Part shown: in pieces, positions 1 through 64,000 of the stretch
How positions within the stretch are numbered: position 1 is the stretch's first letter
Layout: the number at the start of each line of letters is the position of its first letter
Assembly: GCA_034928305.1 (NCBI GenBank)
Contig: JAYFOZ010000002.1
Location: 1-64,000, forward strand
Source of the DNA: Methanomassiliicoccaceae archaeon
GTDB lineage: Archaea > Thermoplasmatota > Thermoplasmata > Methanomassiliicoccales > Methanomethylophilaceae
Length of the DNA: 64,000 nt
Direction: 5' to 3'
The notes under the pieces: generated by a model
The model's input: only the letters and a program-made list of their open reading frames with translations
Databases searched by the model: none
What the model was told of the DNA's origin: nothing
Position numbers and translations under genes: made by a program

Positions 1-1
1 G

Positions 2-112
2 GACCGCGGCGTGAACGTGCGTTCCGAGAAGACCAAGCGCGTGAGGGAGATCTTCGAGGCGTTCGGGGTCGAAGACCCTGAGCACCTCGAGCTTGCCCCT
101 CAGAATTCATAA
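2..112 (+). CDS. C-terminal fragment of an unidentified protein
   Basis: Only the last 36 codons are inside the window, in frame 2, ending with TAA at 110-112. The tail is charged and reads like a short helix (REIFEAFGVED) followed by a small disordered end. I do not recognise the family from so little. The remnant of an older IS begins a few tens of bases downstream, so the original 3' end of this gene may have been altered by that insertion. Confidence 0.5.
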   Translation, partial: DRGVNVRSEKTKRVREIFEAFGVEDPEHLELAPQNS

Positions 113-171
113 GGCATGTAGCTCAATTCCGGGGATTTCGGCATAAACGGCAGATGATCTGTCCGAAATTA

Positions 172-177
172 CTGAAA
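172..177. repeat. Target-site duplication, left copy
   Basis: CTGAAA at 172-177 repeats at 1960-1965 directly outside the inverted repeats of the inner IS. The corresponding site in the inner copy's own transposase gene reads GCTGAAAAC on the complementary strand, which shows that the target was the older IS copy. Confidence 0.8.
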
Positions 178-1959
178 CCCGCGTTTGACACATAGGGCTC
201 TTTTTCAGAATATGGCGTGAGCTTCAGCGATAGCGATCCTGTCGATACTGGGCAAAGATAGAATAGGCCTTTCGATAGTTCTTAGTCGCCAAACCACAAA
301 CAGGCCGAAAGGCCGTCTTTATCATCAGAATCGAATCCTTTAATCTTGCGGTCCGAGGTCTGTTTTGTTTGGCGGGAAAAGAGAGAAAATGTCCCGTAAG
401 AGAAGCAGACTGCATGTGAAGATACCGGCACCGAACGAAAATGTGACGATGATCGCGGGCAACAAGGTCCTTGCGGAATCCGTGTTCCGGGAGATGGGTT
501 TGGACGTGTTCCTAAACGGATTGAAACGGTCTCAGGGCAACTCCGTTGCAGCTGAGACGATTGCTCTGGTAGCGAACTCAGTGGAGATGACGGGATTATC
601 CGTGAACCGTTTGGATAGGTTGCTGAACAATGACGTGATCCGTGCGGAGTACGGACTGGACGCCAACGCGCCCAGGTCCGTGTACCGCACCGTCGAACGT
701 CTGGGGAGGAACAGCGATTCCATCGTCTCATTCCTAGGACGCGTACTGAAGTCGAGATACGGGGTGAAGATGGACACCGTCTTCATGGATTGGACCTCGA
801 TGTACTTCGAAGCACCACAGAAAGGTGTGGTCCGCGTAGGGTATTCGAGGGACCACAGACCTGACAGGCCTCAGGTGACCGTTGGATTGAGCATGGACCG
901 CGATTCGGGGATGCCTGTAGGATTGACCGTGAATCCGGGGAACATACTGGATGTGACGCACTTCGACGACACGCTGAAGCAGGTCCTTCCGATACTGCCG
1001 AAGGATGCGATGATCGTCTTCGATAATGGCGCGTATTCCATGAACAACGCCAGGATGCTGGATTCCAATGGTCTCGGATTCGTGACGCGCATGCAGCTGA
1101 ACGCATCGGACGATGCGTTCGTGAAGGCGCATCGTGATGAATGGATCGAAATCGACGAGGATATCTCGTTCATAAGGACCAAAGGCAACCTCGGACGTAC
1201 GAGGTACATATTCAGGAACCTGAAGTTGCGTTCCGATATCCTGTACCGTTATCGCAGCAAGGCGAAGCACGACTGGGACGAGATGCAGACGATCAGGAAG
1301 AACATAGATTCGGGACGGAGGCCGCGTAAGAAGTACCGTAACTCGAATTGTTTCGTCGACACTCGATTGTCCTATCAGTTCCCCTTGGGAGGAAGGACCG
1401 AGGAGGAAGCTTTGGATATGGCCGTGGACAGGATGATGGCGGGACGCGAGGGGCTTTTCGTGCTGCTGTCGAACCGTCCGTTGACAGCTTCGGAGATACT
1501 CGACCTGTACCGTGCGAGGAACGACGTGGAGACGGCGTTCCGCGACCTCGAACACGGGATTGACTGGAGACCGGCCAGATGCACTTCCGAGGATGCGATC
1601 AGAGGACGTACCCTGATCTCGTTCCTGGCGTTGTTCTGTATGTCCATGATACGCTTTCTCTATCCCGAGTTCCGCGGGAGGACTGCAGAATCGATGTGCG
1701 AGGAGCTGAGCTCGTTCTCACTTACGGTTCTGGTGCAGAATGGGATGGAGAGAAGACGTGTTTTCAGCAATTTCGGACGCATCATCCGTCGTCTGTGGGG
1801 GCAAAAAGAGTCTGTTCCGGTGCCGAAGGCACCCGGACAGACGCTCATAGACGATATTCTCGTCTGAAGAACGCCGAGTGAGAACGCGGATCGGACGTAC
1901 AATGGCGAAATCATTCAGCGAAAGCCAGGTCAAAACCTCACGTAAGTGTCAGACTCGGG
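178..1959 (+). mobile_element. Intact IS1634/IS4-like insertion sequence
   Basis: A complete element of 1,782 bp with one transposase gene. Its ends are 14-bp imperfect inverted repeats (CCCGCGTTTGACAC at 178-191; GTGTCAGACTCGGG at 1946-1959, two mismatches). It is flanked by a 6-bp direct repeat CTGAAA at 172-177 and 1960-1965. The target lies in the 3' part of the older copy's transposase gene. Everything needed for a functional element is visible. Confidence 0.88.
389..1867 (+). CDS. IS1634/IS4-like DDE transposase
   Basis: DDE transposase of 492 residues that cuts and joins the ends of the surrounding IS. The three acidic positions are visible in FMDWTSMYFE, IVFDNGAYS and the Y-x2-R-x3-E segment YRARNDVE. 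The region GYSRDHRPDRPQV followed by NPGNILDVTHFDDT is characteristic of IS1634 relatives. I chose ATG 389, where the conserved MSRKRSRLH begins; an upstream in-frame TTG at 365 would add eight residues. The gene is intact and ends with TGA, unlike its neighbour copy. Confidence 0.9.
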   Translation: MSRKRSRLHVKIPAPNENVTMIAGNKVLAESVFREMGLDVFLNGLKRSQGNSVAAETIALVANSVEMTGLSVNRLDRLLNNDVIRAEYGLDANAPRSVYRTVERLGRNSDSIVSFLGRVLKSRYGVKMDTVFMDWTSMYFEAPQKGVVRVGYSRDHRPDRPQVTVGLSMDRDSGMPVGLTVNPGNILDVTHFDDTLKQVLPILPKDAMIVFDNGAYSMNNARMLDSNGLGFVTRMQLNASDDAFVKAHRDEWIEIDEDISFIRTKGNLGRTRYIFRNLKLRSDILYRYRSKAKHDWDEMQTIRKNIDSGRRPRKKYRNSNCFVDTRLSYQFPLGGRTEEEALDMAVDRMMAGREGLFVLLSNRPLTASEILDLYRARNDVETAFRDLEHGIDWRPARCTSEDAIRGRTLISFLALFCMSMIRFLYPEFRGRTAESMCEELSSFSLTVLVQNGMERRRVFSNFGRIIRRLWGQKESVPVPKAPGQTLIDDILV

Positions 1960-1965
1960 CTGAAA
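1960..1965. repeat. Target-site duplication, right copy
   Basis: CTGAAA, the partner of 172-177. Sequence to its right resumes the older transposase pseudogene at the codons for the RRIFS segment. Confidence 0.8.
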
Positions 1966-3334
1966 ATACGTCTTTTCTCCATGCCTTTCTGCACCAGAAC
2001 TGTAAGTGAGAACGAGTTCAGCCCCTCGCACATCGATTCCGCTGTCTTTCCGCGGAACTCTGGATATAGGAAACAAACAACGGACATGCAGAACAATGCG
2101 AGAAACGATATCAGGATACGACCTCTTATGGCATCCTCGGATATGCATATAGCCGGCCTCCAATCGATTCCGTGCTTCGGGTCGCGGAACGCCGTCTCCA
2201 CATCGTTCCTCGCATGATACAGATCGAGGATCTCCGAAGCTGTCAACGGACGGTTTGATAACAGCACGAAAAGTCCCTCGCGGCCTGTCATCATACTGTT
2301 CACGGCCATATCCACAGTTTCATCCTCGCTCCTTCCCCCGAAAGGGAACTGATACGATAGCTTCGTGTCATGAAACAGTTCGAATTGCGGTACTTCTTGC
2401 GCGGTCTCTTCCCGGAATCCATGTTCTTCCAGATCGTCTACATCTCGTCCCAATCGTGCTTGGCTTTCGCACGATAACGATGGAGTATGTCGGAACGCAG
2501 CTTCAGGTTCCTGAAGATGTATCTCGTCCTTCCGAGATTGCCTTTCGTCCGCATGAATGAGATATCGTCGTCGATCCTCACCCACTCGTTCCAATGAACC
2601 TTCACGAACGCATCGTCTGATGCGTTCAGCTGCATGCGCGTCACGAAACCCAAGCCCTCGGAATCCAGCAATCTTGCGTTGTTCATCGAGTACGCCCCGT
2701 TATCGAAGACTATCATAGCACCCTCCGGCAGTATCGAAAGCACTTGTTTCAGAGTGTCGTCGAAATGCGTCACGTCTAATATGTCCCCGGATTCACCGTC
2801 AGTCCTACCAGCATCCCCGAATCGCGGCACATGCTCAATCCCACGGTGACCTGGGCCTGTCCAATCTATGATCTCTGGAATAACCCACACGGAAAACGCC
2901 CTTCTGGGATGCCTCGAAGTACATCGAGGTCCGGTCCATGAAGACGGTATCCATCTTCACACTATATCTCTGTTTCAGCACACGTCCCAGAAATGCAACG
3001 ATCGCATCGCTGTTCCTTCCTAGACGTTCCACGGTACGGTACACGGATTTCGGAGCATTCGCATCCAATCCATACTCTTCGCGGACGATATCGTTCTCCA
3101 GCAATCTGTCCAAACGGTTGACGGACAATCCTGTCATCTCCATCAAATTGGCGACGAGAGCGACGGTCTCGGCGGCAACGGAGTTGCCCTGAGGCCGCTT
3201 CAATCCGTCAAGGAATATATCCAAAGCCATCTCCCGGAACACGGATTCCGCAAGGATCTTGTTACCTGCGGTCATGGTGATGTTTTCGTCGGCATCGGTA
3301 TCTTTTTGTGTAGTCTGCTTCTTCTACGAGACAT
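1960..3334 (-). pseudogene. Decayed IS1634/IS4-like transposase, disrupted by IS insertion
   Basis: Relative of the 389-1867 transposase in opposite orientation. Against that copy I see single-base deletions near 3285 (before MTAGNKILAES), near 2855 (after DRP), near 2782 (before GDILDV) and near 2370 (before DTKLSYQ). There is also a CAG-to-TAG change at about 2428-2430, after DWDEM. The C-terminal end is cut off at 1965 by the younger IS; its continuation lies at about 145-177. The catalytic regions FMDRTSMYFE, IVFDNGAYS and YHARNDVE are still readable. It cannot make a full transposase. Confidence 0.88.
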
Positions 3335-3786
3335 ATTCCTTCTTTTCCCGCCAAACCCCGCAGGTCGACGACCGTAATCTTAAAGGATTCGATTCCGATT
3401 GTGGAGGCGGCCTATCTGCCTGTTTGGGGTTTAGCGACTAAAACGATCCGATGGCCGCTTTTATCGTTTGTCCAGATGATGACAGGAGAGGATCGAACGC
3501 GCTTACGTTACGCGCTCACAAATTACCCTATTTGTCAAACTCGGGCTATAATCAAAATTGGAAGAAGGATGCAGTCCAAAGCGTCCTGAACTGAAATTGT
3601 TTCCTTATCACAGATGAATAGATTCCATTGGGACACATCCATCGTCCAGTATTCAGGCTAGCAATAGTTTTGCAAAAGCTCGTTGAGCTTGGGGCTAATT
3701 AGACCTAAGGCAGAGTTCTATCAGAGCTTTTTGAGGAGTTTAAAGCTTATATGATGACGTGAATATGTCGATTCGATGCAATCATA
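3335..3786. other. Gap: IS end, then non-coding AT-rich sequence
   Basis: 3335-3545 is the 5' leader and terminal repeat of the older IS; its leader resembles that of the inner copy (shared stretches such as ATTCGATTC near 3387 and GGCGGGAAAAG on the complementary strand near 3341). From 3546 to 3786 I see no gene, RNA or clear hairpin. This stretch is the downstream flank of the GT8 gene, which ends at 3787. Confidence 0.5.
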
Positions 3787-6576
3787 TTACATCTTAAGAT
3801 TATCCAGCTCCAATTTGGCCCATTTATTGCCATTGGCTACTGCCTTCTGATACCAAACTTTAGCCAACCCCATATTCTTTGTCACGCCCTTACCATCACG
3901 ATACATACGGGCAAGCCTCCCCTGCATTCCAGCATTTCCTGACTCTGCAATAGGTTCACAGATGTTAAATGCTACTTTCCATTTGGTTTCATCATCAACA
4001 GACATAAGTAAATCAATACATTCTCCGGCCCAAGATTTACTATTGGATGTTGCTTTAATCATCCAAGATATAGCCAGTTCTGGATTTTTTTCTGTTCCAT
4101 GGCCATCACGATACATACGGGCAAGCCTCCCCTGCATATTGGAAATGCCCTGTTCTGCGAGCGGTTTACATATTTTGAAGGCCTCATTGCATTTATCATC
4201 ATCACTGGTAGAAATTAATAAATCAATAAATTCTCCTGCCCAACCTGTGTTTTTCACAACAGCTCTTCCATACCAGTACAGTGCAGCTTCAGTGTCTTTA
4301 TCTGTTCCATGGCCATCACGATACATACGGGCAAGCCTGCACTGTCCAAATGGATCATTCGCGTTGGCCATATCTGTACAGATTTTAAATGCCTGTGAAT
4401 AGTCATATGGTGCACCAGATTGGATTAGGATGTCAACATACTCGCGACGAGCCCAGTCAAGACCACACTCAAAGGCAACCCTCATTAGCCTGGCGGCCTC
4501 GCTGATATTTTTTTCAGTACCCTTACCATCACGATACAAACGGGCCAATCTACCATATATCTGAGGATTATTGCTTTCAGTCGAGTTTTCAAGCCTTATG
4601 AAAAGATTTTTCATTTCATCATCGGGTGCCGACTTCCACTTTTCATCAAACTCTTTAATCAGTGCAGATGCGCTCTCTTTCTTTTTATTATTGCCCCTAA
4701 TTTTTTTAAGCGTTTCCATAATAGTCCTCCTTATTGTCCTTTTTTTCGGTTTCTTCTCTATAAACACAAACTGCTTATTAGCAACGATTCCTGATATACA
4801 TCCACTTAAGCGTGCTTTCTTGCCAGCCAAAACCTGACCGTCGTGATATCTGTTCAATACTATGTAATAATAGGGGGACAGTTTGGCATAATGCCACCAT
4901 CTGTCGGCCAATGCACATGAAAGATCCGCCCAGGGTTTTGTTTCTGCGGCATAGTGTGTTATCACTGGACGATTGTTGGCTTCATTTATTTCATTTTGAG
5001 TAAATATTTTTAATAGCTGTTCAGGTGTTTTTTCATATTTTGCAATCATACAATTGAATTTGTATGGTAAATGGAGAATGTGGTTGTAACATGCTCGATT
5101 AATCACATCCTGATCTTGAGAACGAAGTCCAAGCTTAGATAGCGCTATGAACTCTTCCTCGATACCATTTTCTCTAATTTTCTTCAGGTTAAAGATTAAC
5201 ATTCCAGCATTTACATATTGATCTATTGCAGGCAGTCCATTCTCAATGCAATACTGCACATTGCCGTCAGTGGCCCAATGATAACTAGCTGCCTTTACTC
5301 CAGCAATGTAATTGTCACCAAGATCGGTGAGAAAACAATCCATCAAATCCCACTCAACGGCTACATCCGAATCCATGTAAATCATTTTTTCATATTGCGG
5401 AAAAAGACTTGAGGCCATGAGCCTATAGAATGTCGGATGTGTTATATGGGGGATATTTAATTTTACATCATTGAAACAATCATCGCCCATTTTGATATAT
5501 TCAATTGAGCAATTACCGTATTTAGATACTATTTCTTGGAATTTAGCATCAGTATCATAATCAAAAGTCGAAGAAGTTAGAATGAAAAAAGAATATTTCG
5601 CATCGCATCTTCTGTTCTCTAATGCGGAAAGAATAGTGATGCCAGTTTGTGGAGTATAGTTTTTATCGGTAGCTAGTATTATTGGGATATTTTTGATATG
5701 GGCCCTATTATCTAGTTGTAATCTCTCCAAAGGCTGAGCATACGGGCTAATTTTGTAATAATCGTACCACTCCTTTGCATATGGAATATCTCCATATTTC
5801 CATGGTTTATTTTTGGAGGCATAGTGGAAGATGGCCGCGTCTTTGTAGAGATCATAAAGACATGAGTAATCGACATGATATAGGGCGTTAAGGTCCTTGA
5901 TGTCAAACTTGTGAGCAGAGTTCCACAGATTGACGATTAGACAGTTGTACACAATTGGTAATTCGACAATCTTGCCGTCAAATACTATATTAAATGCATC
6001 CTGATCAACAAATTTATTATTATTTAAATCAGACTTGGCGTTTACCAACAACATTGTTGCATTGTCTTTCCTCATTTCATCAAGATTTAATAGTAGAACT
6101 CCGGAATTAAAATAATTCGAAAGCGCCCCCCTCAAACCTTCATTGTTATATATTATTCCGGAATCTCTTACAACGCCTGCATACTTGCCAGTCAAACCTG
6201 TTGAAAATATATTGGAGATGTCCTTCCTCACAATTATGTCCGAATCCAGATACAGTGCGATGTCTTCATCCAAGAGATTTGGAATCTCGAATTTTAGCAG
6301 GGCTGTTATTGAGCCAGCGCCCGTGTTACCATCGTATTCCTTGTAAATGGACTGATATTTTTCAGTGGACACAACTAGAATTTCAACATCAGCGCCCCAT
6401 TTCGGAGTAGAAAATTCCATAATAATTTTTCTACTGACATCAGACAGTCCAGGGGTACAGGCATAAATTTTGAATTCGGTATCGGGAGCTTTGTTAATCA
6501 ACAATGATGATATTGCCGCGCTGGTGGGTCCAATAAATTTGTCATCGAATACAAAAACCACTGCATATTTTTTCAT
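3787..6576 (-). CDS. Double GT8 glycosyltransferase with C-terminal Sel1 repeats
   Basis: A 929-residue predicted cytoplasmic protein. Residues 1 to about 290 form a first GT8-type domain with the DxD site LYLDSDIIV. Residues from about 297 to 600 form a second GT8 domain with IYMDSDVAVEWD. GT8 enzymes transfer sugars from nucleotide donors with retention of configuration. The last 270 residues are Sel1-like (TPR-related) helical repeats with the signature ARMYRDGxGTxKN. A good ribosome site (AGGTGG) lies 6-7 bases before the ATG. The gene is AT-rich compared with the core genes further right. Two catalytic domains suggest either two linkages or one inactive partner; the acceptor is unknown. 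Confidence 0.85.
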   Translation of the reverse strand: MKKYAVVFVFDDKFIGPTSAAISSLLINKAPDTEFKIYACTPGLSDVSRKIIMEFSTPKWGADVEILVVSTEKYQSIYKEYDGNTGAGSITALLKFEIPNLLDEDIALYLDSDIIVRKDISNIFSTGLTGKYAGVVRDSGIIYNNEGLRGALSNYFNSGVLLLNLDEMRKDNATMLLVNAKSDLNNNKFVDQDAFNIVFDGKIVELPIVYNCLIVNLWNSAHKFDIKDLNALYHVDYSCLYDLYKDAAIFHYASKNKPWKYGDIPYAKEWYDYYKISPYAQPLERLQLDNRAHIKNIPIILATDKNYTPQTGITILSALENRRCDAKYSFFILTSSTFDYDTDAKFQEIVSKYGNCSIEYIKMGDDCFNDVKLNIPHITHPTFYRLMASSLFPQYEKMIYMDSDVAVEWDLMDCFLTDLGDNYIAGVKAASYHWATDGNVQYCIENGLPAIDQYVNAGMLIFNLKKIRENGIEEEFIALSKLGLRSQDQDVINRACYNHILHLPYKFNCMIAKYEKTPEQLLKIFTQNEINEANNRPVITHYAAETKPWADLSCALADRWWHYAKLSPYYYIVLNRYHDGQVLAGKKARLSGCISGIVANKQFVFIEKKPKKRTIRRTIMETLKKIRGNNKKKESASALIKEFDEKWKSAPDDEMKNLFIRLENSTESNNPQIYGRLARLYRDGKGTEKNISEAARLMRVAFECGLDWARREYVDILIQSGAPYDYSQAFKICTDMANANDPFGQCRLARMYRDGHGTDKDTEAALYWYGRAVVKNTGWAGEFIDLLISTSDDDKCNEAFKICKPLAEQGISNMQGRLARMYRDGHGTEKNPELAISWMIKATSNSKSWAGECIDLLMSVDDETKWKVAFNICEPIAESGNAGMQGRLARMYRDGKGVTKNMGLAKVWYQKAVANGNKWAKLELDNLKM
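3893..4553 (-). repeat. Tandem Sel1-coding repeats, ~210-bp period
   Basis: A near-identical block (CCATCACGATACATACGGGC and flanks, plus-strand reading) recurs at 3893, 4103, 4313 and, with changes, 4526. The spacings are 210, 210 and 213 bp. Each period encodes a 70-71 residue double Sel1 unit in the GT8 gene. The strong nucleotide identity between copies points to recent duplication or gene conversion. Confidence 0.85.
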
Positions 6577-6644
6577 TAAACCACCTGAAAAAGTAATAAC
6601 CAGTATACAAAGTGCTAACGTCTTTGACCAGCATGCGTTGACAG

Positions 6645-6655
6645 GATTATAAGCT
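6645..6655 (-). promoter_or_regulatory. Possible TATA box of the GT8-Sel1 gene
   Basis: On the minus strand the sequence GCTTATAATCC lies about 70-80 bases upstream of the GT8 start codon. This fits an archaeal TATA element with a leader of roughly 45-50 bases. No other strong candidate is nearer. Confidence 0.4.
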
Positions 6656-6868
6656 TTGGTAGATTAATGACCACATCTGGAGTTGAATAGTAATTTGAAC
6701 CGAACAATAGTTGAGCAATAGAGTATTGCACAACGAAGCGGGCACTCGTTAATAACAAGCGCATTGCTAATCGGAATACTCAAAATCAATTCATTTTTCA
6801 GGTGAAATGCGTAATTGGAAATTTTTATAGCCCATCTAGATCATTTCTATGACTCCATACAACCTAAC

Positions 6869-6893
6869 TTCGCTTAATCCTTGGTAACAAGGT
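6869..6893 (+). repeat. Left terminal inverted repeat of second IS
   Basis: Begins TTCGCTTAA and ends TTGGTAACAAGGT. It matches the complement of 8503-8527 except for three adjacent bases in the middle. Confidence 0.85.
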
Positions 6894-6966
6894 TGTTTCT
6901 CTTGTGTTGTTTTTCTGATTTGGCCTGAGTATATCGGGCATTATATATCATCGTTATCATATAATA

Positions 6967-8522
6967 ATGAGTTATGACCACATCAAGACCGTGGGCGGGA
7001 ATCACTATCTGTATCGTGTGACCGGTGTCTGGGACCCCGAGAAGAAGAACTCCAGACAGGTTCGCGATATGTCGTACCCTGCGATACCGAAGGCAATTCC
7101 GTCCAATCGGGGAAGAGGGATGCTGTCGCCGTAAGCAAGACATTCGGACTATACTGGCTTCTTCAGTGTATATCGGACGATATCGGTCTTGATAGGATGT
7201 TGAACGAATGTTTTGAAAAAGATGTAGCAGAGGACATATTCACTTTGGCCGTTCTGAGATGTGTCCGTCCGGTACTTCTTAGGCAGACGGACAATCTGAT
7301 GCAGGAATCCATCCTTTCGGAGTACAGAAACAACGACGGAATGGGTTCGAGAGATCCTTACAGACCGCTTTCGGGGATAAACGAAGACGGAAGGAACAGA
7401 TTCTTTTTCGAAAGATACGACGGAAAAAGTGTGGTCATATTCGATCTTTCGGCATTCGGAACAGAATCGTCGAGGAGGTCCAGAGCGGAATATGGAGACT
7501 ATTATAGGAATATATGCATGCCGCAGGTGAGCATGGGCATGGTGCATTCGATGGATACCGGATTGCCGTTCTGTCATCGTCTTTACGGAGGAAGCATCTC
7601 CGATGTCAAGATATTGGAGAGCATGGCGTTATTCGTTTCATCATTGGGCTGCAATGACATCCATTTCGTGATGGACCGCGGTTTCTTCATCAAAAACAAT
7701 ATTCTGAGGCTGCTGGATAGCGGGATAGGATTCACAACTCCTGTTCCCGGGGGCAGGAGGATCTTCAAGACGATTGTATCGGAATCGGTCAGGAACATGA
7801 GCTCGCTGAACACGGGAGTGTTCAACGGCGAGGTCATCAGATATTTTGATACAAAGCAGAGATAAGAGGGAGAACGGTCAGGGCATTGTCATATCTGGAT
7901 GAGGCCAGAAGACTGGACGAGATAACGACATTGTATTCCAGATTGGATTCCTTCGAAACGGTATTGTACGATACTAAATGGACCGAAGGCATCCACAGGA
8001 AGCTTAGGCAGCAGTTCGGAACGGACATTCTGAGATATTTCGAACTTTCCGATGACAACGTGAACGTAGCGTATCGGAGGAAGAGGAATGCGATAACGGC
8101 CAAAGAGAACACGTGCGGGCGTATGGCGATCCTCACGACATCCGACGGTTCATGGGATTCTGTGCTGTCGATGTACAGGCAGAGGAATGACGCTGAGTCG
8201 GATTTCAGCATCCTGAAATCCAATCTGGCCGGAGGTGTGAGGTACTTTCAGACCGACAAGGCGGCAGACGGCCTGGTCCTTGTTCAGTTCGTGAGTCTGA
8301 TCCTAAGATGCGAACTGATGAACAGGATCAGAATGAGCACCGATCTGAACCGGAAGGTGTGGTATCCCGATGTTATGAACGAGCTGTCAAAATCGAAAGT
8401 ATCGAAAATCGGGGACAAATGGGTCCTCAACGAGGTATCGAAGAAATAGGCTGTTGTTCGAGAGACTTGGCATGGATGAACCGACAACTTCGGACCTGAG
8501 AGACCTTGTTACCAAATCTTAA
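6967..8522 (+). pseudogene. Decayed DDE transposase with several frameshifts
   Basis: The N-terminal piece from ATG 6967 contains YLYRVTGVWDPEKKNSRQVR. It then shifts frame near 7075-7095 into a long stretch to 7865 with FDLSAFGTESS, PQVSMGMVHSMDTGLP and VMDRGFFIKNN. It shifts again near 7860-7890 into a frame with YRQRNDAESDFSILKS, the Y-x2-R-x3-E region, up to TAG 8447-8449. A further +1 shift gives LLFERLGMDEP and the end near 8522. The family pattern is that of an IS4/IS1634-type DDE enzyme. At least three frame changes make a functional product unlikely. Confidence 0.85.
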
Positions 8523-8527
8523 GCGAA
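8503..8527 (-). repeat. Right terminal inverted repeat of second IS
   Basis: ACCTTGTTACCAA followed by TTAAGCGAA, the mirror of 6869-6893. The last codons of the decayed transposase (RDLVTKS) run into it. Confidence 0.85.
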
Positions 8528-8771
8528 CCTGGGATTGAAGGGCGCGTATCGGTTGATTATGGTAATTTATAATTCAAAAATACGTTTTTAGAATACTAAG
8601 TATTTGTTGTATTTTCTTTATCAGGTGTCACAAACCAATATGTTGAAAGATGTGTTTATTGTTATACAACCGGCGGGCCCTAATTCATTGAACAAATTTA
8701 ACACAAGAAATGAATTTTATTAATTTGATTTAGTAATGTAAATATCAATGGAAATATGTGGAGTTGATGCA

Positions 8772-9629
8772 ATGAAAGATAACTTTATGATTTCTGTGGT
8801 ATTGACGACGTACGATAGACCGATTAAGATCCTCGAAAGGTCATTAAACAGCGTTCTTTGTCAAACTTATATAGATTATGAGATAGTGGTTGTAGATACA
8901 AGCAATAATCTCTCGTTGGCGACATCAAAATTAAAACACGTGCTTTCCCTCGACAGAAAAAATATATAGATAAAACACCGGCCGGGACTGAACAATAACC
9001 AAGCTAGGAACTATGGTGCCAGCATTTCAAAAGGAAATTACATTGCGTTCTTGGATGATGACGATGAATGGGTATGTAATAAGTTGGAAAACCAGATTCT
9101 CGCTCTAAAAAAAGGAATTTCGATGGTTTACTCCAATTATGAGATTTATGATACAAACGGTAGCAAGCATCTTTTTTTAAAAGAGGCTCCAGATGATTGC
9201 AATCTCGATATCAGAGTACTCGGAGAAAATGTAATAGGGTGCACTTCCATGCCTCTGATTTCAGTGACATCATTTTTTGATATAGGAGGTTTCGATGAGT
9301 CACTTAAAGCAAATCAGGAGTGGGATCTTTGGATTAGGATGTTACAGAAGCATGATGTAATATATTCTCCAGAAATAGCAGGTATAAAACACAAGAGCCA
9401 AGATGGCATAAGCAACAACAGATATAGAAGGGCCAGTGGCTGGTTCAGTCTTTTTATCAAACATGCAAATAAGTATAAAATGAACCCAGAACAGTTTATT
9501 TGTGCAACAGGTTTTTTTTATGATGAGATGTTTAAAAAAAAGCTTTTCTTAATTGGAACAGCGACATTCCTGATGCACTGGCTATTTAAAATCACACATT
9601 CAAAAACGGCAACCAGACACGAGAATTAA
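8772..9629 (+). CDS. GT2 glycosyltransferase with in-frame TAG (candidate pyrrolysine)
   Basis: Family 2 glycosyltransferase of 285 residues if TAG 8967-8969 (codon 66) is read as an amino acid. The part before it has the N-terminal GT-A pattern (ISVVLTTYDRP, LNSVLCQTY, YEIVVVDTS). The same frame continues after it with NNNQARNYGAS, the DxD-type site YIAFLDDDDEW, and FDIGGFDESLKANQEWDLWIRM. There is no frameshift and no other stop. ATG 8772 has a GTGGAG ribosome site eight bases upstream; ATG 8748 is an alternative. The gene ends with TAA and overlaps the convergent dehydrogenase by four bases. If TAG is a stop, only a useless 65-residue fragment is made. Confidence 0.78.
8967..8969 (+). other. 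In-frame amber codon in GT2 gene
   Basis: The frame reads RKNI, then TAG, then IKHRPGLNNN. Homology to GT2 enzymes is unbroken across it. It is either pyrrolysine (or another suppressed residue) or a single nonsense mutation. Confidence 0.7.
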
Positions 9630-10807
9630 TCTCTTCTATAAACATCTCTGGAATAAACTTTGTAGGAAACGTCTTCCAACTCATCGGTAATTCGGTTGGC
9701 AACAATGATGTCGGAAAGTCTCTTAAATTCCTCAATGTCCGATATATTCTGATATCCGTAACAGGGACCCATATTTAGCGCAGGCTCATATACTATAATG
9801 TTGAATCCCCGATCCCTGAGTGCCTATATTACATCAAGGACACTTGCTTTGCGGCTATTATCTGACCCAGCCTTCATGTTGAGCCTGAATGCACCTATTG
9901 TGGTTGAATTGCCGGACGCCATCTTTGCTATTCTGCTGACGATAAATTCCTTTCTAACGTCGTTCGATTCAACTATGGCTGAAATAAGCGCTTGAGGCGT
10001 GTTCCCATAGCTCGAACGTAACTGCATAGTATCCTTGGGTAGACAATATCCTCCATATCCAAAAGAGGGATTGTTGTAATAGTCGCCTATTCTTGGATCT
10101 AAAGATACGCCACGTATAATATTTTCTGAATTCAGACCGTTGACCTCGGCGAACGAGTCGAGTTCATTGAAAAACGACACTCTCATTGCTAGATAAGAAT
10201 TGGAGAATAACTTTATCGATTCCGCCTCGGTGGAATTCGAAATCAGTATTATGGTGTCCTTTTCTAAAGAGCAGTCCCTCATTAGTTCTGCAAACCCTTC
10301 CGCATCCTGTTTGTTTTCATCTGTCATTCCGACAACGACTCTTGATGGATGAAGATTATCATAGAGAGAATGGCCTTCTCTAAGAAACTCAGGAGAGTAC
10401 ACGAGTTTTGAAATATTCATTCTTTTTCCAACGTCTTTGGAATAACCTATTGGCACTGTTGACTTTATTACGACTATAGCCTCAGGACAAATTCTCTCAA
10501 TCTCAATAATGGCATTTTCGATCAAAGAAGTATCAAACGAATTAGATTCTGGGTCATAGTCTGTCGGTGTTGCAATAATAAAATAATCGGAGTTTTTGCA
10601 GTCTTCGTAGTCCAACGTAGCATGGAGATTCAGATTTTTTTCTATAAGATAACGCTCAATATCTTTGTCTTCAATTGGTGATATTCCATTGTTGATCATG
10701 TTCACCTTTTCCGGAATCACATCCAATGCAACAACCTCGTGCTTCGTTGAAAGAAGCACAGCCAGTGAAAGTCCAACGTATCCAGCACCTACCACTGATA
10801 TTTTCAT
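9626..10807 (-). CDS. ugd: UDP-glucose 6-dehydrogenase with in-frame TAG (candidate pyrrolysine)
   Basis: Oxidises UDP-glucose to UDP-glucuronate with two NAD+, in the cytoplasm. Residues 1-30 carry the NAD motif GAGYVGLS; the central part has FGYGGYCLPKDT with the catalytic cysteine. Codon 328 is TAG (minus strand, 9824-9826), preceded by ASVLDVI. The same frame continues for 65 more codons with ALRDRGFNIIVYEP, SDIIVANR and VYSRD, the expected C-terminal UDP-binding domain. Read through, the protein is 393 residues, normal for the family; stopped, it lacks that end. ATG 10807 is chosen because the family begins MKISVVGAGY; ATG 10816 is possible. Confidence 0.85.
9824..9826 (-). other. In-frame amber codon in UDP-glucose dehydrogenase
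   Basis: CTA on the plus strand, TAG in the gene. From memory of bacterial Ugd proteins, the aligned residue (SIQGIMKRIKAKG region) is a lysine, and one base change from AAG gives TAG. The conserved VYEP motif follows 12 residues later in the same frame. Confidence 0.78.
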
Positions 10808-11112
10808 GCATCCCATACTAACATCGTAATAATTAAGTTATGTACAATCCTTGTGCTTAGACATTGATGTTGTTCCAATCCAATTTGATAATCGTTTGAT
10901 TAGTCAAATGATTTGGAAACAGAAATAATGCTAGAAGCAAAAAGAATAGATATTCATGATAAGCGTAACATTCAGGAATCCATAAGGAAAGATTCAATTA
11001 TGAGAATATTCGTCTGTCACTTCGATCGTATTAAATATTGTATCAGTGCGTCTTTCTGGTGACTATCGGCCATAGAGGAGACTGGAATAAAATCGGACAC
11101 ATATGTTCATTT
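10808..11112. other. Non-coding AT-rich gap
   Basis: A gap of 305 bases between galE and the dehydrogenase, which are both on the minus strand. I see no credible gene, RNA or strong hairpin. It probably holds the dehydrogenase promoter, but several AT runs compete and I cannot choose one. Confidence 0.4.
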
Positions 11113-12096
11113 TTATCCTTTATGCCAGTTCCAGGCGGTTCTGATGATGTTATCTATGGATGAATGAGTTGGAAACCAACCTAGGACAGATTTTGCTTTG
11201 GAGTTATCAGCCACTAGTATATCCGGATCTCCAGCTCTGCGCTTTTCCAAGGATACCTTAAAGTTCCTGCCAGTAACTGTCTGGACTGCCTCAACGAGTT
11301 CCAGAACCGTTATTCCCTCTCCAGAGCCGAGGTTGAAGCAGTCACTGGCTTCCTTTTCAAACAGATATTCTATTGCTCGTATGTGCGCATCTGCAAGGTC
11401 TGTTACGTGAACATAGTCACGAACACAGGATCCATCCCGGGTGTCGTAGTCTGTGCCGAAGACGGAAAAACCGTCTCTGAGGCCCAGCGCATTCTGTATT
11501 AGAATCGGAATAACGTGCGTTTCAGGGTCATGCTCCTCACCTATGGATCCGTCGGCATCCGCACCCGCAGCATTGAAGTATCTTAGATTTATGTACTTAA
11601 GACCGTAGGCTCTGTCGTAATCATACATCATCTGTTCAAACATAAGTTTTGTCCATCCGTACGGATTGATGGGGCGTTGCTTTTCATCTTCCCTAATTGG
11701 TATCGTTTTCGGAATTCCGTAAGTAGCACAGGAGGAAGAGAATACTATCTTCTTCACACCCGAGTCAACTATGGCATCCAAAAGCGATTTTCCCCTTACA
11801 ACATTATTGTCGTAGTACTTTCTGGGATTCGAAACGGACTCCCCAACATATGCTAAAGCCGCAAAATTGATTATAGCATCTATCTCGTTTGATACAAGCA
11901 GTTCTTTAACTACGGCATAGTCACCTATATCTCCTTTGACGTAGTTAACGCCATTAATAGAAGTCATCCGACCGTTGGATAGATTGTCGAGGACCGTAAC
12001 GTCATAGCCTCTTTTCACTAGTTCCTTTACAGTATGGGACCCGATGTACCCTGCGCCTCCGGTTACTAGTATTTTTCTTTTTGATTTTTGAATCAT
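11113..12096 (-). CDS. galE: UDP-glucose 4-epimerase
   Basis: Short-chain dehydrogenase-type epimerase of 327 residues that interconverts UDP-glucose and UDP-galactose. The NAD site TGGAGYIGSH is at the N-terminus, the SSSCATYG segment supplies the catalytic serine region, and PYGWTKLMFE holds the YxxxK pair. HVIPILIQNALG and GDGSCVRDYVHV-type segments are typical of GalE. I chose ATG 12096 (MIQKSKRKILVTGG); the longer frame would need a TTG. It sits in the glycan island between the exporter and the UDP-glucuronate gene, so it likely supplies donor sugars to the local transferases. Confidence 0.9.
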   Translation of the reverse strand: MIQKSKRKILVTGGAGYIGSHTVKELVKRGYDVTVLDNLSNGRMTSINGVNYVKGDIGDYAVVKELLVSNEIDAIINFAALAYVGESVSNPRKYYDNNVVRGKSLLDAIVDSGVKKIVFSSSCATYGIPKTIPIREDEKQRPINPYGWTKLMFEQMMYDYDRAYGLKYINLRYFNAAGADADGSIGEEHDPETHVIPILIQNALGLRDGFSVFGTDYDTRDGSCVRDYVHVTDLADAHIRAIEYLFEKEASDCFNLGSGEGITVLELVEAVQTVTGRNFKVSLEKRRAGDPDILVADNSKAKSVLGWFPTHSSIDNIIRTAWNWHKG

Positions 12097-12241
12097 ATTT
12101 ATCAAACACGCTTTATTTTCCCTTCATAGGAAACATAATATGTTAGCTAGTAACAGGTATATAGACTTCTCAAAAAAGAGAAAAACGCCAATGATCGCCC
12201 TTGTATTTTTAACATTCTTTTCAATTCGCAAAAAGTCTTCA

Positions 12242-12268
12242 CATATTTAAATGAACTAATCTTTAAAC
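12242..12268 (+). promoter_or_regulatory. Probable TATA region for the ABC exporter operon
   Basis: CATATTTAAAT at 12242-12252 and TTTAAACG near 12262 are both TATA-like and lie 50-75 bases before the permease start codon. The ribosome site AAGGGGAG at 12306-12313 follows. Confidence 0.5.
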
Positions 12269-12319
12269 GCGAGAAACAAGTACGACTAAGTTATAGAGAA
12301 CGCAGAAGGGGAGTTCATT

Positions 12320-13117
12320 TTGAAAATTAAGGATAAATTATGGGGAAAAATGAGGGAACTATATAAGTTCAGATACATGTCATATTCTCTGATAAGGAAG
12401 AGTCTATTCGGAAAATATAAGAATTCGGCGCTCGGATTCCTCTGGAATTTCTTGACTCCAACAATTTCAATATTGATATTCTATGTAGTGTTCGAAAATT
12501 TTATGGGTAAGGACATACCGTATTTTTGGGTATACCTATGCGTGGGGATGTTTCCGTTCTCCTTTATGAACTCAAATCTAATGGGCGGAGCATCCAACAT
12601 AACGTCAAATGCTGGCATGATTAAGAAAATGTATTTTCCAAGGGAAATCCTTCCGCTATCGCAGGTATCTTATACACTCATAGTATTTTTCATAGCTTAT
12701 TCGATAGTCGCATTTTTGATGGTAATTACTGGTTTTCCATTAAGTTTGGAAGGGCTGTTGGCGCTTCCGTTGCTAATAATATTGATGTTTATTTTTTCAC
12801 TAGGCATGATTTTGTTGACATCGGCAATTTCAGTGTACTCTCGGGATTTTGAGTATTTAATTACTGCATTAGCAAGAATCTTGTTCTGGATGACACCAAT
12901 TTTCTATTTGGCGGAGTCACGGACTGGAATACTATATACATTAATATGGTTTAATCCTCTGACGTATTTTGTGGAAGGCTTTCACGATATCCTATACAGG
13001 GGCATTGTACCCAGTTCAGAGATTCTGTTGATGTGTTTACTGATATCGGCAGTAATGATATTTTTTGGTTTGTTGACTTTTGAGAAGCTAAAAGATGGAT
13101 TTGCAGAGAGGATATAA
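12320..13117 (+). CDS. ABC-2 type polysaccharide export permease (Wzm/TagG-like)
   Basis: A 265-residue membrane protein with about six membrane segments. The N-terminal part (SYSLIRKSLFGKYKNSALGFLW) and the WFNPLTYFVEGF-type segment near the C-terminus are typical of ABC-2 exporters of O-antigen, teichoic acid or capsule polymers. It starts at TTG 12320 with a strong AAGGGGAG ribosome site upstream. Its stop overlaps the ATG of the ATPase gene (TAATG), so the two are translationally coupled. It would form the channel moving lipid-linked glycan to the outer face of the membrane. Confidence 0.9.
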   Translation: MKIKDKLWGKMRELYKFRYMSYSLIRKSLFGKYKNSALGFLWNFLTPTISILIFYVVFENFMGKDIPYFWVYLCVGMFPFSFMNSNLMGGASNITSNAGMIKKMYFPREILPLSQVSYTLIVFFIAYSIVAFLMVITGFPLSLEGLLALPLLIILMFIFSLGMILLTSAISVYSRDFEYLITALARILFWMTPIFYLAESRTGILYTLIWFNPLTYFVEGFHDILYRGIVPSSEILLMCLLISAVMIFFGLLTFEKLKDGFAERI

Positions 13118-15741
13118 TGACAGACAACATTGCGGTGGCGGTCAGTAATGTTTGCAAGTCATTTAGGACCCGCGTGGCCGTACACAACGAGAAGAGTCTG
13201 TTCAAAAAAACTGAAAAAATTACACGCGACATAATAGATAACATAAGTTTTGATATAAGGAAGGGCGAAACATTTGGGATAATTGGAAGGAACGGGTCTG
13301 GAAAAAGTACACTTCTAAAGATAATATCTATGATAATGACGCCAGATTCTGGCAATATTGATATTAATGGAAGGGTTGCCAGCATACTTGAGCTGGGAAT
13401 GGGGTTCCATCAGGATATGAGTGGTAGGGAGAATATCTACATCAAGGGATCTATGTATGGTTTCATAAAGGAACAGATTGACGAAAGATTTGAAGACATC
13501 GTTAAGTATGCAGAACTAGAGGACTATATTGATTTGCCAGTTAGAGTTTATTCATCGGGAATGTCCTCCCGCCTAGCGTTCGCGATAATGATTAATGTTG
13601 ATGCGGACATAATGATTCTAGATGAAGTCCTTTCAACGGGAGACCTGTCATTCAGTAAGAAATCCGGTGCACACTTCTCGAACATGAAGGGACTGGGAAA
13701 AACAATAATAATCGTCTCACACGCAATGGGGACCATCAGGGAAATGTGTGATAGGGTTGCATGGATCGACAAAGGAAAGATAAGGGAAATAGGTGTGCCG
13801 AGCGTTGTATGTGGGCATTATGAGACGGAGCTGGCGGAGTCCTTCGAAGTGATTGAAGAACTTGCCGAATCTGGAGTTCCTGCGTCACAAAATGCGCTGG
13901 GATGCATGTACCGTGACGGAATTAACGTCGACAAGAATACGGAATCTGCAATAGCATGGTTCGAGAGGGCGGCTGGCTATGGTAATGAAGAGGCGAAGAT
14001 TAATCTCGCTGACATAATAGTTGGGGAAGGTAAATTAGAGGAACGCGAAAGGGCGCTGGACTTGTATATGAGCGCCGCAAGGAAAGGCAACCGCGATGCG
14101 CGCACCAAGCTCTCCAGATTATTGACAGAGGAAAAATCAGATTTCGGAAAAGAGGTGGCCGAAGATTTCATGAAATTGCTGCCCTCTGGAAATCCGTCTC
14201 TGTATTACGATTACGCAGACCTTATAATGAAGACGGCCTGGAACAACGAAGAGCGGTCGAAAGCATTAAGATGGTTTCAAAAATCTGCAGATTCCGGCAA
14301 TGCAAATGCAATGTACCAGATTTCGATAATGTATCGTGACGGTAACGGTCCGAAAAAAGACATATCGAAACATTTAGAATGGCTTAGGAAGGCGGCAGAA
14401 AACGGTCACGTATTGTCCCAGCTGACTCTTGGAAATATGTATCGCGACGGTATAAGAGTAGAAAGCGATGAATCGGAAGCTTTTCGATGGTATGAAATGG
14501 CTGCGAAGAACAACAATCTAGATGCAATCTATCAGATGGCCATAATGTATCGTGAGGGAAAAGGTGTTAATCAGAATGAGGACGAGTCTGATCGTTGGCT
14601 CAGACTCTACTCGGAGCATGACCTTCTGCGTCAGATCAACATCCTGGCCGACTCGTTCTCCCACTGCAAGAACGGAGTTTACGACCCGGAGATCGGCATG
14701 AAATGGTATTCCGTCAACGCGGAGCACAACAACGCCGAATCGAAGTATCAGATGGGGATGATGTTGGCAGACAGCGAAGAGGCGGAGAAGAAGTCTTCGG
14801 AGGCGGTATCTCTTTTCAATTCCGCGGCAGAGAACGGGCATTTGAACTCGGCCGTCAGGTTGTCAAATTTATACGGACTGGGTCTTGCCGACGAATCCGC
14901 TATGGACAGGGCCATAAAGACTATGGACAATCTAGCGAAAAGCGGGAACCCATGGGCCGCCGTCACTATCGGCAACATGTACGCCAACGGCAACGTAGTG
15001 GATGCGGATGGCGAAAAGGCCGTCGAATATCTGAAGATCGCAGCAGCATCGAGCCTTCCGGGCGCCATGCAGAAACTGGGAGAGATGTATCGTGACGGAA
15101 CACTTGTTGAGCAAAATCCAGAAGAAGCGATAAGATTATTCAAAGAAGGGATTATTTCCGGCAACCCCATATCCGCTGTATCGATAATCAACATGTATGG
15201 ATCAGGGGCTGCCGATAAAGAAGCTCTCGACCATGCATTGAAAGGCCTGGAAGATATCTGCTTGAAGGGAAACTTATTCGCGATGAGAACCCTGGGCAAT
15301 TATTATTCGAATGGTATCGCCGTAGAAACGGATGAGAATAAGGCACTATATTGGTATAATATCGCGTCAAAGTTTGGAGATTCCGGATCAACACATACTG
15401 TGGGAATAATGCATCGGGACGGCAAAGGCACCGAGAAAAATCCCGCAGAAGCAATTAAATATTTCAGAACTGCCACGGAACAAGGCAACATCAATTCGAT
15501 ACTAGCAATCATAGGTATGCGTGGTGCCGGTCAAACGGACGAAGAAAGTTTTGAACTCGCTCTAAAACGCCTGGAACAGTTAGCAAACGGCGGAAATCTC
15601 GCAGCTATGCGCTCTTTGGGCAACCTATATCTCGAAGGAAAATCAGTACCGAAGGATATTGAAAAAGCCAGGCTCTGGCTGGAGAGGTCCGCATCTTTAG
15701 GAGACGCATTCTCACGCAACAAGCTGAAGGCCATAGGCTGA
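13117..15741 (+). CDS. ABC exporter ATPase (Wzt-like) with long Sel1-repeat tail
   Basis: An 874-residue protein. Residues 1 to about 245 are an ABC ATPase of the polysaccharide-export class: Walker A GRNGSGKST, signature YSSGMSSR, Walker B IMILDEVLS and switch histidine VSHAMGT. Bacterial Wzt proteins follow this with a beta-sandwich glycan-binding domain. Here residues from about 250 to 874 are instead some 15-17 Sel1-like repeats (CMYRDGINVDKN, IMYRDGNGPKKD, NMYRDGIRVESD and so on). It is coupled to the permease upstream. Repeats from about 14590 to 15090 are visibly richer in GC than those on either side. The tail may dock a transferase, select substrate, or scaffold; that is inference. 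Confidence 0.88.
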   Translation: MTDNIAVAVSNVCKSFRTRVAVHNEKSLFKKTEKITRDIIDNISFDIRKGETFGIIGRNGSGKSTLLKIISMIMTPDSGNIDINGRVASILELGMGFHQDMSGRENIYIKGSMYGFIKEQIDERFEDIVKYAELEDYIDLPVRVYSSGMSSRLAFAIMINVDADIMILDEVLSTGDLSFSKKSGAHFSNMKGLGKTIIIVSHAMGTIREMCDRVAWIDKGKIREIGVPSVVCGHYETELAESFEVIEELAESGVPASQNALGCMYRDGINVDKNTESAIAWFERAAGYGNEEAKINLADIIVGEGKLEERERALDLYMSAARKGNRDARTKLSRLLTEEKSDFGKEVAEDFMKLLPSGNPSLYYDYADLIMKTAWNNEERSKALRWFQKSADSGNANAMYQISIMYRDGNGPKKDISKHLEWLRKAAENGHVLSQLTLGNMYRDGIRVESDESEAFRWYEMAAKNNNLDAIYQMAIMYREGKGVNQNEDESDRWLRLYSEHDLLRQINILADSFSHCKNGVYDPEIGMKWYSVNAEHNNAESKYQMGMMLADSEEAEKKSSEAVSLFNSAAENGHLNSAVRLSNLYGLGLADESAMDRAIKTMDNLAKSGNPWAAVTIGNMYANGNVVDADGEKAVEYLKIAAASSLPGAMQKLGEMYRDGTLVEQNPEEAIRLFKEGIISGNPISAVSIINMYGSGAADKEALDHALKGLEDICLKGNLFAMRTLGNYYSNGIAVETDENKALYWYNIASKFGDSGSTHTVGIMHRDGKGTEKNPAEAIKYFRTATEQGNINSILAIIGMRGAGQTDEESFELALKRLEQLANGGNLAAMRSLGNLYLEGKSVPKDIEKARLWLERSASLGDAFSRNKLKAIG

Positions 15742-16782
15742 ATCATCTTGCTTTCGGATTTGGCACGGGCACATCTTCTTTTCGGTATTACCGTTGCACC
15801 TTTTCACAATCTCGGCTTTAAGCATCTTTATCGGCTCTACGCCTATCGGGTCCACCCTGTTCATAAGTGCCAGATAATATGAGACATAATCTCCGAGCAT
15901 CACACTTTTGAGTATGCACTCGGCCCTGGTGGCGCCTTCTATCTTAACCGTATGGACGTCCGTACCGTAATGTCTCATGGTGAAAGCGCTTGCGCATACG
16001 ACTTCTCTCATCTCCGAAATCTGGGTTTCAGGCATGATGACGATCGGGGCCAGCATTTCGGTCGAACCGGTAGACCATCCCACTATCTCGTTGTGATTGA
16101 ACTCCGGCATCACACAACTGAAAGCGATCATTTTTGAATTCTCGGATATCTGGCTCTTCCAGCGGGAAGAAACGGACGCCATCGATGTATCTGTGATTAT
16201 CACCGGTATCTTGCCCGACATATGCTCTGCAAGCTCTTTTGCGACATTATCGCGCTCGTTCCTCAGACAGATATTGTATTTCCTGAGGCTTCCGAAGGAA
16301 TCGACGACCTGTTTCTCCAACGAAGTGCCGGCAACGAGGTCTATTATCTTGCATATGTAGCCGATCATCAGGCCGATGGCCTGTCTCGGTTGTACGCCGT
16401 TGCAGAGAGGTATCAGGATATCGCCGTGTTCCTCTGCCAGGTCCCAGATTTCTCCGCCGGATGCGATGACGACTATGCGGCACCCTCTATCTACGGCTTC
16501 CCGGTACATCGCTTTCGTCTCCCATGTATTGCCGGAATAGCTGGAGATCACAGCGAGGGTCTTGTCGGACACCCAGCCGGGGAAAACGGGATATCTCAGA
16601 ACGCCGACCTTAACTCTGGAGGTATCGCAACACATGTCGTTGACGATATCCCCGGATATGCCGGACCCGCCCATCCCGCAGAGCACTATGCCGTCGCACT
16701 CTTTGAAGTCTATGTTAAATCCGGGAGCAAGGTCAAAGGAATTTCTTAGGTCGTCGACGAACCTGTCGATCTGGCCCTGCAT
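15712..16782 (-). CDS. Bifunctional phosphoglucose/phosphomannose isomerase
   Basis: SIS-domain isomerase of 356 residues that links fructose-6-phosphate with glucose-6-phosphate and mannose-6-phosphate, the entry points for nucleotide sugars. The first SIS domain has LCGMGGSGISGD and ISSYSGNTWET; the catalytic FNHNEIVGW comes later. The end is unusual: a cysteine pair (KKMCPCQIRKQDD) near the C-terminus that the second copy at 42603 lacks. The gene overlaps the convergent ATPase gene by 30 bases. The archaeal PGI/PMI family is normally 300-350 residues, so the length fits. Confidence 0.85.
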   Translation of the reverse strand: MQGQIDRFVDDLRNSFDLAPGFNIDFKECDGIVLCGMGGSGISGDIVNDMCCDTSRVKVGVLRYPVFPGWVSDKTLAVISSYSGNTWETKAMYREAVDRGCRIVVIASGGEIWDLAEEHGDILIPLCNGVQPRQAIGLMIGYICKIIDLVAGTSLEKQVVDSFGSLRKYNICLRNERDNVAKELAEHMSGKIPVIITDTSMASVSSRWKSQISENSKMIAFSCVMPEFNHNEIVGWSTGSTEMLAPIVIMPETQISEMREVVCASAFTMRHYGTDVHTVKIEGATRAECILKSVMLGDYVSYYLALMNRVDPIGVEPIKMLKAEIVKRCNGNTEKKMCPCQIRKQDDSAYGLQLVA

Positions 16783-16983
16783 TTCCTTATAACAACCCTA
16801 TTGTCCGTCCATAATCGCAGATCGCTCCAGCGATGAAATGAATATGGCGATATAAATGTAATTGAGGTTATGAAAATTATATCAATATATATTTAAAATT
16901 AATCAGATAAATGTTATTATCTCATTATATACATAAAATGTCCAGTCTTAGCTTTTGCATATGTTCGGATGGATGTACGGCCG

Positions 16984-18684
16984 TCATTTCTTATTCAATC
17001 TGGCCATCATGCTGCGGAAGTAATCCCTGAACTTGTTTTTCAGCAATAACGGAGCGTCGGAAACGGAGAAAACGATATGATGGTATTCACTGTGGGCCGG
17101 GTCGCTGGCCCATTTGATATTTTTCATCATTTTCATTTCGTCAGGATGCATATTCCTGTAGAAACAGCGTAGCCATTTACCGACCGCATCATAACTGATA
17201 TCCGGCACGTATTCTCCGAAAATCGAAACAAGGTCTTTTGCGTAATCCTCGGACCCTGCCGTAATTTTATCCGAAGCATAGTTTCTGTAATTCTCTACGG
17301 AATTTCTTTCTATACAGTATACGGGCTCTCCCGATACGTTTACGCTACGCACTCTGTTCTCGTTCGAGGTCATTAAAAACTCCGGCAGGTCTATGGATGT
17401 AAGCTCGAGGAATACTCTATGGTCGTCATGGAATCCTTTGGCCTTATCTTCGGATTTGGAGTAAAGCAACGTGAAATAGATGCCTCTGGTTCTTTTTCCG
17501 GAGGCCCTCTCGATCAGTTTCTGCGACGAGAATTTCTCCGTGGTAGCGTCGATAACGTAAACGTCGTCTTTGGAACCTACAATTTTTTCAATGTAACGGC
17601 GGTATTCATCAAGTTCTTCGTCCATGAGAGCTTCGAACAACTGCCGGTTCTCTCTGAACCTGTCCTTATAACCGCCGGTAAGATCTTCGACCGCGGGCAC
17701 ATCTGAAAAATACCGTACTATATCTTCTTCGTATCCCGGATAGTCCCTTCCGTTGATCCCGAACAATATGTTGAACGTTCTTACCGCATACACGTAATGG
17801 TTTTCGATGTCGCCGTAAAGTATGTTGTACGCCCTTTGGGCGTTATAGCCGTCTCTGGCTATGAACAGGAGCACTCCGTCCTTCTTGGCGTTCTTTTCGA
17901 TGAACGCAGCGAAGGCGGAGTTCAGAGGGCCGCCGTACCTGTATCCCAGCCCGTACCAGAAATCATCATCGGGGACGTTCATTTCATGTAATGCGTCCAT
18001 CGCTACGGTGACCGAACGTTCCAGGTTCTTTTTTCTTTTGTAATATCTTCTTTCTCTTTTATGAGCGGAAAAGTAACCTTCGATAATTTTGCGGTACTTC
18101 AACGATCTTATTCCCATCTTCGATGGTGTTCCGAAGTCCGAAACCCTGTCATCGCCTATGTGGATAAAATCATCAGATTCGATATCAAGGTCATCAAGGA
18201 CCCTTGAGAAAAGCTCCCCCGAGTGCTTGCTCTTCCTGTATTCGCACGACATATACAGTCTTTCATATCCTTCATAGCCGTTTTTCGCTAGCACTTCGGA
18301 AACAAAATCCGATGAAAGATACATGTCCGAAAGGATCACTATCCGTTTGCCGGAATTCTTGGCGATATCGAACACCTTTTTCATTTCGGGGTTCGGTAGG
18401 AGCACCTGCCGTTCGAACATAAGCTCGTGATCTTTCAGGTCCTTGAACTTGTCGTCTATCTCCCCGTATATCTCGTCAAGCGTGACCTCTTCGTATATTT
18501 TAGAACGGGACGTCCTTTCAGCCCTGATACGTTCGTCCGCAAATCCCTTTCTGCGGAAATGGAGTTCCATGTGGCGGAAAAGATCGTCCGGGGTCACATA
18601 AGGCCTCAGGAGCAAGGTATCGAACACATCGAAAGAAACGCAACCGTACTTCTCTATCTCTTTCAGGATCTGGTCGGCGTCCAT
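16984..18684 (-). CDS. HAD-superfamily protein of surface-polysaccharide loci (COG5610-like)
   Basis: A 566-residue protein with an N-terminal haloacid dehalogenase-type hydrolase: SFDVFDTLLLRP (motif I), ILSDMYLS (motif II), CEYRKSKHSG (motif III lysine) and HIGDDRVSDFG (motif IV). The remaining 350 residues have no domain I can name, but contain LFIARDGYNAQRAY and YVIDATTEKFSSQ. Such large HAD proteins typically sit in capsule or O-antigen clusters, probably acting on phosphorylated glycan or lipid carriers. It is the last gene of a three-gene operon with the epimerase (1-base gap) and a GT2. The exact substrate is unknown. Confidence 0.75.
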   Translation of the reverse strand: MDADQILKEIEKYGCVSFDVFDTLLLRPYVTPDDLFRHMELHFRRKGFADERIRAERTSRSKIYEEVTLDEIYGEIDDKFKDLKDHELMFERQVLLPNPEMKKVFDIAKNSGKRIVILSDMYLSSDFVSEVLAKNGYEGYERLYMSCEYRKSKHSGELFSRVLDDLDIESDDFIHIGDDRVSDFGTPSKMGIRSLKYRKIIEGYFSAHKRERRYYKRKKNLERSVTVAMDALHEMNVPDDDFWYGLGYRYGGPLNSAFAAFIEKNAKKDGVLLFIARDGYNAQRAYNILYGDIENHYVYAVRTFNILFGINGRDYPGYEEDIVRYFSDVPAVEDLTGGYKDRFRENRQLFEALMDEELDEYRRYIEKIVGSKDDVYVIDATTEKFSSQKLIERASGKRTRGIYFTLLYSKSEDKAKGFHDDHRVFLELTSIDLPEFLMTSNENRVRSVNVSGEPVYCIERNSVENYRNYASDKITAGSEDYAKDLVSIFGEYVPDISYDAVGKWLRCFYRNMHPDEMKMMKNIKWASDPAHSEYHHIVFSVSDAPLLLKNKFRDYFRSMMARLNKK

Positions 18685-18685
18685 A

Positions 18686-19597
18686 TCACCACGGCCGTGC
18701 CAGCTCTGCCTTTACAGATTCCTTTACGGCGCTTTCGGAATCGTATTTGAAGGTCCATCCCTTCGCCCGTGCCTTGGATATGTCGAACATGTACCGGGGG
18801 ACGTCTCCTTCCCAGCCGATGCTTCCCCCCGTGTACCTGTATTCCGGCCTGACGCCCATCTCCTCGCAGACGATGTCCGCTATCCCGTTGACCGTTATGG
18901 AGGAATCGTTCGAAATATTGTACACCTCGACGCCCCTGGTGCGTTTTAAGAAGTATATGACTCCCTCCACGACGTCCGAAACGTGGGCATACTGTTTCTC
19001 CTGCTTTCCATCACCCAGTATTTCCAGCGTATGCGGGTCGTTTTTTATCTTTCTCATGAAGTCGAAAATCACACCGTGGGTCATGTTCGGGCCCACCACG
19101 TTCGGAAGACGGAATATCAGTGAGTCGATGCCATTTATGGCCGAGTACGCCTTTATGAGCGCTTCCGACGCCAGTTTACACGCTCCGTAGTAAGAAACCG
19201 GGCGGAGGTCGCCCATATCTTCTCTGAGCAGGCCGTCCCGGTTTCCGTATACCGCGGACGAAGAAGAAAAGAAAAGCTTACCGATCCCGTTAAGCCTCAT
19301 GCACTCAAGTACCGATCTGGTGGTCAGAAAGGTCTGCTCGAACTCCAGCGAAGGAAGTTCGTCCCTCGGCCGGACATCCGTATTCGCGGCCAGATGGAAA
19401 ACCGCGTCGCATCCTTTGCCGATCTTCGCCAGTCCGTCAACGTCCGCGACATCGACGCAAACAGACCTGAACCTGTCGTTCTTGGGCCTTAGGTTCGGAC
19501 CGCGGTCCGCCGATATAACTTCCCAGCCTCCCTTCAGCAGGCGGTCTGTCAGGTGGTTTCCTATGAAACCCGAACCTCCCGTCACCAGAGCCTTCAT
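18686..19597 (-). CDS. NAD-dependent nucleotide-sugar epimerase/dehydratase
   Basis: Extended SDR protein of 303 residues. The NAD motif is GGSGFIGNHL, the serine region SSSSAVYG and the YxxxK pair YYGACKLASEAL. HVSDVVEGVIYFLKRT is a typical cofactor-side segment of sugar epimerases. It likely makes a modified nucleotide sugar for the GT2 directly upstream, whose stop overlaps this ATG. A GalE, GlcNAc-epimerase or dehydratase role cannot be separated by eye. Confidence 0.82.
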   Translation of the reverse strand: MKALVTGGSGFIGNHLTDRLLKGGWEVISADRGPNLRPKNDRFRSVCVDVADVDGLAKIGKGCDAVFHLAANTDVRPRDELPSLEFEQTFLTTRSVLECMRLNGIGKLFFSSSSAVYGNRDGLLREDMGDLRPVSYYGACKLASEALIKAYSAINGIDSLIFRLPNVVGPNMTHGVIFDFMRKIKNDPHTLEILGDGKQEKQYAHVSDVVEGVIYFLKRTRGVEVYNISNDSSITVNGIADIVCEEMGVRPEYRYTGGSIGWEGDVPRYMFDISKARAKGWTFKYDSESAVKESVKAELARPW

Positions 19598-20583
19598 CTG
19601 TGTTTAAGCCTCCTGCCGAATATCTTCCCGTTTCTGTAATAGACGTACTTTAAAAATATGTTTATCACAACATAATAGGAGGAGGGCCAGATGCTGAGCC
19701 ATACATATTCGGGGGACAAAGGGTCGCCTAGCTCCTTCCTCATCATATCTTTACAGTCTTTGCTTTTGATGTAATCTACGAAGTGTCCCGCGTCCATATG
19801 GGCGGCCGACCGGACCCTCATCAGCGCCGATCTTCTTCCGAATTCTTCATTGAACGCTTTATAGTTCATGTCGAAATGATCGTAAAGATCCGAATAGACG
19901 TCCACCTCGCCGCCCCCGCGTTCGTTCTGCTTGGTGAAACATATCGAGGAGGGGTTCTGATAATAAAGATACATGGGCTTGTCGCAGTAGCAGTATGTTT
20001 TGCATTTCTCAAGCGCGCGATAGATGAAATCAATATCTTCGGCGTAGCTCCCCTCTATGAATTTTAATTTATTTTCGATGAGGAACTCTCTTCGAATAAG
20101 CATCGACCATGCCGTCACGGGTATCATTTCATTGGCTCGGTAGCACATCGCTTCGCGCCCGGTCATGACCGTTATACGGGCGTCCCATTCCGGCTCTTTA
20201 TAATTTACGTCGGTGGAACGCACGAAGTTGCACTGACATACATCCGCCCGATGTTCTTCTGCCATGCCGAACATCGTCTTCATGAAGTCAGGGTAAGGGA
20301 CGTCGTCGGCGTCCAGAAACCAGACATAATCGCCTCGGGCGGCTGCAAGCCCCAGGTTCCGCGCTTCGCCGAGGACCCCGCTCCCCTTCTGGATTATCAC
20401 GCGGTGATCGCCCAGTATGCTGGTCATGTCCCGTATCTGTTTGAGGGAATCGTCCGTGGTCTTGCTGTCCACAACGAATATGACCTCCATCCCTTCGAAC
20501 TCCTGGGCCCCAAGGGCCCTCGAAACGCGCTCGATGGACCCGGATTCGTTGTAAACAGGGATGACAATACTCACTCTTACCAA
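19594..20583 (-). CDS. GT2 glycosyltransferase
   Basis: A 329-residue family 2 glycosyltransferase with SIVIPVYNESGSIERV, a diverged first acidic segment (EVIFVVDSKTTDDS), GEARNLGLAAARGDY and the DxD site VWFLDADDVPYPDF. The acceptor-side motif SYAEDIDFIYRAL is present. The C-terminal 60 residues carry hydrophobic patches (WPSSYYVVINIFLKY) that may associate with the membrane. It is the first gene of the GT2-epimerase-HAD operon, with four-base ATGA overlaps. Confidence 0.85.
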   Translation of the reverse strand: MVRVSIVIPVYNESGSIERVSRALGAQEFEGMEVIFVVDSKTTDDSLKQIRDMTSILGDHRVIIQKGSGVLGEARNLGLAAARGDYVWFLDADDVPYPDFMKTMFGMAEEHRADVCQCNFVRSTDVNYKEPEWDARITVMTGREAMCYRANEMIPVTAWSMLIRREFLIENKLKFIEGSYAEDIDFIYRALEKCKTYCYCDKPMYLYYQNPSSICFTKQNERGGGEVDVYSDLYDHFDMNYKAFNEEFGRRSALMRVRSAAHMDAGHFVDYIKSKDCKDMMRKELGDPLSPEYVWLSIWPSSYYVVINIFLKYVYYRNGKIFGRRLKHR

Positions 20584-20665
20584 CCGGACACCAGCGGGAT
20601 ACTGTACGGATTGTTACTTTATAGTTTCTCCACGAAAGATTTATCTTCAATTCGGAAAGACCGAG

Positions 20666-20678
20666 AGTTAATATAAAC
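20666..20678 (+). promoter_or_regulatory. TATA box of the GT4 gene at 20709
   Basis: AGTTAATATAAAC lies about 30-40 bases upstream of GTG 20709, the usual distance for an archaeal promoter with a very short or absent leader. Confidence 0.55.
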
Positions 20679-20708
20679 CGCAGAGTGCATTGAGCCACCA
20701 GTGTTCAC

Positions 20709-21749
20709 GTGACCAAACTGATCTTAATGAGGCGTTATCCCGATACGGAGACAAAGGGCACCGGTATCGGGTCGTACTCGGACATGCTGGAATTTCTGCT
20801 GGAGGAGAACGGGGTAGACCACGAAGACGTCTACTTCAAACTGTCCACCGACGAAGGATATACGAAATGCCTGAGGCAGGGCTTCATCGATCCCGCTCGC
20901 ATTCTGAGAAAAACAGATTGCCAATTGTATCACGCTACAGACGAGCTTTGCTGCATGGCATTCCCCCGCATCAAGGGGAAGAAGGTGGTCACGTTCCACC
21001 ACGTTTCCAAAAGCAGGGAGGGAAACTCCCCACTGCTTCTAGCAGTATGGAAGATGGCCGCAAAGCGTGCGGTGAAGTATTCGGATGCGATAATCGCAGT
21101 ATCGCAGCAGACACGTGACGAGATAATCGGGCAGCTTGGAGCCGATCCCGATAAAGTTTTCGTTCTGGAACATACCATCGACCCGCGCTTCAGGGACCTC
21201 GGGGAGCCCAGGGGCAAGATCATCGGGTTCGTCGGGACGCTGATCGAAAGAAAGAACGTGCCGGCGGGGATTAGGGCGTTCAAAAGGTTCACGGAGATGC
21301 CGGGTACGGACGGATACAGGTTCGTCATATGCGGCGACGGGCCGATGAAGGACGAGCTCGTCTTACTTTCGGAATCTTTGGGGATCGCAGACAGGATCGA
21401 GTTCAAATCGAATCTGGGAAAGGACGAGCTGCTAACCTTCTATAACGAGATGGCCGTCTTTGCCAATACGTCGATGCACGAAGGTTTGGGACTTACGGCG
21501 TTGGAGGCCCAGGCATGCGGGGCCCCCGTCGTCTTCTTCAGAGATGCCGAGATACCAAAGGAAGCTACAAGATATTTCGTTCCCTCGGAGGATGAAGAGG
21601 GTTTCGCCCAGAACATGTACAGGCTGGCCATGGATGATCCATACAGAAGGTCCGTCACCGAAGGTGCGTCGTTCGGCCTGGATCCCGAGGAATATTCTAA
21701 AGAATTGTTCAAAATATATTCCAAGGTCCTCGGCAGGGAGTTTCCCTGA
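20709..21749 (+). CDS. GT4-type glycosyltransferase
   Basis: A 346-residue GT-B transferase. The N-terminal half has VTFHHVSKSRE and AIIAVSQQTRDE. The donor half has FVGTLIERKN, FVICGDGPM and the E-x7-E type site SMHEGLGLTALEAQACGAPVV. GTG 20709 is the start in frame with MTKLILMRRYPDTE. It resembles the gene at 24285 (shared SGIGYY/GTGIGSY segment, TFHHV, LTALEAQ), so the two are paralogs flanking a GT87 pair. The donor is probably a GDP- or UDP-sugar. Confidence 0.85.
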   Translation: MTKLILMRRYPDTETKGTGIGSYSDMLEFLLEENGVDHEDVYFKLSTDEGYTKCLRQGFIDPARILRKTDCQLYHATDELCCMAFPRIKGKKVVTFHHVSKSREGNSPLLLAVWKMAAKRAVKYSDAIIAVSQQTRDEIIGQLGADPDKVFVLEHTIDPRFRDLGEPRGKIIGFVGTLIERKNVPAGIRAFKRFTEMPGTDGYRFVICGDGPMKDELVLLSESLGIADRIEFKSNLGKDELLTFYNEMAVFANTSMHEGLGLTALEAQACGAPVVFFRDAEIPKEATRYFVPSEDEEGFAQNMYRLAMDDPYRRSVTEGASFGLDPEEYSKELFKIYSKVLGREFP

Positions 21750-21815
21750 TATTTTCGATCTCGGACATAAAATCCTTTTTTACATGACGGGCAACGGCTC
21801 TCAAAACAGACGCAC

Positions 21816-21827
21816 GAAATATATACC
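21816..21827 (+). promoter_or_regulatory. Probable TATA box of the GT87 gene at 21865
   Basis: GAAATATATACC about 40-50 bases before the GTG start, followed by a GAGGT ribosome site near 21852. Confidence 0.45.
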
Positions 21828-21864
21828 CAGCAATAACTAAATATTCATAAGAGGTCGGTCTGAC

Positions 21865-23208
21865 GTGGAACTCTTTAACCGCTCCGGCACCCGAAGTGAA
21901 AAGCCGATCGCCGGCAGGATCGGAAGGAACCTGCTTTACATTTTCATCATCGGCATGGCGCTGAGGCTGGTACTGGGCCCTCTGTCATTCAGTTTCGATC
22001 TGTCGTTCTTCGTGATCACAGGCGCTGGTTTCGAGAGCGGGCAAACCCTTTACGAAGCGGGGAACTTCTATTATCCGCCGGTCTACGGATACTTCCTTTC
22101 AGCGCTGACGTACATCTGGAATCTTCTGCCCTTCCAGGCGGGGGAGATGTCCGAACTGCTCGTTGGATCTTCTGCAGTTTCCGATTTCTCCCAGATATAT
22201 ATCTCGTCCATGGCCCTGACATTCTTTTACAAGATACCTCTGACCATGATCGATCTCGCCTGTTCCTGGCTGATATACGCGATGGTGAAGGAAAAGACCG
22301 GGGACCGCAGGAAGGCGGAAATAGGTTTCGCGCTGTTCTTCCTGTCGCCGCTAGTCATCTGGTCGTCATCGGTGGCGTGTATGTTCGATTCGCTATCCGC
22401 GTTCCTGATGATATTTTCGATATACTCGCTTACCAAAAACCAGTATATGCTGTCGGGGGCGATGCTGTCCCTGGCGTTATTCACCAAGCTCTTCCCGATC
22501 GTTATAGGATTCGCAGTGATATGCTACATAATATCACGCAGCGAAGGCCGGTGGAAGGACATCTTCAAAAGAATGGCGATGTACGCCTTAGGATTTGCAT
22601 TAATGGCGACCATCGTCCTGCTGCCTATCCTACTGAACGGCGAGGGTTCGTCGGCCCTGAAGTTCTTCGGCGACCGTGTCGAAAGCTCCTCTTCCGGAGG
22701 AGGAAGCCTTTTGGATTTTTTCGCCGACCCGACTCCTGACAAGTTCATTTACGCATTCCCGATAATATTCCTGCTCATCGCCATACTATCGATGCTGATC
22801 TTCATGCGGGACGGCGACGACGATAAAAAATTAGTCATGGCATCGGTGATGTCCATCTGCATGGTATTCATCTGGCCGCCGATACCGACGTACCCGGTGA
22901 TTGCGATAGCCGTTATCGCGCTCGCCGTCGCATACTGCGGAAGGAGGGAGTGGCTGATCCCTTGGCTTCTATTCTCCGTTCTGATGGTAGTACATCACAT
23001 CTTCAATTTCGGTAACAGGATACTTTACACGCTGGCCAACGAGACCGCGCTCCTGGACCTGGGTAGCGCGATTACAAGCTACTTCCAATTCCAGCCCCTG
23101 TCTTGGGATATAATGTACTATACGTTGCCGCTGCTGTTCGTTCCCGGGATATCCTGTATCATCGCCGCCGCCTACACTCTTAAACACGCCAGGGAGGCGG
23201 TAGAGTGA
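21865..23208 (+). CDS. GT87-like (DUF2029) membrane glycosyltransferase
   Basis: A 447-residue polytopic membrane protein with about ten segments. It resembles GT-C mannosyltransferases that use polyprenyl-phosphate sugars on the outer membrane face. The N-terminal loop has the typical acidic region (SFDLSFFVITG) and GNFYYPPVYGYFL. Later segments include LFFLSPLVIWSSS and LALFTKLFPIVIG. The gene overlaps the start of the next gene by four bases (GTGA). The same pair recurs at 35783-38100, which argues that the two products work together. Confidence 0.8.
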   Translation: MELFNRSGTRSEKPIAGRIGRNLLYIFIIGMALRLVLGPLSFSFDLSFFVITGAGFESGQTLYEAGNFYYPPVYGYFLSALTYIWNLLPFQAGEMSELLVGSSAVSDFSQIYISSMALTFFYKIPLTMIDLACSWLIYAMVKEKTGDRRKAEIGFALFFLSPLVIWSSSVACMFDSLSAFLMIFSIYSLTKNQYMLSGAMLSLALFTKLFPIVIGFAVICYIISRSEGRWKDIFKRMAMYALGFALMATIVLLPILLNGEGSSALKFFGDRVESSSSGGGSLLDFFADPTPDKFIYAFPIIFLLIAILSMLIFMRDGDDDKKLVMASVMSICMVFIWPPIPTYPVIAIAVIALAVAYCGRREWLIPWLLFSVLMVVHHIFNFGNRILYTLANETALLDLGSAITSYFQFQPLSWDIMYYTLPLLFVPGISCIIAAAYTLKHAREAVE

Positions 23209-24209
23209 AGATCAGGTCGCTGTATATTCTGGCGATAGCCATCGTGGCGTTCATGGTCGTAGGGCAGGTAATGATCTACGGAGTGAACCCATATCACACG
23301 GGAGCAAGCTCATGGAGCGTCGAAGGAGGCATAGAATACGAGGTCAGCTCCAACACGTCCTCGGATTACGACTCGCTTCTGATCGATACCGGAATGTCGA
23401 TACCGGACGGCCTGATGATATACAACGACCCGAGCTACATATCGCATTACGATGAGACATATCTGCGGGAAAAGACCGAACTTCTGCGCTCCGAACTATC
23501 TTTGCGCAACGTGGATTATACGATGGTAGATGCGGAACAGATAAAGGCCGAGCTGGAAGAGGACATATCCAACGGCGAGGCCGATTCCAGGCTGATAATA
23601 CAGGTCGGCGTACTGCCCGATACGATCTACAACGGCGGTTCAGACAGCATAATTCTCAAATGGCTGGAGATCGGCGGTGTTCTTTACTGGACCGGATACA
23701 CTCTCGGGAGTTTCATATCCTCGGTCGAGGGGATCGATGAGATCGACAGCGGATACGGGGCAAATTTCCTCGGCGTCCCGGACGAAGATATCAGAAGAGA
23801 GGCCTGGCCGCTTTATGCGACCGAAGAGTCTGCAGACTACGGTATCGGTGAAGATCTGTCGGTGATGTACAACGATTCGACATTCGGGATCAACACTCAG
23901 AATCTGACCGATTGTATATCGATAGGATTCACATCGGGCGGTTACGATTCTCTTGTTCTTACCAAATGCAATGCGGGAGAGGGCATGATCGTCATATTCG
24001 GCGGCAAGCCTGCGATCAATACGATGCCTATGATCGCCCAGGTGATCGCGTCGAAACTCACATATAAGTCGGAAATAGCGGAACACGATTCCGGCGAATT
24101 GTTCCATTCGACCGTGAAGAGGACGATGGAAACAGATCCCCTCAAGGATTACGTGCTTTACATATACGTCGGTGCGCCGCAGATATATGCCAGGGCGTTC
24201 AGCTACTGA
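23205..24209 (+). CDS. Membrane-anchored partner protein of GT87 (unknown function)
   Basis: A 334-residue protein with one N-terminal membrane segment (LYILAIAIVAFMVVGQVMI) and a long, probably external, domain. It is paralogous to 37171-38100: both begin with the anchor, a VNPYxxG motif, a TLIIQVG/ILFPFG strand with xLPDTIYxG or LFPEEIYDG, a GGxxYWxG segment and a late MIVIFGG/MVFVGG strand. The alternation of strands and helices resembles a GATase/ThuA-like fold, but no catalytic triad is evident. Translation is coupled to the GT87 gene. No known family comes to mind. Confidence 0.7.
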   Translation: MKIRSLYILAIAIVAFMVVGQVMIYGVNPYHTGASSWSVEGGIEYEVSSNTSSDYDSLLIDTGMSIPDGLMIYNDPSYISHYDETYLREKTELLRSELSLRNVDYTMVDAEQIKAELEEDISNGEADSRLIIQVGVLPDTIYNGGSDSIILKWLEIGGVLYWTGYTLGSFISSVEGIDEIDSGYGANFLGVPDEDIRREAWPLYATEESADYGIGEDLSVMYNDSTFGINTQNLTDCISIGFTSGGYDSLVLTKCNAGEGMIVIFGGKPAINTMPMIAQVIASKLTYKSEIAEHDSGELFHSTVKRTMETDPLKDYVLYIYVGAPQIYARAFSY

Positions 24210-24284
24210 GATGTGAAGCATATCGCTACAAAATTACAAATAACCTTAAGGTGCTGGCTATCGTCACACGGAGATCGGAATACG

Positions 24285-25316
24285 ATGAAGGTACAGGTTA
24301 TAAGATCTCTGAAGGAAGGCACCAACAACAAATCCGGCATTGGTTACTATGCGGATTTTCTCGAGACCCAGCTTAAGGAAATGGGCTGCGAGGTCGAGCC
24401 GGTCGCCTTTGAGATCAACCTCAAGCACGGGTTCAGGAATCTTTTGTTCAACAATATCTTGGCGCCCATGATGGAGACCATAAGGGGAAGGAAGAACACC
24501 GATGTAATCCATGCAACGGCGGAACACTGTGCGCTTTTCCTGCCGTTTACAAAGGCAAGGCGCATCGTTACGTTCCATCATGTAATTAAGAAGAACGAGT
24601 CGAATACCAGGTCCTGGGGATTCATTTGGCGCACATCCGTGATAATTTCCAAGATTTATGCCGACGAGTTCATTGCGATATCTCCGCTGACCAAGGAAGA
24701 CATGATAAAAACACTCAACATCCCTGCGGAAAAGATAACCGTCGCTATGCACCCCCCCAAATCCGAGATGTTCAGAGAGGACATATCGAAGGAGGATATC
24801 GTCACTTTTGTCGGGTCTTTAACGGAGAGGAAGAACCCTAAGGCCGCACTTTCAGTGCTGAAAGAGATGCTTGAAAGGCCCGGGTTCGATGGATTCAGGC
24901 TGATCATATGCGGAACAGGCCCCTGCAGGGACCAGATTGATGATTGGATCTCAAAAATGGATTTGAGCGGGTCGGTCGAAATAATCAAAAATCTGTCTGT
25001 GGGAGAGCTCCGCAGTCTGTACGGCAGAAGCAGATTCCTTTTGAACACCTCAAGCTTCGAAGGCCTCGGGATCACAACATTGGAAGCGCAGATGTGCGGG
25101 ACGCCGGTGCTGTATTTCGAAGACGCCGAGATGCCGCCGGAAGTCATGGGTGCCGCGGTACCATGCCGCGACGTGACCGACATGGTAGACAAAGCCTCAG
25201 AACTGCTTGCCGACGGCGAGCGCATGGCGGAAGTTATAGAATACGGGATAAAGTACTCGACCGCGTTTGGAAAAGACTACGGCGAAAAGCTCAGGAAGAT
25301 TTACAAAAAAATGTAA
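24285..25316 (+). CDS. GT4-type glycosyltransferase
   Basis: GT-B transferase of 343 residues beginning MKVQVIRSLKEG. The longer frame from GTG 24213 has no homology in its first 24 residues, whereas ATG 24285 has a GGAG ribosome site nearby. Motifs: SGIGYYADFLE, IVTFHHVIKK, FVGSLTERKN, LIICGTGPC and SSFEGLGITTLEAQMCGTPVL. It is a paralog of the 20709 gene. A hairpin terminator follows. It likely adds a sugar to the same glycan as its paralog. Confidence 0.85.
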   Translation: MKVQVIRSLKEGTNNKSGIGYYADFLETQLKEMGCEVEPVAFEINLKHGFRNLLFNNILAPMMETIRGRKNTDVIHATAEHCALFLPFTKARRIVTFHHVIKKNESNTRSWGFIWRTSVIISKIYADEFIAISPLTKEDMIKTLNIPAEKITVAMHPPKSEMFREDISKEDIVTFVGSLTERKNPKAALSVLKEMLERPGFDGFRLIICGTGPCRDQIDDWISKMDLSGSVEIIKNLSVGELRSLYGRSRFLLNTSSFEGLGITTLEAQMCGTPVLYFEDAEMPPEVMGAAVPCRDVTDMVDKASELLADGERMAEVIEYGIKYSTAFGKDYGEKLRKIYKKM

Positions 25317-25320
25317 GAAA

Positions 25321-25345
25321 GGCGTATGAAACGCCGTAATTGGTT
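25321..25345. terminator. Hairpin between convergent genes
   Basis: GGCGT and ACGCC pair around a five-base loop (25321-25335), followed by a short T run (25344-25348). It lies in the 30-base gap between the GT4 gene and EF-1beta and could end transcription from the left. Confidence 0.55.
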
Positions 25346-25346
25346 T

Positions 25347-25616
25347 TTAGAGATTGGTCATCGAGACACATTCTATGTTCTCGACGTTCGCGATCGAACG
25401 GAGGCCTTCCTCAAGTTTTGTCCCGACGTTCTCGTCCGAATCGTCGATGAGGAATCCGACGGCCACCTTCATGAGTCCGAAGGCGACCGGTTTTATCGAT
25501 GACTCGGTGATCGAGACGCCGTTAGGGAGTATTCCAGAAACCGCGTTAGCGATAGCGTCCATGTCGACCTCGGTACCGGTCGGAAATATATCATATCCGG
25601 CTACAATCTGAGGCAT
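25347..25616 (-). CDS. ef1b: Translation elongation factor 1-beta
   Basis: Nucleotide exchange factor for EF-1alpha, 89 residues, the normal archaeal length. Recognisable by YDIFPTGTEVDMDAI near the start and the strand FGLMKVAVGFLIDD. It lies nine bases downstream of the zinc-ribbon gene on the same strand, a pairing common in archaea. It would recycle EF-1alpha-GDP during translation. Confidence 0.93.
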   Translation of the reverse strand: MPQIVAGYDIFPTGTEVDMDAIANAVSGILPNGVSITESSIKPVAFGLMKVAVGFLIDDSDENVGTKLEEGLRSIANVENIECVSMTNL

Positions 25617-25625
25617 TTTAATACC

Positions 25626-25790
25626 TCACGGTCCGACGAATCCGCATTTCTTGCACTCGTAGTGTATACCCTGGTCGCGGCACTGGTCGCACCTGCCGAC
25701 CTCTTGGTCCCCGCACTTGGGGCACTTGAAGAACGTGTTGCCCTTGCCAGTGAGCCTGACGCCGCATGAAGAGCATATCTTGTCTGCCAT
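25626..25790 (-). CDS. Small zinc-ribbon protein (HVO_2753-like)
   Basis: A 54-residue protein with four CxxC pairs: CSSC, CPKC, CDQC and CKKC. These would bind two zinc ions. Small archaeal proteins of this type (HVO_2753 family) usually sit beside EF-1beta, as here. ATG 25790 follows a TATA-like sequence by about 25 bases, so the mRNA may be nearly leaderless. The role is unknown; a nucleic-acid or ribosome link is only suggested by context. Confidence 0.88.
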   Translation of the reverse strand: MADKICSSCGVRLTGKGNTFFKCPKCGDQEVGRCDQCRDQGIHYECKKCGFVGP

Positions 25791-25810
25791 GCGGTTCCGA
25801 TACTTTTCTT

Positions 25811-25823
25811 TCTATTTAAACAG
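25811..25823 (-). promoter_or_regulatory. TATA box of zinc-ribbon/EF-1beta operon
   Basis: On the minus strand CTGTTTAAATAGA lies about 25-30 bases upstream of ATG 25790, the standard archaeal promoter spacing for a short leader. Confidence 0.6.
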
Positions 25824-25874
25824 AGCACTATGCCCTATAGAAAATCGTATCAATGTTGCAGGATATCATATCGC

Positions 25875-26750
25875 ATGGATATCAGGCCCGAATGCGTACC
25901 CTGTTTGCTGAGGAGAGTGCTGTTCCAGGCAAGGCTCGCCGGTAACGGTACCGAGTTCAGAGCGCTCTCGGCAGCGCTGGCAACATATGCGGAGGAATTC
26001 GCCGAAGGCCGGAACTCCGCCGAAGTGGCCACCGAGATACACCGGAGCGCTTATGCGGCGATGGGAGTGTCCGATCCCTACTCGGAGCTGAAGATCGGAG
26101 CGGACGAGGTGGCCGGGCGTCTTCTCGAAAAGGCAAGCCGATTTGTAGACCGGTCGTGCGATCGCCTCAGGGCGGCGATAACCGTATCGCTGGCCGGTAA
26201 CATAATGGATTTCGGGCAGGGGAGCTCGATCGAGAGCCCGGACAAGTTCGCCGGCATCTTCGACGATCTTCTGGCACAGGGCATAGGTTCCGACGATACG
26301 GACCTGTTGAAAGACATACTGAACAATCCCGGCGATATACTGTATCTTTTCGATAACTGTGGAGAGAGCCAGCTTGATAAAATATTAATCCGGGAGCTTA
26401 AAAATACCGGAAAAAAGGTAATCGGAGTCGTCAGGGGAAAGCCGATTCTGAACGATGTTACCATGGAAGACGCTTTGCGCATAGGTCTTGACTCGGAGCT
26501 GGACGGAATCATCGGAACCGGGGCCTTCGCAATCGGCATACCGTTAAATGTGCCAGACGAAATAAATGATGCAATGGTGAAATCATGCGTCGTCGTATCC
26601 AAAGGTATGGCCAACTACGAGTCCTTGGGAAAAAGGGAGACTGTCGTGCCTGTCGCCTTCATACTGAGGGCCAAGTGTGTGCCCGTGGCGGATTCGCTGG
26701 GCGTGGATATGGGCACGAACGTCGTGCGCGTAGCTAAAGTACGCAATTAA
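25875..26750 (+). CDS. DUF89 (ARMT1-like) damage-control phosphatase family protein
   Basis: A 291-residue protein beginning MDIRPECVPCLLRR, the cysteine-containing start of archaeal DUF89 proteins. The metal/phosphate site is seen in YLFDNCGESQLDKIL and VVRGKPILNDVTMEDA. DUF89 proteins are metal-dependent phosphatases that remove damaged or excess phosphometabolites such as sugar phosphates. ATG 25875 fits the family start; an in-frame ATG at 25830 adds residues with no similarity. It lies next to the sugar-nucleotide operon, where a sugar-phosphate clean-up role would make sense. Confidence 0.85.
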   Translation: MDIRPECVPCLLRRVLFQARLAGNGTEFRALSAALATYAEEFAEGRNSAEVATEIHRSAYAAMGVSDPYSELKIGADEVAGRLLEKASRFVDRSCDRLRAAITVSLAGNIMDFGQGSSIESPDKFAGIFDDLLAQGIGSDDTDLLKDILNNPGDILYLFDNCGESQLDKILIRELKNTGKKVIGVVRGKPILNDVTMEDALRIGLDSELDGIIGTGAFAIGIPLNVPDEINDAMVKSCVVVSKGMANYESLGKRETVVPVAFILRAKCVPVADSLGVDMGTNVVRVAKVRN

Positions 26751-26781
26751 TATAATCTACGGCGTTTAGGTCGGTGATACA

Positions 26782-27822
26782 ATGACCAAAAAGATCGATC
26801 AGGCAGTCATTATGGTCGGAGGCAAGGGTACCAGGCTCAGGCCGCTTACGGAGACCTGCCCCAAGCCCGCGCTGCCGGTGTTGGACAAGCCGTGCCTGAT
26901 GTACCTCATCGAGTCGGTGGCCGCCGCCGGCATAAAAGAGGTCATTCTGGCCTGCGGATACAGGTCCCAGCAGCTCGTAGAATCCATAGGGGACGGCTCG
27001 GAACTGGGCGTCCATATATCCTATTCGTTCGAGGACGAGCCTCTTGGAACCGCTGGGGCGATTAAAAAGGTCGAAGACATGCTGGGAGATACGTTTGTCG
27101 CGGCCAACGGGGACGTATTCGCCGATATTGACATGAAAGAGGAGATAAATGAGCACTTTTCCTCCGGAGCGACGGTCACAATGTCGCTCATTCCTGTCGA
27201 TAATCCGTGCGAGTTCGGTATCGCCAGGGTCGGGACGGACGGCAGGATATCCGAATTCAAGGAGAAGCCGAAGCCGGAAGAGGCCTTCTCCAACCTTATC
27301 AACGCAGGAGTCTACGTTCTGGAAAAGAGGATCCTCGACCTGGTGCCCGAAAATACCCAGTACGATCTTTCCAAGGAGCTCATACCGAGGCTTATGGACA
27401 GGGGTGACAGGATACAGGGCTACATGCTCAACGGGATCTGGCGCGATGTGGGCCGCCCATCCGATCTGATAGGCGCCAATCTGATAGCCGCCGAGAAACG
27501 GTTCGGCAAAGAGGACTGGACCGCGCACGACGTTTCGCGCACCAGTATAGAGGGGCCGTTCTTCCTGGGAGAAGGTTCCAGCATATCGGACTCCAGTTCC
27601 GAGTCCTCGGTGATCTTAAAGGGATGCAGGGTAGCAGGGAGCAGATTAAAAGGCTCCTTGATAATGCACGGTTGCAAGGTAGAGAACGCTGAGGTAAGCA
27701 ACAGCATACTGGGCAACGGTTGCACGATATCATGCGGCTCGGTGATAGACGGTTCTGTCCTGGGTGACGGAACGCACGTCGCACCGGGAACCATTATAGT
27801 CGATAACGAGGTGAAGAAATGA
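26782..27822 (+). CDS. Sugar-1-phosphate nucleotidyltransferase with left-handed beta-helix tail
   Basis: A 346-residue enzyme with the nucleotide site GGKGTRLRPLTETCPKP and the metal aspartate in AANGDVFADID. The C-terminal third has hexapeptide-like repeats (SSISDSSSESSVILKGCRV, CTISCGSVIDGSVLGDG). It transfers a nucleoside monophosphate to a sugar-1-phosphate. The next two genes make heptose-1-phosphate, so the likely product is GDP- (or ADP-) D-glycero-D-manno-heptose, as HddC does; a mannose-1-phosphate guanylyltransferase is the main alternative. Its stop overlaps the kinase start (ATGATG). Confidence 0.82.
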   Translation: MTKKIDQAVIMVGGKGTRLRPLTETCPKPALPVLDKPCLMYLIESVAAAGIKEVILACGYRSQQLVESIGDGSELGVHISYSFEDEPLGTAGAIKKVEDMLGDTFVAANGDVFADIDMKEEINEHFSSGATVTMSLIPVDNPCEFGIARVGTDGRISEFKEKPKPEEAFSNLINAGVYVLEKRILDLVPENTQYDLSKELIPRLMDRGDRIQGYMLNGIWRDVGRPSDLIGANLIAAEKRFGKEDWTAHDVSRTSIEGPFFLGEGSSISDSSSESSVILKGCRVAGSRLKGSLIMHGCKVENAEVSNSILGNGCTISCGSVIDGSVLGDGTHVAPGTIIVDNEVKK

Positions 27823-28829
27823 TGTACATACGCTCTAGGGCGCCTTTGAGGATAGGAATGGCAGGGGGCGGGACCGACGTGGACCCCTACGCCTCTCAGA
27901 AGGGGGGCGCCGTTTTCAACTCCACCATCTCGAAATACGCTTACTGCACGATCACTCCCAACGACACGAACAGGATGTCGATAGAATCGACCAACTACGG
28001 GAAGTATGAAGCGCCCCTGGACGGCGGGCCTCTGCCCCTGGACGGAAACATGGACCTTGTGAAGGCCGTGACCAACCACTTCGAGATCGAAGAAGGTTTC
28101 AACATGCTCCTGCAGTCGGACGCTCCTCCGGGCTCCGGCCTCGGAGGTTCGTCGACGGTCATCGTGGCGGCGATAGCGGCCATAGCCGAATGGATCGGCG
28201 AAAAGATGACCGGCCATGAAATGGCGAAGCTCGCGTACGAGCTGGAAAGGGAAGACATAGGTCTGAAGGGAGGAAAGCAGGACCAGTATGCCGCGGTGTT
28301 CGGAGGCTTCAACCTCATGAAGTTCAGGTCCGACGGAGTAGACGTCAACAGGATAAAACTGAAGGAGCACACGCTGAACGAGCTCCAGTGCAGATCCGTG
28401 CTGTGCTACACCGGAAGTACAAGGGAGTCTGCAAACATCATCGATTCGCAGGTGAAATCGTTCAAGAAAGGCGACAACGAATCCGCGCTCGACATCAGCA
28501 AGGAGATAGCCCGCGACATGGCCTCCGCTCTCGAAAAGGACGACATAGAGGAGACGGCCAGGCTTCTCGACATCGGATGGAAGTACAAGAAGCAGTTCTC
28601 GGACAAGATCACCAACCCGAAGATAGACGAGCTCTATAACGCGGCTTTGTCCGCCGGGGCGATCGGAGGCAAGGTATCCGGCGCAGGAGGCGGGGGATTT
28701 ATGTTTTTCATCTGCGAATATGACAAGAAGTTCGTGGTGTCCGAAAAATTGATGAAGCACGGGGCCGTGGTAACGGATTTCCTGTTCGAACAGAATGGAG
28801 TAATGGCATGGAGGGGCGGAAATGAATGA
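27819..28829 (+). CDS. hddA: D-glycero-D-manno-heptose 7-phosphate kinase-like GHMP kinase
   Basis: A 336-residue GHMP kinase that would phosphorylate heptose-7-phosphate at C1. The N-terminal RAPLRIGMAGGGTDVDPYA is diagnostic of HddA-like kinases. The ATP loop is APPGSGLGGSSTV and the C-terminal glycine loop is KVSGAGGGGFMFF. It overlaps the genes on both sides (ATGA with 26782-27822; eight bases with the GmhA-GmhB gene), indicating one coupled operon. A fucose or other sugar kinase is less likely given the neighbours. Confidence 0.87.
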   Translation: MMYIRSRAPLRIGMAGGGTDVDPYASQKGGAVFNSTISKYAYCTITPNDTNRMSIESTNYGKYEAPLDGGPLPLDGNMDLVKAVTNHFEIEEGFNMLLQSDAPPGSGLGGSSTVIVAAIAAIAEWIGEKMTGHEMAKLAYELEREDIGLKGGKQDQYAAVFGGFNLMKFRSDGVDVNRIKLKEHTLNELQCRSVLCYTGSTRESANIIDSQVKSFKKGDNESALDISKEIARDMASALEKDDIEETARLLDIGWKYKKQFSDKITNPKIDELYNAALSAGAIGGKVSGAGGGGFMFFICEYDKKFVVSEKLMKHGAVVTDFLFEQNGVMAWRGGNE

Positions 28830-29853
28830 TATCATTCAGCAGGAATTGAAGAGGAGCGCAGAAGCGATCACCGGTATCGCTCCGGAACAGATACGCGCCG
28901 CGGCAGACGCGATGATCAGATCTCTCAAGGCCGGCGGGCAGGTCATATTCATGGGGAACGGCGGCTCCTCCGCCGATGCGCAGCATATCTCCGCCGAGCT
29001 TTCAGGGCGATACATGATGGAGCGCCCCGCCATGGCGGGCGTGTGCCTTTCCAACATAGCGCCCGTGACGGCCATAGGCAACGATTACAGCTACGATATG
29101 GTGTTCAAGCGTCAGATCGAGGCAATATGCAGGAAGGGGGACGCCGTAGTCGGGCTGTCCACTTCAGGAAAATCGAAGAACGTAATACTGGCAATGGAGG
29201 CCGCCAAGGAGAAAGGGGCGACCACGATATCGTTCACCGGCCCCGGAGGCACCATGAAGGACATAGCCGATGTGGCAGTGACCATCAACACGACCGAAAC
29301 TCCCAGGATACAGGAGGGGTATTTCGTCGCCTGCCACACGATATGCGGAATAATCGAGAGGGAGATGTACGGACCGAAGGCCGTGTTCCTGGACCGCGAC
29401 AATACCATGGCTCCCGATGTCCCATACTGCAGCGACCCCGCCGATTTCAACGTCTTCGAATACGTTCCCGCGCAGATAGCCAGGCTCAATATGGCAGGAT
29501 ATATGGTCATAGTAGTGACGAACCAGTCCGGCATAGGGCGCGGATATCTGGACGATGGGACACTTGCAAAGATCCACGAAAAGATGAAGTCACAGGTCGC
29601 CGAAGGCGGAGGCAGGATAGACGATATCTTCTATTGCCCGCACACGCCCGAGGAAGGATGCGGTTGCAGGAAGCCCGAGACGGGCATGGGCATCGCCGCA
29701 GTAAGGAAGCACGGAATAAACACGTCCGTTTCCTATATGATCGGAGATGCGGAGAAAGACATGGAGTTCGGACGCGACATCGGATGCAGGACGATACGCG
29801 TGGACGAAAAGTTCACTCTGAAAGATGCCGTCGACCAGATACTCGGATCATAA
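28822..29853 (+). CDS. gmhA-gmhB: Fused sedoheptulose-7-P isomerase and heptose bisphosphate phosphatase
   Basis: A two-domain protein of 343 residues. Residues 1 to about 185 are a GmhA-type SIS isomerase (FMGNGGSSADAQHISAEL, GLSTSGKSKNV) making heptose-7-phosphate from sedoheptulose-7-phosphate. Residues from about 188 to 343 are a GmhB-type HAD phosphatase: FLDRDNT (nucleophile), VVTNQSGIGRG, zinc ligands in CPHTPEEGCGCRKP and IGDAEKDM. GmhB removes the 7-phosphate after the kinase. In bacteria these are usually separate genes. With the two upstream genes it completes a four-step heptose pathway in three reading frames. Confidence 0.9.
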   Translation: MNDIIQQELKRSAEAITGIAPEQIRAAADAMIRSLKAGGQVIFMGNGGSSADAQHISAELSGRYMMERPAMAGVCLSNIAPVTAIGNDYSYDMVFKRQIEAICRKGDAVVGLSTSGKSKNVILAMEAAKEKGATTISFTGPGGTMKDIADVAVTINTTETPRIQEGYFVACHTICGIIEREMYGPKAVFLDRDNTMAPDVPYCSDPADFNVFEYVPAQIARLNMAGYMVIVVTNQSGIGRGYLDDGTLAKIHEKMKSQVAEGGGRIDDIFYCPHTPEEGCGCRKPETGMGIAAVRKHGINTSVSYMIGDAEKDMEFGRDIGCRTIRVDEKFTLKDAVDQILGS

Positions 29854-30738
29854 CTTCTTCGTCGTCGAAACAGGGTCCCAGACGTTCATGTCTCCCCTGT
29901 CCGATCTGACGTAGACGGTAGCCCTCAGCCTCGAGAACATTTCCATGGCGACGGTCAGGGCGATCTTGACAGGATGGAAGCCCATATCTCTGACGGCCCC
30001 GAACATCGCATCGACCAGCAGCCTGTAGTCCCAGGTCGGTATGTCGTAGCTGTATTCTTTTTTCATGTAGCGCTCGCCGATGTTCACTCTGGTGCGCTGT
30101 TTGATGAAATCGGCAATGGTGTCGGGGCCTCTGTTGCGTATAACGGCGTCTGGAGCGTAAGCTCCTCTGTAACCGGCCTCTTCGAGCCTCATGCGGAGTA
30201 TATCCTCATCGGACTGGGTGCCCATAGGCAGTCTGGTCCCGATATCCCTGAACGCCACAAGCTCGCCTATCTTCGGATGGACGGCGGAGACGTGATGGTG
30301 GAGAGTCCAAAGCATCTGCGAGGCGAAACCTGCGACAGAATTCCTGTCATTGGTTGGAACCGGGCGACCGCCCACTATGCCGACCTTGGGGTCGGAGAAC
30401 GGCTTTATAAGATTGCTGAGGGCGCCGTTATCTCCGAACGCGTTGTCCGCGTTCAGCAATACTATGATCTGGGTCTTTTTGTTTTCAAGTAAGTAGTTGA
30501 TCGCCGAGTTCTTTCCTTCCCTCTTCTTCTGAGGCAGGAACCTCAGGTCATCGAATTCCGCAAGCAGTCCGGAAACAATGTCGTCCGTACCGTCGGTGCT
30601 GCCGCTTGAAACAACTACGACTTCGGCGATCTCGAAACCATCGGTCCTCTGTTCGTAGACCGAGCGTATCGAGCGTTCTATATTGCTCTCTTCGTTGTAC
30701 GCGCAGATTCCGATAGTGACCTGGATTCCGGAACTCAT
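29848..30738 (-). CDS. GT2 glycosyltransferase
   Basis: A 296-residue family 2 transferase with VTIGICAYNEESNIERSI, SSGSTDGTDDIV, the acidic site VLLNADNAFGD and a late TQSDEDILRMRLEEAG acceptor segment. ATG 30738 (MSSGIQV) has a GGGAG ribosome site and overlaps the stop of the upstream gene (ATGA); the longer frame adds unrelated residues. Its end overlaps the convergent GmhA-GmhB gene by six bases. It may use the heptose donor made opposite, which is inference from position only. Confidence 0.82.
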   Translation of the reverse strand: MSSGIQVTIGICAYNEESNIERSIRSVYEQRTDGFEIAEVVVVSSGSTDGTDDIVSGLLAEFDDLRFLPQKKREGKNSAINYLLENKKTQIIVLLNADNAFGDNGALSNLIKPFSDPKVGIVGGRPVPTNDRNSVAGFASQMLWTLHHHVSAVHPKIGELVAFRDIGTRLPMGTQSDEDILRMRLEEAGYRGAYAPDAVIRNRGPDTIADFIKQRTRVNIGERYMKKEYSYDIPTWDYRLLVDAMFGAVRDMGFHPVKIALTVAMEMFSRLRATVYVRSDRGDMNVWDPVSTTKKL

Positions 30739-31463
30739 GTGAATCTCCCTGCGACGCGCGCCATCAGTTTCCCGAACGGTTCGCACTGTCTCAGTACAGA
30801 TAGTATAACGGTTTTATTAAGTTTGGACTCGCCCGCCTCTCTTTTTCCGAAAACGAAAGCGATTTCTCCGATGTTGATTTCGGAAGGTCCGAATTTCAGC
30901 AGATCGAAAAGGGCCTTGAAACCCTTTTTGTCCATCTCGGCCCCGTACGCAAGAATGACGCTTTGATAAAGTTCGGTCCTTCCTCCGAAGAAGCCGCTCA
31001 TTATGTCGCCGGATTTCTTCTTGTCTCTCAGCCACAGCGTCATCGCGGCCATGAAATGGGCGCCCCAAGAGGCAAGCCACCTGACCGGCGAAAGCGCCGT
31101 CCTGTCCTCCCTTATGCCGACACAGAGGTCCGCACCGTTCAAAAGACGCTTATATGCAGGACCTACGGCCTCCGGAGGGTGCTGGAAGTCGGAGTCCATA
31201 TTGATAAAGAACTCTGTTCCAGCTTCCGTAATTCCCTGGAAGATGCTGGCGGACAGACCTCTGTCGTCAGGGTCCCTTTCTATGAATTTGATCATAGGGT
31301 CATTCAGGTCGTCTATCAGCTCCTTCGAGCCGTCCCCTGAGTTATCGTCCATTATGAGAATGAAGAAGTCGGGATAAAGTTCCCTAAGGCGCATTGCCAT
31401 CTTCTGGATGTTCCCCGCTTCCTTGTAAGTGGGTAGTATGACGGTGCACGAAGAATCTCCCAT
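30735..31463 (-). CDS. Dolichol-phosphate mannosyltransferase-like GT2
   Basis: A 242-residue transferase of the DPM1 type that charges a polyprenyl phosphate with a sugar. Motifs: VILPTYKEAGNIQ, IMDDNSGDGS, the acidic site FINMDSDFQHPPE, and the loop MSGFFGG. No C-terminal membrane domain follows, so it is a soluble or peripheral form. The start MGDSSCTVILP at ATG 31463 fits the family; an upstream in-frame start would overlap the divergent promoter. Its lipid-linked product could serve the two GT87 membrane transferases in this window. Confidence 0.87.
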   Translation of the reverse strand: MGDSSCTVILPTYKEAGNIQKMAMRLRELYPDFFILIMDDNSGDGSKELIDDLNDPMIKFIERDPDDRGLSASIFQGITEAGTEFFINMDSDFQHPPEAVGPAYKRLLNGADLCVGIREDRTALSPVRWLASWGAHFMAAMTLWLRDKKKSGDIMSGFFGGRTELYQSVILAYGAEMDKKGFKALFDLLKFGPSEINIGEIAFVFGKREAGESKLNKTVILSVLRQCEPFGKLMARVAGRFT

Positions 31464-31487
31464 TGGACCATACCTACTATCCGAAAC

Positions 31488-31503
31488 GACTATATCATAT
31501 ATG
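31488..31503 (+). promoter_or_regulatory. Probable TATA box of the ACT-domain gene
   Basis: The sequence CTATATCATATATGCG lies about 35-45 bases upstream of ATG 31535 and within the gap that separates it from the divergent DPM-like gene. Confidence 0.5.
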
Positions 31504-31534
31504 CGCACCGTTATTACGCGACGGGTCGCAAGCC

Positions 31535-31897
31535 ATGTACGTTATATCACTTGTGGTTAAAAACGAGTTTGGGGTCATGCAGAGGGTCATGGGCGAATTC
31601 ACTCGAAACAAGATCAACGTCGAAACGATCGTCGTCGGGAAGTGCGAACAGCCCGGCAAGTCGAGGATGGTACTCTCCGTTATAGACAAGAACGATGCGG
31701 TGACGGCCATGGGACGCCTCGAAAAGCTTCAGGACATTTACGAGTCCGAGCTTGTCACAGAGGAAGGACAGTCCGCTTACGCGCTACTGTCCACATCCAA
31801 GGGCAACGTCGGTGTGGTCGGAAGTTCCGACCAGGTCGACGAGATAATAGAAATGAGCGCTCCGGACAAGTACGTTTCCGCGCTGAACGCTCTATAA
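31535..31897 (+). CDS. ilvN: ACT-domain protein, acetolactate synthase small-subunit type
   Basis: A 120-residue protein with an N-terminal ACT domain (VISLVVKNEFGVMQRVMGEFTRNKINVETIVV), the pattern of acetolactate synthase regulatory subunits. The second half is shorter than in a full IlvH, so this is the small archaeal form. It would bind valine and control the catalytic subunit, which is not in the window. The branched-chain aminotransferase starts 24 bases downstream, supporting a role in branched-chain amino acid synthesis. Confidence 0.78.
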   Translation: MYVISLVVKNEFGVMQRVMGEFTRNKINVETIVVGKCEQPGKSRMVLSVIDKNDAVTAMGRLEKLQDIYESELVTEEGQSAYALLSTSKGNVGVVGSSDQVDEIIEMSAPDKYVSALNAL

Positions 31898-31920
31898 TCA
31901 TTTTCAACGGAAGGATCTAG

Positions 31921-32844
31921 ATGGAAAAGAGCAAATTAATCTGGTTCAACGGCAGGATGGTCAATTGGGAGGACGCGAGGATTCACGTCATGTCTCACGC
32001 CATGAACTACGGGACGGGCGTATTCGAAGGCATACGTGTCTACGAAACACCGAAGGGAAAATCGGTCTTCAGGCTTAAGGACCACGTTCGAAGGATGGTC
32101 GGCGGATGCAAGGTCATGGGATTCGAAATGGAGTTCGGCGGTAAGGCCTATGGCGAGAGGGAGATCTACGACGCGATACTCGAGACCGTCAGGAAGAACG
32201 AAAAGGTCGATTATGTCAAGCCCTGTATTTTCCTGAGCGGCGAAGAGGTCGGCCTCAATCCAGTCGGAGTCCCCACAAGCATGTCGATAACAGCGATCTA
32301 CATGGGCAATTATCTGGGGGAGAGCGACAACGGGATGAAGCTCATAACGTCGTCATGGCAAAGGCCCGACAACCTATGCGGTCCGGCCGGAGCCAAGGTC
32401 AACGGTGCGTACGTAACGTCCTGCCTGGCCAAAAGGGAGGCCATACGCCAGGGTGCCAACGAGGCGGTCATGCTGAACTCGGTCGGACACGTCGCGGAAT
32501 GCACCGGCGAGAACATATTCATCTACAAAGACGGCAAGATTATGACCCCGCAGTCGTCGGAGTGCATATTGGAGGGCATAACCAGGAACTCGGTCATACA
32601 GGTCGCCCGTGACATGGGATACACTGTTGAAGAGACAGAGATTTCAAGGACCCAGCTGATAACCGCGGACGAGGTCTGGATGACGGGAACGGCTGCAGAG
32701 GTCGCACCTGTCACGGTGATAGACGCCAGGACCATCGGTACGGGAAGGGTCGGAGAGACCTCGAGGAAGATCGGTAAGAAGTTCCACGAGATAGTTACCG
32801 GCAAGGACCTCAAGTACGAGGAATGGCTGGATTACGTAAACTGA
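31921..32844 (+). CDS. ilvE: Branched-chain amino acid aminotransferase
   Basis: A fold-type IV PLP enzyme of 307 residues that performs the last step of valine, leucine and isoleucine synthesis. Motifs: HAMNYGTGVFEGIRVYE near the start, AGAKVNGAYVTSCLAK (PLP-lysine region), GHVAECTGENIF and VWMTGTAAEVAPV. The length is normal. It is probably cotranscribed with the ACT-domain gene and is followed by a strong hairpin. Confidence 0.93.
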   Translation: MEKSKLIWFNGRMVNWEDARIHVMSHAMNYGTGVFEGIRVYETPKGKSVFRLKDHVRRMVGGCKVMGFEMEFGGKAYGEREIYDAILETVRKNEKVDYVKPCIFLSGEEVGLNPVGVPTSMSITAIYMGNYLGESDNGMKLITSSWQRPDNLCGPAGAKVNGAYVTSCLAKREAIRQGANEAVMLNSVGHVAECTGENIFIYKDGKIMTPQSSECILEGITRNSVIQVARDMGYTVEETEISRTQLITADEVWMTGTAAEVAPVTVIDARTIGTGRVGETSRKIGKKFHEIVTGKDLKYEEWLDYVN

Positions 32845-32854
32845 AAACCATTTA

Positions 32855-32884
32855 CCCGCCGATCGGCGGGTTATGCCTTTATTT
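32855..32884. terminator. Bidirectional hairpin terminator
   Basis: A perfect palindrome CCCGCCGATCGGCGGG at 32855-32870 is followed by a T-rich tract up to 32886. It sits in the 40-base space between the convergent ilvE and GT4 genes. Confidence 0.7.
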
Positions 32885-33973
32885 TTAGAGAACGTCCCTT
32901 CCCTGCGCCACTGTGCCCAGGACTTCTTCCAGCCGCCCGATGTGGTTGTTCCAATCGTATATCTCGGCGCGGGACCTGGCCAAAGATCCCATTTCCCGCC
33001 TCTTATTTTCATCGGAAAGAAGCGAGTTCATCGCACCCGCAAGGGCGGCAGGGTCTCTTGGCGGAACGACGCATCCGGCGGCCCCAACGGTTTCGGGAAG
33101 GCCGTTCACGTCGGTGCAAACGATCGGCCGCCCGTAAGACATCAGCTCTATCGAGGCAAGACCCAGCGATTCAAATAACGATGGCATTGCAAAGAATTTG
33201 CAGGACCCCATAAGCTCGGCCTTTTCCTCCTCGCCGACATACCCTTTCATCTCGATCCTGTCGTCTAAGCCCAGTTTCCCGATCTGTTTCTTCAATCTGG
33301 ATTCCTCCGGACCTTTACCGCATATTATGAGCCTGCAGTCCACGCTCTTCATGGCCTCCACCAGATATTCGAGCCCTTTGGTCCTTACCAGACGTCCCAG
33401 GGAGAGGATGAAATCCCCCTCCTCGCAGGACCTCTCCGGGAACGAGCTCAGGCAGGAAGGTATGACCGTCATCTTACCGTCCGGTATGCCTCTGGACGCC
33501 AGGTCTTTTCTGACATAGTCGCTGACGCAGATTATGTGGTCGAAGGTCTCCAAGGTTCCCCTGAACCTGTTATCGTTGAACTCCGAGAGCTTGGACTGCC
33601 ACCCTATGCCCTCGCCCCACACGTTGTGGTATGTGAAAATCTTCTTTCCGTCGTATTGTTTCAGGTCTTTGTTGTACGAATGAGCCCAGCGATAGTTATA
33701 ATTTACAACATCCGGGTCCATCGACTTCAATGATTCCAGGACCCCTTTTGAAGAAACGAACGGGGGATTGTATATATCGATGAATTTGGATTTCAGACGG
33801 ACGATGCGGTAGCCGTCTTCCGTCATCTCCTCTTCAGAGGTATCGGGCAGCCGGCTCGTCAGTACCGTAACGTCATGTCCTCTTTGTGCCAGCAGTCTTG
33901 CGGTATCATGCATTCTGTGCTCTATGCCGCCTCTGTACGGATAGAAGAACGGGTTGACGTCTACAAACTTCAC
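32885..33973 (-). CDS. GT4-type glycosyltransferase
   Basis: GT-B transferase of 362 residues. The start is GTG 33973 (KFVDVNPFFYPYRGGIEHR), overlapping the stop of the DedA-like gene by four bases; the longer frame has unrelated residues. Motifs: HRMHDTARLLAQRGHDV, FTYHNVWG, ICVSDYVRKDL, LSLGRLVRTKGLEYL and the site PSLFESLGLASIELMSYGRPIV. It is the last gene of the GT4-DedA-GT4 operon. The sugar and acceptor are unknown. Confidence 0.87.
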   Translation of the reverse strand: MKFVDVNPFFYPYRGGIEHRMHDTARLLAQRGHDVTVLTSRLPDTSEEEMTEDGYRIVRLKSKFIDIYNPPFVSSKGVLESLKSMDPDVVNYNYRWAHSYNKDLKQYDGKKIFTYHNVWGEGIGWQSKLSEFNDNRFRGTLETFDHIICVSDYVRKDLASRGIPDGKMTVIPSCLSSFPERSCEEGDFILSLGRLVRTKGLEYLVEAMKSVDCRLIICGKGPEESRLKKQIGKLGLDDRIEMKGYVGEEEKAELMGSCKFFAMPSLFESLGLASIELMSYGRPIVCTDVNGLPETVGAAGCVVPPRDPAALAGAMNSLLSDENKRREMGSLARSRAEIYDWNNHIGRLEEVLGTVAQGRDVL

Positions 33974-34557
33974 CCTTCTATGCCCTCCTTTTTCCTTTTG
34001 AGCAGGGATGCTGCGAAACTTACCGCTATGATGACGAACACCATTATTATCGTGAAGGTCTGGGCCATATCTGAGCTGAAGAACACGTAGAAGAACTTGC
34101 TGAACAGCAGTATAACGCCGAACTTGAGATAGCATCCCAGCACGATGTAGAACATGCATTTTCTGAATTGCCAGCCTTCGACCATGGAGATGAAAGCTCC
34201 CGCGAACGGCACCATGGGTGCGAAACGGTTGACCAGAAAGATCCGTTCGTCGCTTACCATCAGGAACCCGATATACTTACTGGCCACCTTCTTTATCCTT
34301 TCGGGCATCCGGATGCGCTCGACTATCACATAAAGCAACGCTATCCCGAGGACCTCGCCGATGGAAGCGGCCACAAGGAGCGCGATGCCGAATGTTATGC
34401 TCTCAGGCATGTACATGAAGCCGATAACGAAAAATAATTCGGGAAGCGTCGGGAAAAACACCGCGTCGATGAAGAATATCAACGCAACGAACAGGATCAC
34501 TCCAGCCGCGCCGTAGGGGCCGAAAACACCGAGCATCCACTCGCTTATACTGAACAT
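33970..34557 (-). CDS. DedA/VTT-domain membrane protein
   Basis: A 195-residue integral membrane protein with about five segments. The DedA/SNARE-associated pattern is seen in FFPTLPELFFVIGF, GEVLGIALLYVIV and RFAPMVPFAGAFISMVEGW, the last being the family's re-entrant loop. Some DedA relatives flip phospholipid or polyprenyl-phosphate carriers. Between two coupled glycosyltransferases (TAATG upstream, GTGA downstream), recycling of a lipid carrier is an attractive but unproven role. Confidence 0.8.
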   Translation of the reverse strand: MFSISEWMLGVFGPYGAAGVILFVALIFFIDAVFFPTLPELFFVIGFMYMPESITFGIALLVAASIGEVLGIALLYVIVERIRMPERIKKVASKYIGFLMVSDERIFLVNRFAPMVPFAGAFISMVEGWQFRKCMFYIVLGCYLKFGVILLFSKFFYVFFSSDMAQTFTIIMVFVIIAVSFAASLLKRKKEGIEG

Positions 34558-35708
34558 TATTTTTCCTCCGATCTCTTCTTTTTGGCTTCTATGACCTCTC
34601 TGTAAAGGTCCACGGTCTTTTCTACCGAAAGTTCCGCCGAGCAGCCCCTGGCGGTCTCGAGCGAGGCGTTTCTCACTTCGTCACCTGCGTTCAAGGCTTT
34701 TTCAATGGCGACCGTGCATCCCTCCTCTCCGTCGAACAGGAACCCGTTCTCACCGTTCCTGATTATGCTCGTGAAGGCCCTGGCATTGCGGCATGCGCAC
34801 GGCAGTCCGGAGGCCATCGCCTCAAGGATGGAAAGCCCCTGGGTCTCGAACCTGGAGCAGGATATCACAGCGTCCGCCGCCGCGTAGGCGTACGGCAGGT
34901 CCGCATCCGGGACGAATCCCAGGAATTTTACTTTATTTTCCATACCGAGGTCCCTCACAAGACCCTCTAGTTCTTCCTTCTGGGGCCCTGCTCCTGCGAT
35001 GATCAGGGACGCTCCGTCGACATTCTTCATGGCACGTATTGCCATATCGATCTCTTTCTCGAAAGAGATACGGCCCACGAAAAGGACTATTCTACTGTCA
35101 TCCAATCCATATTTCTCGATGAACCTTCCGCCATCAAGCCCGGGGCGGAATACCGAGGTGTTCACGCCCGTGGGTATCACGCGGAGAAGCCTGATCTTCT
35201 GGGAATGTCCAGTGAGCTCCTTCCCTATCGCTTCCGTGGGAGCGATGACGGCGTCCATCCTCTTCATGGCGTTCTTCAGGTATAGCCATACCATCCCTCT
35301 GAGCTTCCCCTCCGGTAAACGTATCGGAGAGTATTGCTGCATCACATCGTCGACCATTGTGTGAAATGTCATGACCGCAGGTATTTTCAGGTAATGTGCC
35401 AGTATAAGTCCTCTCACGGCCATTGTAGCGACCCCGTGTACGTGAATGACGTCAAGGTCGAGGCCGCGCATCCGGGAATAGTCCGCCGAGGGCAATACCG
35501 GTACGAAGTAGCCCTTGTACGTTTTGAAGCTGACGGACCTGAGCCATAGGACATGGTCGTCATTCACTCTCTTATCCTCTCCCGGGTCCGGGGCGACGAC
35601 CCAGACCTCATGTCCCAGATCCTCCAGCGATTTGCGTATAGTGGTTATCGAAGTGACCACCCCGTCCCGTGTGGGATAATAGCTGTCGGTCAACATGGCT
35701 ATACGCAT
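34557..35708 (-). CDS. GT4-type glycosyltransferase
   Basis: A 383-residue GT-B transferase. Start ATG 35708 (MRIAMLTDSYYPTRDGV) fits the family; a TTG four codons upstream is possible. Motifs: VIHVHGVATMAVRGLILA, MTFHTMVDD, VIPTGVNTSVFRPG, LFVGRISFEKEID and SRFETQGLSILEAMASGLPCA. It resembles archaeal glycolipid or phosphatidylinositol mannosyl-type transferases. It is divergent from the GT87 gene, with only 74 bases between the start codons, so the two operons probably share a control region. Confidence 0.87.
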   Translation of the reverse strand: MRIAMLTDSYYPTRDGVVTSITTIRKSLEDLGHEVWVVAPDPGEDKRVNDDHVLWLRSVSFKTYKGYFVPVLPSADYSRMRGLDLDVIHVHGVATMAVRGLILAHYLKIPAVMTFHTMVDDVMQQYSPIRLPEGKLRGMVWLYLKNAMKRMDAVIAPTEAIGKELTGHSQKIRLLRVIPTGVNTSVFRPGLDGGRFIEKYGLDDSRIVLFVGRISFEKEIDMAIRAMKNVDGASLIIAGAGPQKEELEGLVRDLGMENKVKFLGFVPDADLPYAYAAADAVISCSRFETQGLSILEAMASGLPCACRNARAFTSIIRNGENGFLFDGEEGCTVAIEKALNAGDEVRNASLETARGCSAELSVEKTVDLYREVIEAKKKRSEEK

Positions 35709-35782
35709 GGGGGCGGCCAATGATATCGGATGTTATAATCCTTGTCCGAACGCTGATATACGCAGAAGTTATTCGAGCCATC

Positions 35783-37174
35783 ATGGGAGATTGTGCCGAG
35801 CCGAGCCCCTCAGCGCATGTCCTGAGACTATTCTTCAAGAAACCCATAGTGCTTCTTGCCATAGCGGGGATAATCGTAAGGGCCGTGCTTATCCCGTTGG
35901 CCACGTACAACTACGATATCGGATTCTGGGCGACCACTATCCAGCACGCTCAGTCCGGGCAGGGGCTCTACGACATCTCGGGCTACTATTACACTCCGGT
36001 ATGGGGGTACATACTGGGGTTCATCGGCCTTCTGGCCAATTTTCTGTTCGGAATAGGCTCTTACGGAACCATTGCGGATCCGTTGCTCCCGGTAATGGGC
36101 GCGGAATGGGAGTACTACGGTAAGATGGTGGTATCTCCCGGATTCAGCATACTGGTCAAGTCGTTTTTGACGTTGGTGGACATCATATGCGGCTATCTGA
36201 TCTATCAGATGGTCAAAAAGCTCGGACATGACGAGAAGAAGGCAACGTTGGCGTTCGGATTATGGTTCATCTGCCCCATAGTGATCTACGCATCTGCGGC
36301 GCAGGGGACCTTCGACAACATCTCCATCATGTTCATGCTTCTGACGCTGCTTCTTATAATGGATGGAAAGTACGCGACGGCAGGGGCAATGTTCTGCCTT
36401 GCCGCATTCACCAAGTTCTTCCCTGCCTATCTTGTTTTCATATTCATCGTATGCATTGTAAGAAAGCACGACGACAAGGCCGTGCAGATAAGGTCCGTTG
36501 CATATGCCGTGGCAGGGTTCCTGGTCGCGGCCTTCCTGATATTCCTTCCCCAGTTCATGCACGGGACCACTGCGGAGGCCTTCGGGTTTGTGGTCTCGCG
36601 CGTCTCCACCATCTCCGGGTCGGCCACATCTATGTGGGACACGATCACTTCCAGCGGGAACCTGGTGGTGGTCGCGCTACAGCCGGTCATATTCATATTG
36701 GAACTGGCTATAGCATTCGTGGCGTACAGGATCCCGAATGATGTTTTCAAACGCAATCTGATGCTGCTGCTGTTGCTGAGCTCCGCGGCAGTTTTCCTGT
36801 GGACCCCCACCCCCACGTACCTTCTTCTGATACTGCCATTTCTGATATGCGTGGTGGCGACCGCCGACACTCCTCCGGGAAAAAGGTACATCGTGCCGCT
36901 GATATCCATCGCAGTAACGGCGACGCTTTTTGCCATCACCATGAACAGCTACGCGCTCTTCTTCCAGGATTCGATATATTATGGACTGGTGTCCTCCGAG
37001 ACGATACTTAACGGCATCGGGTGGCTGAACACCGAGATAATGACAGGTATCACAAGGCAGACGCTCCTGAACATAGTGATGGGCGCGGCAGTGACCATTT
37101 CAATCTACTCGGTCTTCGTAACTTACATCTGTAACTATCGGAGAGACAGGTCCACGGAGGAGGAGTCCCCGTGA
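35783..37174 (+). CDS. GT87-like (DUF2029) membrane glycosyltransferase, second copy
   Basis: A 463-residue polytopic protein from ATG 35783. It is paralogous to the 21865 gene: the same acidic loop (NYDIGFWATTIQHAQ), GYYYTPVWGYILGF, LWFICPIVIYASA and CLAAFTKFFPAYLVF, with 10-12 predicted membrane segments. GT-C enzymes of this class use polyprenyl-phosphate sugars outside the membrane. Its stop overlaps the partner gene's start (GTGA), as in the first module. The product of the DPM-like gene at 30735 is a candidate donor. Confidence 0.8.
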   Translation: MGDCAEPSPSAHVLRLFFKKPIVLLAIAGIIVRAVLIPLATYNYDIGFWATTIQHAQSGQGLYDISGYYYTPVWGYILGFIGLLANFLFGIGSYGTIADPLLPVMGAEWEYYGKMVVSPGFSILVKSFLTLVDIICGYLIYQMVKKLGHDEKKATLAFGLWFICPIVIYASAAQGTFDNISIMFMLLTLLLIMDGKYATAGAMFCLAAFTKFFPAYLVFIFIVCIVRKHDDKAVQIRSVAYAVAGFLVAAFLIFLPQFMHGTTAEAFGFVVSRVSTISGSATSMWDTITSSGNLVVVALQPVIFILELAIAFVAYRIPNDVFKRNLMLLLLLSSAAVFLWTPTPTYLLLILPFLICVVATADTPPGKRYIVPLISIAVTATLFAITMNSYALFFQDSIYYGLVSSETILNGIGWLNTEIMTGITRQTLLNIVMGAAVTISIYSVFVTYICNYRRDRSTEEESP

Positions 37175-38100
37175 AAAAGAACGTCGGCATAATGATCGTC
37201 ATCGTCGCAGTGGTAACGATGGTCGGCATCGGGGAGGCCAGCATTTATTTTGTCAATCCCTACAGCTACGGATCGGACTTAGATATCGGCATATCCGGGG
37301 CCGAGTACACGCTGGAAGCGTCGGAATCCATAGAATACAATGTAATCGCATTGGACAACCACGGCGTCTCGCCCGTGACGGAGCTTATAATATGCCTGGA
37401 CGGCAGCAACTACTATGCCAGCATCGAGAACGAGCTGGAGTTGAGAGGATTTACAAATATCATCTTAGCGGAAGTTGCGGAAGTTCTCGGGGAAATGAAC
37501 GGCGATGCGACGGGGCGGGCCATACTCTTCCCCTTCGGGCTTTTTCCCGAAGAGATCTATGACGGGGACGCAACGGACCCGCTGTTCGCCGACTGGATGG
37601 ACGCAGGCGGTTCGATATATTGGTTCGGCTGCTCCGAGATCCCGGACGATACGTATCTTCTCCCCTTCGGCCTGACCGCTGACAGTTTCAACACATCGGC
37701 CGGCCAGGAAAAGGTGAGCCGCTCAGGCGACATATGCAACCAGCTCCGCCTGAGGACCCACAACGTCTATCACGGCCTCAGGTCCGAAATCGGGACCCCT
37801 CTTGCCTACGTGTCCGAGAGCGGTTACAGCTCGATCACGGCAATGAAAGTCTCCCAAGGGACAATGGTCTTTGTAGGCGGCGATATGGACGACGACCACT
37901 CTTCGGACTGCGCCCAGATAATAGCTTCCGGGATAACATATGCGACGACCGTGCTGGACTACCGGGAAGGTATCGTAAACGGCAACATAAGCGGCGATAT
38001 CACATATGCCGCCAGCGCCGAAGAGAACGTGACCGTGTATGTTCATATGGGCGGCTATTACACAGTCTACGGGGAAAGGTTCCAGTCGGTCAACGCCTAA
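37171..38100 (+). CDS. Membrane-anchored partner protein of GT87, second copy
   Basis: A 309-residue protein with one N-terminal membrane segment (IMIVIVAVVTMVGIGEA) and an external domain similar to 23205-24209: VNPYSYG, ILFPFGLFPEEIYDGD, GGSIYWFGCSEI and MVFVGGDMDDDHS. Overall identity is low, but the order of motifs, the length and the coupled position after GT87 are the same. It contains several NxT/NxS sites in the last third (NGNISGD, EENVT). The function is unknown; it could guide acceptors or regulate the transferase. Confidence 0.7.
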   Translation: MKKNVGIMIVIVAVVTMVGIGEASIYFVNPYSYGSDLDIGISGAEYTLEASESIEYNVIALDNHGVSPVTELIICLDGSNYYASIENELELRGFTNIILAEVAEVLGEMNGDATGRAILFPFGLFPEEIYDGDATDPLFADWMDAGGSIYWFGCSEIPDDTYLLPFGLTADSFNTSAGQEKVSRSGDICNQLRLRTHNVYHGLRSEIGTPLAYVSESGYSSITAMKVSQGTMVFVGGDMDDDHSSDCAQIIASGITYATTVLDYREGIVNGNISGDITYAASAEENVTVYVHMGGYYTVYGERFQSVNA

Positions 38101-38139
38101 CTGCAAATTCTTATTATACGACGTTCCAATCACAGTCCG

Positions 38140-38754
38140 ATGTCCCCATTGGATATTGTGTCCGTGTTACTGTCGTTAGCCGTCGCCGCCATATCGGTGG
38201 CCAGCACAGATGTGGACTGGATGTGGCTCGCGGTATCCGCCATCGGTATCGTGCTGGTGCTGTATCCCAAAAAATATCTCGGCGGCAGAGGTTACAACGG
38301 TTTCCTGCTCGTCGCATCCATGGTGCCGATGGCCGCCCAGGCGGCACTCGGCGGATACATGTGTTTTGAATGGACGTATGACCTGTGGGTCGTTTCCCTG
38401 GTCCTGCAGTCGTGGACCTGTGTGGTATACGGTTACATGCTGGCACTGCTTATCGACGCATCTACCGAGATAGTACTCTCCAAGCGGTGGATACTTCTTT
38501 TCTCGTTGCTTTTCGCCCTATCTATATCTGCAATGTATCTTTTTATCCAGTTCGCCTCGATGTACTTCCAGGGCGAGCCGGTCTTCAATACGGATTTCCA
38601 GGGCGCCGGTATGGACGATACCAGGATATGGATGAACTCCCAGCTCATGACCCCGCCCACCGTGGCCGTTCCCGTGACGATAATAGTGGCTTTAGCGATG
38701 AGGTTCTGGACGCAGAGGACGGAAAAATCGGAACTTCTGAAAGGGGGCGCCTGA
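38140..38754 (+). CDS. Polytopic membrane protein, unknown function
   Basis: A 204-residue protein with five or six hydrophobic segments (VLLSLAVAAISVAS, SWTCVVYGYMLALLI, ILLFSLLFALSISAMYLF, VAVPVTIIVALAM) and one longer loop of about 30 residues (FQGEPVFNTDFQGAG). I recognise no family. It begins 40 bases after the GT87 partner gene and precedes another membrane protein by one base, so all may be cotranscribed. Confidence 0.65.
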   Translation: MSPLDIVSVLLSLAVAAISVASTDVDWMWLAVSAIGIVLVLYPKKYLGGRGYNGFLLVASMVPMAAQAALGGYMCFEWTYDLWVVSLVLQSWTCVVYGYMLALLIDASTEIVLSKRWILLFSLLFALSISAMYLFIQFASMYFQGEPVFNTDFQGAGMDDTRIWMNSQLMTPPTVAVPVTIIVALAMRFWTQRTEKSELLKGGA

Positions 38755-38755
38755 T

Positions 38756-39412
38756 ATGGACGAATCTAAAAAGGATACAGTCTCGGATGCGATATGCGTC
38801 ATAGCGTTCGCGGCCCTTCTCATACTGACCATCCGCTCCTACTTTTTCGAGGACAGGCTGGAATATCAGCTGAACACAGGCCTCTTCACTTCGATATTCT
38901 GTCTTGTGCCGATGATGTTCCGCCGTGCAAAGATCATGAGGCTGCCGATGTTTTTCGTCCTGATGATCGAGGTGGCGATATTCATCCACGGGTACGGTGT
39001 GCTTTTCATGCAGTACGACGACCTGCTTTGGTACGACTCGGTCACCCATACAGTATCATCGGTAGTGGTGGGATTGTGCGTCTTCTATGCGCTGATGGTC
39101 GTGGACGGCCATGACAAAAAGGTCCGGCTGGGGAAGAGGGGCCTGTCTATCTTCATAGTCCTCGGAATGCTGACCCTGAGCGTGTACTGGGAGGTTTTCG
39201 AGCTGGTGGTGGACATAATCTCGGGCACCAACATGCAGTACAGCCCGTTCGATACGATGAGGGACATGCTCTCCAACACCCTCGGCGGGATAGTGGTCGC
39301 CCTTTACGTCAGATGGTTCATGGGCAGACATCCCGATTACGATGCAGCAAAGGAATTCAGGCTGCATCCCAGGCTGACGAAGTTGGCAGGGCACGCACAC
39401 CGCACCGAATGA
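38756..39412 (+). CDS. DUF2238/YjdF-like membrane protein
   Basis: A 218-residue membrane protein with about six segments. The pattern YDSVTHTVSSVVVG, VYWEVFELVVDIISG and SPFDTMRDMLSNTLGGIV (conserved D/H, WE..E and DT..D) resembles the DUF2238 (YjdF) family of uncharacterised integral membrane proteins. The acidic and histidine residues inside membrane segments may bind metal or protons. It follows the previous membrane gene directly. Confidence 0.65.
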   Translation: MDESKKDTVSDAICVIAFAALLILTIRSYFFEDRLEYQLNTGLFTSIFCLVPMMFRRAKIMRLPMFFVLMIEVAIFIHGYGVLFMQYDDLLWYDSVTHTVSSVVVGLCVFYALMVVDGHDKKVRLGKRGLSIFIVLGMLTLSVYWEVFELVVDIISGTNMQYSPFDTMRDMLSNTLGGIVVALYVRWFMGRHPDYDAAKEFRLHPRLTKLAGHAHRTE

Positions 39413-39426
39413 CGGCGACCAGCAAT

Positions 39427-39438
39427 TAATTTATATGA
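39427..39438 (+). promoter_or_regulatory. TATA box of the L7Ae operon
   Basis: TAATTTATATGA at 39427-39438, about 75 bases before ATG 39511. It predicts a leader of around 45-50 bases, long for an archaeon; a GAGGT ribosome site is at 39498-39502. Confidence 0.6.
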
Positions 39439-39510
39439 GCAATAGATAGCAACACTGCTCTAAAGAGCCGATGATTGATGAAGGTCATTGACCGGAAAGA
39501 GGTAATCTAA

Positions 39511-39876
39511 ATGTCTGTATTTGTAAAGTTTGAGACACCGAAAGAGCTTTCTGACAAAGCCTACCAGCTCGCGGAGATCGCGAGGGACGGCGGCAAGATC
39601 AAGAAAGGAACCAACGAAGTTACGAAAGCCGTAGAGCGCGGAGACGCGGCAATGGTCATCATGGCAGTTGACGTCGACCCGCCCGAGATCCTCGCCCACA
39701 TTCCCGCACTATGCGAAGAGAGGGGCGTTGCGTACATTTACGTACCCAGCAAGGCGGAACTCGGAAACTCGATCGGCCTCGAGAAGCCGACGGCCTCTAT
39801 CGCTATAATAGATGTAGGCAAAGGCAAACAACTCTGCGAAGAGATTGCCCAGGCAGCAAAGAATCTCAAGAAATGA
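39511..39876 (+). CDS. rpl7ae: Ribosomal protein L7Ae
   Basis: Kink-turn RNA-binding protein of 121 residues, part of the large ribosomal subunit, of box C/D and H/ACA guide RNPs, and of RNase P in archaea. Motifs: [29 protein letters not shown] and [22 protein letters not shown]. It opens the conserved L7Ae-S28e-L24e-NDK-aIF5B block. It may autoregulate through a kink-turn in its leader, as known in other archaea, but I see no clear kink-turn by eye. Confidence 0.96.
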
Positions 39877-39887
39877 TGGTGATCTGA

Positions 39888-40100
39888 ATGGTAGACACTG
39901 ACAGCATCCCCGCGGAGGTCGTAGAGATTATCGGCCGCACCGGGATGACCGGTGAGGCCACCCAGGTCAAGGTCCGTGTACTTGACGGTCGTGACAAGGG
40001 AAGGATCATCACCAGGAATATCATGGGTCCGGTCAGGATGGGGGATATCCTCATGCTGAGAGAGACCTCGAGAGAAGCCAGGAAACTGGGAATGAGGTGA
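39888..40100 (+). CDS. rps28e: Ribosomal protein S28e
   Basis: A 70-residue small-subunit protein. The segment [34 protein letters not shown] is split over conserved strands, and the end [11 protein letters not shown] is typical. It lies 11 bases after L7Ae and 4 bases before L24e, within one operon. Confidence 0.95.
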
Positions 40101-40104
40101 GACG

Positions 40105-40338
40105 TTGGTCGAGATTAGAAGATGCTCGTTCTGCGGCACCGACATAGAGCCCGGTACCGGCAAGATGTATGTGAAGAGGGATGGAACCGTTCTCTTCTTC
40201 GACAGCAACAAGTGCTACAAGAACATGATTGAGCTCAAGAGGGTCCCCAGAAAGACCGCTTGGACCATGAAGGCCGGCGACGAGAAAGCAGCCCGCCTTA
40301 AGTTCGAAGAGAAGCGCGCTACAGAAGAGAACAAGTGA
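40105..40338 (+). CDS. rpl24e: Ribosomal protein L24e
   Basis: A 77-residue large-subunit zinc-ribbon protein. The zinc site is formed by [17 protein letters not shown] and the later CYKN ([10 protein letters not shown]). It starts with TTG 40105, the only start that includes the zinc finger, next to a GAGGTGAGA ribosome site. The tail past residue 60 is charged and slightly longer than average. Confidence 0.94.
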
Positions 40339-40342
40339 TTCC

Positions 40343-40798
40343 ATGGCAATCGAAAGAACGTACCTGATGATCAAGCCGGACGGAGTCCAGCGCGGACTCT
40401 GCGGCGAGATCGTCTCACGCTTCGAGACGAAGGGCCTGAAGATCGTGGCTATGAAGTTCATGAAGATCTCCAAAGACACCGCGGAATTCCACTACGGAGA
40501 GCACAAGGGCAAGAAGTTCTACGACTCTCTGATAGACTACATCACGTCCGGCCCCGTGCTGGCGATGGTGCTGGAGGGAGACAACGCGGTCGCGGTCTGC
40601 AGGAACATCATGGGGAAAACCAATCCTCAGGAATCCGCTCCCGGGACGATACGCGGCGACTATTGCATGGTCACAGGCGTGAATATGATCCATGGGTCCG
40701 ACTCGGCAGAATCGGCCAAGAGGGAGATATCCATCTTCTTCAGGCCTGAAGAGCTCGTCGAGTACAAGCGCGACTCAGACAAGTGGATTTACGAGTGA
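40343..40798 (+). CDS. ndk: Nucleoside diphosphate kinase
   Basis: A 151-residue enzyme that transfers phosphate from ATP to other nucleoside diphosphates. Motifs: [18 protein letters not shown] at the start and the active-site region [25 protein letters not shown] with the catalytic histidine in IHGSDS. It follows L24e by four bases, the usual archaeal order. Confidence 0.96.
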
Positions 40799-40820
40799 GA
40801 AAACCATTTCCCATTAAACC

Positions 40821-40831
40821 CTTTAAATATA
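40821..40831 (+). promoter_or_regulatory. TATA box of infB
   Basis: CTTTAAATATA about 26-36 bases before ATG 40857, typical archaeal spacing for a leader of roughly 5-10 bases. Confidence 0.65.
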
Positions 40832-40856
40832 ACTGACGGTGGGGGCATGGTTTCGA

Positions 40857-42602
40857 ATGGCAATAAGGCAACCGGTCGTCAGCGTGCTCGGTCACGTTGA
40901 TCACGGAAAGACAAAGCTTCTGGATAGGATCAGAGGCACGTCTGTCCAGGCCAGAGAAGCCGGGTCGATAACCCAGCATATAGGGGCCACCGAAGTGCCG
41001 ATAGACCACATCTACAAGATGTGTGCCCAAATTCTAGGTAAAAAGAGATTCAACGTCCCGGGACTTCTGTTCATAGACACGCCCGGGCACCAGGCATTCA
41101 TGACCCTCCGTGCAAGAGGAGGTTCCCTGGCGGACCTCGCAGTACTGGTGATCGATATCAAAGAGGGCCTGATGCCCCAGACCATCGAGTCGATAAGGAT
41201 TCTGAGGCAGTACAAGACACCGTTCGTCATCGCGATGAATAAGATCGATACGATACAGGGGTGGAACAGCGTCGAAGGCCGTCCGTTCATCCTTTCCGAG
41301 AAGTCTCAGCAGGAACGTACGATGGAAGTGTTCAACGAAAAGATGTACAACATCATAGCGCAGATGTCCCAGGAAGGCATTTACGCAGACCGTTACGACA
41401 GGATCGACGACTTCACCAAGACCGTCGCACTCGTGCCTATCAGCGCCAAAGAAGGCGAGGGGATCCAAGACCTGATGCTGGTGCTCATAGGCCTGGCACA
41501 GCGTTTCCTCGAGTCGAGGCTCGAGAAGAGCGAAGGTCCCGGCAAAGGAACCATATTGGAGATCAAGGAGGAGCGCGGGCTCGGGAAGACCCTGGACATA
41601 ATTCTTTATTCGGGCACCATCCGCCGCGGCGACACCGTTGCGCTCGGAACGAGAGGCGCTCCGATCCTCACAAAGATAAAGGCCATATTGAAACCGAAGC
41701 CCCTGGACGAGATACGCGACCCGAGGGACAGGTTCGATTCCGTAAAGGAGCTCAACGCGGCGGCGGGCGTCAAGATATCGTGCCAGAATGTGGACGGCGC
41801 CATCGCCGGAGGTCCGATCATGGTGGTCAGCGGGCCCAACGACCCGCTAATTTCAACCATCAAAGAAGAATCGCAGATCAAGGTCGATATCGTAGAGGCC
41901 GGAATATCCATCAAGGCGGACGCCGTCGGATCGCTGGAGGCGCTGGCCTTCGAGGCGAAACAGGCCGGAATATCCATCAGGAAGTACGGCATAGGCGAGA
42001 TAACCCGAAGGGACATCGTCGAGGCGGCATACGGGGACAGGAACGAAAGCGTCATCCTCGGATTCAATGTGACTATTTCCAAGGATGCCGAGGCCGAGCT
42101 TCAAAATCAGCCGATAGCCGTCTTCACAAATCCCATAGTCTACCAGCTGATCGATGAATACGTGCTGTGGCGCGACGAGGCCAAGAGGAAGGCCGAGACC
42201 GACAAGCGCTCCGAGTTCGCGTTCCCGGCGAAGATCCTCCTGCTCCCGAACTGTACGTTCAGAGTCAGCAAGCCCGCCATAGTCGGCGTTCGCGTGATAG
42301 CAGGGAAAATAAGGATAGGTCAGAAGCTCGTCACGCCGACGGGCGCAGAAGCCGGTAAGATAAAGAGCATCCACACCGGAGAGGACACTTTGAAAGAGGC
42401 CTCTCAGGGAGACGAGGTCGCCGTCGGCATAGAGGGCGTTACTGCGGGAAGGCAGATAAACGAGGGCGACGTCCTGTATGTGGACCTGTTGGAGTCATCG
42501 GTAAAACAACTTCCGAACATGGACCTGAACGGTGACGAGAAGGCGGCTATGGAAGAGCTCATCGCCATAAAGAGAAAAGAAGACATGTTCTGGGGGATGT
42601 GA
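40857..42602 (+). CDS. infB: Translation initiation factor aIF5B (IF2-like)
   Basis: A 581-residue GTPase that promotes subunit joining during initiation. GTP motifs: [16 protein letters not shown] and NKID. The switch and C-terminal domains follow, with KPAIVGVRVIAGKIRIGQKL near the end. I chose ATG 40857 (MAIRQPVVSVLGHV), where homology begins and where it sits at the right distance from the TATA box; a GTG six codons earlier is possible. No intein is present, unlike some archaeal homologs. It abuts the isomerase gene. Confidence 0.95.
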   Translation: MAIRQPVVSVLGHVDHGKTKLLDRIRGTSVQAREAGSITQHIGATEVPIDHIYKMCAQILGKKRFNVPGLLFIDTPGHQAFMTLRARGGSLADLAVLVIDIKEGLMPQTIESIRILRQYKTPFVIAMNKIDTIQGWNSVEGRPFILSEKSQQERTMEVFNEKMYNIIAQMSQEGIYADRYDRIDDFTKTVALVPISAKEGEGIQDLMLVLIGLAQRFLESRLEKSEGPGKGTILEIKEERGLGKTLDIILYSGTIRRGDTVALGTRGAPILTKIKAILKPKPLDEIRDPRDRFDSVKELNAAAGVKISCQNVDGAIAGGPIMVVSGPNDPLISTIKEESQIKVDIVEAGISIKADAVGSLEALAFEAKQAGISIRKYGIGEITRRDIVEAAYGDRNESVILGFNVTISKDAEAELQNQPIAVFTNPIVYQLIDEYVLWRDEAKRKAETDKRSEFAFPAKILLLPNCTFRVSKPAIVGVRVIAGKIRIGQKLVTPTGAEAGKIKSIHTGEDTLKEASQGDEVAVGIEGVTAGRQINEGDVLYVDLLESSVKQLPNMDLNGDEKAAMEELIAIKRKEDMFWGM

Positions 42603-43658
42603 GTGAAGTATACAGCCTCAAGTGTTCTGAAAAAGGATCCCAGCGATATCGCGGGAGATATATACGCATTCTTGGACAACCTTGAGGAATCGATGAAGGT
42701 CCCTCTTAAGATGGACTTCAAGTTCAAGGTGATCCTGTTCTGCGGGATGGGAGGTTCGGCGATCGCGGGCGACATCATATCCGACTGCGTGGCAGACTCC
42801 GCGAAGTGCCCCATCAAGATCCAGCGCTTCCCGGACATCCCGGAATGGGTGGACAAGGACGCACTGGTCATAATTTCAAGTTATTCCGGCAACACCAAGG
42901 AAACGCTCTCGATGTACGAGCAGGCCATAGCCAAGAATGCCCAGATAATAGTGCTGTCATCGGGCGGCGAGATATTGGAGCGAGCCGAGAAGAACAAAGA
43001 TTTCATAATCAAGGTGACTCCCGGACTCCAGCCCAGATGTGCCCTGGGCTACACACTGGGAATCACGATCAACATCATGGACGCGCTGGGAGATCCCACC
43101 AGCAAGATCGCCATACAAAGGGGGCTCCCCAAGCTCAAGGTGCTCAGGGACGAGCTCTCCAGCGACACCAGCATAGCGTGGGAGGTGGCCCGCAGGATCG
43201 ACGGCAAGGTGCCTATAATCTATTCCACCACCGACATAGCATCTTCGGCCCTCAGGTGGAAGAGCCAGATGAATGAAAACTCGAAGATGATGGCCTTCTC
43301 CGGTTCGATACCTGAGTTCAGCCACAACGAGATATCGGGCTGGTCCGAGGGAGACGTAAGGGACAAGTGCATGCCGATATTCCTTTACGAGGAAAGGATG
43401 AACAAGTACAAGCGGAACGCCATAAACGCATCCATAGAGACGCTGAGATCTTACGGCATGGAGCCCATGGTACTGAAGATACGCGGCAAGAACGTAACGG
43501 AGAAGATCATCAGATCGGTAATGATCGGAGACTACGTATCCCTGTATCTGGCATATATCTCGGGGGTGGACCCCAGCAGCGTCGCGTCCATCGACGAGTT
43601 CAAATCCCGTCTCACAAAGCTCCTGACGGGCCGCAAGAAAAAGATATCCGTCCGATGA
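42603..43658 (+). CDS. Bifunctional phosphoglucose/phosphomannose isomerase, second copy
   Basis: A 351-residue SIS-domain isomerase starting at GTG 42603 immediately after the infB stop. Motifs: LFCGMGGSAIAGDII, ISSYSGNTKETLSMYEQA, VLSSGGEILE and the catalytic EFSHNEISGW. It is paralogous to 15712-16782 but lacks that copy's C-terminal cysteine pair. Placed among translation genes, it is probably the housekeeping enzyme linking fructose-, glucose- and mannose-6-phosphates. Confidence 0.88.
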   Translation: MKYTASSVLKKDPSDIAGDIYAFLDNLEESMKVPLKMDFKFKVILFCGMGGSAIAGDIISDCVADSAKCPIKIQRFPDIPEWVDKDALVIISSYSGNTKETLSMYEQAIAKNAQIIVLSSGGEILERAEKNKDFIIKVTPGLQPRCALGYTLGITINIMDALGDPTSKIAIQRGLPKLKVLRDELSSDTSIAWEVARRIDGKVPIIYSTTDIASSALRWKSQMNENSKMMAFSGSIPEFSHNEISGWSEGDVRDKCMPIFLYEERMNKYKRNAINASIETLRSYGMEPMVLKIRGKNVTEKIIRSVMIGDYVSLYLAYISGVDPSSVASIDEFKSRLTKLLTGRKKKISVR

Positions 43659-43724
43659 GACGGTGTACCTTCTGTGTACCAGACCATGCGCGAAGCCCTT
43701 TTATCGAGTCTTCTCCTTATCAAA

Positions 43725-43735
43725 AAGTATATAAG
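43725..43735 (+). promoter_or_regulatory. TATA box of the S6e operon
   Basis: AAGTATATAAG at 43725-43735, 35-45 bases before ATG 43771, with AGGTG as the ribosome site near 43760. Confidence 0.7.
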
Positions 43736-43770
43736 CAACGCTCGGCTAAGGCGGTTCTACAGGTGTTCAA

Positions 43771-44172
43771 ATGGTAGACTTCAAAACTATCGTCAATGAC
43801 GTTAAGACGGGCAAATCATACAATGTTGCCGTGTCGGGCCACCACGCGAACTCTCTGATTGGTAAAAACATCGGAGAGGTCGTAGACGGAATTTTCGTAG
43901 GGCTCCCCGGTTACAAGCTAAAGATCACAGGCGGAAGCGACGGAAACGGCACTCCCATGAGGAAGGACCTTCCCGGCGCGAAGAAGAGAAAGCTCCTGCT
44001 TTCCGACGGTCTCGGATTCCACGAGAAATATCCAGGAGAGAGGAAGAGGACAGCTGTCCGCGGTTCCACAATCTCGGCCGAGATCGTACAGATCAACATG
44101 GCCATCGCAGAGTATGGACCCAAATCAGTTGAGGAGACCTTCGCCTCCGGCGCAGCTCCCGCGGAGAAATGA
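43771..44172 (+). CDS. rps6e: Ribosomal protein S6e
   Basis: A 133-residue small-subunit protein. Motifs: [39 protein letters not shown] and the basic [12 protein letters not shown]. It is followed by aIF2-gamma with an ATGA overlap, the standard archaeal arrangement. Confidence 0.95.
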
Positions 44173-45410
44173 TGAAGGTCCCCAAGCAGCCCGAGGCAAA
44201 CATCGGGATGATCGGTCATGTCGACCACGGCAAGACAACGCTGACCAAAGCGCTTTCCGGGGATTGGACCGACCGTCACTCCGAAGAGGTGAAGAGAGGG
44301 ATCTCCATCCGCCTCGGATATGCTGACGTAGCATTCTATAAATGCCCGCAGTGCCAGGGCGCCGCAGCTTATGGCACTGAAAAGATGTGCAAGAACTGCG
44401 GTTCAGAGGCCGAATTGCTTCAGGCGGTGTCGTTCGTTGACGCCCCCGGGCATGAAACTCTTATGGCGACCATGCTTTCCGGAGCTGCCCTCATGGACGG
44501 CGCCCTGCTTCTGGTCGCGGCGAACGAGCGCTGTCCACAGCCTCAGACCAAAGAGCATCTCATGGCCCTTTCGATCATAGGCATCGAGCACATCGTGATC
44601 GTTCAGAACAAGATAGACATAGTCACAAAGGAACAGGCCCTGGATAACTACAGGGAGATCAAGGCCTTCGTCAAAGGGACGGTGGCCGAGAACGCGCCCA
44701 TCATACCGATATCGGCAAACCACGGAGTGAACATCGATATGCTGATCGAGGCCATCCAGAAGCACATAATCCACAAGATCAACAGAGATACCGAGTCCTC
44801 TCCGCTGATGCACGTGGCCCGTTCTTTCGACATCAACTCGCCTGGTACACTGCCTAAGGACCTGAGAGGGGGAGTCATAGGAGGAACCCTCATTCGTGGC
44901 AGGCTCAAGATAGGGGACGAGATCGAGATCGTCCCGGGCAGAAGGGTAGAGGTCGCAGGCAAGATGACCTACGAAAAGATCACTGCAAAAATCACATCCC
45001 TCGAGGGAGGGGGTCACATGGTGAAGTCCGTGGAGCCCGGAGGGCTTATAGCCATCGGGACAGAGCTCGACCCGTCCATAACAAAGTCGGACGGCCTTAC
45101 AGGCACGATGCTGGGGTCCCCCGGTAAACTGCCCGCCGTCGTGAACGATTTCACAATGCAGACCGTGCTGATGGAACGTGTCGTAGGCTCCTCGTCCGAA
45201 CTCAGTGTCGAAGAGATCAAGAGCAACGAGCCGCTCATGCTGAGCGTAGGTACCGCAACCACAGTAGGTGTGGTAAAAAGCGCCAGAAACGGTTCAGCCG
45301 ACGTGGTCCTGAAAATACCCGTGTGCGTGATGCCCGGGCAGAGGGTCGCAATATCCAGAAGGATCTCCAACAAGTGGAGGCTCATCGGATACGGCCTCGT
45401 AGAACAGTGA
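44169..45410 (+). CDS. eif2g: Translation initiation factor aIF2 gamma subunit
   Basis: A 413-residue GTPase that, with the alpha and beta subunits, brings initiator methionyl-tRNA to the ribosome. Motifs: [14 protein letters not shown], a four-cysteine knuckle (CPQC and CKNC), [15 protein letters not shown] and NKID. The later SFDINSPGT and [11 protein letters not shown] segments are typical. It overlaps S6e by four bases and is followed by a PIN-domain gene after four bases. Confidence 0.96.
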
Positions 45411-45414
45411 GACC

Positions 45415-45774
45415 ATGGTCACAAACGTTATTCTTGATACGAATGCGCTCCTTATGCCGTTCGAGGTCAGGCTTAACCTCGACCTCGCCGTCCGCGAGGT
45501 CCTCGGAGACGTTCATTTCATCGTCCCGGGGCCGATCATCGGCGAGCTTAAGCGCCTCGAGCACAAGTTCGCTCCCGTGGCGCTAGAGCTCGCAAGGCGT
45601 TATGAAATAATTCAGACAAGCTCCTCGGGGGACGCTTCGGTCCTGGAACTGGCAAAGAGCACCGGAGCGCATGTACTGACGAACGATAAGGACCTCAGGA
45701 GTAAGCTTAGGAAGGAAGGCATCCCGGTCATGTACCTTCGTTCCGGAACACATCTGGTAGTAGATGTCAGATAA
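45415..45774 (+). CDS. PIN-domain ribonuclease, Fcf1/VapC9-like
   Basis: A 119-residue PIN-domain protein with the acidic site VILDTNALLMPFE, PIIGELKRLE and VLTNDKDLRSKL. Archaeal members next to aIF2-gamma are related to the rRNA-processing endonuclease Fcf1/Utp24. It probably cuts RNA in a metal-dependent way. The gene overlaps the convergent DUF2099 gene by eight bases. Confidence 0.85.
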   Translation: MVTNVILDTNALLMPFEVRLNLDLAVREVLGDVHFIVPGPIIGELKRLEHKFAPVALELARRYEIIQTSSSGDASVLELAKSTGAHVLTNDKDLRSKLRKEGIPVMYLRSGTHLVVDVR

Positions 45775-46597
45775 GCGGCGAAGGAGGGTCTTCGGGCGGA
45801 TTTCCGGTCCAAGGCTCTTTTCCGATCTCCTTCAGCCTCAAGTTGACAAGTTCTTTCCCTTTATCGCTCACTCCGTAGATCGGGACCTTGTTTCCGGCAG
45901 TTACGACGTTGCGGTTCTTTGCTTCCTGACGTATGGTTGCGGAAGCGCATGCGGTTATGACATCGCAGTTGTCGAAAAGCACTACGGCGTCCCTGTAGGA
46001 AGTTCCCGACGTATGGACTGCCATGATAACGGCGCTGTATCCATAGGAGTCCCTGGCCTTCACGGCGTCATCGGCTCCGCATACCGTTACGGCGACCGAA
46101 CGGAAACCCATCGAATATGCCTTTTCGAGTCCCGCGAGCATATCGATCTCCGCAGTATCGGGATCGAGGACCCTGTGCCTTCCGACCGCGGCGATCACGG
46201 TTTCGATAGGTGATGTTTCGATTATGGCAGAGATGCGCCCGCACATTCCCTGGACGATCTCCGGGTCGGTGACCACGGCGGTACCGCATCCGTCGGCCGC
46301 TATGACCGCAGCGTCGATCGCACCGTGCTTCAGCGCCGTGCCGAGTATCTCCGATATTCCGAAAGATAGGAAGTCGGGCATCCTGACCTTGCGGTCCTCG
46401 GTGAAGAGGCCGAAGTCATTCATGCGGAACTGTATGTTGTTGCGTACGGATTCGGTGTCGAACTCTTCGATCCCGCGGTGCTTCCCGAAAAGCGGGCACC
46501 TCTTCAGCTGAGGCTCTCCCACTTCGACGATCTTGCCATCCTCCACAACGACCTTGGTCTTTCCGAGGCACTCGGTGACGTGTCTAGACATGATCAT
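45767..46597 (-). CDS. Methanogenesis marker protein 8 (DUF2099)
   Basis: A 276-residue protein found mainly in methanogens. Recognised by HVTECLGKTKVVVEDGKIVEVGEP near the start, CPLFGKHRGIEE, AADGCGTAVVTDPEIVQGMCGRISA and the late cysteines in DNCDVITACAS. The conserved cysteines suggest a metal or Fe-S role. It is coupled to the cyclophilin gene upstream (ATGA overlap). The precise function is not known. Confidence 0.88.
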   Translation of the reverse strand: MIMSRHVTECLGKTKVVVEDGKIVEVGEPQLKRCPLFGKHRGIEEFDTESVRNNIQFRMNDFGLFTEDRKVRMPDFLSFGISEILGTALKHGAIDAAVIAADGCGTAVVTDPEIVQGMCGRISAIIETSPIETVIAAVGRHRVLDPDTAEIDMLAGLEKAYSMGFRSVAVTVCGADDAVKARDSYGYSAVIMAVHTSGTSYRDAVVLFDNCDVITACASATIRQEAKNRNVVTAGNKVPIYGVSDKGKELVNLRLKEIGKEPWTGNPPEDPPSPLI

Positions 46598-47073
46598 TCC
46601 GTTACTTCGGCGCTCTCGATGACGACATTCTTCACCGGGCGGTCGTTCCTTCCCGTCTTTACCTTGCCTATCGCGTCGACGACGTCCATGCCTTTTACGA
46701 CCTCGCCGAACACGGGGTGCGCGTACGGGGTGGACTTGTTCTCCTTGTCAAGGTATGTGTTGTCGGTCATGTTGATGAAGAACTGGCTACCGCCGGTGTG
46801 GGGGCGCCCGGTGTTGGCCATTGCGATCGTCCCGCGGACGTTGGAGTGACCTTTGCCGAACTCGTCCTCTATGGTATATCCCGGACCTCCGGTCCCGGTC
46901 CCCTGGGGGCAGCCGGCCTGGATCATGAAGCCGTCGATAACTCTGTGGAACATTATCCCGTTGTAGAAGCCTTTATCAACCAGTTTGATGAAATTTCCGG
47001 TGGTTATCGGCATGTCGGTGTACAGTTTCAGTGTTATGTCGCCCATGTTCGTGTGCAGTATAACGTCGGTCAT
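46594..47073 (-). CDS. Cyclophilin-type peptidyl-prolyl isomerase
   Basis: A 159-residue cytosolic protein-folding enzyme. Motifs: NMGDITLKLYTDMPITTGNFIKL, FHRVIDGFMIQAGCPQGTGTGGPGY and GRPHTGGSQFFINM, which include the usual active-site residues. ATG 47073 (MTDVILHT) matches the family start; the longer frame has 22 unrelated residues. It is cotranscribed with marker 8 and divergent from DUF1638. Confidence 0.94.
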   Translation of the reverse strand: MTDVILHTNMGDITLKLYTDMPITTGNFIKLVDKGFYNGIMFHRVIDGFMIQAGCPQGTGTGGPGYTIEDEFGKGHSNVRGTIAMANTGRPHTGGSQFFINMTDNTYLDKENKSTPYAHPVFGEVVKGMDVVDAIGKVKTGRNDRPVKNVVIESAEVTE

Positions 47074-47140
47074 GATTGCTGATATATGCCGTGTAATAAA
47101 AACTGTTGCTGTTCCATCGTCCGATGGAAAAGACATCAAA

Positions 47141-47150
47141 CATTTATATG
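47141..47150 (+). promoter_or_regulatory. TATA box of the DUF1638 gene
   Basis: CATTTATATG at 47141-47150, about 22-31 bases before ATG 47172. A nearly leaderless mRNA is predicted. Confidence 0.65.
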
Positions 47151-47171
47151 GACTGAAATGTACCGTAATTT

Positions 47172-47978
47172 ATGACCAGAGGGGTGCTTACGGTTATAGG
47201 ATGCCCGATACTCGAGGACGAGCTGATATACTGCCTTCGAAGGGATACCGAGGACAAGGACATCTACCTGGTAGAGGCCGAACCTTCAAAGAGCCTGAGG
47301 GCAAAGCTCGATCGCTACGGCATTCCGTATACCGAGATAGACGGACGGGCGTTCAACAACGGTTTAGAGACTTTCGAACCTTCCCGTTTCTCCATAGTCA
47401 TCAAAATGCTGGATCTGGGACTTCACGCCGAGCCGAAAGATCTCCGGGCCAAGATCGAGGAAGAGATCACAGACGCGTCGGCATCCAGCGGAGTAATCGC
47501 AATCTATTACGGAATGTGCGGGAACTACGGATGGGACATCTCCAAGTGGGCCGAGGAGAAAGGGTTGTGCCCGGCGGTCGTCTTCAGGGATGAATCGGGC
47601 AGAGTATGCGACGACTGCGTCGGCGTTGCGGTCGGGGGCCTCGACAAGTACCGCGAACTTCTGAAAGCTCACACCGGCCAGATGCTTTTCACGCCCGCGG
47701 TGGCAACGAACTGGGAGGACTTCATGGCGGCCAACGAGATGTTCAAAGGCATGCCGGAGAGGGACGTCGGAATGATGAAGTGGATATTCGATCTGTGCGG
47801 ATACGACACCGTGGTGAAGATAGATACGGGGCTGGGCGACAGGGCGGACATGGACCGCGCAACCGAAGACTTCGCCAAAAAATATGATTTCAAGATCATC
47901 GAAGGCGAAGAGAAATGGCCCTGCACCTATCCGGCGGAGAAGATATACAGCGACGCGAAGGAGATCCTCGGATCCTGA
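47172..47978 (+). CDS. DUF1638 family protein
   Basis: A 268-residue protein starting MTRGVLTVIGCPILEDEL. Conserved cysteine-glycine stretches (YYGMCGNYGWD, VCDDCVGVAVGG) and a late KIDTG segment fit DUF1638. In methylotrophic methanogens such genes are often found near corrinoid methyltransferase loci. Here none is adjacent. The cysteine content suggests metal binding; the biochemical role is unknown. Confidence 0.82.
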   Translation: MTRGVLTVIGCPILEDELIYCLRRDTEDKDIYLVEAEPSKSLRAKLDRYGIPYTEIDGRAFNNGLETFEPSRFSIVIKMLDLGLHAEPKDLRAKIEEEITDASASSGVIAIYYGMCGNYGWDISKWAEEKGLCPAVVFRDESGRVCDDCVGVAVGGLDKYRELLKAHTGQMLFTPAVATNWEDFMAANEMFKGMPERDVGMMKWIFDLCGYDTVVKIDTGLGDRADMDRATEDFAKKYDFKIIEGEEKWPCTYPAEKIYSDAKEILGS

Positions 47979-48016
47979 ATCATAGAAGCAGATCTATCGG
48001 TACGTCATTCCAATAA

Positions 48017-49138
48017 TCAACTGGATTTCAGAGAAGCATCTTTTTTCTTATCATCGATGAAAACCTTGGTGACTTTATTGATAATAATTGCCACTATCAA
48101 AGCCAGAATTAAGCTGGACATGAAGCACGACAGCATCTCAGTGAACCAGATTCTGGAAACATATAACATTGTTACATGAATTATATAAAACTCATATGAT
48201 ATATTTCCAAAGAAGTTCGTCAAAGGAGATATGATATCTGTGCCTGCTGGAATCAGGAGTGCAGTGATCACAGGCATGGCTGTGATAAGATTCGGTCCAA
48301 GTTGTAACATTGTTCCAAGAAGGAAATAAGCTACATTACAAAGCAACAAGGTCAAGATCCAGATTTTGAATCCAGTTTTTCTGGTAAGTAAGGACGCTAT
48401 TATAAAAAGCGAAACAAATAAGCACTGTAGATTTCCAAATAATAGATTTGAAAACGAAGTCATTCTGAGATTTTCCATCGATAATGCAAGGATAATTGAA
48501 ACGATTATCGATATAGCCAGTATTAGGTGCGGTACAAACGACTCTATTTTATCTTTCCAATATGAGATTATAAGCCCGACCGGGAACATCATCCCAGATG
48601 CGTACCACATGCCGTATTTTTGCGGAGACAATATAACCATCAATAAAAACGTCGCCAAAGAAACTGCGACAATTGCCCATTTCATTTTTAAATACTTGAA
48701 AGCGAGGTAAAAAAACATGTAGAGTATTATCAGCTCGACGACAAACCAGGTGCCAGTAGTTGTTACTCCGCCGGAGATGACATCGTATAAATATGCATTT
48801 TCAGTCAGAACTAAATGATTATTATACACAGTCCAATTAACTATCAATACAATTATTCCGGCGATCCAGACAGGGACCAATAGTCTGGCCGTCTTTTTGC
48901 CAACAAATCCATCGAGGTAGTTCTTTTTTCTCTTGAAGCTTTCTAAAAGTCCAAAGCCTGAAAGCATGAAAAACGCACCAACCATCGTGTGCCCAATATC
49001 CGGCCTCACCTCAGTGGGAAAAAAGTTGCAAAAGTGAAAAAGAAAAACGCCCAGGATCAGCATGCCTTTAAGTCGTTTTGTTCTTTCGAAGGAGAAAGCG
49101 CTGTCCGATTCGGGTACAGATGGCATGTTGTTCTTCAT
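48017..49138 (-). CDS. Acyltransferase-3 family membrane protein (OafA-like)
   Basis: A 373-residue protein with about ten membrane segments. Typical acyltransferase-3 features: FERTKRLKGMLILGVFLFHFC with the expected histidine, FFMLSGFGLLESFKRK and YEFYIIHVTMLYVSRI. Such proteins O-acetylate surface glycans. ATG 49138 (MKNNMPSV) is chosen; an upstream ATG at 49153 is possible. The gene is much more AT-rich than its neighbours on both sides and is a single-gene islet, so recent transfer is likely. Confidence 0.82.
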   Translation of the reverse strand: MKNNMPSVPESDSAFSFERTKRLKGMLILGVFLFHFCNFFPTEVRPDIGHTMVGAFFMLSGFGLLESFKRKKNYLDGFVGKKTARLLVPVWIAGIIVLIVNWTVYNNHLVLTENAYLYDVISGGVTTTGTWFVVELIILYMFFYLAFKYLKMKWAIVAVSLATFLLMVILSPQKYGMWYASGMMFPVGLIISYWKDKIESFVPHLILAISIIVSIILALSMENLRMTSFSNLLFGNLQCLFVSLFIIASLLTRKTGFKIWILTLLLCNVAYFLLGTMLQLGPNLITAMPVITALLIPAGTDIISPLTNFFGNISYEFYIIHVTMLYVSRIWFTEMLSCFMSSLILALIVAIIINKVTKVFIDDKKKDASLKSS

Positions 49139-49289
49139 ACGACAAAGTGTCAATTATAATTCAATTATGAAAAGGCATCGAATAATATGGGGCAAGGCAA
49201 AACAGAATAAAGAAATATCTCTGGCTTTTAGCTTCTGCACTCTATGCAGTTCTCGATCGAGAGGATTGCCCTGTTCACATAATATGAAA

Positions 49290-49308
49290 GAACGGCTCAG
49301 GTACCGTT
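49290..49308 (-). terminator. Possible hairpin downstream of DUF5714 gene
   Basis: GAACGG and CCGTTC pair around an eight-base loop, with a short T-rich stretch after the stem on the minus strand. It lies about 70 bases past the DUF5714 stop. Confidence 0.35.
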
Positions 49309-49378
49309 CTCGGAGCAAAATACCGCTCCAAGGTGCGATAGCAATCATTCCGAACACCGGGTCCGCCCGGTAACAGAT

Positions 49379-49975
49379 TCATCCCTTGTGCCCGGGATTG
49401 AAAGGACACTCTTCCTTCAGGCAGGTGCTGTTCTTTTCCGACACATAGCAGGTGATCTTCCCGGGGATCTCCATCTCGATTCCCAGGTGCTCTTTGAAGA
49501 ACTCTGCGGCTACGGGTATCGCAAGGTACGCATCTCTCTTGCAGCACCTCGGGCCTCCGAACCTCGCTATGTTCGCAAGGCAGCGCGAGACCATGATCTG
49601 GTCCTTCCTCCAGATGTCCTTGGCCAACGGGCCGTCCCCGGTGATGATGCTGAACGATATGCCGCATCCCAGCGCTGCGCCGCATGCGCCCCAGTGTCCG
49701 CAGACCGCTCCCGGTATGATGGAGCCGCGCTCGTGGGCCTTCTTCATGGCGAGGGGGAGGTCGATATCTCCTCCGCTGTTCTTGTACGCCGTGAGAACTG
49801 CGAATGGTACCAGCGAATGGTGGACCGGGCCATGGAAAGGTATCGCAGGGTCTTTCATGAGCGCTCTCAGGATCTTGATCGGGTCCTTGGAATCGGTGGA
49901 AAGGCAGTAATCCATCGCCCTCTCAATGGGGTCGGCGATCTTGGTATCGGGACACACTTCATCTATTTTGATCAT
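49379..49975 (-). CDS. DUF5714 domain protein
   Basis: A 198-residue cysteine-rich protein. Key features: PFHGPVHHSLVPFAVL with paired histidines, GAVCGHWGACGAALGCG with three cysteines, GGPRCCKRD and a C-terminal CLKEECPFN. The pattern matches DUF5714, present in anaerobes and methanogens. Metal or Fe-S binding is likely from the residues. It is a single gene with no clear partner; the function is unknown. Confidence 0.75.
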   Translation of the reverse strand: MIKIDEVCPDTKIADPIERAMDYCLSTDSKDPIKILRALMKDPAIPFHGPVHHSLVPFAVLTAYKNSGGDIDLPLAMKKAHERGSIIPGAVCGHWGACGAALGCGISFSIITGDGPLAKDIWRKDQIMVSRCLANIARFGGPRCCKRDAYLAIPVAAEFFKEHLGIEMEIPGKITCYVSEKNSTCLKEECPFNPGHKG

Positions 49976-50101
49976 GGACGGTAGACATATTGCCGGCTTA
50001 AATAACAGGCTTTAAACATGGGTTATGTAAAGCCCGCCCATCGGCTTGGATTCGATCTTTGTTTTGGAAAACGATAAATAAAAGTTCACATTGAGCGAGT
50101 T

Positions 50102-51763
50102 GTGAGTGAACGTAAAAAGGGCTTCAAACCCAACAAGCTGACGCTGATCACGCTGCTCTGTTCTTCAATGATCATCCTCATGGGGGCCGCCGCCGTCGCA
50201 CCCGCGCTCAAGCCGATGAGCGAGGCCTTTCCGGAGACTTCCACAGTCGTCATCTCGCTGTTGGTCACCCTGCCGGCCCTGGCCGTCGCAATAACCGGCA
50301 TGGGGGTCGGATATCTCGCCGACAGGTTCGGCAAGGTGAAAGTATTCATCGTTTCCCTTGTGATATTCACCGTCGCGGGGCTTTCGGGATTTTTCCTGAA
50401 CACCCTTGAGACCATTCTGATCGGACGTTTCATTCTAGGTATCGGTATCGCGGGCATATCTACCGCTACCACCGCTCTTACGGCCGAGTATTACTCGGGC
50501 GCGGAGAGGGCCAAGGTAATAAGCTATCAGTCTGCGGCGATGGGTGTAGGCGTACTTTTCCTGGAGACCATGGGCGGCTCCCTTGCCGACATGGGATGGC
50601 AGGAGCCCTTCCTGATCTATCTCATAGGTCTGCCCATACTCCTGTTCGCGCTGTTCTCGATACGTGAGCCGGCCAAGGTCGAACAGATGGACAGCATGAT
50701 GCCTGCCATGGTGATCCCCAACAAGCGTTCCAAGGTGGCGCTCTGCTATGCGATGATATTCATGGCAATGTTCCTGATGTTCATCCTTCCCACGAACCTG
50801 CCATATCACATGACGGACCTGGGATACAACTTGACCGTCTGTGGATTGATGCTCGGGGCCCTCGGAGTGACACAGGCGGCGTTCAGCCTCCTATATGCAC
50901 GCTCTTCCAACAAATTCAAGGATAAGAACGCATACGTCGTCGCTTTGTTCCTCATAGGTCTGGCATATTGCGGACTCAACCTTTCGAGCATCCTGGCGAT
51001 AATATCGGCGATGGTCCTCGTGGGAATAGGAATGGGCCTGATCACGATGACCGTCATAGGAAGCCTTTCTTACTATTCCCAGGCAGGAGGGTCCGGCAAG
51101 ATAATGGGCGGCTACTCGGTGGCGATGAACATCGGTACGTTCTCGTCGTCGATCATAATTGCGCCGGTCATAGTGGCCGCCGGAACATATTTCCGCACGT
51201 TCATCTACATCGGAATATTCGTACTGGGTATATGCGCCGTGTTCGCCGCCGTTACCATGATTTCGAGGCAGAAGTCAAAGGAAGAGAAGAAAAGGACAGT
51301 CGAGCAGAGGGAGCCCTCCCGGTTCGCTTCGCTTTACGACAGCATACTGATCGCGACCGACGGGAGCGAGACCAGCAATCTGGCCGTACGCAAGGGATTG
51401 GACATAGCCAGGATCAATGTTTCTAAGGTGACGGCGCTTTTTGTCTTCGATACGGAATACTATGCCTCGGCGACGGGAAACGTCCCATCGGCGGAGGACA
51501 TCAAAAGTCTCAGCAACAAGGTGTCGAAGGACGCCATCGATTATGTGCTCAGAGAGGCGGCCGAAAGAGACATCGAGGTCGTGCCGAAGATAGTGGTGGG
51601 ACACCCGGCGGAAGCCATAGTGGACGAATCGGTCAATCATAGCCTGGTAGTATGCGGCTCGGTGGGACGTACCAGCGTTTCGAGGGTCCTTTTGGGAAGC
51701 GTGGCTGAGAGAGTCGCAAGGATGGCCGCATGCCCAGTCCTAATATGCCGTAAGACCCAGTAA
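50102..51763 (+). CDS. MFS transporter fused to a universal stress protein domain
   Basis: A 553-residue fusion. Residues 1 to about 395 form a 12-segment major facilitator transporter, with GVGYLADRFGKVKVF between early helices and RFILGIGIAGISTATTALTAEYYSG as the typical sugar/drug class signature. Residues from about 412 to 553 are a UspA domain: DSILIATDGSETSNLAVRKG at the start and the nucleotide loop GSVGRTSVSRVLLGSVAERV (residues about 518-538). It starts at GTG 50102. The Usp part may sense ATP and gate transport; the substrate is not evident. Confidence 0.85.
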   Translation: MSERKKGFKPNKLTLITLLCSSMIILMGAAAVAPALKPMSEAFPETSTVVISLLVTLPALAVAITGMGVGYLADRFGKVKVFIVSLVIFTVAGLSGFFLNTLETILIGRFILGIGIAGISTATTALTAEYYSGAERAKVISYQSAAMGVGVLFLETMGGSLADMGWQEPFLIYLIGLPILLFALFSIREPAKVEQMDSMMPAMVIPNKRSKVALCYAMIFMAMFLMFILPTNLPYHMTDLGYNLTVCGLMLGALGVTQAAFSLLYARSSNKFKDKNAYVVALFLIGLAYCGLNLSSILAIISAMVLVGIGMGLITMTVIGSLSYYSQAGGSGKIMGGYSVAMNIGTFSSSIIIAPVIVAAGTYFRTFIYIGIFVLGICAVFAAVTMISRQKSKEEKKRTVEQREPSRFASLYDSILIATDGSETSNLAVRKGLDIARINVSKVTALFVFDTEYYASATGNVPSAEDIKSLSNKVSKDAIDYVLREAAERDIEVVPKIVVGHPAEAIVDESVNHSLVVCGSVGRTSVSRVLLGSVAERVARMAACPVLICRKTQ

Positions 51764-51780
51764 ATACAAAACATCCTGGA

Positions 51781-51804
51781 AGGCCCACGGGCCTCGGGAT
51801 TTTT
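51781..51804 (+). terminator. Hairpin terminator after MFS-USP gene
   Basis: AGGCCCACGGGCCT at 51781-51794 forms a short stem, followed within a few bases by TTTTT at 51800-51804. Confidence 0.55.
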
Positions 51805-51974
51805 CAAACCACTTCCCGTTTTATTATATTGATATATTTATAAAAATAATTGAACGATAATGTTTAGGTTGCCGGCTCCGTTTTCACAGAACAATAAACG
51901 AATGCCATTCAGTCATTAAAAATTCAAGCGTATTTGCAAGTTCGACCGCCTTTTAGGCGAGATAAGTTATGAGA
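51805..51974. other. AT-rich non-coding gap before tRNA-Lys
   Basis: Between the terminator and the tRNA I see only AT-rich sequence (for example the TATATTTATAAAAATAATT tract near 51832-51850) and no convincing gene. Several TATA-like strings could be promoters of an unseen small RNA, but nothing supports one. Confidence 0.4.
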
Positions 51975-51977
51975 TGG

Positions 51978-52051
51978 CGGGCCTGAAGGGATTCGAACCC
52001 TTGGCCGTTCGATTAAGAGTCGAACGCTCTACCTAGCTGAGCTACAGGCCC
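51978..52051 (-). tRNA. tRNA-Lys (anticodon CUU)
   Basis: A 74-base cloverleaf on the minus strand, no intron. Acceptor stem GGGCCTG pairs with CAGGCCC, the anticodon stem GTTCGA pairs with TCGAAC around loop CTCTTAA (anticodon CTT), and the T-arm has GGTTCGAATCC. Discriminator base G is followed by an encoded CCA (51975-51977). It reads AAG. A lysine AAG codon is one base from TAG, the codon found inside the dehydrogenase gene. Confidence 0.95.
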
Positions 52052-52076
52052 CTGCGAAACCTCTACAACCTGTTTT

Positions 52077-52088
52077 CATTAATAAACC
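52077..52088 (-). promoter_or_regulatory. TATA box of tRNA-Lys
   Basis: On the minus strand GGTTTATTAATG lies about 26-37 bases before the tRNA 5' end, as expected for archaeal tRNA promoters. Confidence 0.6.
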
Positions 52089-52172
52089 TGTCTGTTTTTA
52101 TCCTCCAGATAATAGAAGAAACCAGGTGATTGTACAAATGAATATAACCGAATTCACCTATAACGTGCCAAG

Positions 52173-52649
52173 ATGACGCAGCTCAAAGTGAGGGATCTCA
52201 TGACGACGCAGGTCGTCACGCTCAAACCGGGAGACACCGTCAAGCGCGCGACCATCAAATTCGCCGTCGACAATATCTCAGGCGCTCCTGTGGTCGACAA
52301 CAGGAACCACCTTGTGGGTATAATCAGTGAGGACGATATCCTCAACCTCATTGTCAGACGCCAGGAGAAGATGGGGACAGGGGGCGGGAAAATGCTTTCC
52401 TATCCCATGGACTCCGAGATCGAGAACGTAGCTCTCCAGGACGCGGCCGACGAGGTCTCCAACACAAAGGTGGAGGACATAATGACCCGCAGCGTTCTGA
52501 CCACGACCCCCGACGCGGTCATCGTGGACGTGCTCAAGGCGATGCTCGAGAGGAAGATCAACCGTGTCCCGGTACTGGAGAAAGGCGTCCTCGTAGGGAT
52601 AATTTCCAGAGGGGACATAGTGTTCCACATTTACAAAAAAAAGGTCTGA
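52173..52649 (+). CDS. CBS-domain protein
   Basis: A 158-residue protein with two CBS domains (LKVRDLMTTQVVTLKPGD and KVEDIMTRSVLTTTPDA as the starts; GIISEDDIL and GIISRGDIV as the ends). CBS pairs bind adenosine nucleotides and usually regulate a partner enzyme or transporter. The metallo-beta-lactamase gene follows after 11 bases. The partner is unknown. Confidence 0.88.
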   Translation: MTQLKVRDLMTTQVVTLKPGDTVKRATIKFAVDNISGAPVVDNRNHLVGIISEDDILNLIVRRQEKMGTGGGKMLSYPMDSEIENVALQDAADEVSNTKVEDIMTRSVLTTTPDAVIVDVLKAMLERKINRVPVLEKGVLVGIISRGDIVFHIYKKKV

Positions 52650-52660
52650 GGGCATAAAGG

Positions 52661-53428
52661 ATGGGATTATTCGAAGCGCATGTTCTGGCCAGTGGCAGCG
52701 ACGGAAACTGTACTATCATAGAGTCGGACGGCGAGGCGATCATGATAGATGCGGGCATCAGTTGCCGCAGGATAATGGCGCTGATGGACCAGGAGGGCGT
52801 AGACCCGACGTCCATCAAGGCGATGCTGCTTACCCACGAGCACAGCGACCACGTCTCCGGCGCGGGGGCGACCGCCAGGAAGCTCGACATCCCGGTATAC
52901 TGCAACAGGCCGACCTTCGAATCCTGTACTTTAGGCCAGATAGACTTCCGTCAGATATCGACCGGAACGCCGTTCGATCTGTGCGGCATGAGGATAACTC
53001 CGCTTCCGACATCTCACAACGCGGCAGAACCCAACGCATTCATGACCGAGATCGATGGCACAAGGATCCTTGTGGCGACCGACACGGGCAAGCTGACCTA
53101 TCAGGTGGAGCACGCGCTGTCGATGTCGGACCTGGCAATAATCGAGTCGAACTATGACAGCCGCATGCTGACCGACGGGCCGTATCCGCCGAGCCTCAAA
53201 AGGCTTATCGGCAGCGATATCGGGCATCTTTCGAACGTAGCCTGCGCCAACGCGATAATGCGTACGAAACGGGAGGGGCGCAAAGTATTCCTGGCTCATC
53301 TGAGCAAAACCAACAACACGCCCGACACGGCCCGCGACACGGTGTCCCGGATCATCGGCGAGAAACGTCTCAACATAGACTGCCTGGAGTTCCCCGGCGA
53401 TACAAGGACCATCAGGGCGAAGGCCTGA
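52661..53428 (+). CDS. Metallo-beta-lactamase-fold hydrolase (YycJ-like)
   Basis: A 255-residue MBL-fold protein. The metal site is LLTHEHSDHVSG, with further ligands in PTSHNAAEPNAF, VATDTGKL and FLAHLSKTNNTP. The start EAHVLASGSDGNCTII is typical of YycJ/WalJ-like proteins, which act as nucleases in DNA repair in bacteria. Its end overlaps the convergent GINS gene by 17 bases. Confidence 0.88.
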   Translation: MGLFEAHVLASGSDGNCTIIESDGEAIMIDAGISCRRIMALMDQEGVDPTSIKAMLLTHEHSDHVSGAGATARKLDIPVYCNRPTFESCTLGQIDFRQISTGTPFDLCGMRITPLPTSHNAAEPNAFMTEIDGTRILVATDTGKLTYQVEHALSMSDLAIIESNYDSRMLTDGPYPPSLKRLIGSDIGHLSNVACANAIMRTKREGRKVFLAHLSKTNNTPDTARDTVSRIIGEKRLNIDCLEFPGDTRTIRAKA

Positions 53429-54134
53429 CAAGTACGGCCCTGCTCCTCGATATCAGTGCATCGGCCATGCTTTTGGGCATGGTCACAAGGTCTTCCTTCT
53501 TCAGATCATAGTCGCGGTCGGGACCCGCGAACACGGGCAGGTCTTCCAAGACCCTTATGAGAACATAATCCGGCTCTTCGTGCTCCTCGTCTGCGAACAC
53601 GGCCGGCTCGGGCGACGATATTATCTCCTCGGTTTCGGAGAAGTCCTCGGGCCCGTCGTCGAAGACCGGTATGTCTTTGAGGGTCTGCGGTTCAGGGGCC
53701 CTCGGGACAGGCGGTCTGACCTCCTTGGCCACATCTATGGGGCGTATCTCGTACTTCACGTGCCCCGTCATCCTGTCTATGGACGACATATGGATGTTCG
53801 AGGCCTCGAGCACCGAGGCATAATACGTCTTTTCTTCGGGAGTAAGTATGTCGGTCACTCCCTGCGCCCCCCCGGCCGCCCGGAGGGCCATCGAGCTTAT
53901 CTTCTGCATCCTCAGGGCAACGATCTCCCTAGCCAGACGGTTCGCCTTCTTGCGGCGCTGGTTGGCGCCCTCGCACATGATGGAATCAGGGTCATTGGAT
54001 AGGAAACGGTCGTAATCTGCCTTAAGGGACGCAAGAAGCGAGGTCATCGCAGGATATAGGTCGCTCCTGACGTCTGAAAGGAGGTTTTTCGACCTTTCCT
54101 CCCTGTAGACCTCTGAAAGGTCCTCGAACTTCAT
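53412..54134 (-). CDS. gins51: Archaeal GINS complex subunit (Gins15/51-type)
   Basis: A 240-residue replication factor that, with MCM and a Cdc45-like protein, forms the replicative helicase. The helical A domain begins MKFEDLSEVYREERSKNLLS and has YPAMTSLLASLK. A low-complexity acidic linker (PEDFSETEEIISSPEP) leads to the small B domain ILEDLPVFAGPDRDYDLKKED, followed by MPKSMADALISRSRAVLV. ATG 54134 matches the family start; an in-frame ATG at 54167 is possible. Confidence 0.88.
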   Translation of the reverse strand: MKFEDLSEVYREERSKNLLSDVRSDLYPAMTSLLASLKADYDRFLSNDPDSIMCEGANQRRKKANRLAREIVALRMQKISSMALRAAGGAQGVTDILTPEEKTYYASVLEASNIHMSSIDRMTGHVKYEIRPIDVAKEVRPPVPRAPEPQTLKDIPVFDDGPEDFSETEEIISSPEPAVFADEEHEEPDYVLIRVLEDLPVFAGPDRDYDLKKEDLVTMPKSMADALISRSRAVLVRPSP

Positions 54135-54245
54135 CGGCTTGTATGCTCCCGTCTGCATCGGATGCACTATGGTCTGTCGATATTTTATCTAATCGTTCCA
54201 GGACCGATGGGAAAAAGGGATAACGTTCCTGGGCCATCATGTCCC

Positions 54246-54542
54246 ATGCAGCTTTCGGATGTTTCACGGAAAACGAAGGGCGGACTGGAGGTCAGCCTCT
54301 ATGTTTCGCCGCGTTCTTCGGTCTCCGGCCCCGACGGTTTCGACGAGTGGAGGAAGCGGCTGATAGTCAGGGTTAAGTCGCCCCCCCTGGACGGCAAGGC
54401 GAACCGCGAGGTCGAGGATGTGATAAGCGGTATAACCGGGATGAGGGCCGTAGTGATAGGCGGCGCGACCGATAGACGGAAGACAGTGCTCATAGAAGGG
54501 GACGCCGATGTTGCGATGGCGAAGCTCGGCGGTGCCATATGA
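54246..54542 (+). CDS. DUF167 family protein
   Basis: A 98-residue YggU/DUF167 protein. Motifs: LYVSPRSS, LIVRVKSPPLDGKANREVEDVI and the later VIGGATDRRKTVLIEG, which form a compact alpha/beta fold. ATG 54246 fits the family; an earlier in-frame start adds unrelated residues. It overlaps the Toprim gene (ATGA). The function is unknown. Confidence 0.9.
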   Translation: MQLSDVSRKTKGGLEVSLYVSPRSSVSGPDGFDEWRKRLIVRVKSPPLDGKANREVEDVISGITGMRAVVIGGATDRRKTVLIEGDADVAMAKLGGAI

Positions 54543-54925
54543 GCGATGCCGAGAGATACGAGAGGATAGTCGAGGCGCTCCGGGCGCTGGAAGAGATGTC
54601 ATGGGACAGGGTGATACTCGTAGAGGGCCGCAGGGACGTCACGGCGTTGGAGCATCTGGGCATATTCGGCGACGTTTACACCGTACAGGCATCGGGAGGA
54701 CCGATCAGGGCCGCCGAGTACGCGGCAAATAAAAAGAAAAAAGCAGTCATTCTCACGGATTGGGACAGGAAGGGCGACATAATCGCCTCGGACCTCGAGG
54801 TCCACCTTAACGCTCTCGACGTCCAGTACGACACATCGGTCAGAAGCAGATTGGCGGAACTTTGCAGGATCGACATCAAGGATGTGCAATCCCTCGACGA
54901 ACTGGTACATCGCCTGGCAGTATAA
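54539..54925 (+). CDS. Small Toprim-domain protein (UPF0292-like)
   Basis: A 128-residue protein made mostly of a Toprim domain: VILVEGRRDVTALEHLG with the catalytic glutamate and VILTDWDRKGD with the DxD pair. Toprim proteins include primases, topoisomerases and RNase M5. Stand-alone archaeal forms of this size are common next to DUF167 and the tmk gene, but their target is unknown. Confidence 0.87.
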   Translation: MSDAERYERIVEALRALEEMSWDRVILVEGRRDVTALEHLGIFGDVYTVQASGGPIRAAEYAANKKKKAVILTDWDRKGDIIASDLEVHLNALDVQYDTSVRSRLAELCRIDIKDVQSLDELVHRLAV

Positions 54926-54926
54926 G

Positions 54927-54939
54927 CATAATATATTCC
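54927..54939 (+). promoter_or_regulatory. TATA box of tmk
   Basis: CATAATATATTCC at 54927-54939, about 23-35 bases before ATG 54962. Confidence 0.6.
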
Positions 54940-54961
54940 GAGGCCATTAGAATAAATTAGG

Positions 54962-55549
54962 ATGGCAGGCCGTTTCATCGTTTTCGAAGGTATCGATGGT
55001 GCAGGGAAAAGCACATTGATAAACAAAGTTTCAGAGATATTGGAGTCCGAAGGCGTCAGTACGGTTGTAACCGCGGAGCCCACGGACGGGCCCGTCGGAA
55101 AGCTGATACGGAGCGGCGCCGTGAAATGCATATCTCAGGACGCCGAGGCGTTACTGTTCACTGCCGACCGTGCCTGCCACACCGCCGAGATAGCCAAATG
55201 GAAGGAAGAGGGAAAGACCGTTCTCTGCGATCGATATTACGCCTCAACGATAGCATATCAATCGGCTAAATTCAACGGAACGGAGTCCAAGACGGAATGG
55301 CTGAAGGAATTGAACCGCCCGGTGGTCATCGAGCCGGACATAACGATACTTTTGGACATAGGTCCCGAGGAGGGGATGCGCCGCGTGGGGGCCCGCGGTG
55401 CCAGAAGCAAGTACGAAGTCGCCGACTATCTGGAAAGGGTACGTAAAAATTATCTTCGAATAGCGGGGGAGAACGGTTTCCAGATCATCGACGCCTCATG
55501 TTCCAGGGACGAAGTTTTGAGAGAAACGATGAAGATCATAGGTGAGTAA
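54962..55549 (+). CDS. tmk: Thymidylate kinase
   Basis: A 195-residue kinase converting dTMP to dTDP. P-loop FEGIDGAGKST, the DRY-like CDRYYASTIAYQ and TAEPTDGPVGKLIR are the family marks. It runs straight into coaBC, whose ATG lies one base past the stop. Confidence 0.93.
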   Translation: MAGRFIVFEGIDGAGKSTLINKVSEILESEGVSTVVTAEPTDGPVGKLIRSGAVKCISQDAEALLFTADRACHTAEIAKWKEEGKTVLCDRYYASTIAYQSAKFNGTESKTEWLKELNRPVVIEPDITILLDIGPEEGMRRVGARGARSKYEVADYLERVRKNYLRIAGENGFQIIDASCSRDEVLRETMKIIGE

Positions 55550-55550
55550 A

Positions 55551-56741
55551 ATGCATCCATCAGAAGAGATTTATTGCGAAAAAAGCAGCAGGCTGAAAGG
55601 TAAGACCGTAGTATTCGGGATAACGGGAAGCATCGCCGCCACGGACTGCTTCTCGACGATAAGGGAGCTGATACGTCACGGCGCAACGGTGATACCGGTC
55701 ATGACAAAGGCGGCATGCGACATGGTCACCACGCAGAGCATAGAGTTCGCATCCGGGAAAAAGCCCATAACCGAACTCACCGGGCAGGCCGAGCACGTAA
55801 AACTGATGGGAGACGCCCGCACCGCGGACCTTCTGATAATTTATCCTGCGACGGCCAACACGATATCCAAGATCGCCAACGGCATAGACGATACGGCCGT
55901 GACATCTATGGCAACCGTTGCTCTGGGCAACAATCTGCCTGTCGCGGTGGCACCCGCCATGCACGATGCGATGCTGAAGAACCCCGCCGTGGCGGAGAAC
56001 ATCGAGAAAATGAAGAAGATGGGCGCAAAGTTCATAGGCCCCCACTCGGACGGCGTCAGAGCCAAGGTCGCCTCCAGGGACGAGGTTGTCGCATGGGCGT
56101 TCAAACTGCTTTGCGGCAACGACCTCGACGGCCGCCGCATACTCATCGTCGGAGGGCGCAGCGAGGAGCCGATAGACAATATGAGGATCATCACCAACCG
56201 TTCCACGGGGGCGATGTCCATATCGCTCGCCAAACGCGCTTTCGAACGCGGGGCGGAGGTCGAGCTCTGGATGGGCGGATGCAACGTGGAGATCCCAAGC
56301 TATGTGGAGTCCAAGCGTTTCCAGACGGTCGCCGAACTGGTCGGCATGGTCGACGGGCTGGACCACGACATAGTGATAGTCCCGGCCGCACTTTCCGATT
56401 TCGCCCCTACAAAAGTATTCAACGGCAAGATACCCAGCGATGAAAAGTTCGAGGCGGATTTCGCCCCCGTTCCCAAGGTATTGCCCCTGATACGCAAGAA
56501 GTGCGAAAAGGTGATAGGGTTCAAGGCGGAGTCGGGCCTTACCGACGAACAGCTGATCAAGCGCGCCAGGGCGCGTCTCGAGGAGTACGACCTCAGCGCG
56601 GTGGTGGCCAACGACATAGACGCGGCCGGAAAATCCTCCTCCTCGGCGATCCTGGTCACCAAACAGAAGGCCATAGACATATCCGGGACCAAGATTGGGA
56701 TATCCGACTACATTTTGGATTTCTGTTCGGAGAGATTATGA
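55551..56741 (+). CDS. coaBC: Phosphopantothenoylcysteine synthetase/decarboxylase
   Basis: A bifunctional 396-residue enzyme for two steps of coenzyme A synthesis. The N-terminal flavoprotein (decarboxylase) half has GITGSIAATDCF, MLKNPAVAENI and the PATANTISKIANGIDDT segment. The C-terminal (synthetase) half has NMRIITNRSTGAMS, IVPAALSDFAP and VVANDI. The gene starts at ATG 55551; the longer frame from 55542 overlaps tmk. Its stop overlaps the pantoate kinase gene by four bases. Confidence 0.93.
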   Translation: MHPSEEIYCEKSSRLKGKTVVFGITGSIAATDCFSTIRELIRHGATVIPVMTKAACDMVTTQSIEFASGKKPITELTGQAEHVKLMGDARTADLLIIYPATANTISKIANGIDDTAVTSMATVALGNNLPVAVAPAMHDAMLKNPAVAENIEKMKKMGAKFIGPHSDGVRAKVASRDEVVAWAFKLLCGNDLDGRRILIVGGRSEEPIDNMRIITNRSTGAMSISLAKRAFERGAEVELWMGGCNVEIPSYVESKRFQTVAELVGMVDGLDHDIVIVPAALSDFAPTKVFNGKIPSDEKFEADFAPVPKVLPLIRKKCEKVIGFKAESGLTDEQLIKRARARLEEYDLSAVVANDIDAAGKSSSSAILVTKQKAIDISGTKIGISDYILDFCSERL

Positions 56742-57598
56742 TATCGGCTTTCTGTCCCGGACATATTACCTGTTTCTTCCAACCGATAACCTCCTTGGAC
56801 CCGCTCAGCGCGGGGTCGAGGGGTGCCGGGATAAGGCTGAGCCTGGGAACCACCGTTAAGGTCGCTCCCTGCCCAGGAAACGATATAGTGACCAAGGTGA
56901 ACGACGGGACGGCAAGCGATTCGATTATCAGGGGGGCCGTAAGGGCCATCGACCCGACAGGAGGATACGAGATCAATGTCAGGCATGACCTTCCCGTCGG
57001 GCAGGGCTTCGGAATGTCGGCAGCAGATGCCGTGGCAGTATCTCTGTGCATATGCCGTATAACAGGTAAGAACAAGTCGGAAGGATACCGCGCCGCACAT
57101 GTTGCAGACCTTTTAGGCGGCGGCGGCCGAGGCGATGTCGCGGGGATAATGGGCAAATGCCAGCAACCGGTCCGCACCGTCGCGGGAATACCGCCGTTCG
57201 GCAGAGTGGAGGACTTCCACGTGAACGTTGGAAAACTCACTCTGGCGGTATTGGGCCCATCGCTGAACACAAGAGACGTCCTCTCCGACAGGGAAAAGTA
57301 CATAGGGATCAGGGATGCCGGCTCAGAAGCGATGGACAGTTTCCTCAGGGAGCCCTCTCTCGAACGTCTGTTCGAAATATCCAATAAATTCTCCGAAAAA
57401 GCCCGCATAAGGAGCCCGGAGATCGATCTGGCGATCAGAGAATTGGAGGACAGGGGATTCATGGCCTCCATGTGCATGCTGGGCAACAGCATATTCACCA
57501 ATGCCCCCATGACCGAGGCGAGATCGGCCCTCGGCGAAATACGGATGTTCTATTGCTCGGCAAGTCCCGACGAGGCATCCGTCACTCGAACAAAGTGA
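56738..57598 (+). CDS. Pantoate kinase
   Basis: A 286-residue GHMP kinase that phosphorylates pantoate, the archaeal route to CoA, followed by phosphopantothenate synthetase. It begins with MISAFCPGHITCFFQP, the typical archaeal start, and has the ATP loop LPVGQGFGMSAADAVA and LLGGGGRGDVAGIM. ATG 56738 overlaps the coaBC stop, indicating translational coupling within a CoA operon. The gene overlaps the convergent DUF357 gene by 17 bases. Confidence 0.9.
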   Translation: MISAFCPGHITCFFQPITSLDPLSAGSRGAGIRLSLGTTVKVAPCPGNDIVTKVNDGTASDSIIRGAVRAIDPTGGYEINVRHDLPVGQGFGMSAADAVAVSLCICRITGKNKSEGYRAAHVADLLGGGGRGDVAGIMGKCQQPVRTVAGIPPFGRVEDFHVNVGKLTLAVLGPSLNTRDVLSDREKYIGIRDAGSEAMDSFLREPSLERLFEISNKFSEKARIRSPEIDLAIRELEDRGFMASMCMLGNSIFTNAPMTEARSALGEIRMFYCSASPDEASVTRTK

Positions 57599-57881
57599 AA
57601 AGTTTATCGTCCCCGCCGACATCGAAAAGACCGATGCGCGCTCCGCAGTCCAGCCATCCGTGGGCATAGTTGACGGCCGCGAAGGCGGTCACGAAATCCC
57701 CCTCGTCGCGGAAATGTTTGGCATCCTCGTAATAGGACCTCGCCATATTCAGAAAATCGTCCGCCATCCTTCTGCCGAACGACCTCTCGGGAGCGGCGAC
57801 CTTCAGTTTTGCCATCGCTCTGGCGGTGATGTCGAGATATCTTTCTATCTTCTCTTCGGTCACGACGTCCTGCGCAGGCAT
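57582..57881 (-). CDS. DUF357 family protein
   Basis: A 99-residue helical protein: EEKIERYLDITARAMAKLK, ADDFLNMARSYYEDAKHF and FAAVNYAHGWLDCGARIGLF are the DUF357 pattern. ATG 57881 (MPAQDVV) is my preferred start; other in-frame starts upstream would lengthen it with less typical sequence. The function is unknown. Confidence 0.8.
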   Translation of the reverse strand: MPAQDVVTEEKIERYLDITARAMAKLKVAAPERSFGRRMADDFLNMARSYYEDAKHFRDEGDFVTAFAAVNYAHGWLDCGARIGLFDVGGDDKLFTLFE

Positions 57882-57973
57882 ACCCAGATGATGCAATTCG
57901 TCCGATATAATATTAATGAGCGGACGTGCGCAAATCAGATAAGATAATATCATTCGAGCGATATCGCCGAATT

Positions 57974-58828
57974 ATGATAATCGTAGGCGGATCGTCATCC
58001 AGAGACCTCGCCAAAGAACTGGCCGCCATTCTCGGATATACTTATGTGCAGGCTGCTACCACCCGCTTCCCGGATGGAGAATGCTACACCAGGATCGACC
58101 ACAAAGAACTGAACGACGACGTCGTGATAGTTCAGAACACATACCCGGACGGAAACATGATCGAGATGTTTCTTCTCCAGGATGCCGTGAGGCGCCTCGG
58201 TGCGAAGACGATAACCCTCGTCATACCGTACTTCGGATATGCCAGGCAGGACAGGGTCTTCAAGCTCGGAGAGCCGGAGAGCGCAAGGGTTATGACAAGG
58301 CACCTCGGCTTGGACTGTGACGACATAATCACGGTGGACATCCATAAGGAGTCCGTTCTTGACTACTTCAAGTGTCCCCACCAGGACCTCAAGGCGACGG
58401 GGCCCATTGCCGAATATTTCAAAGACAAGGGCATAGACCTCGTGCTTTCGCCGGACCTCGGCGCAATAGGGCGCGCCAAGGACGTGGCGAACAGGATGGG
58501 CCTGTTGTACGACCACTTGGAGAAGACCCGTCTCTCGGGCTCGGACGTCAAGATAGCGCCGGCCCAGGTGGACTGCAAGGGCAAGAACGTCCTGATAGTG
58601 GACGATATGATCTCCACGGGAGGCACGATCATCGCCGCCGCACATGCACTCAGGGAGGCCGGAGCAGAGTCGATCTCCGTCGCATGCACCCACGGCGTGT
58701 TCGTCAACAACGCTATAGAGAGGCTCACCGGAAGCTCTCTGGACTCGATCCTGTGCTGCAACACGTTGGAGAACGAGCTCTCGCACATCTCGGTCGCACC
58801 TATAATCGCCGAAGCGCTGAAGCGGTGA
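57974..58828 (+). CDS. prs: Ribose-phosphate pyrophosphokinase
   Basis: A 284-residue archaeal PRPP synthetase that makes the precursor for purines, pyrimidines, histidine and NAD. Motifs: RFPDGECYTRI, the flexible-loop region FGYARQDRVFKLGEPESA, VTVDIHKES-like IITVDIHKES, and the PRPP loop VLIVDDMISTGGTI. ATG 57974 fits the family start (MIIVGGSSSRDLA). ProRS follows after four bases. Confidence 0.94.
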   Translation: MIIVGGSSSRDLAKELAAILGYTYVQAATTRFPDGECYTRIDHKELNDDVVIVQNTYPDGNMIEMFLLQDAVRRLGAKTITLVIPYFGYARQDRVFKLGEPESARVMTRHLGLDCDDIITVDIHKESVLDYFKCPHQDLKATGPIAEYFKDKGIDLVLSPDLGAIGRAKDVANRMGLLYDHLEKTRLSGSDVKIAPAQVDCKGKNVLIVDDMISTGGTIIAAAHALREAGAESISVACTHGVFVNNAIERLTGSSLDSILCCNTLENELSHISVAPIIAEALKR

Positions 58829-58832
58829 GCAA

Positions 58833-60257
58833 ATGAAGAAAGAAGAGAATTTCAGTGAATGGTACAACGAGATAGTGGAGTCCGCCGGACTCTGCGACAA
58901 AAGGTACCCGATAAAGGGAATGAACGTATGGACCCCCTACGGATGGAAAATCATGACCATGATCGATTCTTACACCCGCAGGGAGCTGGACGCAACGGGG
59001 CACGGCGAGGTGAACTTCCCGCTCCTGATCCCGGAGACCGAATTCAGAAAGGAGAAGGAGCACATCAAGGGATTCGACGCCGAGGTCTACTGGGTCACAC
59101 GCGCCGGAGAAAACGAGCTGGACGTACCCCTGGTCCTCAGACCCACCTCTGAGACGGCGATGTACCCTATATTCTCGTTATGGATCAGGTCCCATCAGGA
59201 CCTCCCGCTGAAAATATACCAGATCGTCAACACCTTCCGTTACGAAACGAAACAGACGCGTGCGTTCATAAGGGTCCGCGAGATCCATTTCTTCGAGTCG
59301 CACACCTGTCACACAACGGAAGAAGATGCACAGTTGCAGATAGAGGAAGATATAGAGATGCTCGAGAAGATCTCCCATGAGCTGTGCCTCCCCCACTTCC
59401 TTCTGGTGCGCACGGACTGGGACAAGTTCCCCGGAGCCCATTATACAGTGGGAATAGACACCGTCATGCCCAACGGCAGGACTCTGCAGATAGGGTCTAT
59501 ACACCATTACCGCACCAACTTCTCGATCCCTTATGACATAACCTATGAGGACCTGAACGGAGAGCACAAGCACGCCCATCAGACAACTTTCGGAATGAGC
59601 GAGCGCCTGCTCGGAGCGGTCGTAGGGGTGCACGGCGACGACAAAGGACTGGTCCTTCCGCCGCCCATCGCACCCTTCCAGGTAGTGGTCATACCGATAA
59701 TATCGAAAAAGTCTCCGGAACAGGTGATCGATGCCTGCAAGCTGGTGACAGACATACTGAACAGGTCGGGCGTCAGAACGAAGCTGGACGACAGGAACGA
59801 AAGGCCCGGCGCCAAGTACTACGAATGGGAGATGCGCGGGGCCCCGCTCCGCATAGAGATAGGTGCCAGGGACCTGGAGAACGGAGTTGTATCGTTCGCC
59901 AGGAGAGACAACGGGGAAAAGGGCGCGATAGCAATGGACTCCGTATCCGCAGGCACCAGGCTCCTGCTCGACGATATTTCGGCCACGCTGTACGCAAGGG
60001 CAAAGGCCGTCCAGGAATCCAGGGTGTCCGACATATTATCGATGGAGGATGCGCCCAAGGCCGACCTGGACGACACCAAGGAAGACAGGATACTGAGGAT
60101 GTGCTGGTGCGGGAGCCCGGAGTGCGGACATAAGTTCGAAGATACGACGGGCTTCAAGATACTGGGCACCCCGTACAAAGCGCCGAAGTTCGAGGGCAAA
60201 TGTGCGGTTTGCGGCAAGGATTCCGAGAATCAGGCATACGCCGCCCATCCGATGTGA
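58833..60257 (+). CDS. proS: Prolyl-tRNA synthetase, archaeal/eukaryotic type
   Basis: A 474-residue class II synthetase. Motifs: motif 2 region with VLRPTSETAMYPIFSLW, TFRYETKQTRAFIRVREIHFFE, and motif 3 GAPLRIEIGARDLENG. The C-terminal extension has CWCGSPECGHKFED and CAVC, the zinc domain of archaeal-type ProRS. Length is normal. It charges tRNA-Pro with proline. Confidence 0.95.
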   Translation: MKKEENFSEWYNEIVESAGLCDKRYPIKGMNVWTPYGWKIMTMIDSYTRRELDATGHGEVNFPLLIPETEFRKEKEHIKGFDAEVYWVTRAGENELDVPLVLRPTSETAMYPIFSLWIRSHQDLPLKIYQIVNTFRYETKQTRAFIRVREIHFFESHTCHTTEEDAQLQIEEDIEMLEKISHELCLPHFLLVRTDWDKFPGAHYTVGIDTVMPNGRTLQIGSIHHYRTNFSIPYDITYEDLNGEHKHAHQTTFGMSERLLGAVVGVHGDDKGLVLPPPIAPFQVVVIPIISKKSPEQVIDACKLVTDILNRSGVRTKLDDRNERPGAKYYEWEMRGAPLRIEIGARDLENGVVSFARRDNGEKGAIAMDSVSAGTRLLLDDISATLYARAKAVQESRVSDILSMEDAPKADLDDTKEDRILRMCWCGSPECGHKFEDTTGFKILGTPYKAPKFEGKCAVCGKDSENQAYAAHPM

Positions 60258-60295
60258 ACGCAACAGGTTATTACTCCGGAGAGTATTGAACTTCC

Positions 60296-61057
60296 ATGAC
60301 GTTCCAAGAGGGAGAGCCGGTCTATCTGGAGGACAGCTCCGGCAAGAGATACTGGTTCAGGATGGCGTTCGAAATGATCAGGGTGCAGTCGCTCGGAACG
60401 GTCGACGGCTCCAAGTTCGCGGACGCGGACGACGGTTCCGTGGTCAAAATCGCCGGAAACGATTTCACCGTTTTCAGGCCGGGCGTTATCGAGCTCATAG
60501 AGTCACTGGACCGCGGCGCCCAGATAATAACTCCGAAAGATGCTGCGACCATACTTTTGAACTGCAACATCAGGAGCGGGACCACGGTCATCGAGGTAGG
60601 TGCAGGGTCGGGAGGTCTGACCACGGCCCTGTTGAATTCGGTCGCACCCTCCGGAAAGGTGGTGACCGTCGAGCTGAAGGAAGAGAACTCGAAAAGAACC
60701 AGGCGCAACATTTCCCGCACAGGTGCAGAGGGATGCTGGGAATGCGTGATGGGCAACGCCAAGGATGTGGAATTCGAATGCATCGCCGATGCACTGACCA
60801 TGGACATGCCCGACCCATGGCTCGCGCTTGACAACATGTTGCCCCATCTGAGGCTGGGCGGAAGGATATGCATTTACGTACCCAATGCGAACCAGCTCGA
60901 ATCATCGGTGCTGGCACTCCGGGAGCGCGGATTCGCCGGAGTAAAGGCGATGGAGAACATACAGAGGGGGATGGAGGTCCATCCCGGCGGAGTTCGCCCA
61001 TCCTTCGAGATGCTGGGCCATACGGGATACCTCATTTTCGGAAGGAAACGTTCCTGA
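60296..61057 (+). CDS. trmI: tRNA (adenine-N1)-methyltransferase, TrmI-like
   Basis: A 253-residue SAM-dependent methyltransferase that in related organisms makes 1-methyladenosine at tRNA position 58 (or 57/58 in archaea). The N-terminal small domain is followed by IITPKDAATILLNC, the SAM loop VIEVGAGSGGLTTALL and the catalytic ALTMDMPDPW. The end MLGHTGYLIFGRK is typical. Confidence 0.9.
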   Translation: MTFQEGEPVYLEDSSGKRYWFRMAFEMIRVQSLGTVDGSKFADADDGSVVKIAGNDFTVFRPGVIELIESLDRGAQIITPKDAATILLNCNIRSGTTVIEVGAGSGGLTTALLNSVAPSGKVVTVELKEENSKRTRRNISRTGAEGCWECVMGNAKDVEFECIADALTMDMPDPWLALDNMLPHLRLGGRICIYVPNANQLESSVLALRERGFAGVKAMENIQRGMEVHPGGVRPSFEMLGHTGYLIFGRKRS

Positions 61058-61069
61058 GTTCCTTTTCAT

Positions 61070-61080
61070 AACATATTAAT
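61070..61080 (+). promoter_or_regulatory. TATA box of the purSLQ operon
   Basis: AACATATTAAT at 61070-61080, about 25-35 bases before ATG 61105. Confidence 0.6.
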
Positions 61081-61104
61081 CGGTGCGCGCGTTTACTCGT
61101 AGCA

Positions 61105-61344
61105 ATGGCAGTAATAGAGATCCGCATTGAGCTCAAGAAAGGGGTGGCAGACCCGGAGGGCAGGAACACCAAGAAAGCCTTGGAGGCCCTGGGATTCGAA
61201 GGGGTCGGCGAGGTCAAGACCGTCAAGGTCTACGACATAGAAGTCGAAGGTACCCATAAAGAAGCGGTATCCGAGGGAGAGGAGATGTGCAAGAAGCTCC
61301 TCGCCAACCCCGTGATCCAGAATTTCAAAGTGACCGTGAGATGA
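61105..61344 (+). CDS. purS: Phosphoribosylformylglycinamidine synthase subunit PurS
   Basis: A 79-residue subunit of the three-part FGAM synthase. It begins AVIEIRIELKKGVADPEG and has FEGVGEVKTVKVYDIEVEG. PurS links PurL and PurQ. It is followed four bases later by purL. Confidence 0.95.
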   Translation: MAVIEIRIELKKGVADPEGRNTKKALEALGFEGVGEVKTVKVYDIEVEGTHKEAVSEGEEMCKKLLANPVIQNFKVTVR

Positions 61345-61348
61345 TCAC

Positions 61349-63679
61349 ATGGTCAAGGACCTGATGATCAAAATCGACAAGCCCTTCGAGCTTTTCGAAG
61401 TATCGATAAGATCGGCGTCGGACGAAGAACTGATGAAGATATCGCGAGACATGGCTCTGAGCCTGTCCCTCGACGAGATGAAGACGATAAAGGAATATTT
61501 CCAAAAGGAAGGAAGAGATCCCACGGACATCGAGCTTCAGTCGCTCGGGCAGGCATGGAGCGAACATTGCTGCTACAAGAGCTCCAAGGCGATATTGAAA
61601 GAGTTCGTATTCGGAATAGGGCGCGACGACGTACTTTCCAGGGGCGACGCCGGAGTGATGGTCTTCGATGACGATTACGGCTACGCTCTAAGGATCGAGA
61701 GTCATAACCACCCGTCTGCCGTCGAACCGTACGGAGGTGCGGCGACAGGGATAGGCGGGATCCTAAGGGATGTGGTGTGCATGGGCGCGCAGCCTATAGC
61801 TCTGGCGGACCCGTTGTGCTTCGGATATCCGGACAGGAAGGGCGACCTTCCCCCCGGGACCAAACACCCCCGCTACCTGATGAGCGGCGTCGTATCAGGA
61901 ATAAGGGATTATGGAAACAGGGTAGGGATACCGACCATAACCGGAGGAATGTTCTTCGACGAAAGATACACGGGCAACTGCCTTGTGAACGTCGCATGCC
62001 TGGGACTTGTAAAACGCGCCGACCTCGCCAAGAACTACGCCGGCGGGCCGGGAGAAGTAATGGTCCTCATAGGCGGCCGCACCGGCCGCGACGGCATACA
62101 CGGCGTCAACTTCGCATCGCGCGAACTGACCGAAACCTCGGACGAGGATTCAAGGGGCTCCGTGCAGCTCGGCGACCCGATAACCAAGGAGCCGGTGATG
62201 CACGCATGCTTCGAGGTCAACGCGAAACATCTGATAACCGGGATGAAGGACCTGGGAGGAGGAGGGCTCAGCTGCGTCGTCGGCGAGATGGCGCTGGACG
62301 CGGGATGCGGCGCGGACGTGAACCTCGAAAAGGTCCCCCTCAAGGAATCCGGGCTTGCGCCCTGGGAGATATGGGTATCAGAGTCCCAGGAGCGCATGAT
62401 GTGCACGTGCAAGCCCGAGGACCTCGAAAACGTATTGGCGGTTTTCGATGCATGGGACGTTCTCGCAACGCCGGTGGCAATGACGACGGACACCAAGCGC
62501 ACGTGCATATTCTGGCACGGAGAGAAGATATTCGAAATGGATCAGAATTTCCTGACGGCCGGTCCGCTCTACCACAGGCCTTACGCCGCCCCCCCTGTTT
62601 CGTCGATCGAGAACGAGCGCGTTCCGCGTCTTCCGGACGACCGCGCGATAATATTGAGGCTCCTCTCGGACCCGAACGTGGCATCCAAGGAGTGGGCGAT
62701 AAGGCAGTACGACCACGATGTCAGAGCCGCTACGGTGGTCCACCCGATGGTAGGCGAGATGAACAAGACCGGGCCCGGGGACGCATCGGTCCTCCGTCCC
62801 GTTCCGTCAAGCATGAAAGGGCTGGCCGCCGCCATAGGATGCAATCCCTGGTTCACCGCGCTGGACCCATACAACGGAGGAATGTCCTCCGTGGACGAGG
62901 CATGGCGCAACGTCGTGGCCGTAGGTGCGATGCCTAACGCGCTGACCGACTGCCTCAACTTCGGGAATCCCGAAAAGCCGGAAAGGCTCGGGGAATTCAG
63001 AGAGGCCGTACGCGGCATAGGCGATTTCGCAAAGGCGCTCAACATTCCGATCCCCTCGGGAAATGTAAGCCTATACAACGAGGCGCCGGGAGGTGCGTCA
63101 GTGCTCCCGACACCTATGATGCTGTGCTGCGGCATCATCGACGATATATCGAAAGCGGTCACCGCTGACTTCAAGAAGCCCGGCAGCCGGATCTATGTTA
63201 TCGGCAAAACCAAGGAAGAGTTGGGCGGGTCGCTGCTATACCGTGTTTTCGGAGGAAAACAGGGAGCCGTGCCGACAGTCGATGTCAACGATGTCCGCGA
63301 ATTGACCGAGAAGATTCTGAAGGCGATGGACAGACGCCTCATATCCGGTTGCCACGACTGTTCCGACGGCGGCATAGCCGTCGCGGTCGCAGAGATGTGC
63401 ATCTCGGGACAGATGGGCGCGGCCCTCGATATGAGGAAGGCGGCCGACATGTCGCCCCGCAAAGTACTCTATTCCGAGAGCAACACTCGCTGGATAGCCG
63501 AAGTTTCTGAAGAAAACGCGGAGGAGTTCGAGAAGATAATGGGAGGTTCCGCACACAACATAGGCAAGACCGGCGGAAACTCTTTGAAGTTAAGGGACTC
63601 AGGCGTGATCATAGAGGTCGAGGAGATGCGCAAGGCATGGAACGACCCTATATGGAAGATCATGGGGGGACAATCATGA
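61349..63679 (+). CDS. purL: Phosphoribosylformylglycinamidine synthase subunit PurL
   Basis: A 776-residue enzyme of the small PurL type that needs PurS and PurQ. Motifs: SLGQAWSEHCCYKSSKAIL, RIESHNHPSAVEPYGGAATGIGG, GGRTGRDGIHG and the later CSDGGIAVAVAEMC. It catalyses ATP-dependent amidation of FGAR in purine synthesis. The stop overlaps purQ by ATGA. Confidence 0.96.
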   Translation: MVKDLMIKIDKPFELFEVSIRSASDEELMKISRDMALSLSLDEMKTIKEYFQKEGRDPTDIELQSLGQAWSEHCCYKSSKAILKEFVFGIGRDDVLSRGDAGVMVFDDDYGYALRIESHNHPSAVEPYGGAATGIGGILRDVVCMGAQPIALADPLCFGYPDRKGDLPPGTKHPRYLMSGVVSGIRDYGNRVGIPTITGGMFFDERYTGNCLVNVACLGLVKRADLAKNYAGGPGEVMVLIGGRTGRDGIHGVNFASRELTETSDEDSRGSVQLGDPITKEPVMHACFEVNAKHLITGMKDLGGGGLSCVVGEMALDAGCGADVNLEKVPLKESGLAPWEIWVSESQERMMCTCKPEDLENVLAVFDAWDVLATPVAMTTDTKRTCIFWHGEKIFEMDQNFLTAGPLYHRPYAAPPVSSIENERVPRLPDDRAIILRLLSDPNVASKEWAIRQYDHDVRAATVVHPMVGEMNKTGPGDASVLRPVPSSMKGLAAAIGCNPWFTALDPYNGGMSSVDEAWRNVVAVGAMPNALTDCLNFGNPEKPERLGEFREAVRGIGDFAKALNIPIPSGNVSLYNEAPGGASVLPTPMMLCCGIIDDISKAVTADFKKPGSRIYVIGKTKEELGGSLLYRVFGGKQGAVPTVDVNDVRELTEKILKAMDRRLISGCHDCSDGGIAVAVAEMCISGQMGAALDMRKAADMSPRKVLYSESNTRWIAEVSEENAEEFEKIMGGSAHNIGKTGGNSLKLRDSGVIIEVEEMRKAWNDPIWKIMGGQS

Positions 63680-64000
63680 AAGAAGTCAGAGTATGCGTGC
63701 TGAGGATAGAGGGCACGAACTGCGAGGACGAGATGGCCGATGCATTCAGCATGGTCGGCGCGGTTCCGGAGAAGGTACACCTCAAACAGATGGAGAAGAA
63801 CGCCCCCGCAGGGCTCGCCCGCAACCTCGAGGACTACGACATACTTGCGTTCCCGGGAGGGTTCTCTGCAGGCGACTATGTAAGGGCCGGAGCGATATTC
63901 GCGGCAAGGATCAGAAGCCTGATGGGGCCGCAGCTGAAGAGGTTCGTGGAATCCGGAAAACCCGTATTGGGCGTATGCAACGGGTTCCAGATATTGGTGG
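63676..64000 (+). CDS. purQ: FGAM synthase glutaminase subunit PurQ (partial)
   Basis: The first 108 codons of a class I glutamine amidotransferase, cut by the window end. VCVLRIEGTNCEDE opens it, FPGGFSAGDYVRAGAI gives the oxyanion loop region, and PVLGVCNGFQI includes the nucleophilic cysteine. It supplies ammonia to PurL. The start at ATG 63676 overlaps the purL stop. Confidence 0.95.
   Translation, partial: MKEVRVCVLRIEGTNCEDEMADAFSMVGAVPEKVHLKQMEKNAPAGLARNLEDYDILAFPGGFSAGDYVRAGAIFAARIRSLMGPQLKRFVESGKPVLGVCNGFQILV

Follow-up and report, generated by a model that had tools for sequence, protein, structure and literature searches.

To our knowledge, how ABC polysaccharide exporters time their engagement of a growing chain is solved for end-cap exporters alone; in CBM-less exporters, timing is attributed to a transporter:synthesis complex with undefined contacts. 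In Aquifex Wzt, Tyr233 of the hinge helix contacts the glycan, and the carbohydrate-binding domain (CBD) is attached after this helix (PMC9445017). The Klebsiella O2a exporter, which is CBM-less, couples chain extension to export (PMC11231755). Earlier work placed the Sel1-repeat proteins of gut Methanomassiliicoccales among adhesion or host-interaction factors (PMC7883539, PMC4153887). The locus described here, from a methanogenic gut archaeon (Methanomassiliicoccaceae archaeon), encodes an exporter ATPase of the Wzt type and a long Sel1 array in a single polypeptide.

The window (the whole 64,000-nucleotide stretch that was analysed) contains one intact open reading frame at 13117–15741 on the forward strand, running from ATG to TGA and encoding 874 residues. 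Residues 1–245 (13117–13851) form a nucleotide-binding domain (NBD) of the Wzt/TagH type with intact catalytic motifs, as assigned by Pfam (ABC_tran at residues 41–171, E 2e-22), NCBIfam, alignment, structure model and Foldseek. In an alignment of 27 fused orthologs, most residues of the Walker A, Walker B, signature and H-loop motifs are invariant or nearly so. Walker A (GRNGSGKS, residues 57–64; 13285–13308) retains G57, N59, G60, G62 and K63 throughout, and the ABC signature (YSSGM, residues 145–149; 13549–13563) likewise retains Y145, S146, G148 and M149; Walker B (13609–13626) ends in D169-E170, of which D169 is invariant and E170 is kept in at least 90%. With H202 as the H-loop, the ABC ATPase domain originally predicted for the first 245 residues is complete in every motif. 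The hinge helix (residues 228–241; 13798–13839), located by model and alignments, bears a near-invariant Y235 that PDB alignments place level with, or adjacent to, the hinge tyrosines of Wzt. Scores against the TagH and galactan-export NCBIfam equivalogs (170–186 bits) lie below the curated cut-offs of 320–538, and hydropathy gave no obvious membrane-spanning stretch in the fused ATPase.

The remainder of the protein consists of Sel1 repeats, which we divide into a tail core (about residues 246–520; 13852–14676) and a C-terminal extension (residues 521–874; 14677–15738). Pfam assigns Sel1 with a whole-protein E value of 3.8e-69, seven stretches passing individually, and the PF08238 score of 227 bits compares with a curated cut-off of 30.7; the model and Foldseek show the alpha/alpha solenoid fold. 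No Pfam match to Wzt_C (PF14524) was obtained for the window protein or for six fused orthologs. An AlphaFold2 model built with 27 orthologs (mean pLDDT 86, pTM 0.56) comprises a Wzt-like NBD, the hinge helix and then paired helices only, with about 17 hairpins and no beta sandwich between residues 243 and 873; at this pTM, how the tail is oriented towards the NBD in the model is uncertain. The prediction of a 620-residue tail with 15–17 repeats is therefore accurate. Foldseek matched WzmWzt and TagH NBDs over about 235–250 columns (6m96, TM 0.86 by target length) and full-length Wzt (7k2t) over 238 columns, a span as long as its NBD, while the rest of the protein matched Sel1 solenoids (6ok3, 4bwr). 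Across PDB and Foldseek comparisons, the NBD is closest to those of Wzt and TagH.

Immediately upstream, on the same strand, lies a gene for a Wzm-type ABC-2 permease of 265 residues (12320–13117; Pfam ABC2_membrane, E 1.3e-14), the stop codon of which overlaps the ATPase start codon by one base. Its match to the NCBIfam galactan-export permease model is well below cut-off. A Wzm homologue directly precedes the fused ATPase in every fused locus with a readable flank. Other genes of the locus encode a UDP-sugar dehydrogenase, epimerases, glycosyltransferases of families GT2, GT4 and GT8, and GDP-heptose-type functions; among the latter, a nucleotidyltransferase, a heptose kinase-like protein (HddA) and a GmhA-GmhB fusion at 26782–29853 are likely to serve GDP-heptose synthesis. 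A GT8-GT8 glycosyltransferase (3787–6576, reverse strand; Pfam) carries a C-terminal Sel1 tail of its own and is a candidate partner in the window genome. Judged by sequence, the NBD similarity, the co-encoded ABC-2 permease and the glycan locus identify the protein as the ATPase component of an exporter of the Wzm-Wzt type. Transposase genes at 365–1867, 1938–3275 and 7197–8449 flank and interrupt the upstream glycan genes; one gives a clear DDE_Tnp_1 match, and the others are apparently broken copies or weak matches. Compared with two genomes of the same genus (G002 and G004), the DNA is colinear from Wzm downstream at about 75% identity, and upstream of Wzm their gene sets differ in part from that of the window. 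That the exporter and its tail stay while the glycan genes partly change argues against both a glycan-specific role for the tail and an obligate GT8-Sel1 partner.

The host genome (1.34 Mb, six contigs) encodes one protein of the fused type, its only Wzm-Wzt-type exporter; the next match to the fused query is a different ABC ATPase (E 8e-24). Among 102 Methanomethylophilaceae genomes, 34 match the query at E ≤ 1e-60, and 32, counted by match extent, hold a tailed exporter, distributed over seven of the 14 genera (g1, g2, g3, g4, g6, g7 and g12). Two genomes (G013 and G022) have tail-less exporters only, and five (G010, G063, G065, G069 and G124) seem to hold both kinds. A scan of contigs recovered only five close relatives, in named records of the same family (UBA370, UBA72, UBA421, UBA381 and WOFA05). 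In 390 Thermoplasmatota genomes sampled across the phylum, no fusion occurs among the matches listed outside Methanomethylophilaceae; these end by query residue ~268 in open frames of 230–510 residues and thus leave no room for a tail. The restriction to this family applies within Thermoplasmatota; the bacterial comparison covered plasmids, where the listed tblastn matches include no Wzt-Sel1 or GT8-Sel1 fusion. Where plasmid matches covered much of the exporter, they came from distinct genes lying side by side, one for a Sel1 protein and one for a type-I-secretion ABC protein; for GT8-Sel1, the listed matches covered only the GT8 part. The Sel1 repeat is abundant in Methanomethylophilaceae; of 12 genomes sampled from the other families in the order, 11 lack it at E ≤ 1e-7. 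An assembly or local fusion artefact was rejected, since the same single frame recurs in many independently assembled genomes; with orthologs in seven genera in the Thermoplasmatota search, the gene is not the isolated local fusion that the original prediction had allowed for. The literature examined on Sel1 with Wzt contains no description of a Wzt-Sel1 fusion. Extra C-terminal domains are already known on Wzt and TagH.

The origin of the fusion was approached through a tree of NBDs alone (40 rows, 29 of them tailed ATPases), rooted by midpoint only. All 29 tailed ATPases lie on one side of a single branch (support 100/97); tail-less ATPases of Methanomethylophilaceae adjoin them, and Wzt_C-bearing ones lie further out. 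Pfam recognises Wzt_C in six exporters from elsewhere in the order, in one of them just marginally, whereas the tail-less exporters of the family and one from another family (G048) have neither Wzt_C nor a Sel1 tail. The simplest reading of this tree is a single fusion event onto a domain-less Wzt. With tail-less proteins as the nearest relatives and Wzt_C confined to families further away, the probable course is that a domain-less exporter gained the tail, not that the tail replaced a glycan-binding domain. The expectation of a beta-sandwich domain at this position thus needs adjusting: the window protein does have none, but such a domain is not universal in Wzt, being missing from the nearest relatives here and from known bacterial CBM-less exporters (PMC11231755).

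Conservation within the tail is graded. Residues ~245–505 align in register with few gaps in all 27 fusions, and column conservation is 0.64 in the NBD, 0.52 in the tail core and 0.35 beyond residue 505. In the core, A463, G481 and G483 are invariant, and W494 and Y498 exceed 90%. Beyond 505 the tail is lineage-specific, the C-terminal extension being present at full length in the window genus and its nearest relatives, and total length varies by lineage from about 640 to 874 residues. From residue ~576 onward there are three super-repeats of 108 residues, the last shortened; self-comparison peaks at offsets of 108 and 216 with units 31–40% identical, and by this sequence pattern the C-terminal third grew by 108-residue duplications. 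Where synonymous change is not saturated, pairwise dN/dS is 0.06–0.28 for the tail and 0.05–0.13 for the NBD. Values well below 1 indicate that the tail is maintained, in most pairs somewhat less tightly than the NBD, and this purifying selection speaks against an inactive tail. Sequence, synteny and ortholog conservation together support the predicted exporter identity, the tail as a genuine conserved part and the unusual architecture.

Several irregularities accompany this picture. Tail identity between same-genus genomes is 73–88%, and between window positions 14120–15019 and G002 (locus L020) the DNA is 93–95% identical in two short stretches and 65–89% around them, a patchiness that may reflect local recombination. 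In G011 (L022:8935–9100), 166 consecutive N interrupt the exporter gene where identity changes abruptly, which may reflect a scaffolding error in the public assembly; an apparent frameshift proved to be this run, and the jump was dropped as evidence for modular exchange. The G063 ortholog seems broken in the tail by a frameshift. In-frame TAG codons occur inside the fused exporter genes of G069 (L052; C3:43628–45133) and G096 (C55:1662–3056). Archaea of the Methanomethylophilaceae type can read TAG as pyrrolysine, and these codons may be read through in this way or mark broken genes.

Turning to other Sel1 proteins, the host genome has 11 Sel1 frames, eight of them Sel1-only by Pfam; those with other Pfam domains are the fused exporter and the GT8-GT8 protein. 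A third, of 936 residues on contig C5 beside sugar-nucleotide enzymes, has a long N-terminal part without a Pfam match. Hydropathy indicated no obvious membrane segment in the exporter or in the other ten. Beside the exporters of relatives, GT2, DUF6270 and DUF1919-GT8 proteins carry Sel1 tails. Sel1-tailed enzymes were located, besides the one at window 3787–6576, at L020:2–2761, L024:2421–3935, L029:10776–14651 and L047:7810–10617, with GT8, GT2, DUF6270 and DUF1919-GT8 catalytic domains and one without assignment. The enzyme tails are mostly 30–46% identical to each other and 24–29% to the exporter tail, which is closest to stand-alone Sel1 proteins encoded elsewhere in its own genome. From these identities, it is as if the enzymes shared a common address label in the glycan loci of Methanomethylophilaceae. 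A Sel1-tailed glycan enzyme lies near 11 of 16 exporters in one group and none of nine in the other (Fisher P 0.001, a value that overstates independence, as the groups follow the exporter tree, the loci are related and flank lengths differ). Over all loci, 334 kb hold 11 other Sel1 genes where 2.8 would be expected, roughly fourfold the rate in the genomes as a whole; this count leaves out the window locus and includes L083:5321–5839, which is probably the end piece of a broken exporter tail belonging to that locus. The tail-less exporter locus of G013 also has a Sel1-tailed neighbour, which, with the group of nine that has none, indicates that no Sel1-tailed enzyme is an obligate partner. 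Nor is GT8-Sel1 conserved as a specific partner: the exporter of G004 is 79% identical in protein sequence, and no Sel1 enzyme lies within about 7–8 kb of it. Related proteins occur in roughly half of the fused loci (L069–L073, L075, L077–L080, L028 and L088), in several cases directly upstream of Wzm; one 516-residue member matches a BspA-type leucine-rich repeat.

Sel1 repeats are a protein-binding fold. We propose that the tail is a cytosolic docking scaffold that keeps glycan-assembly proteins at the exporter and couples synthesis to export, a proposal we regard as evenly balanced between right and wrong. In this reading, the protein would serve as ATPase subunit in the Wzm-Wzt-type export of a lipid-linked surface glycan. 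A single joining event, in an ancestor of some Methanomethylophilaceae, would have linked the hinge helix of a CBD-less Wzt to a Sel1 solenoid like those that have multiplied in this family. With two ATPase copies per transporter, two solenoids would hang under the cytosolic channel mouth and hold the proteins of the glycan assembly line there, so that synthesis and export would be physically coupled. Given its descent from a CBM-less exporter, the fusion is most naturally read as a scaffold that makes coupling stronger. In yeast, the cytosolic Sel1-repeat protein Chs4 binds, activates and anchors a membrane glycan synthase (PMC9603707). The earlier suggestion that the repeats recruit glycosyltransferases is plausible when widened to glycan enzymes in general; its GT8-Sel1 partner is the part that did not hold.

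The main rival places the function of the tail within the exporter itself, where it would dimerise across the ATPases or bind Wzm, gating hydrolysis or stabilising the complex with no recruitment of enzymes. Conservation of the core to ~505 with or without Sel1-tailed neighbours is what would be expected if the exporter were the partner, and the tail follows immediately on the hinge helix, at the attachment point of the CBD in Wzt; however, 17 repeats far exceed the needs of dimerisation, and a length that varies among lineages and grows by block duplication is more typical of a binding surface, so that we think this rather doubtful. A tether to a non-glycan partner (the envelope, the division machinery or stand-alone Sel1 proteins) that sets the site of export seems unlikely: the best own-genome matches to the tail are indeed stand-alone proteins, and Chs4 likewise fixes its synthase in place (PMC9603707), but these archaea offer no known candidate partner, and no conserved non-glycan gene is found with the exporter at every locus. 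Sensing of chain completion, suggested originally as an alternative, through binding of the glycan end as in the Wzt CBD found no support and is very improbable. The shared position and the retained hinge tyrosine would suit it, but the fold is an all-helical solenoid and not a lectin-like sandwich, the fusion apparently arose from domain-less relatives and not by a Wzt_C swap, and upstream glycan genes differ within a genus in which tails remain highly similar, unlike what a glycan-specific reader would require. A chance fusion that is merely tolerated or decaying would fit the few orthologs that seem broken in the tail (G063, G069 and G096) and the presence of the exporter in only about a third of genomes, but is scarcely credible given a single origin, retention in seven genera, a colinear core and dN/dS well below 1.

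The docking-scaffold proposal admits a tentative extension, in which the exporter with its own long docking array and enzymes with related Sel1 address tails might form a membrane glycan factory. Such a factory, if real, would amount to a third mode of coupling, replacing end-cap recognition or loose transporter-synthase association, and an exporter with a built-in docking tail would make the transporter:synthesis complex directly testable.

Among known systems, O8/O9a-type Wzt (Aquifex aeolicus WzmWzt; 7k2t, 8dku), an NBD plus the Wzt_C carbohydrate-binding domain, shares with the window protein its NBD sequence and fold (37–38% identity in the Foldseek match), an adjacent Wzm, the hinge helix and an extra C-terminal domain at the same place, but the window protein has a 17-repeat Sel1 solenoid there instead of a beta sandwich. 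CBM-less Wzt proteins (Klebsiella O1/O2 and mycobacterial; 9qfx, 263 residues) similarly have no glycan-binding domain, yet they stop after the NBD, where the window protein continues for about 630 residues of repeats. The TagH/TarH teichoic-acid ATPases provide the best PDB and NCBIfam NBD matches, far below equivalog cut-offs, but have no Sel1 tail; TagH of B. subtilis has a different C-terminal extension. AlgK (alginate), ExoR and fungal Chs4/Skt5 are likewise Sel1 solenoids that work with a polysaccharide machine, although each stands alone as a protein and none is joined to an exporter motor; the NCBIfam AlgK model matches the exporter tail and the ExoR model the GT8-Sel1 tail, both below cut-off. 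Finally, the Sel1 proteins of gut Methanomassiliicoccales belong to the same repeat family and lineage. The host-genome Sel1 proteins checked have no obvious secretion or membrane segments, and the exporter and GT8-Sel1 are glycan-pathway proteins by domain content. An exporter with a docking tail would also suggest cytosolic roles for some gut-methanogen Sel1 proteins so far read as adhesion factors.
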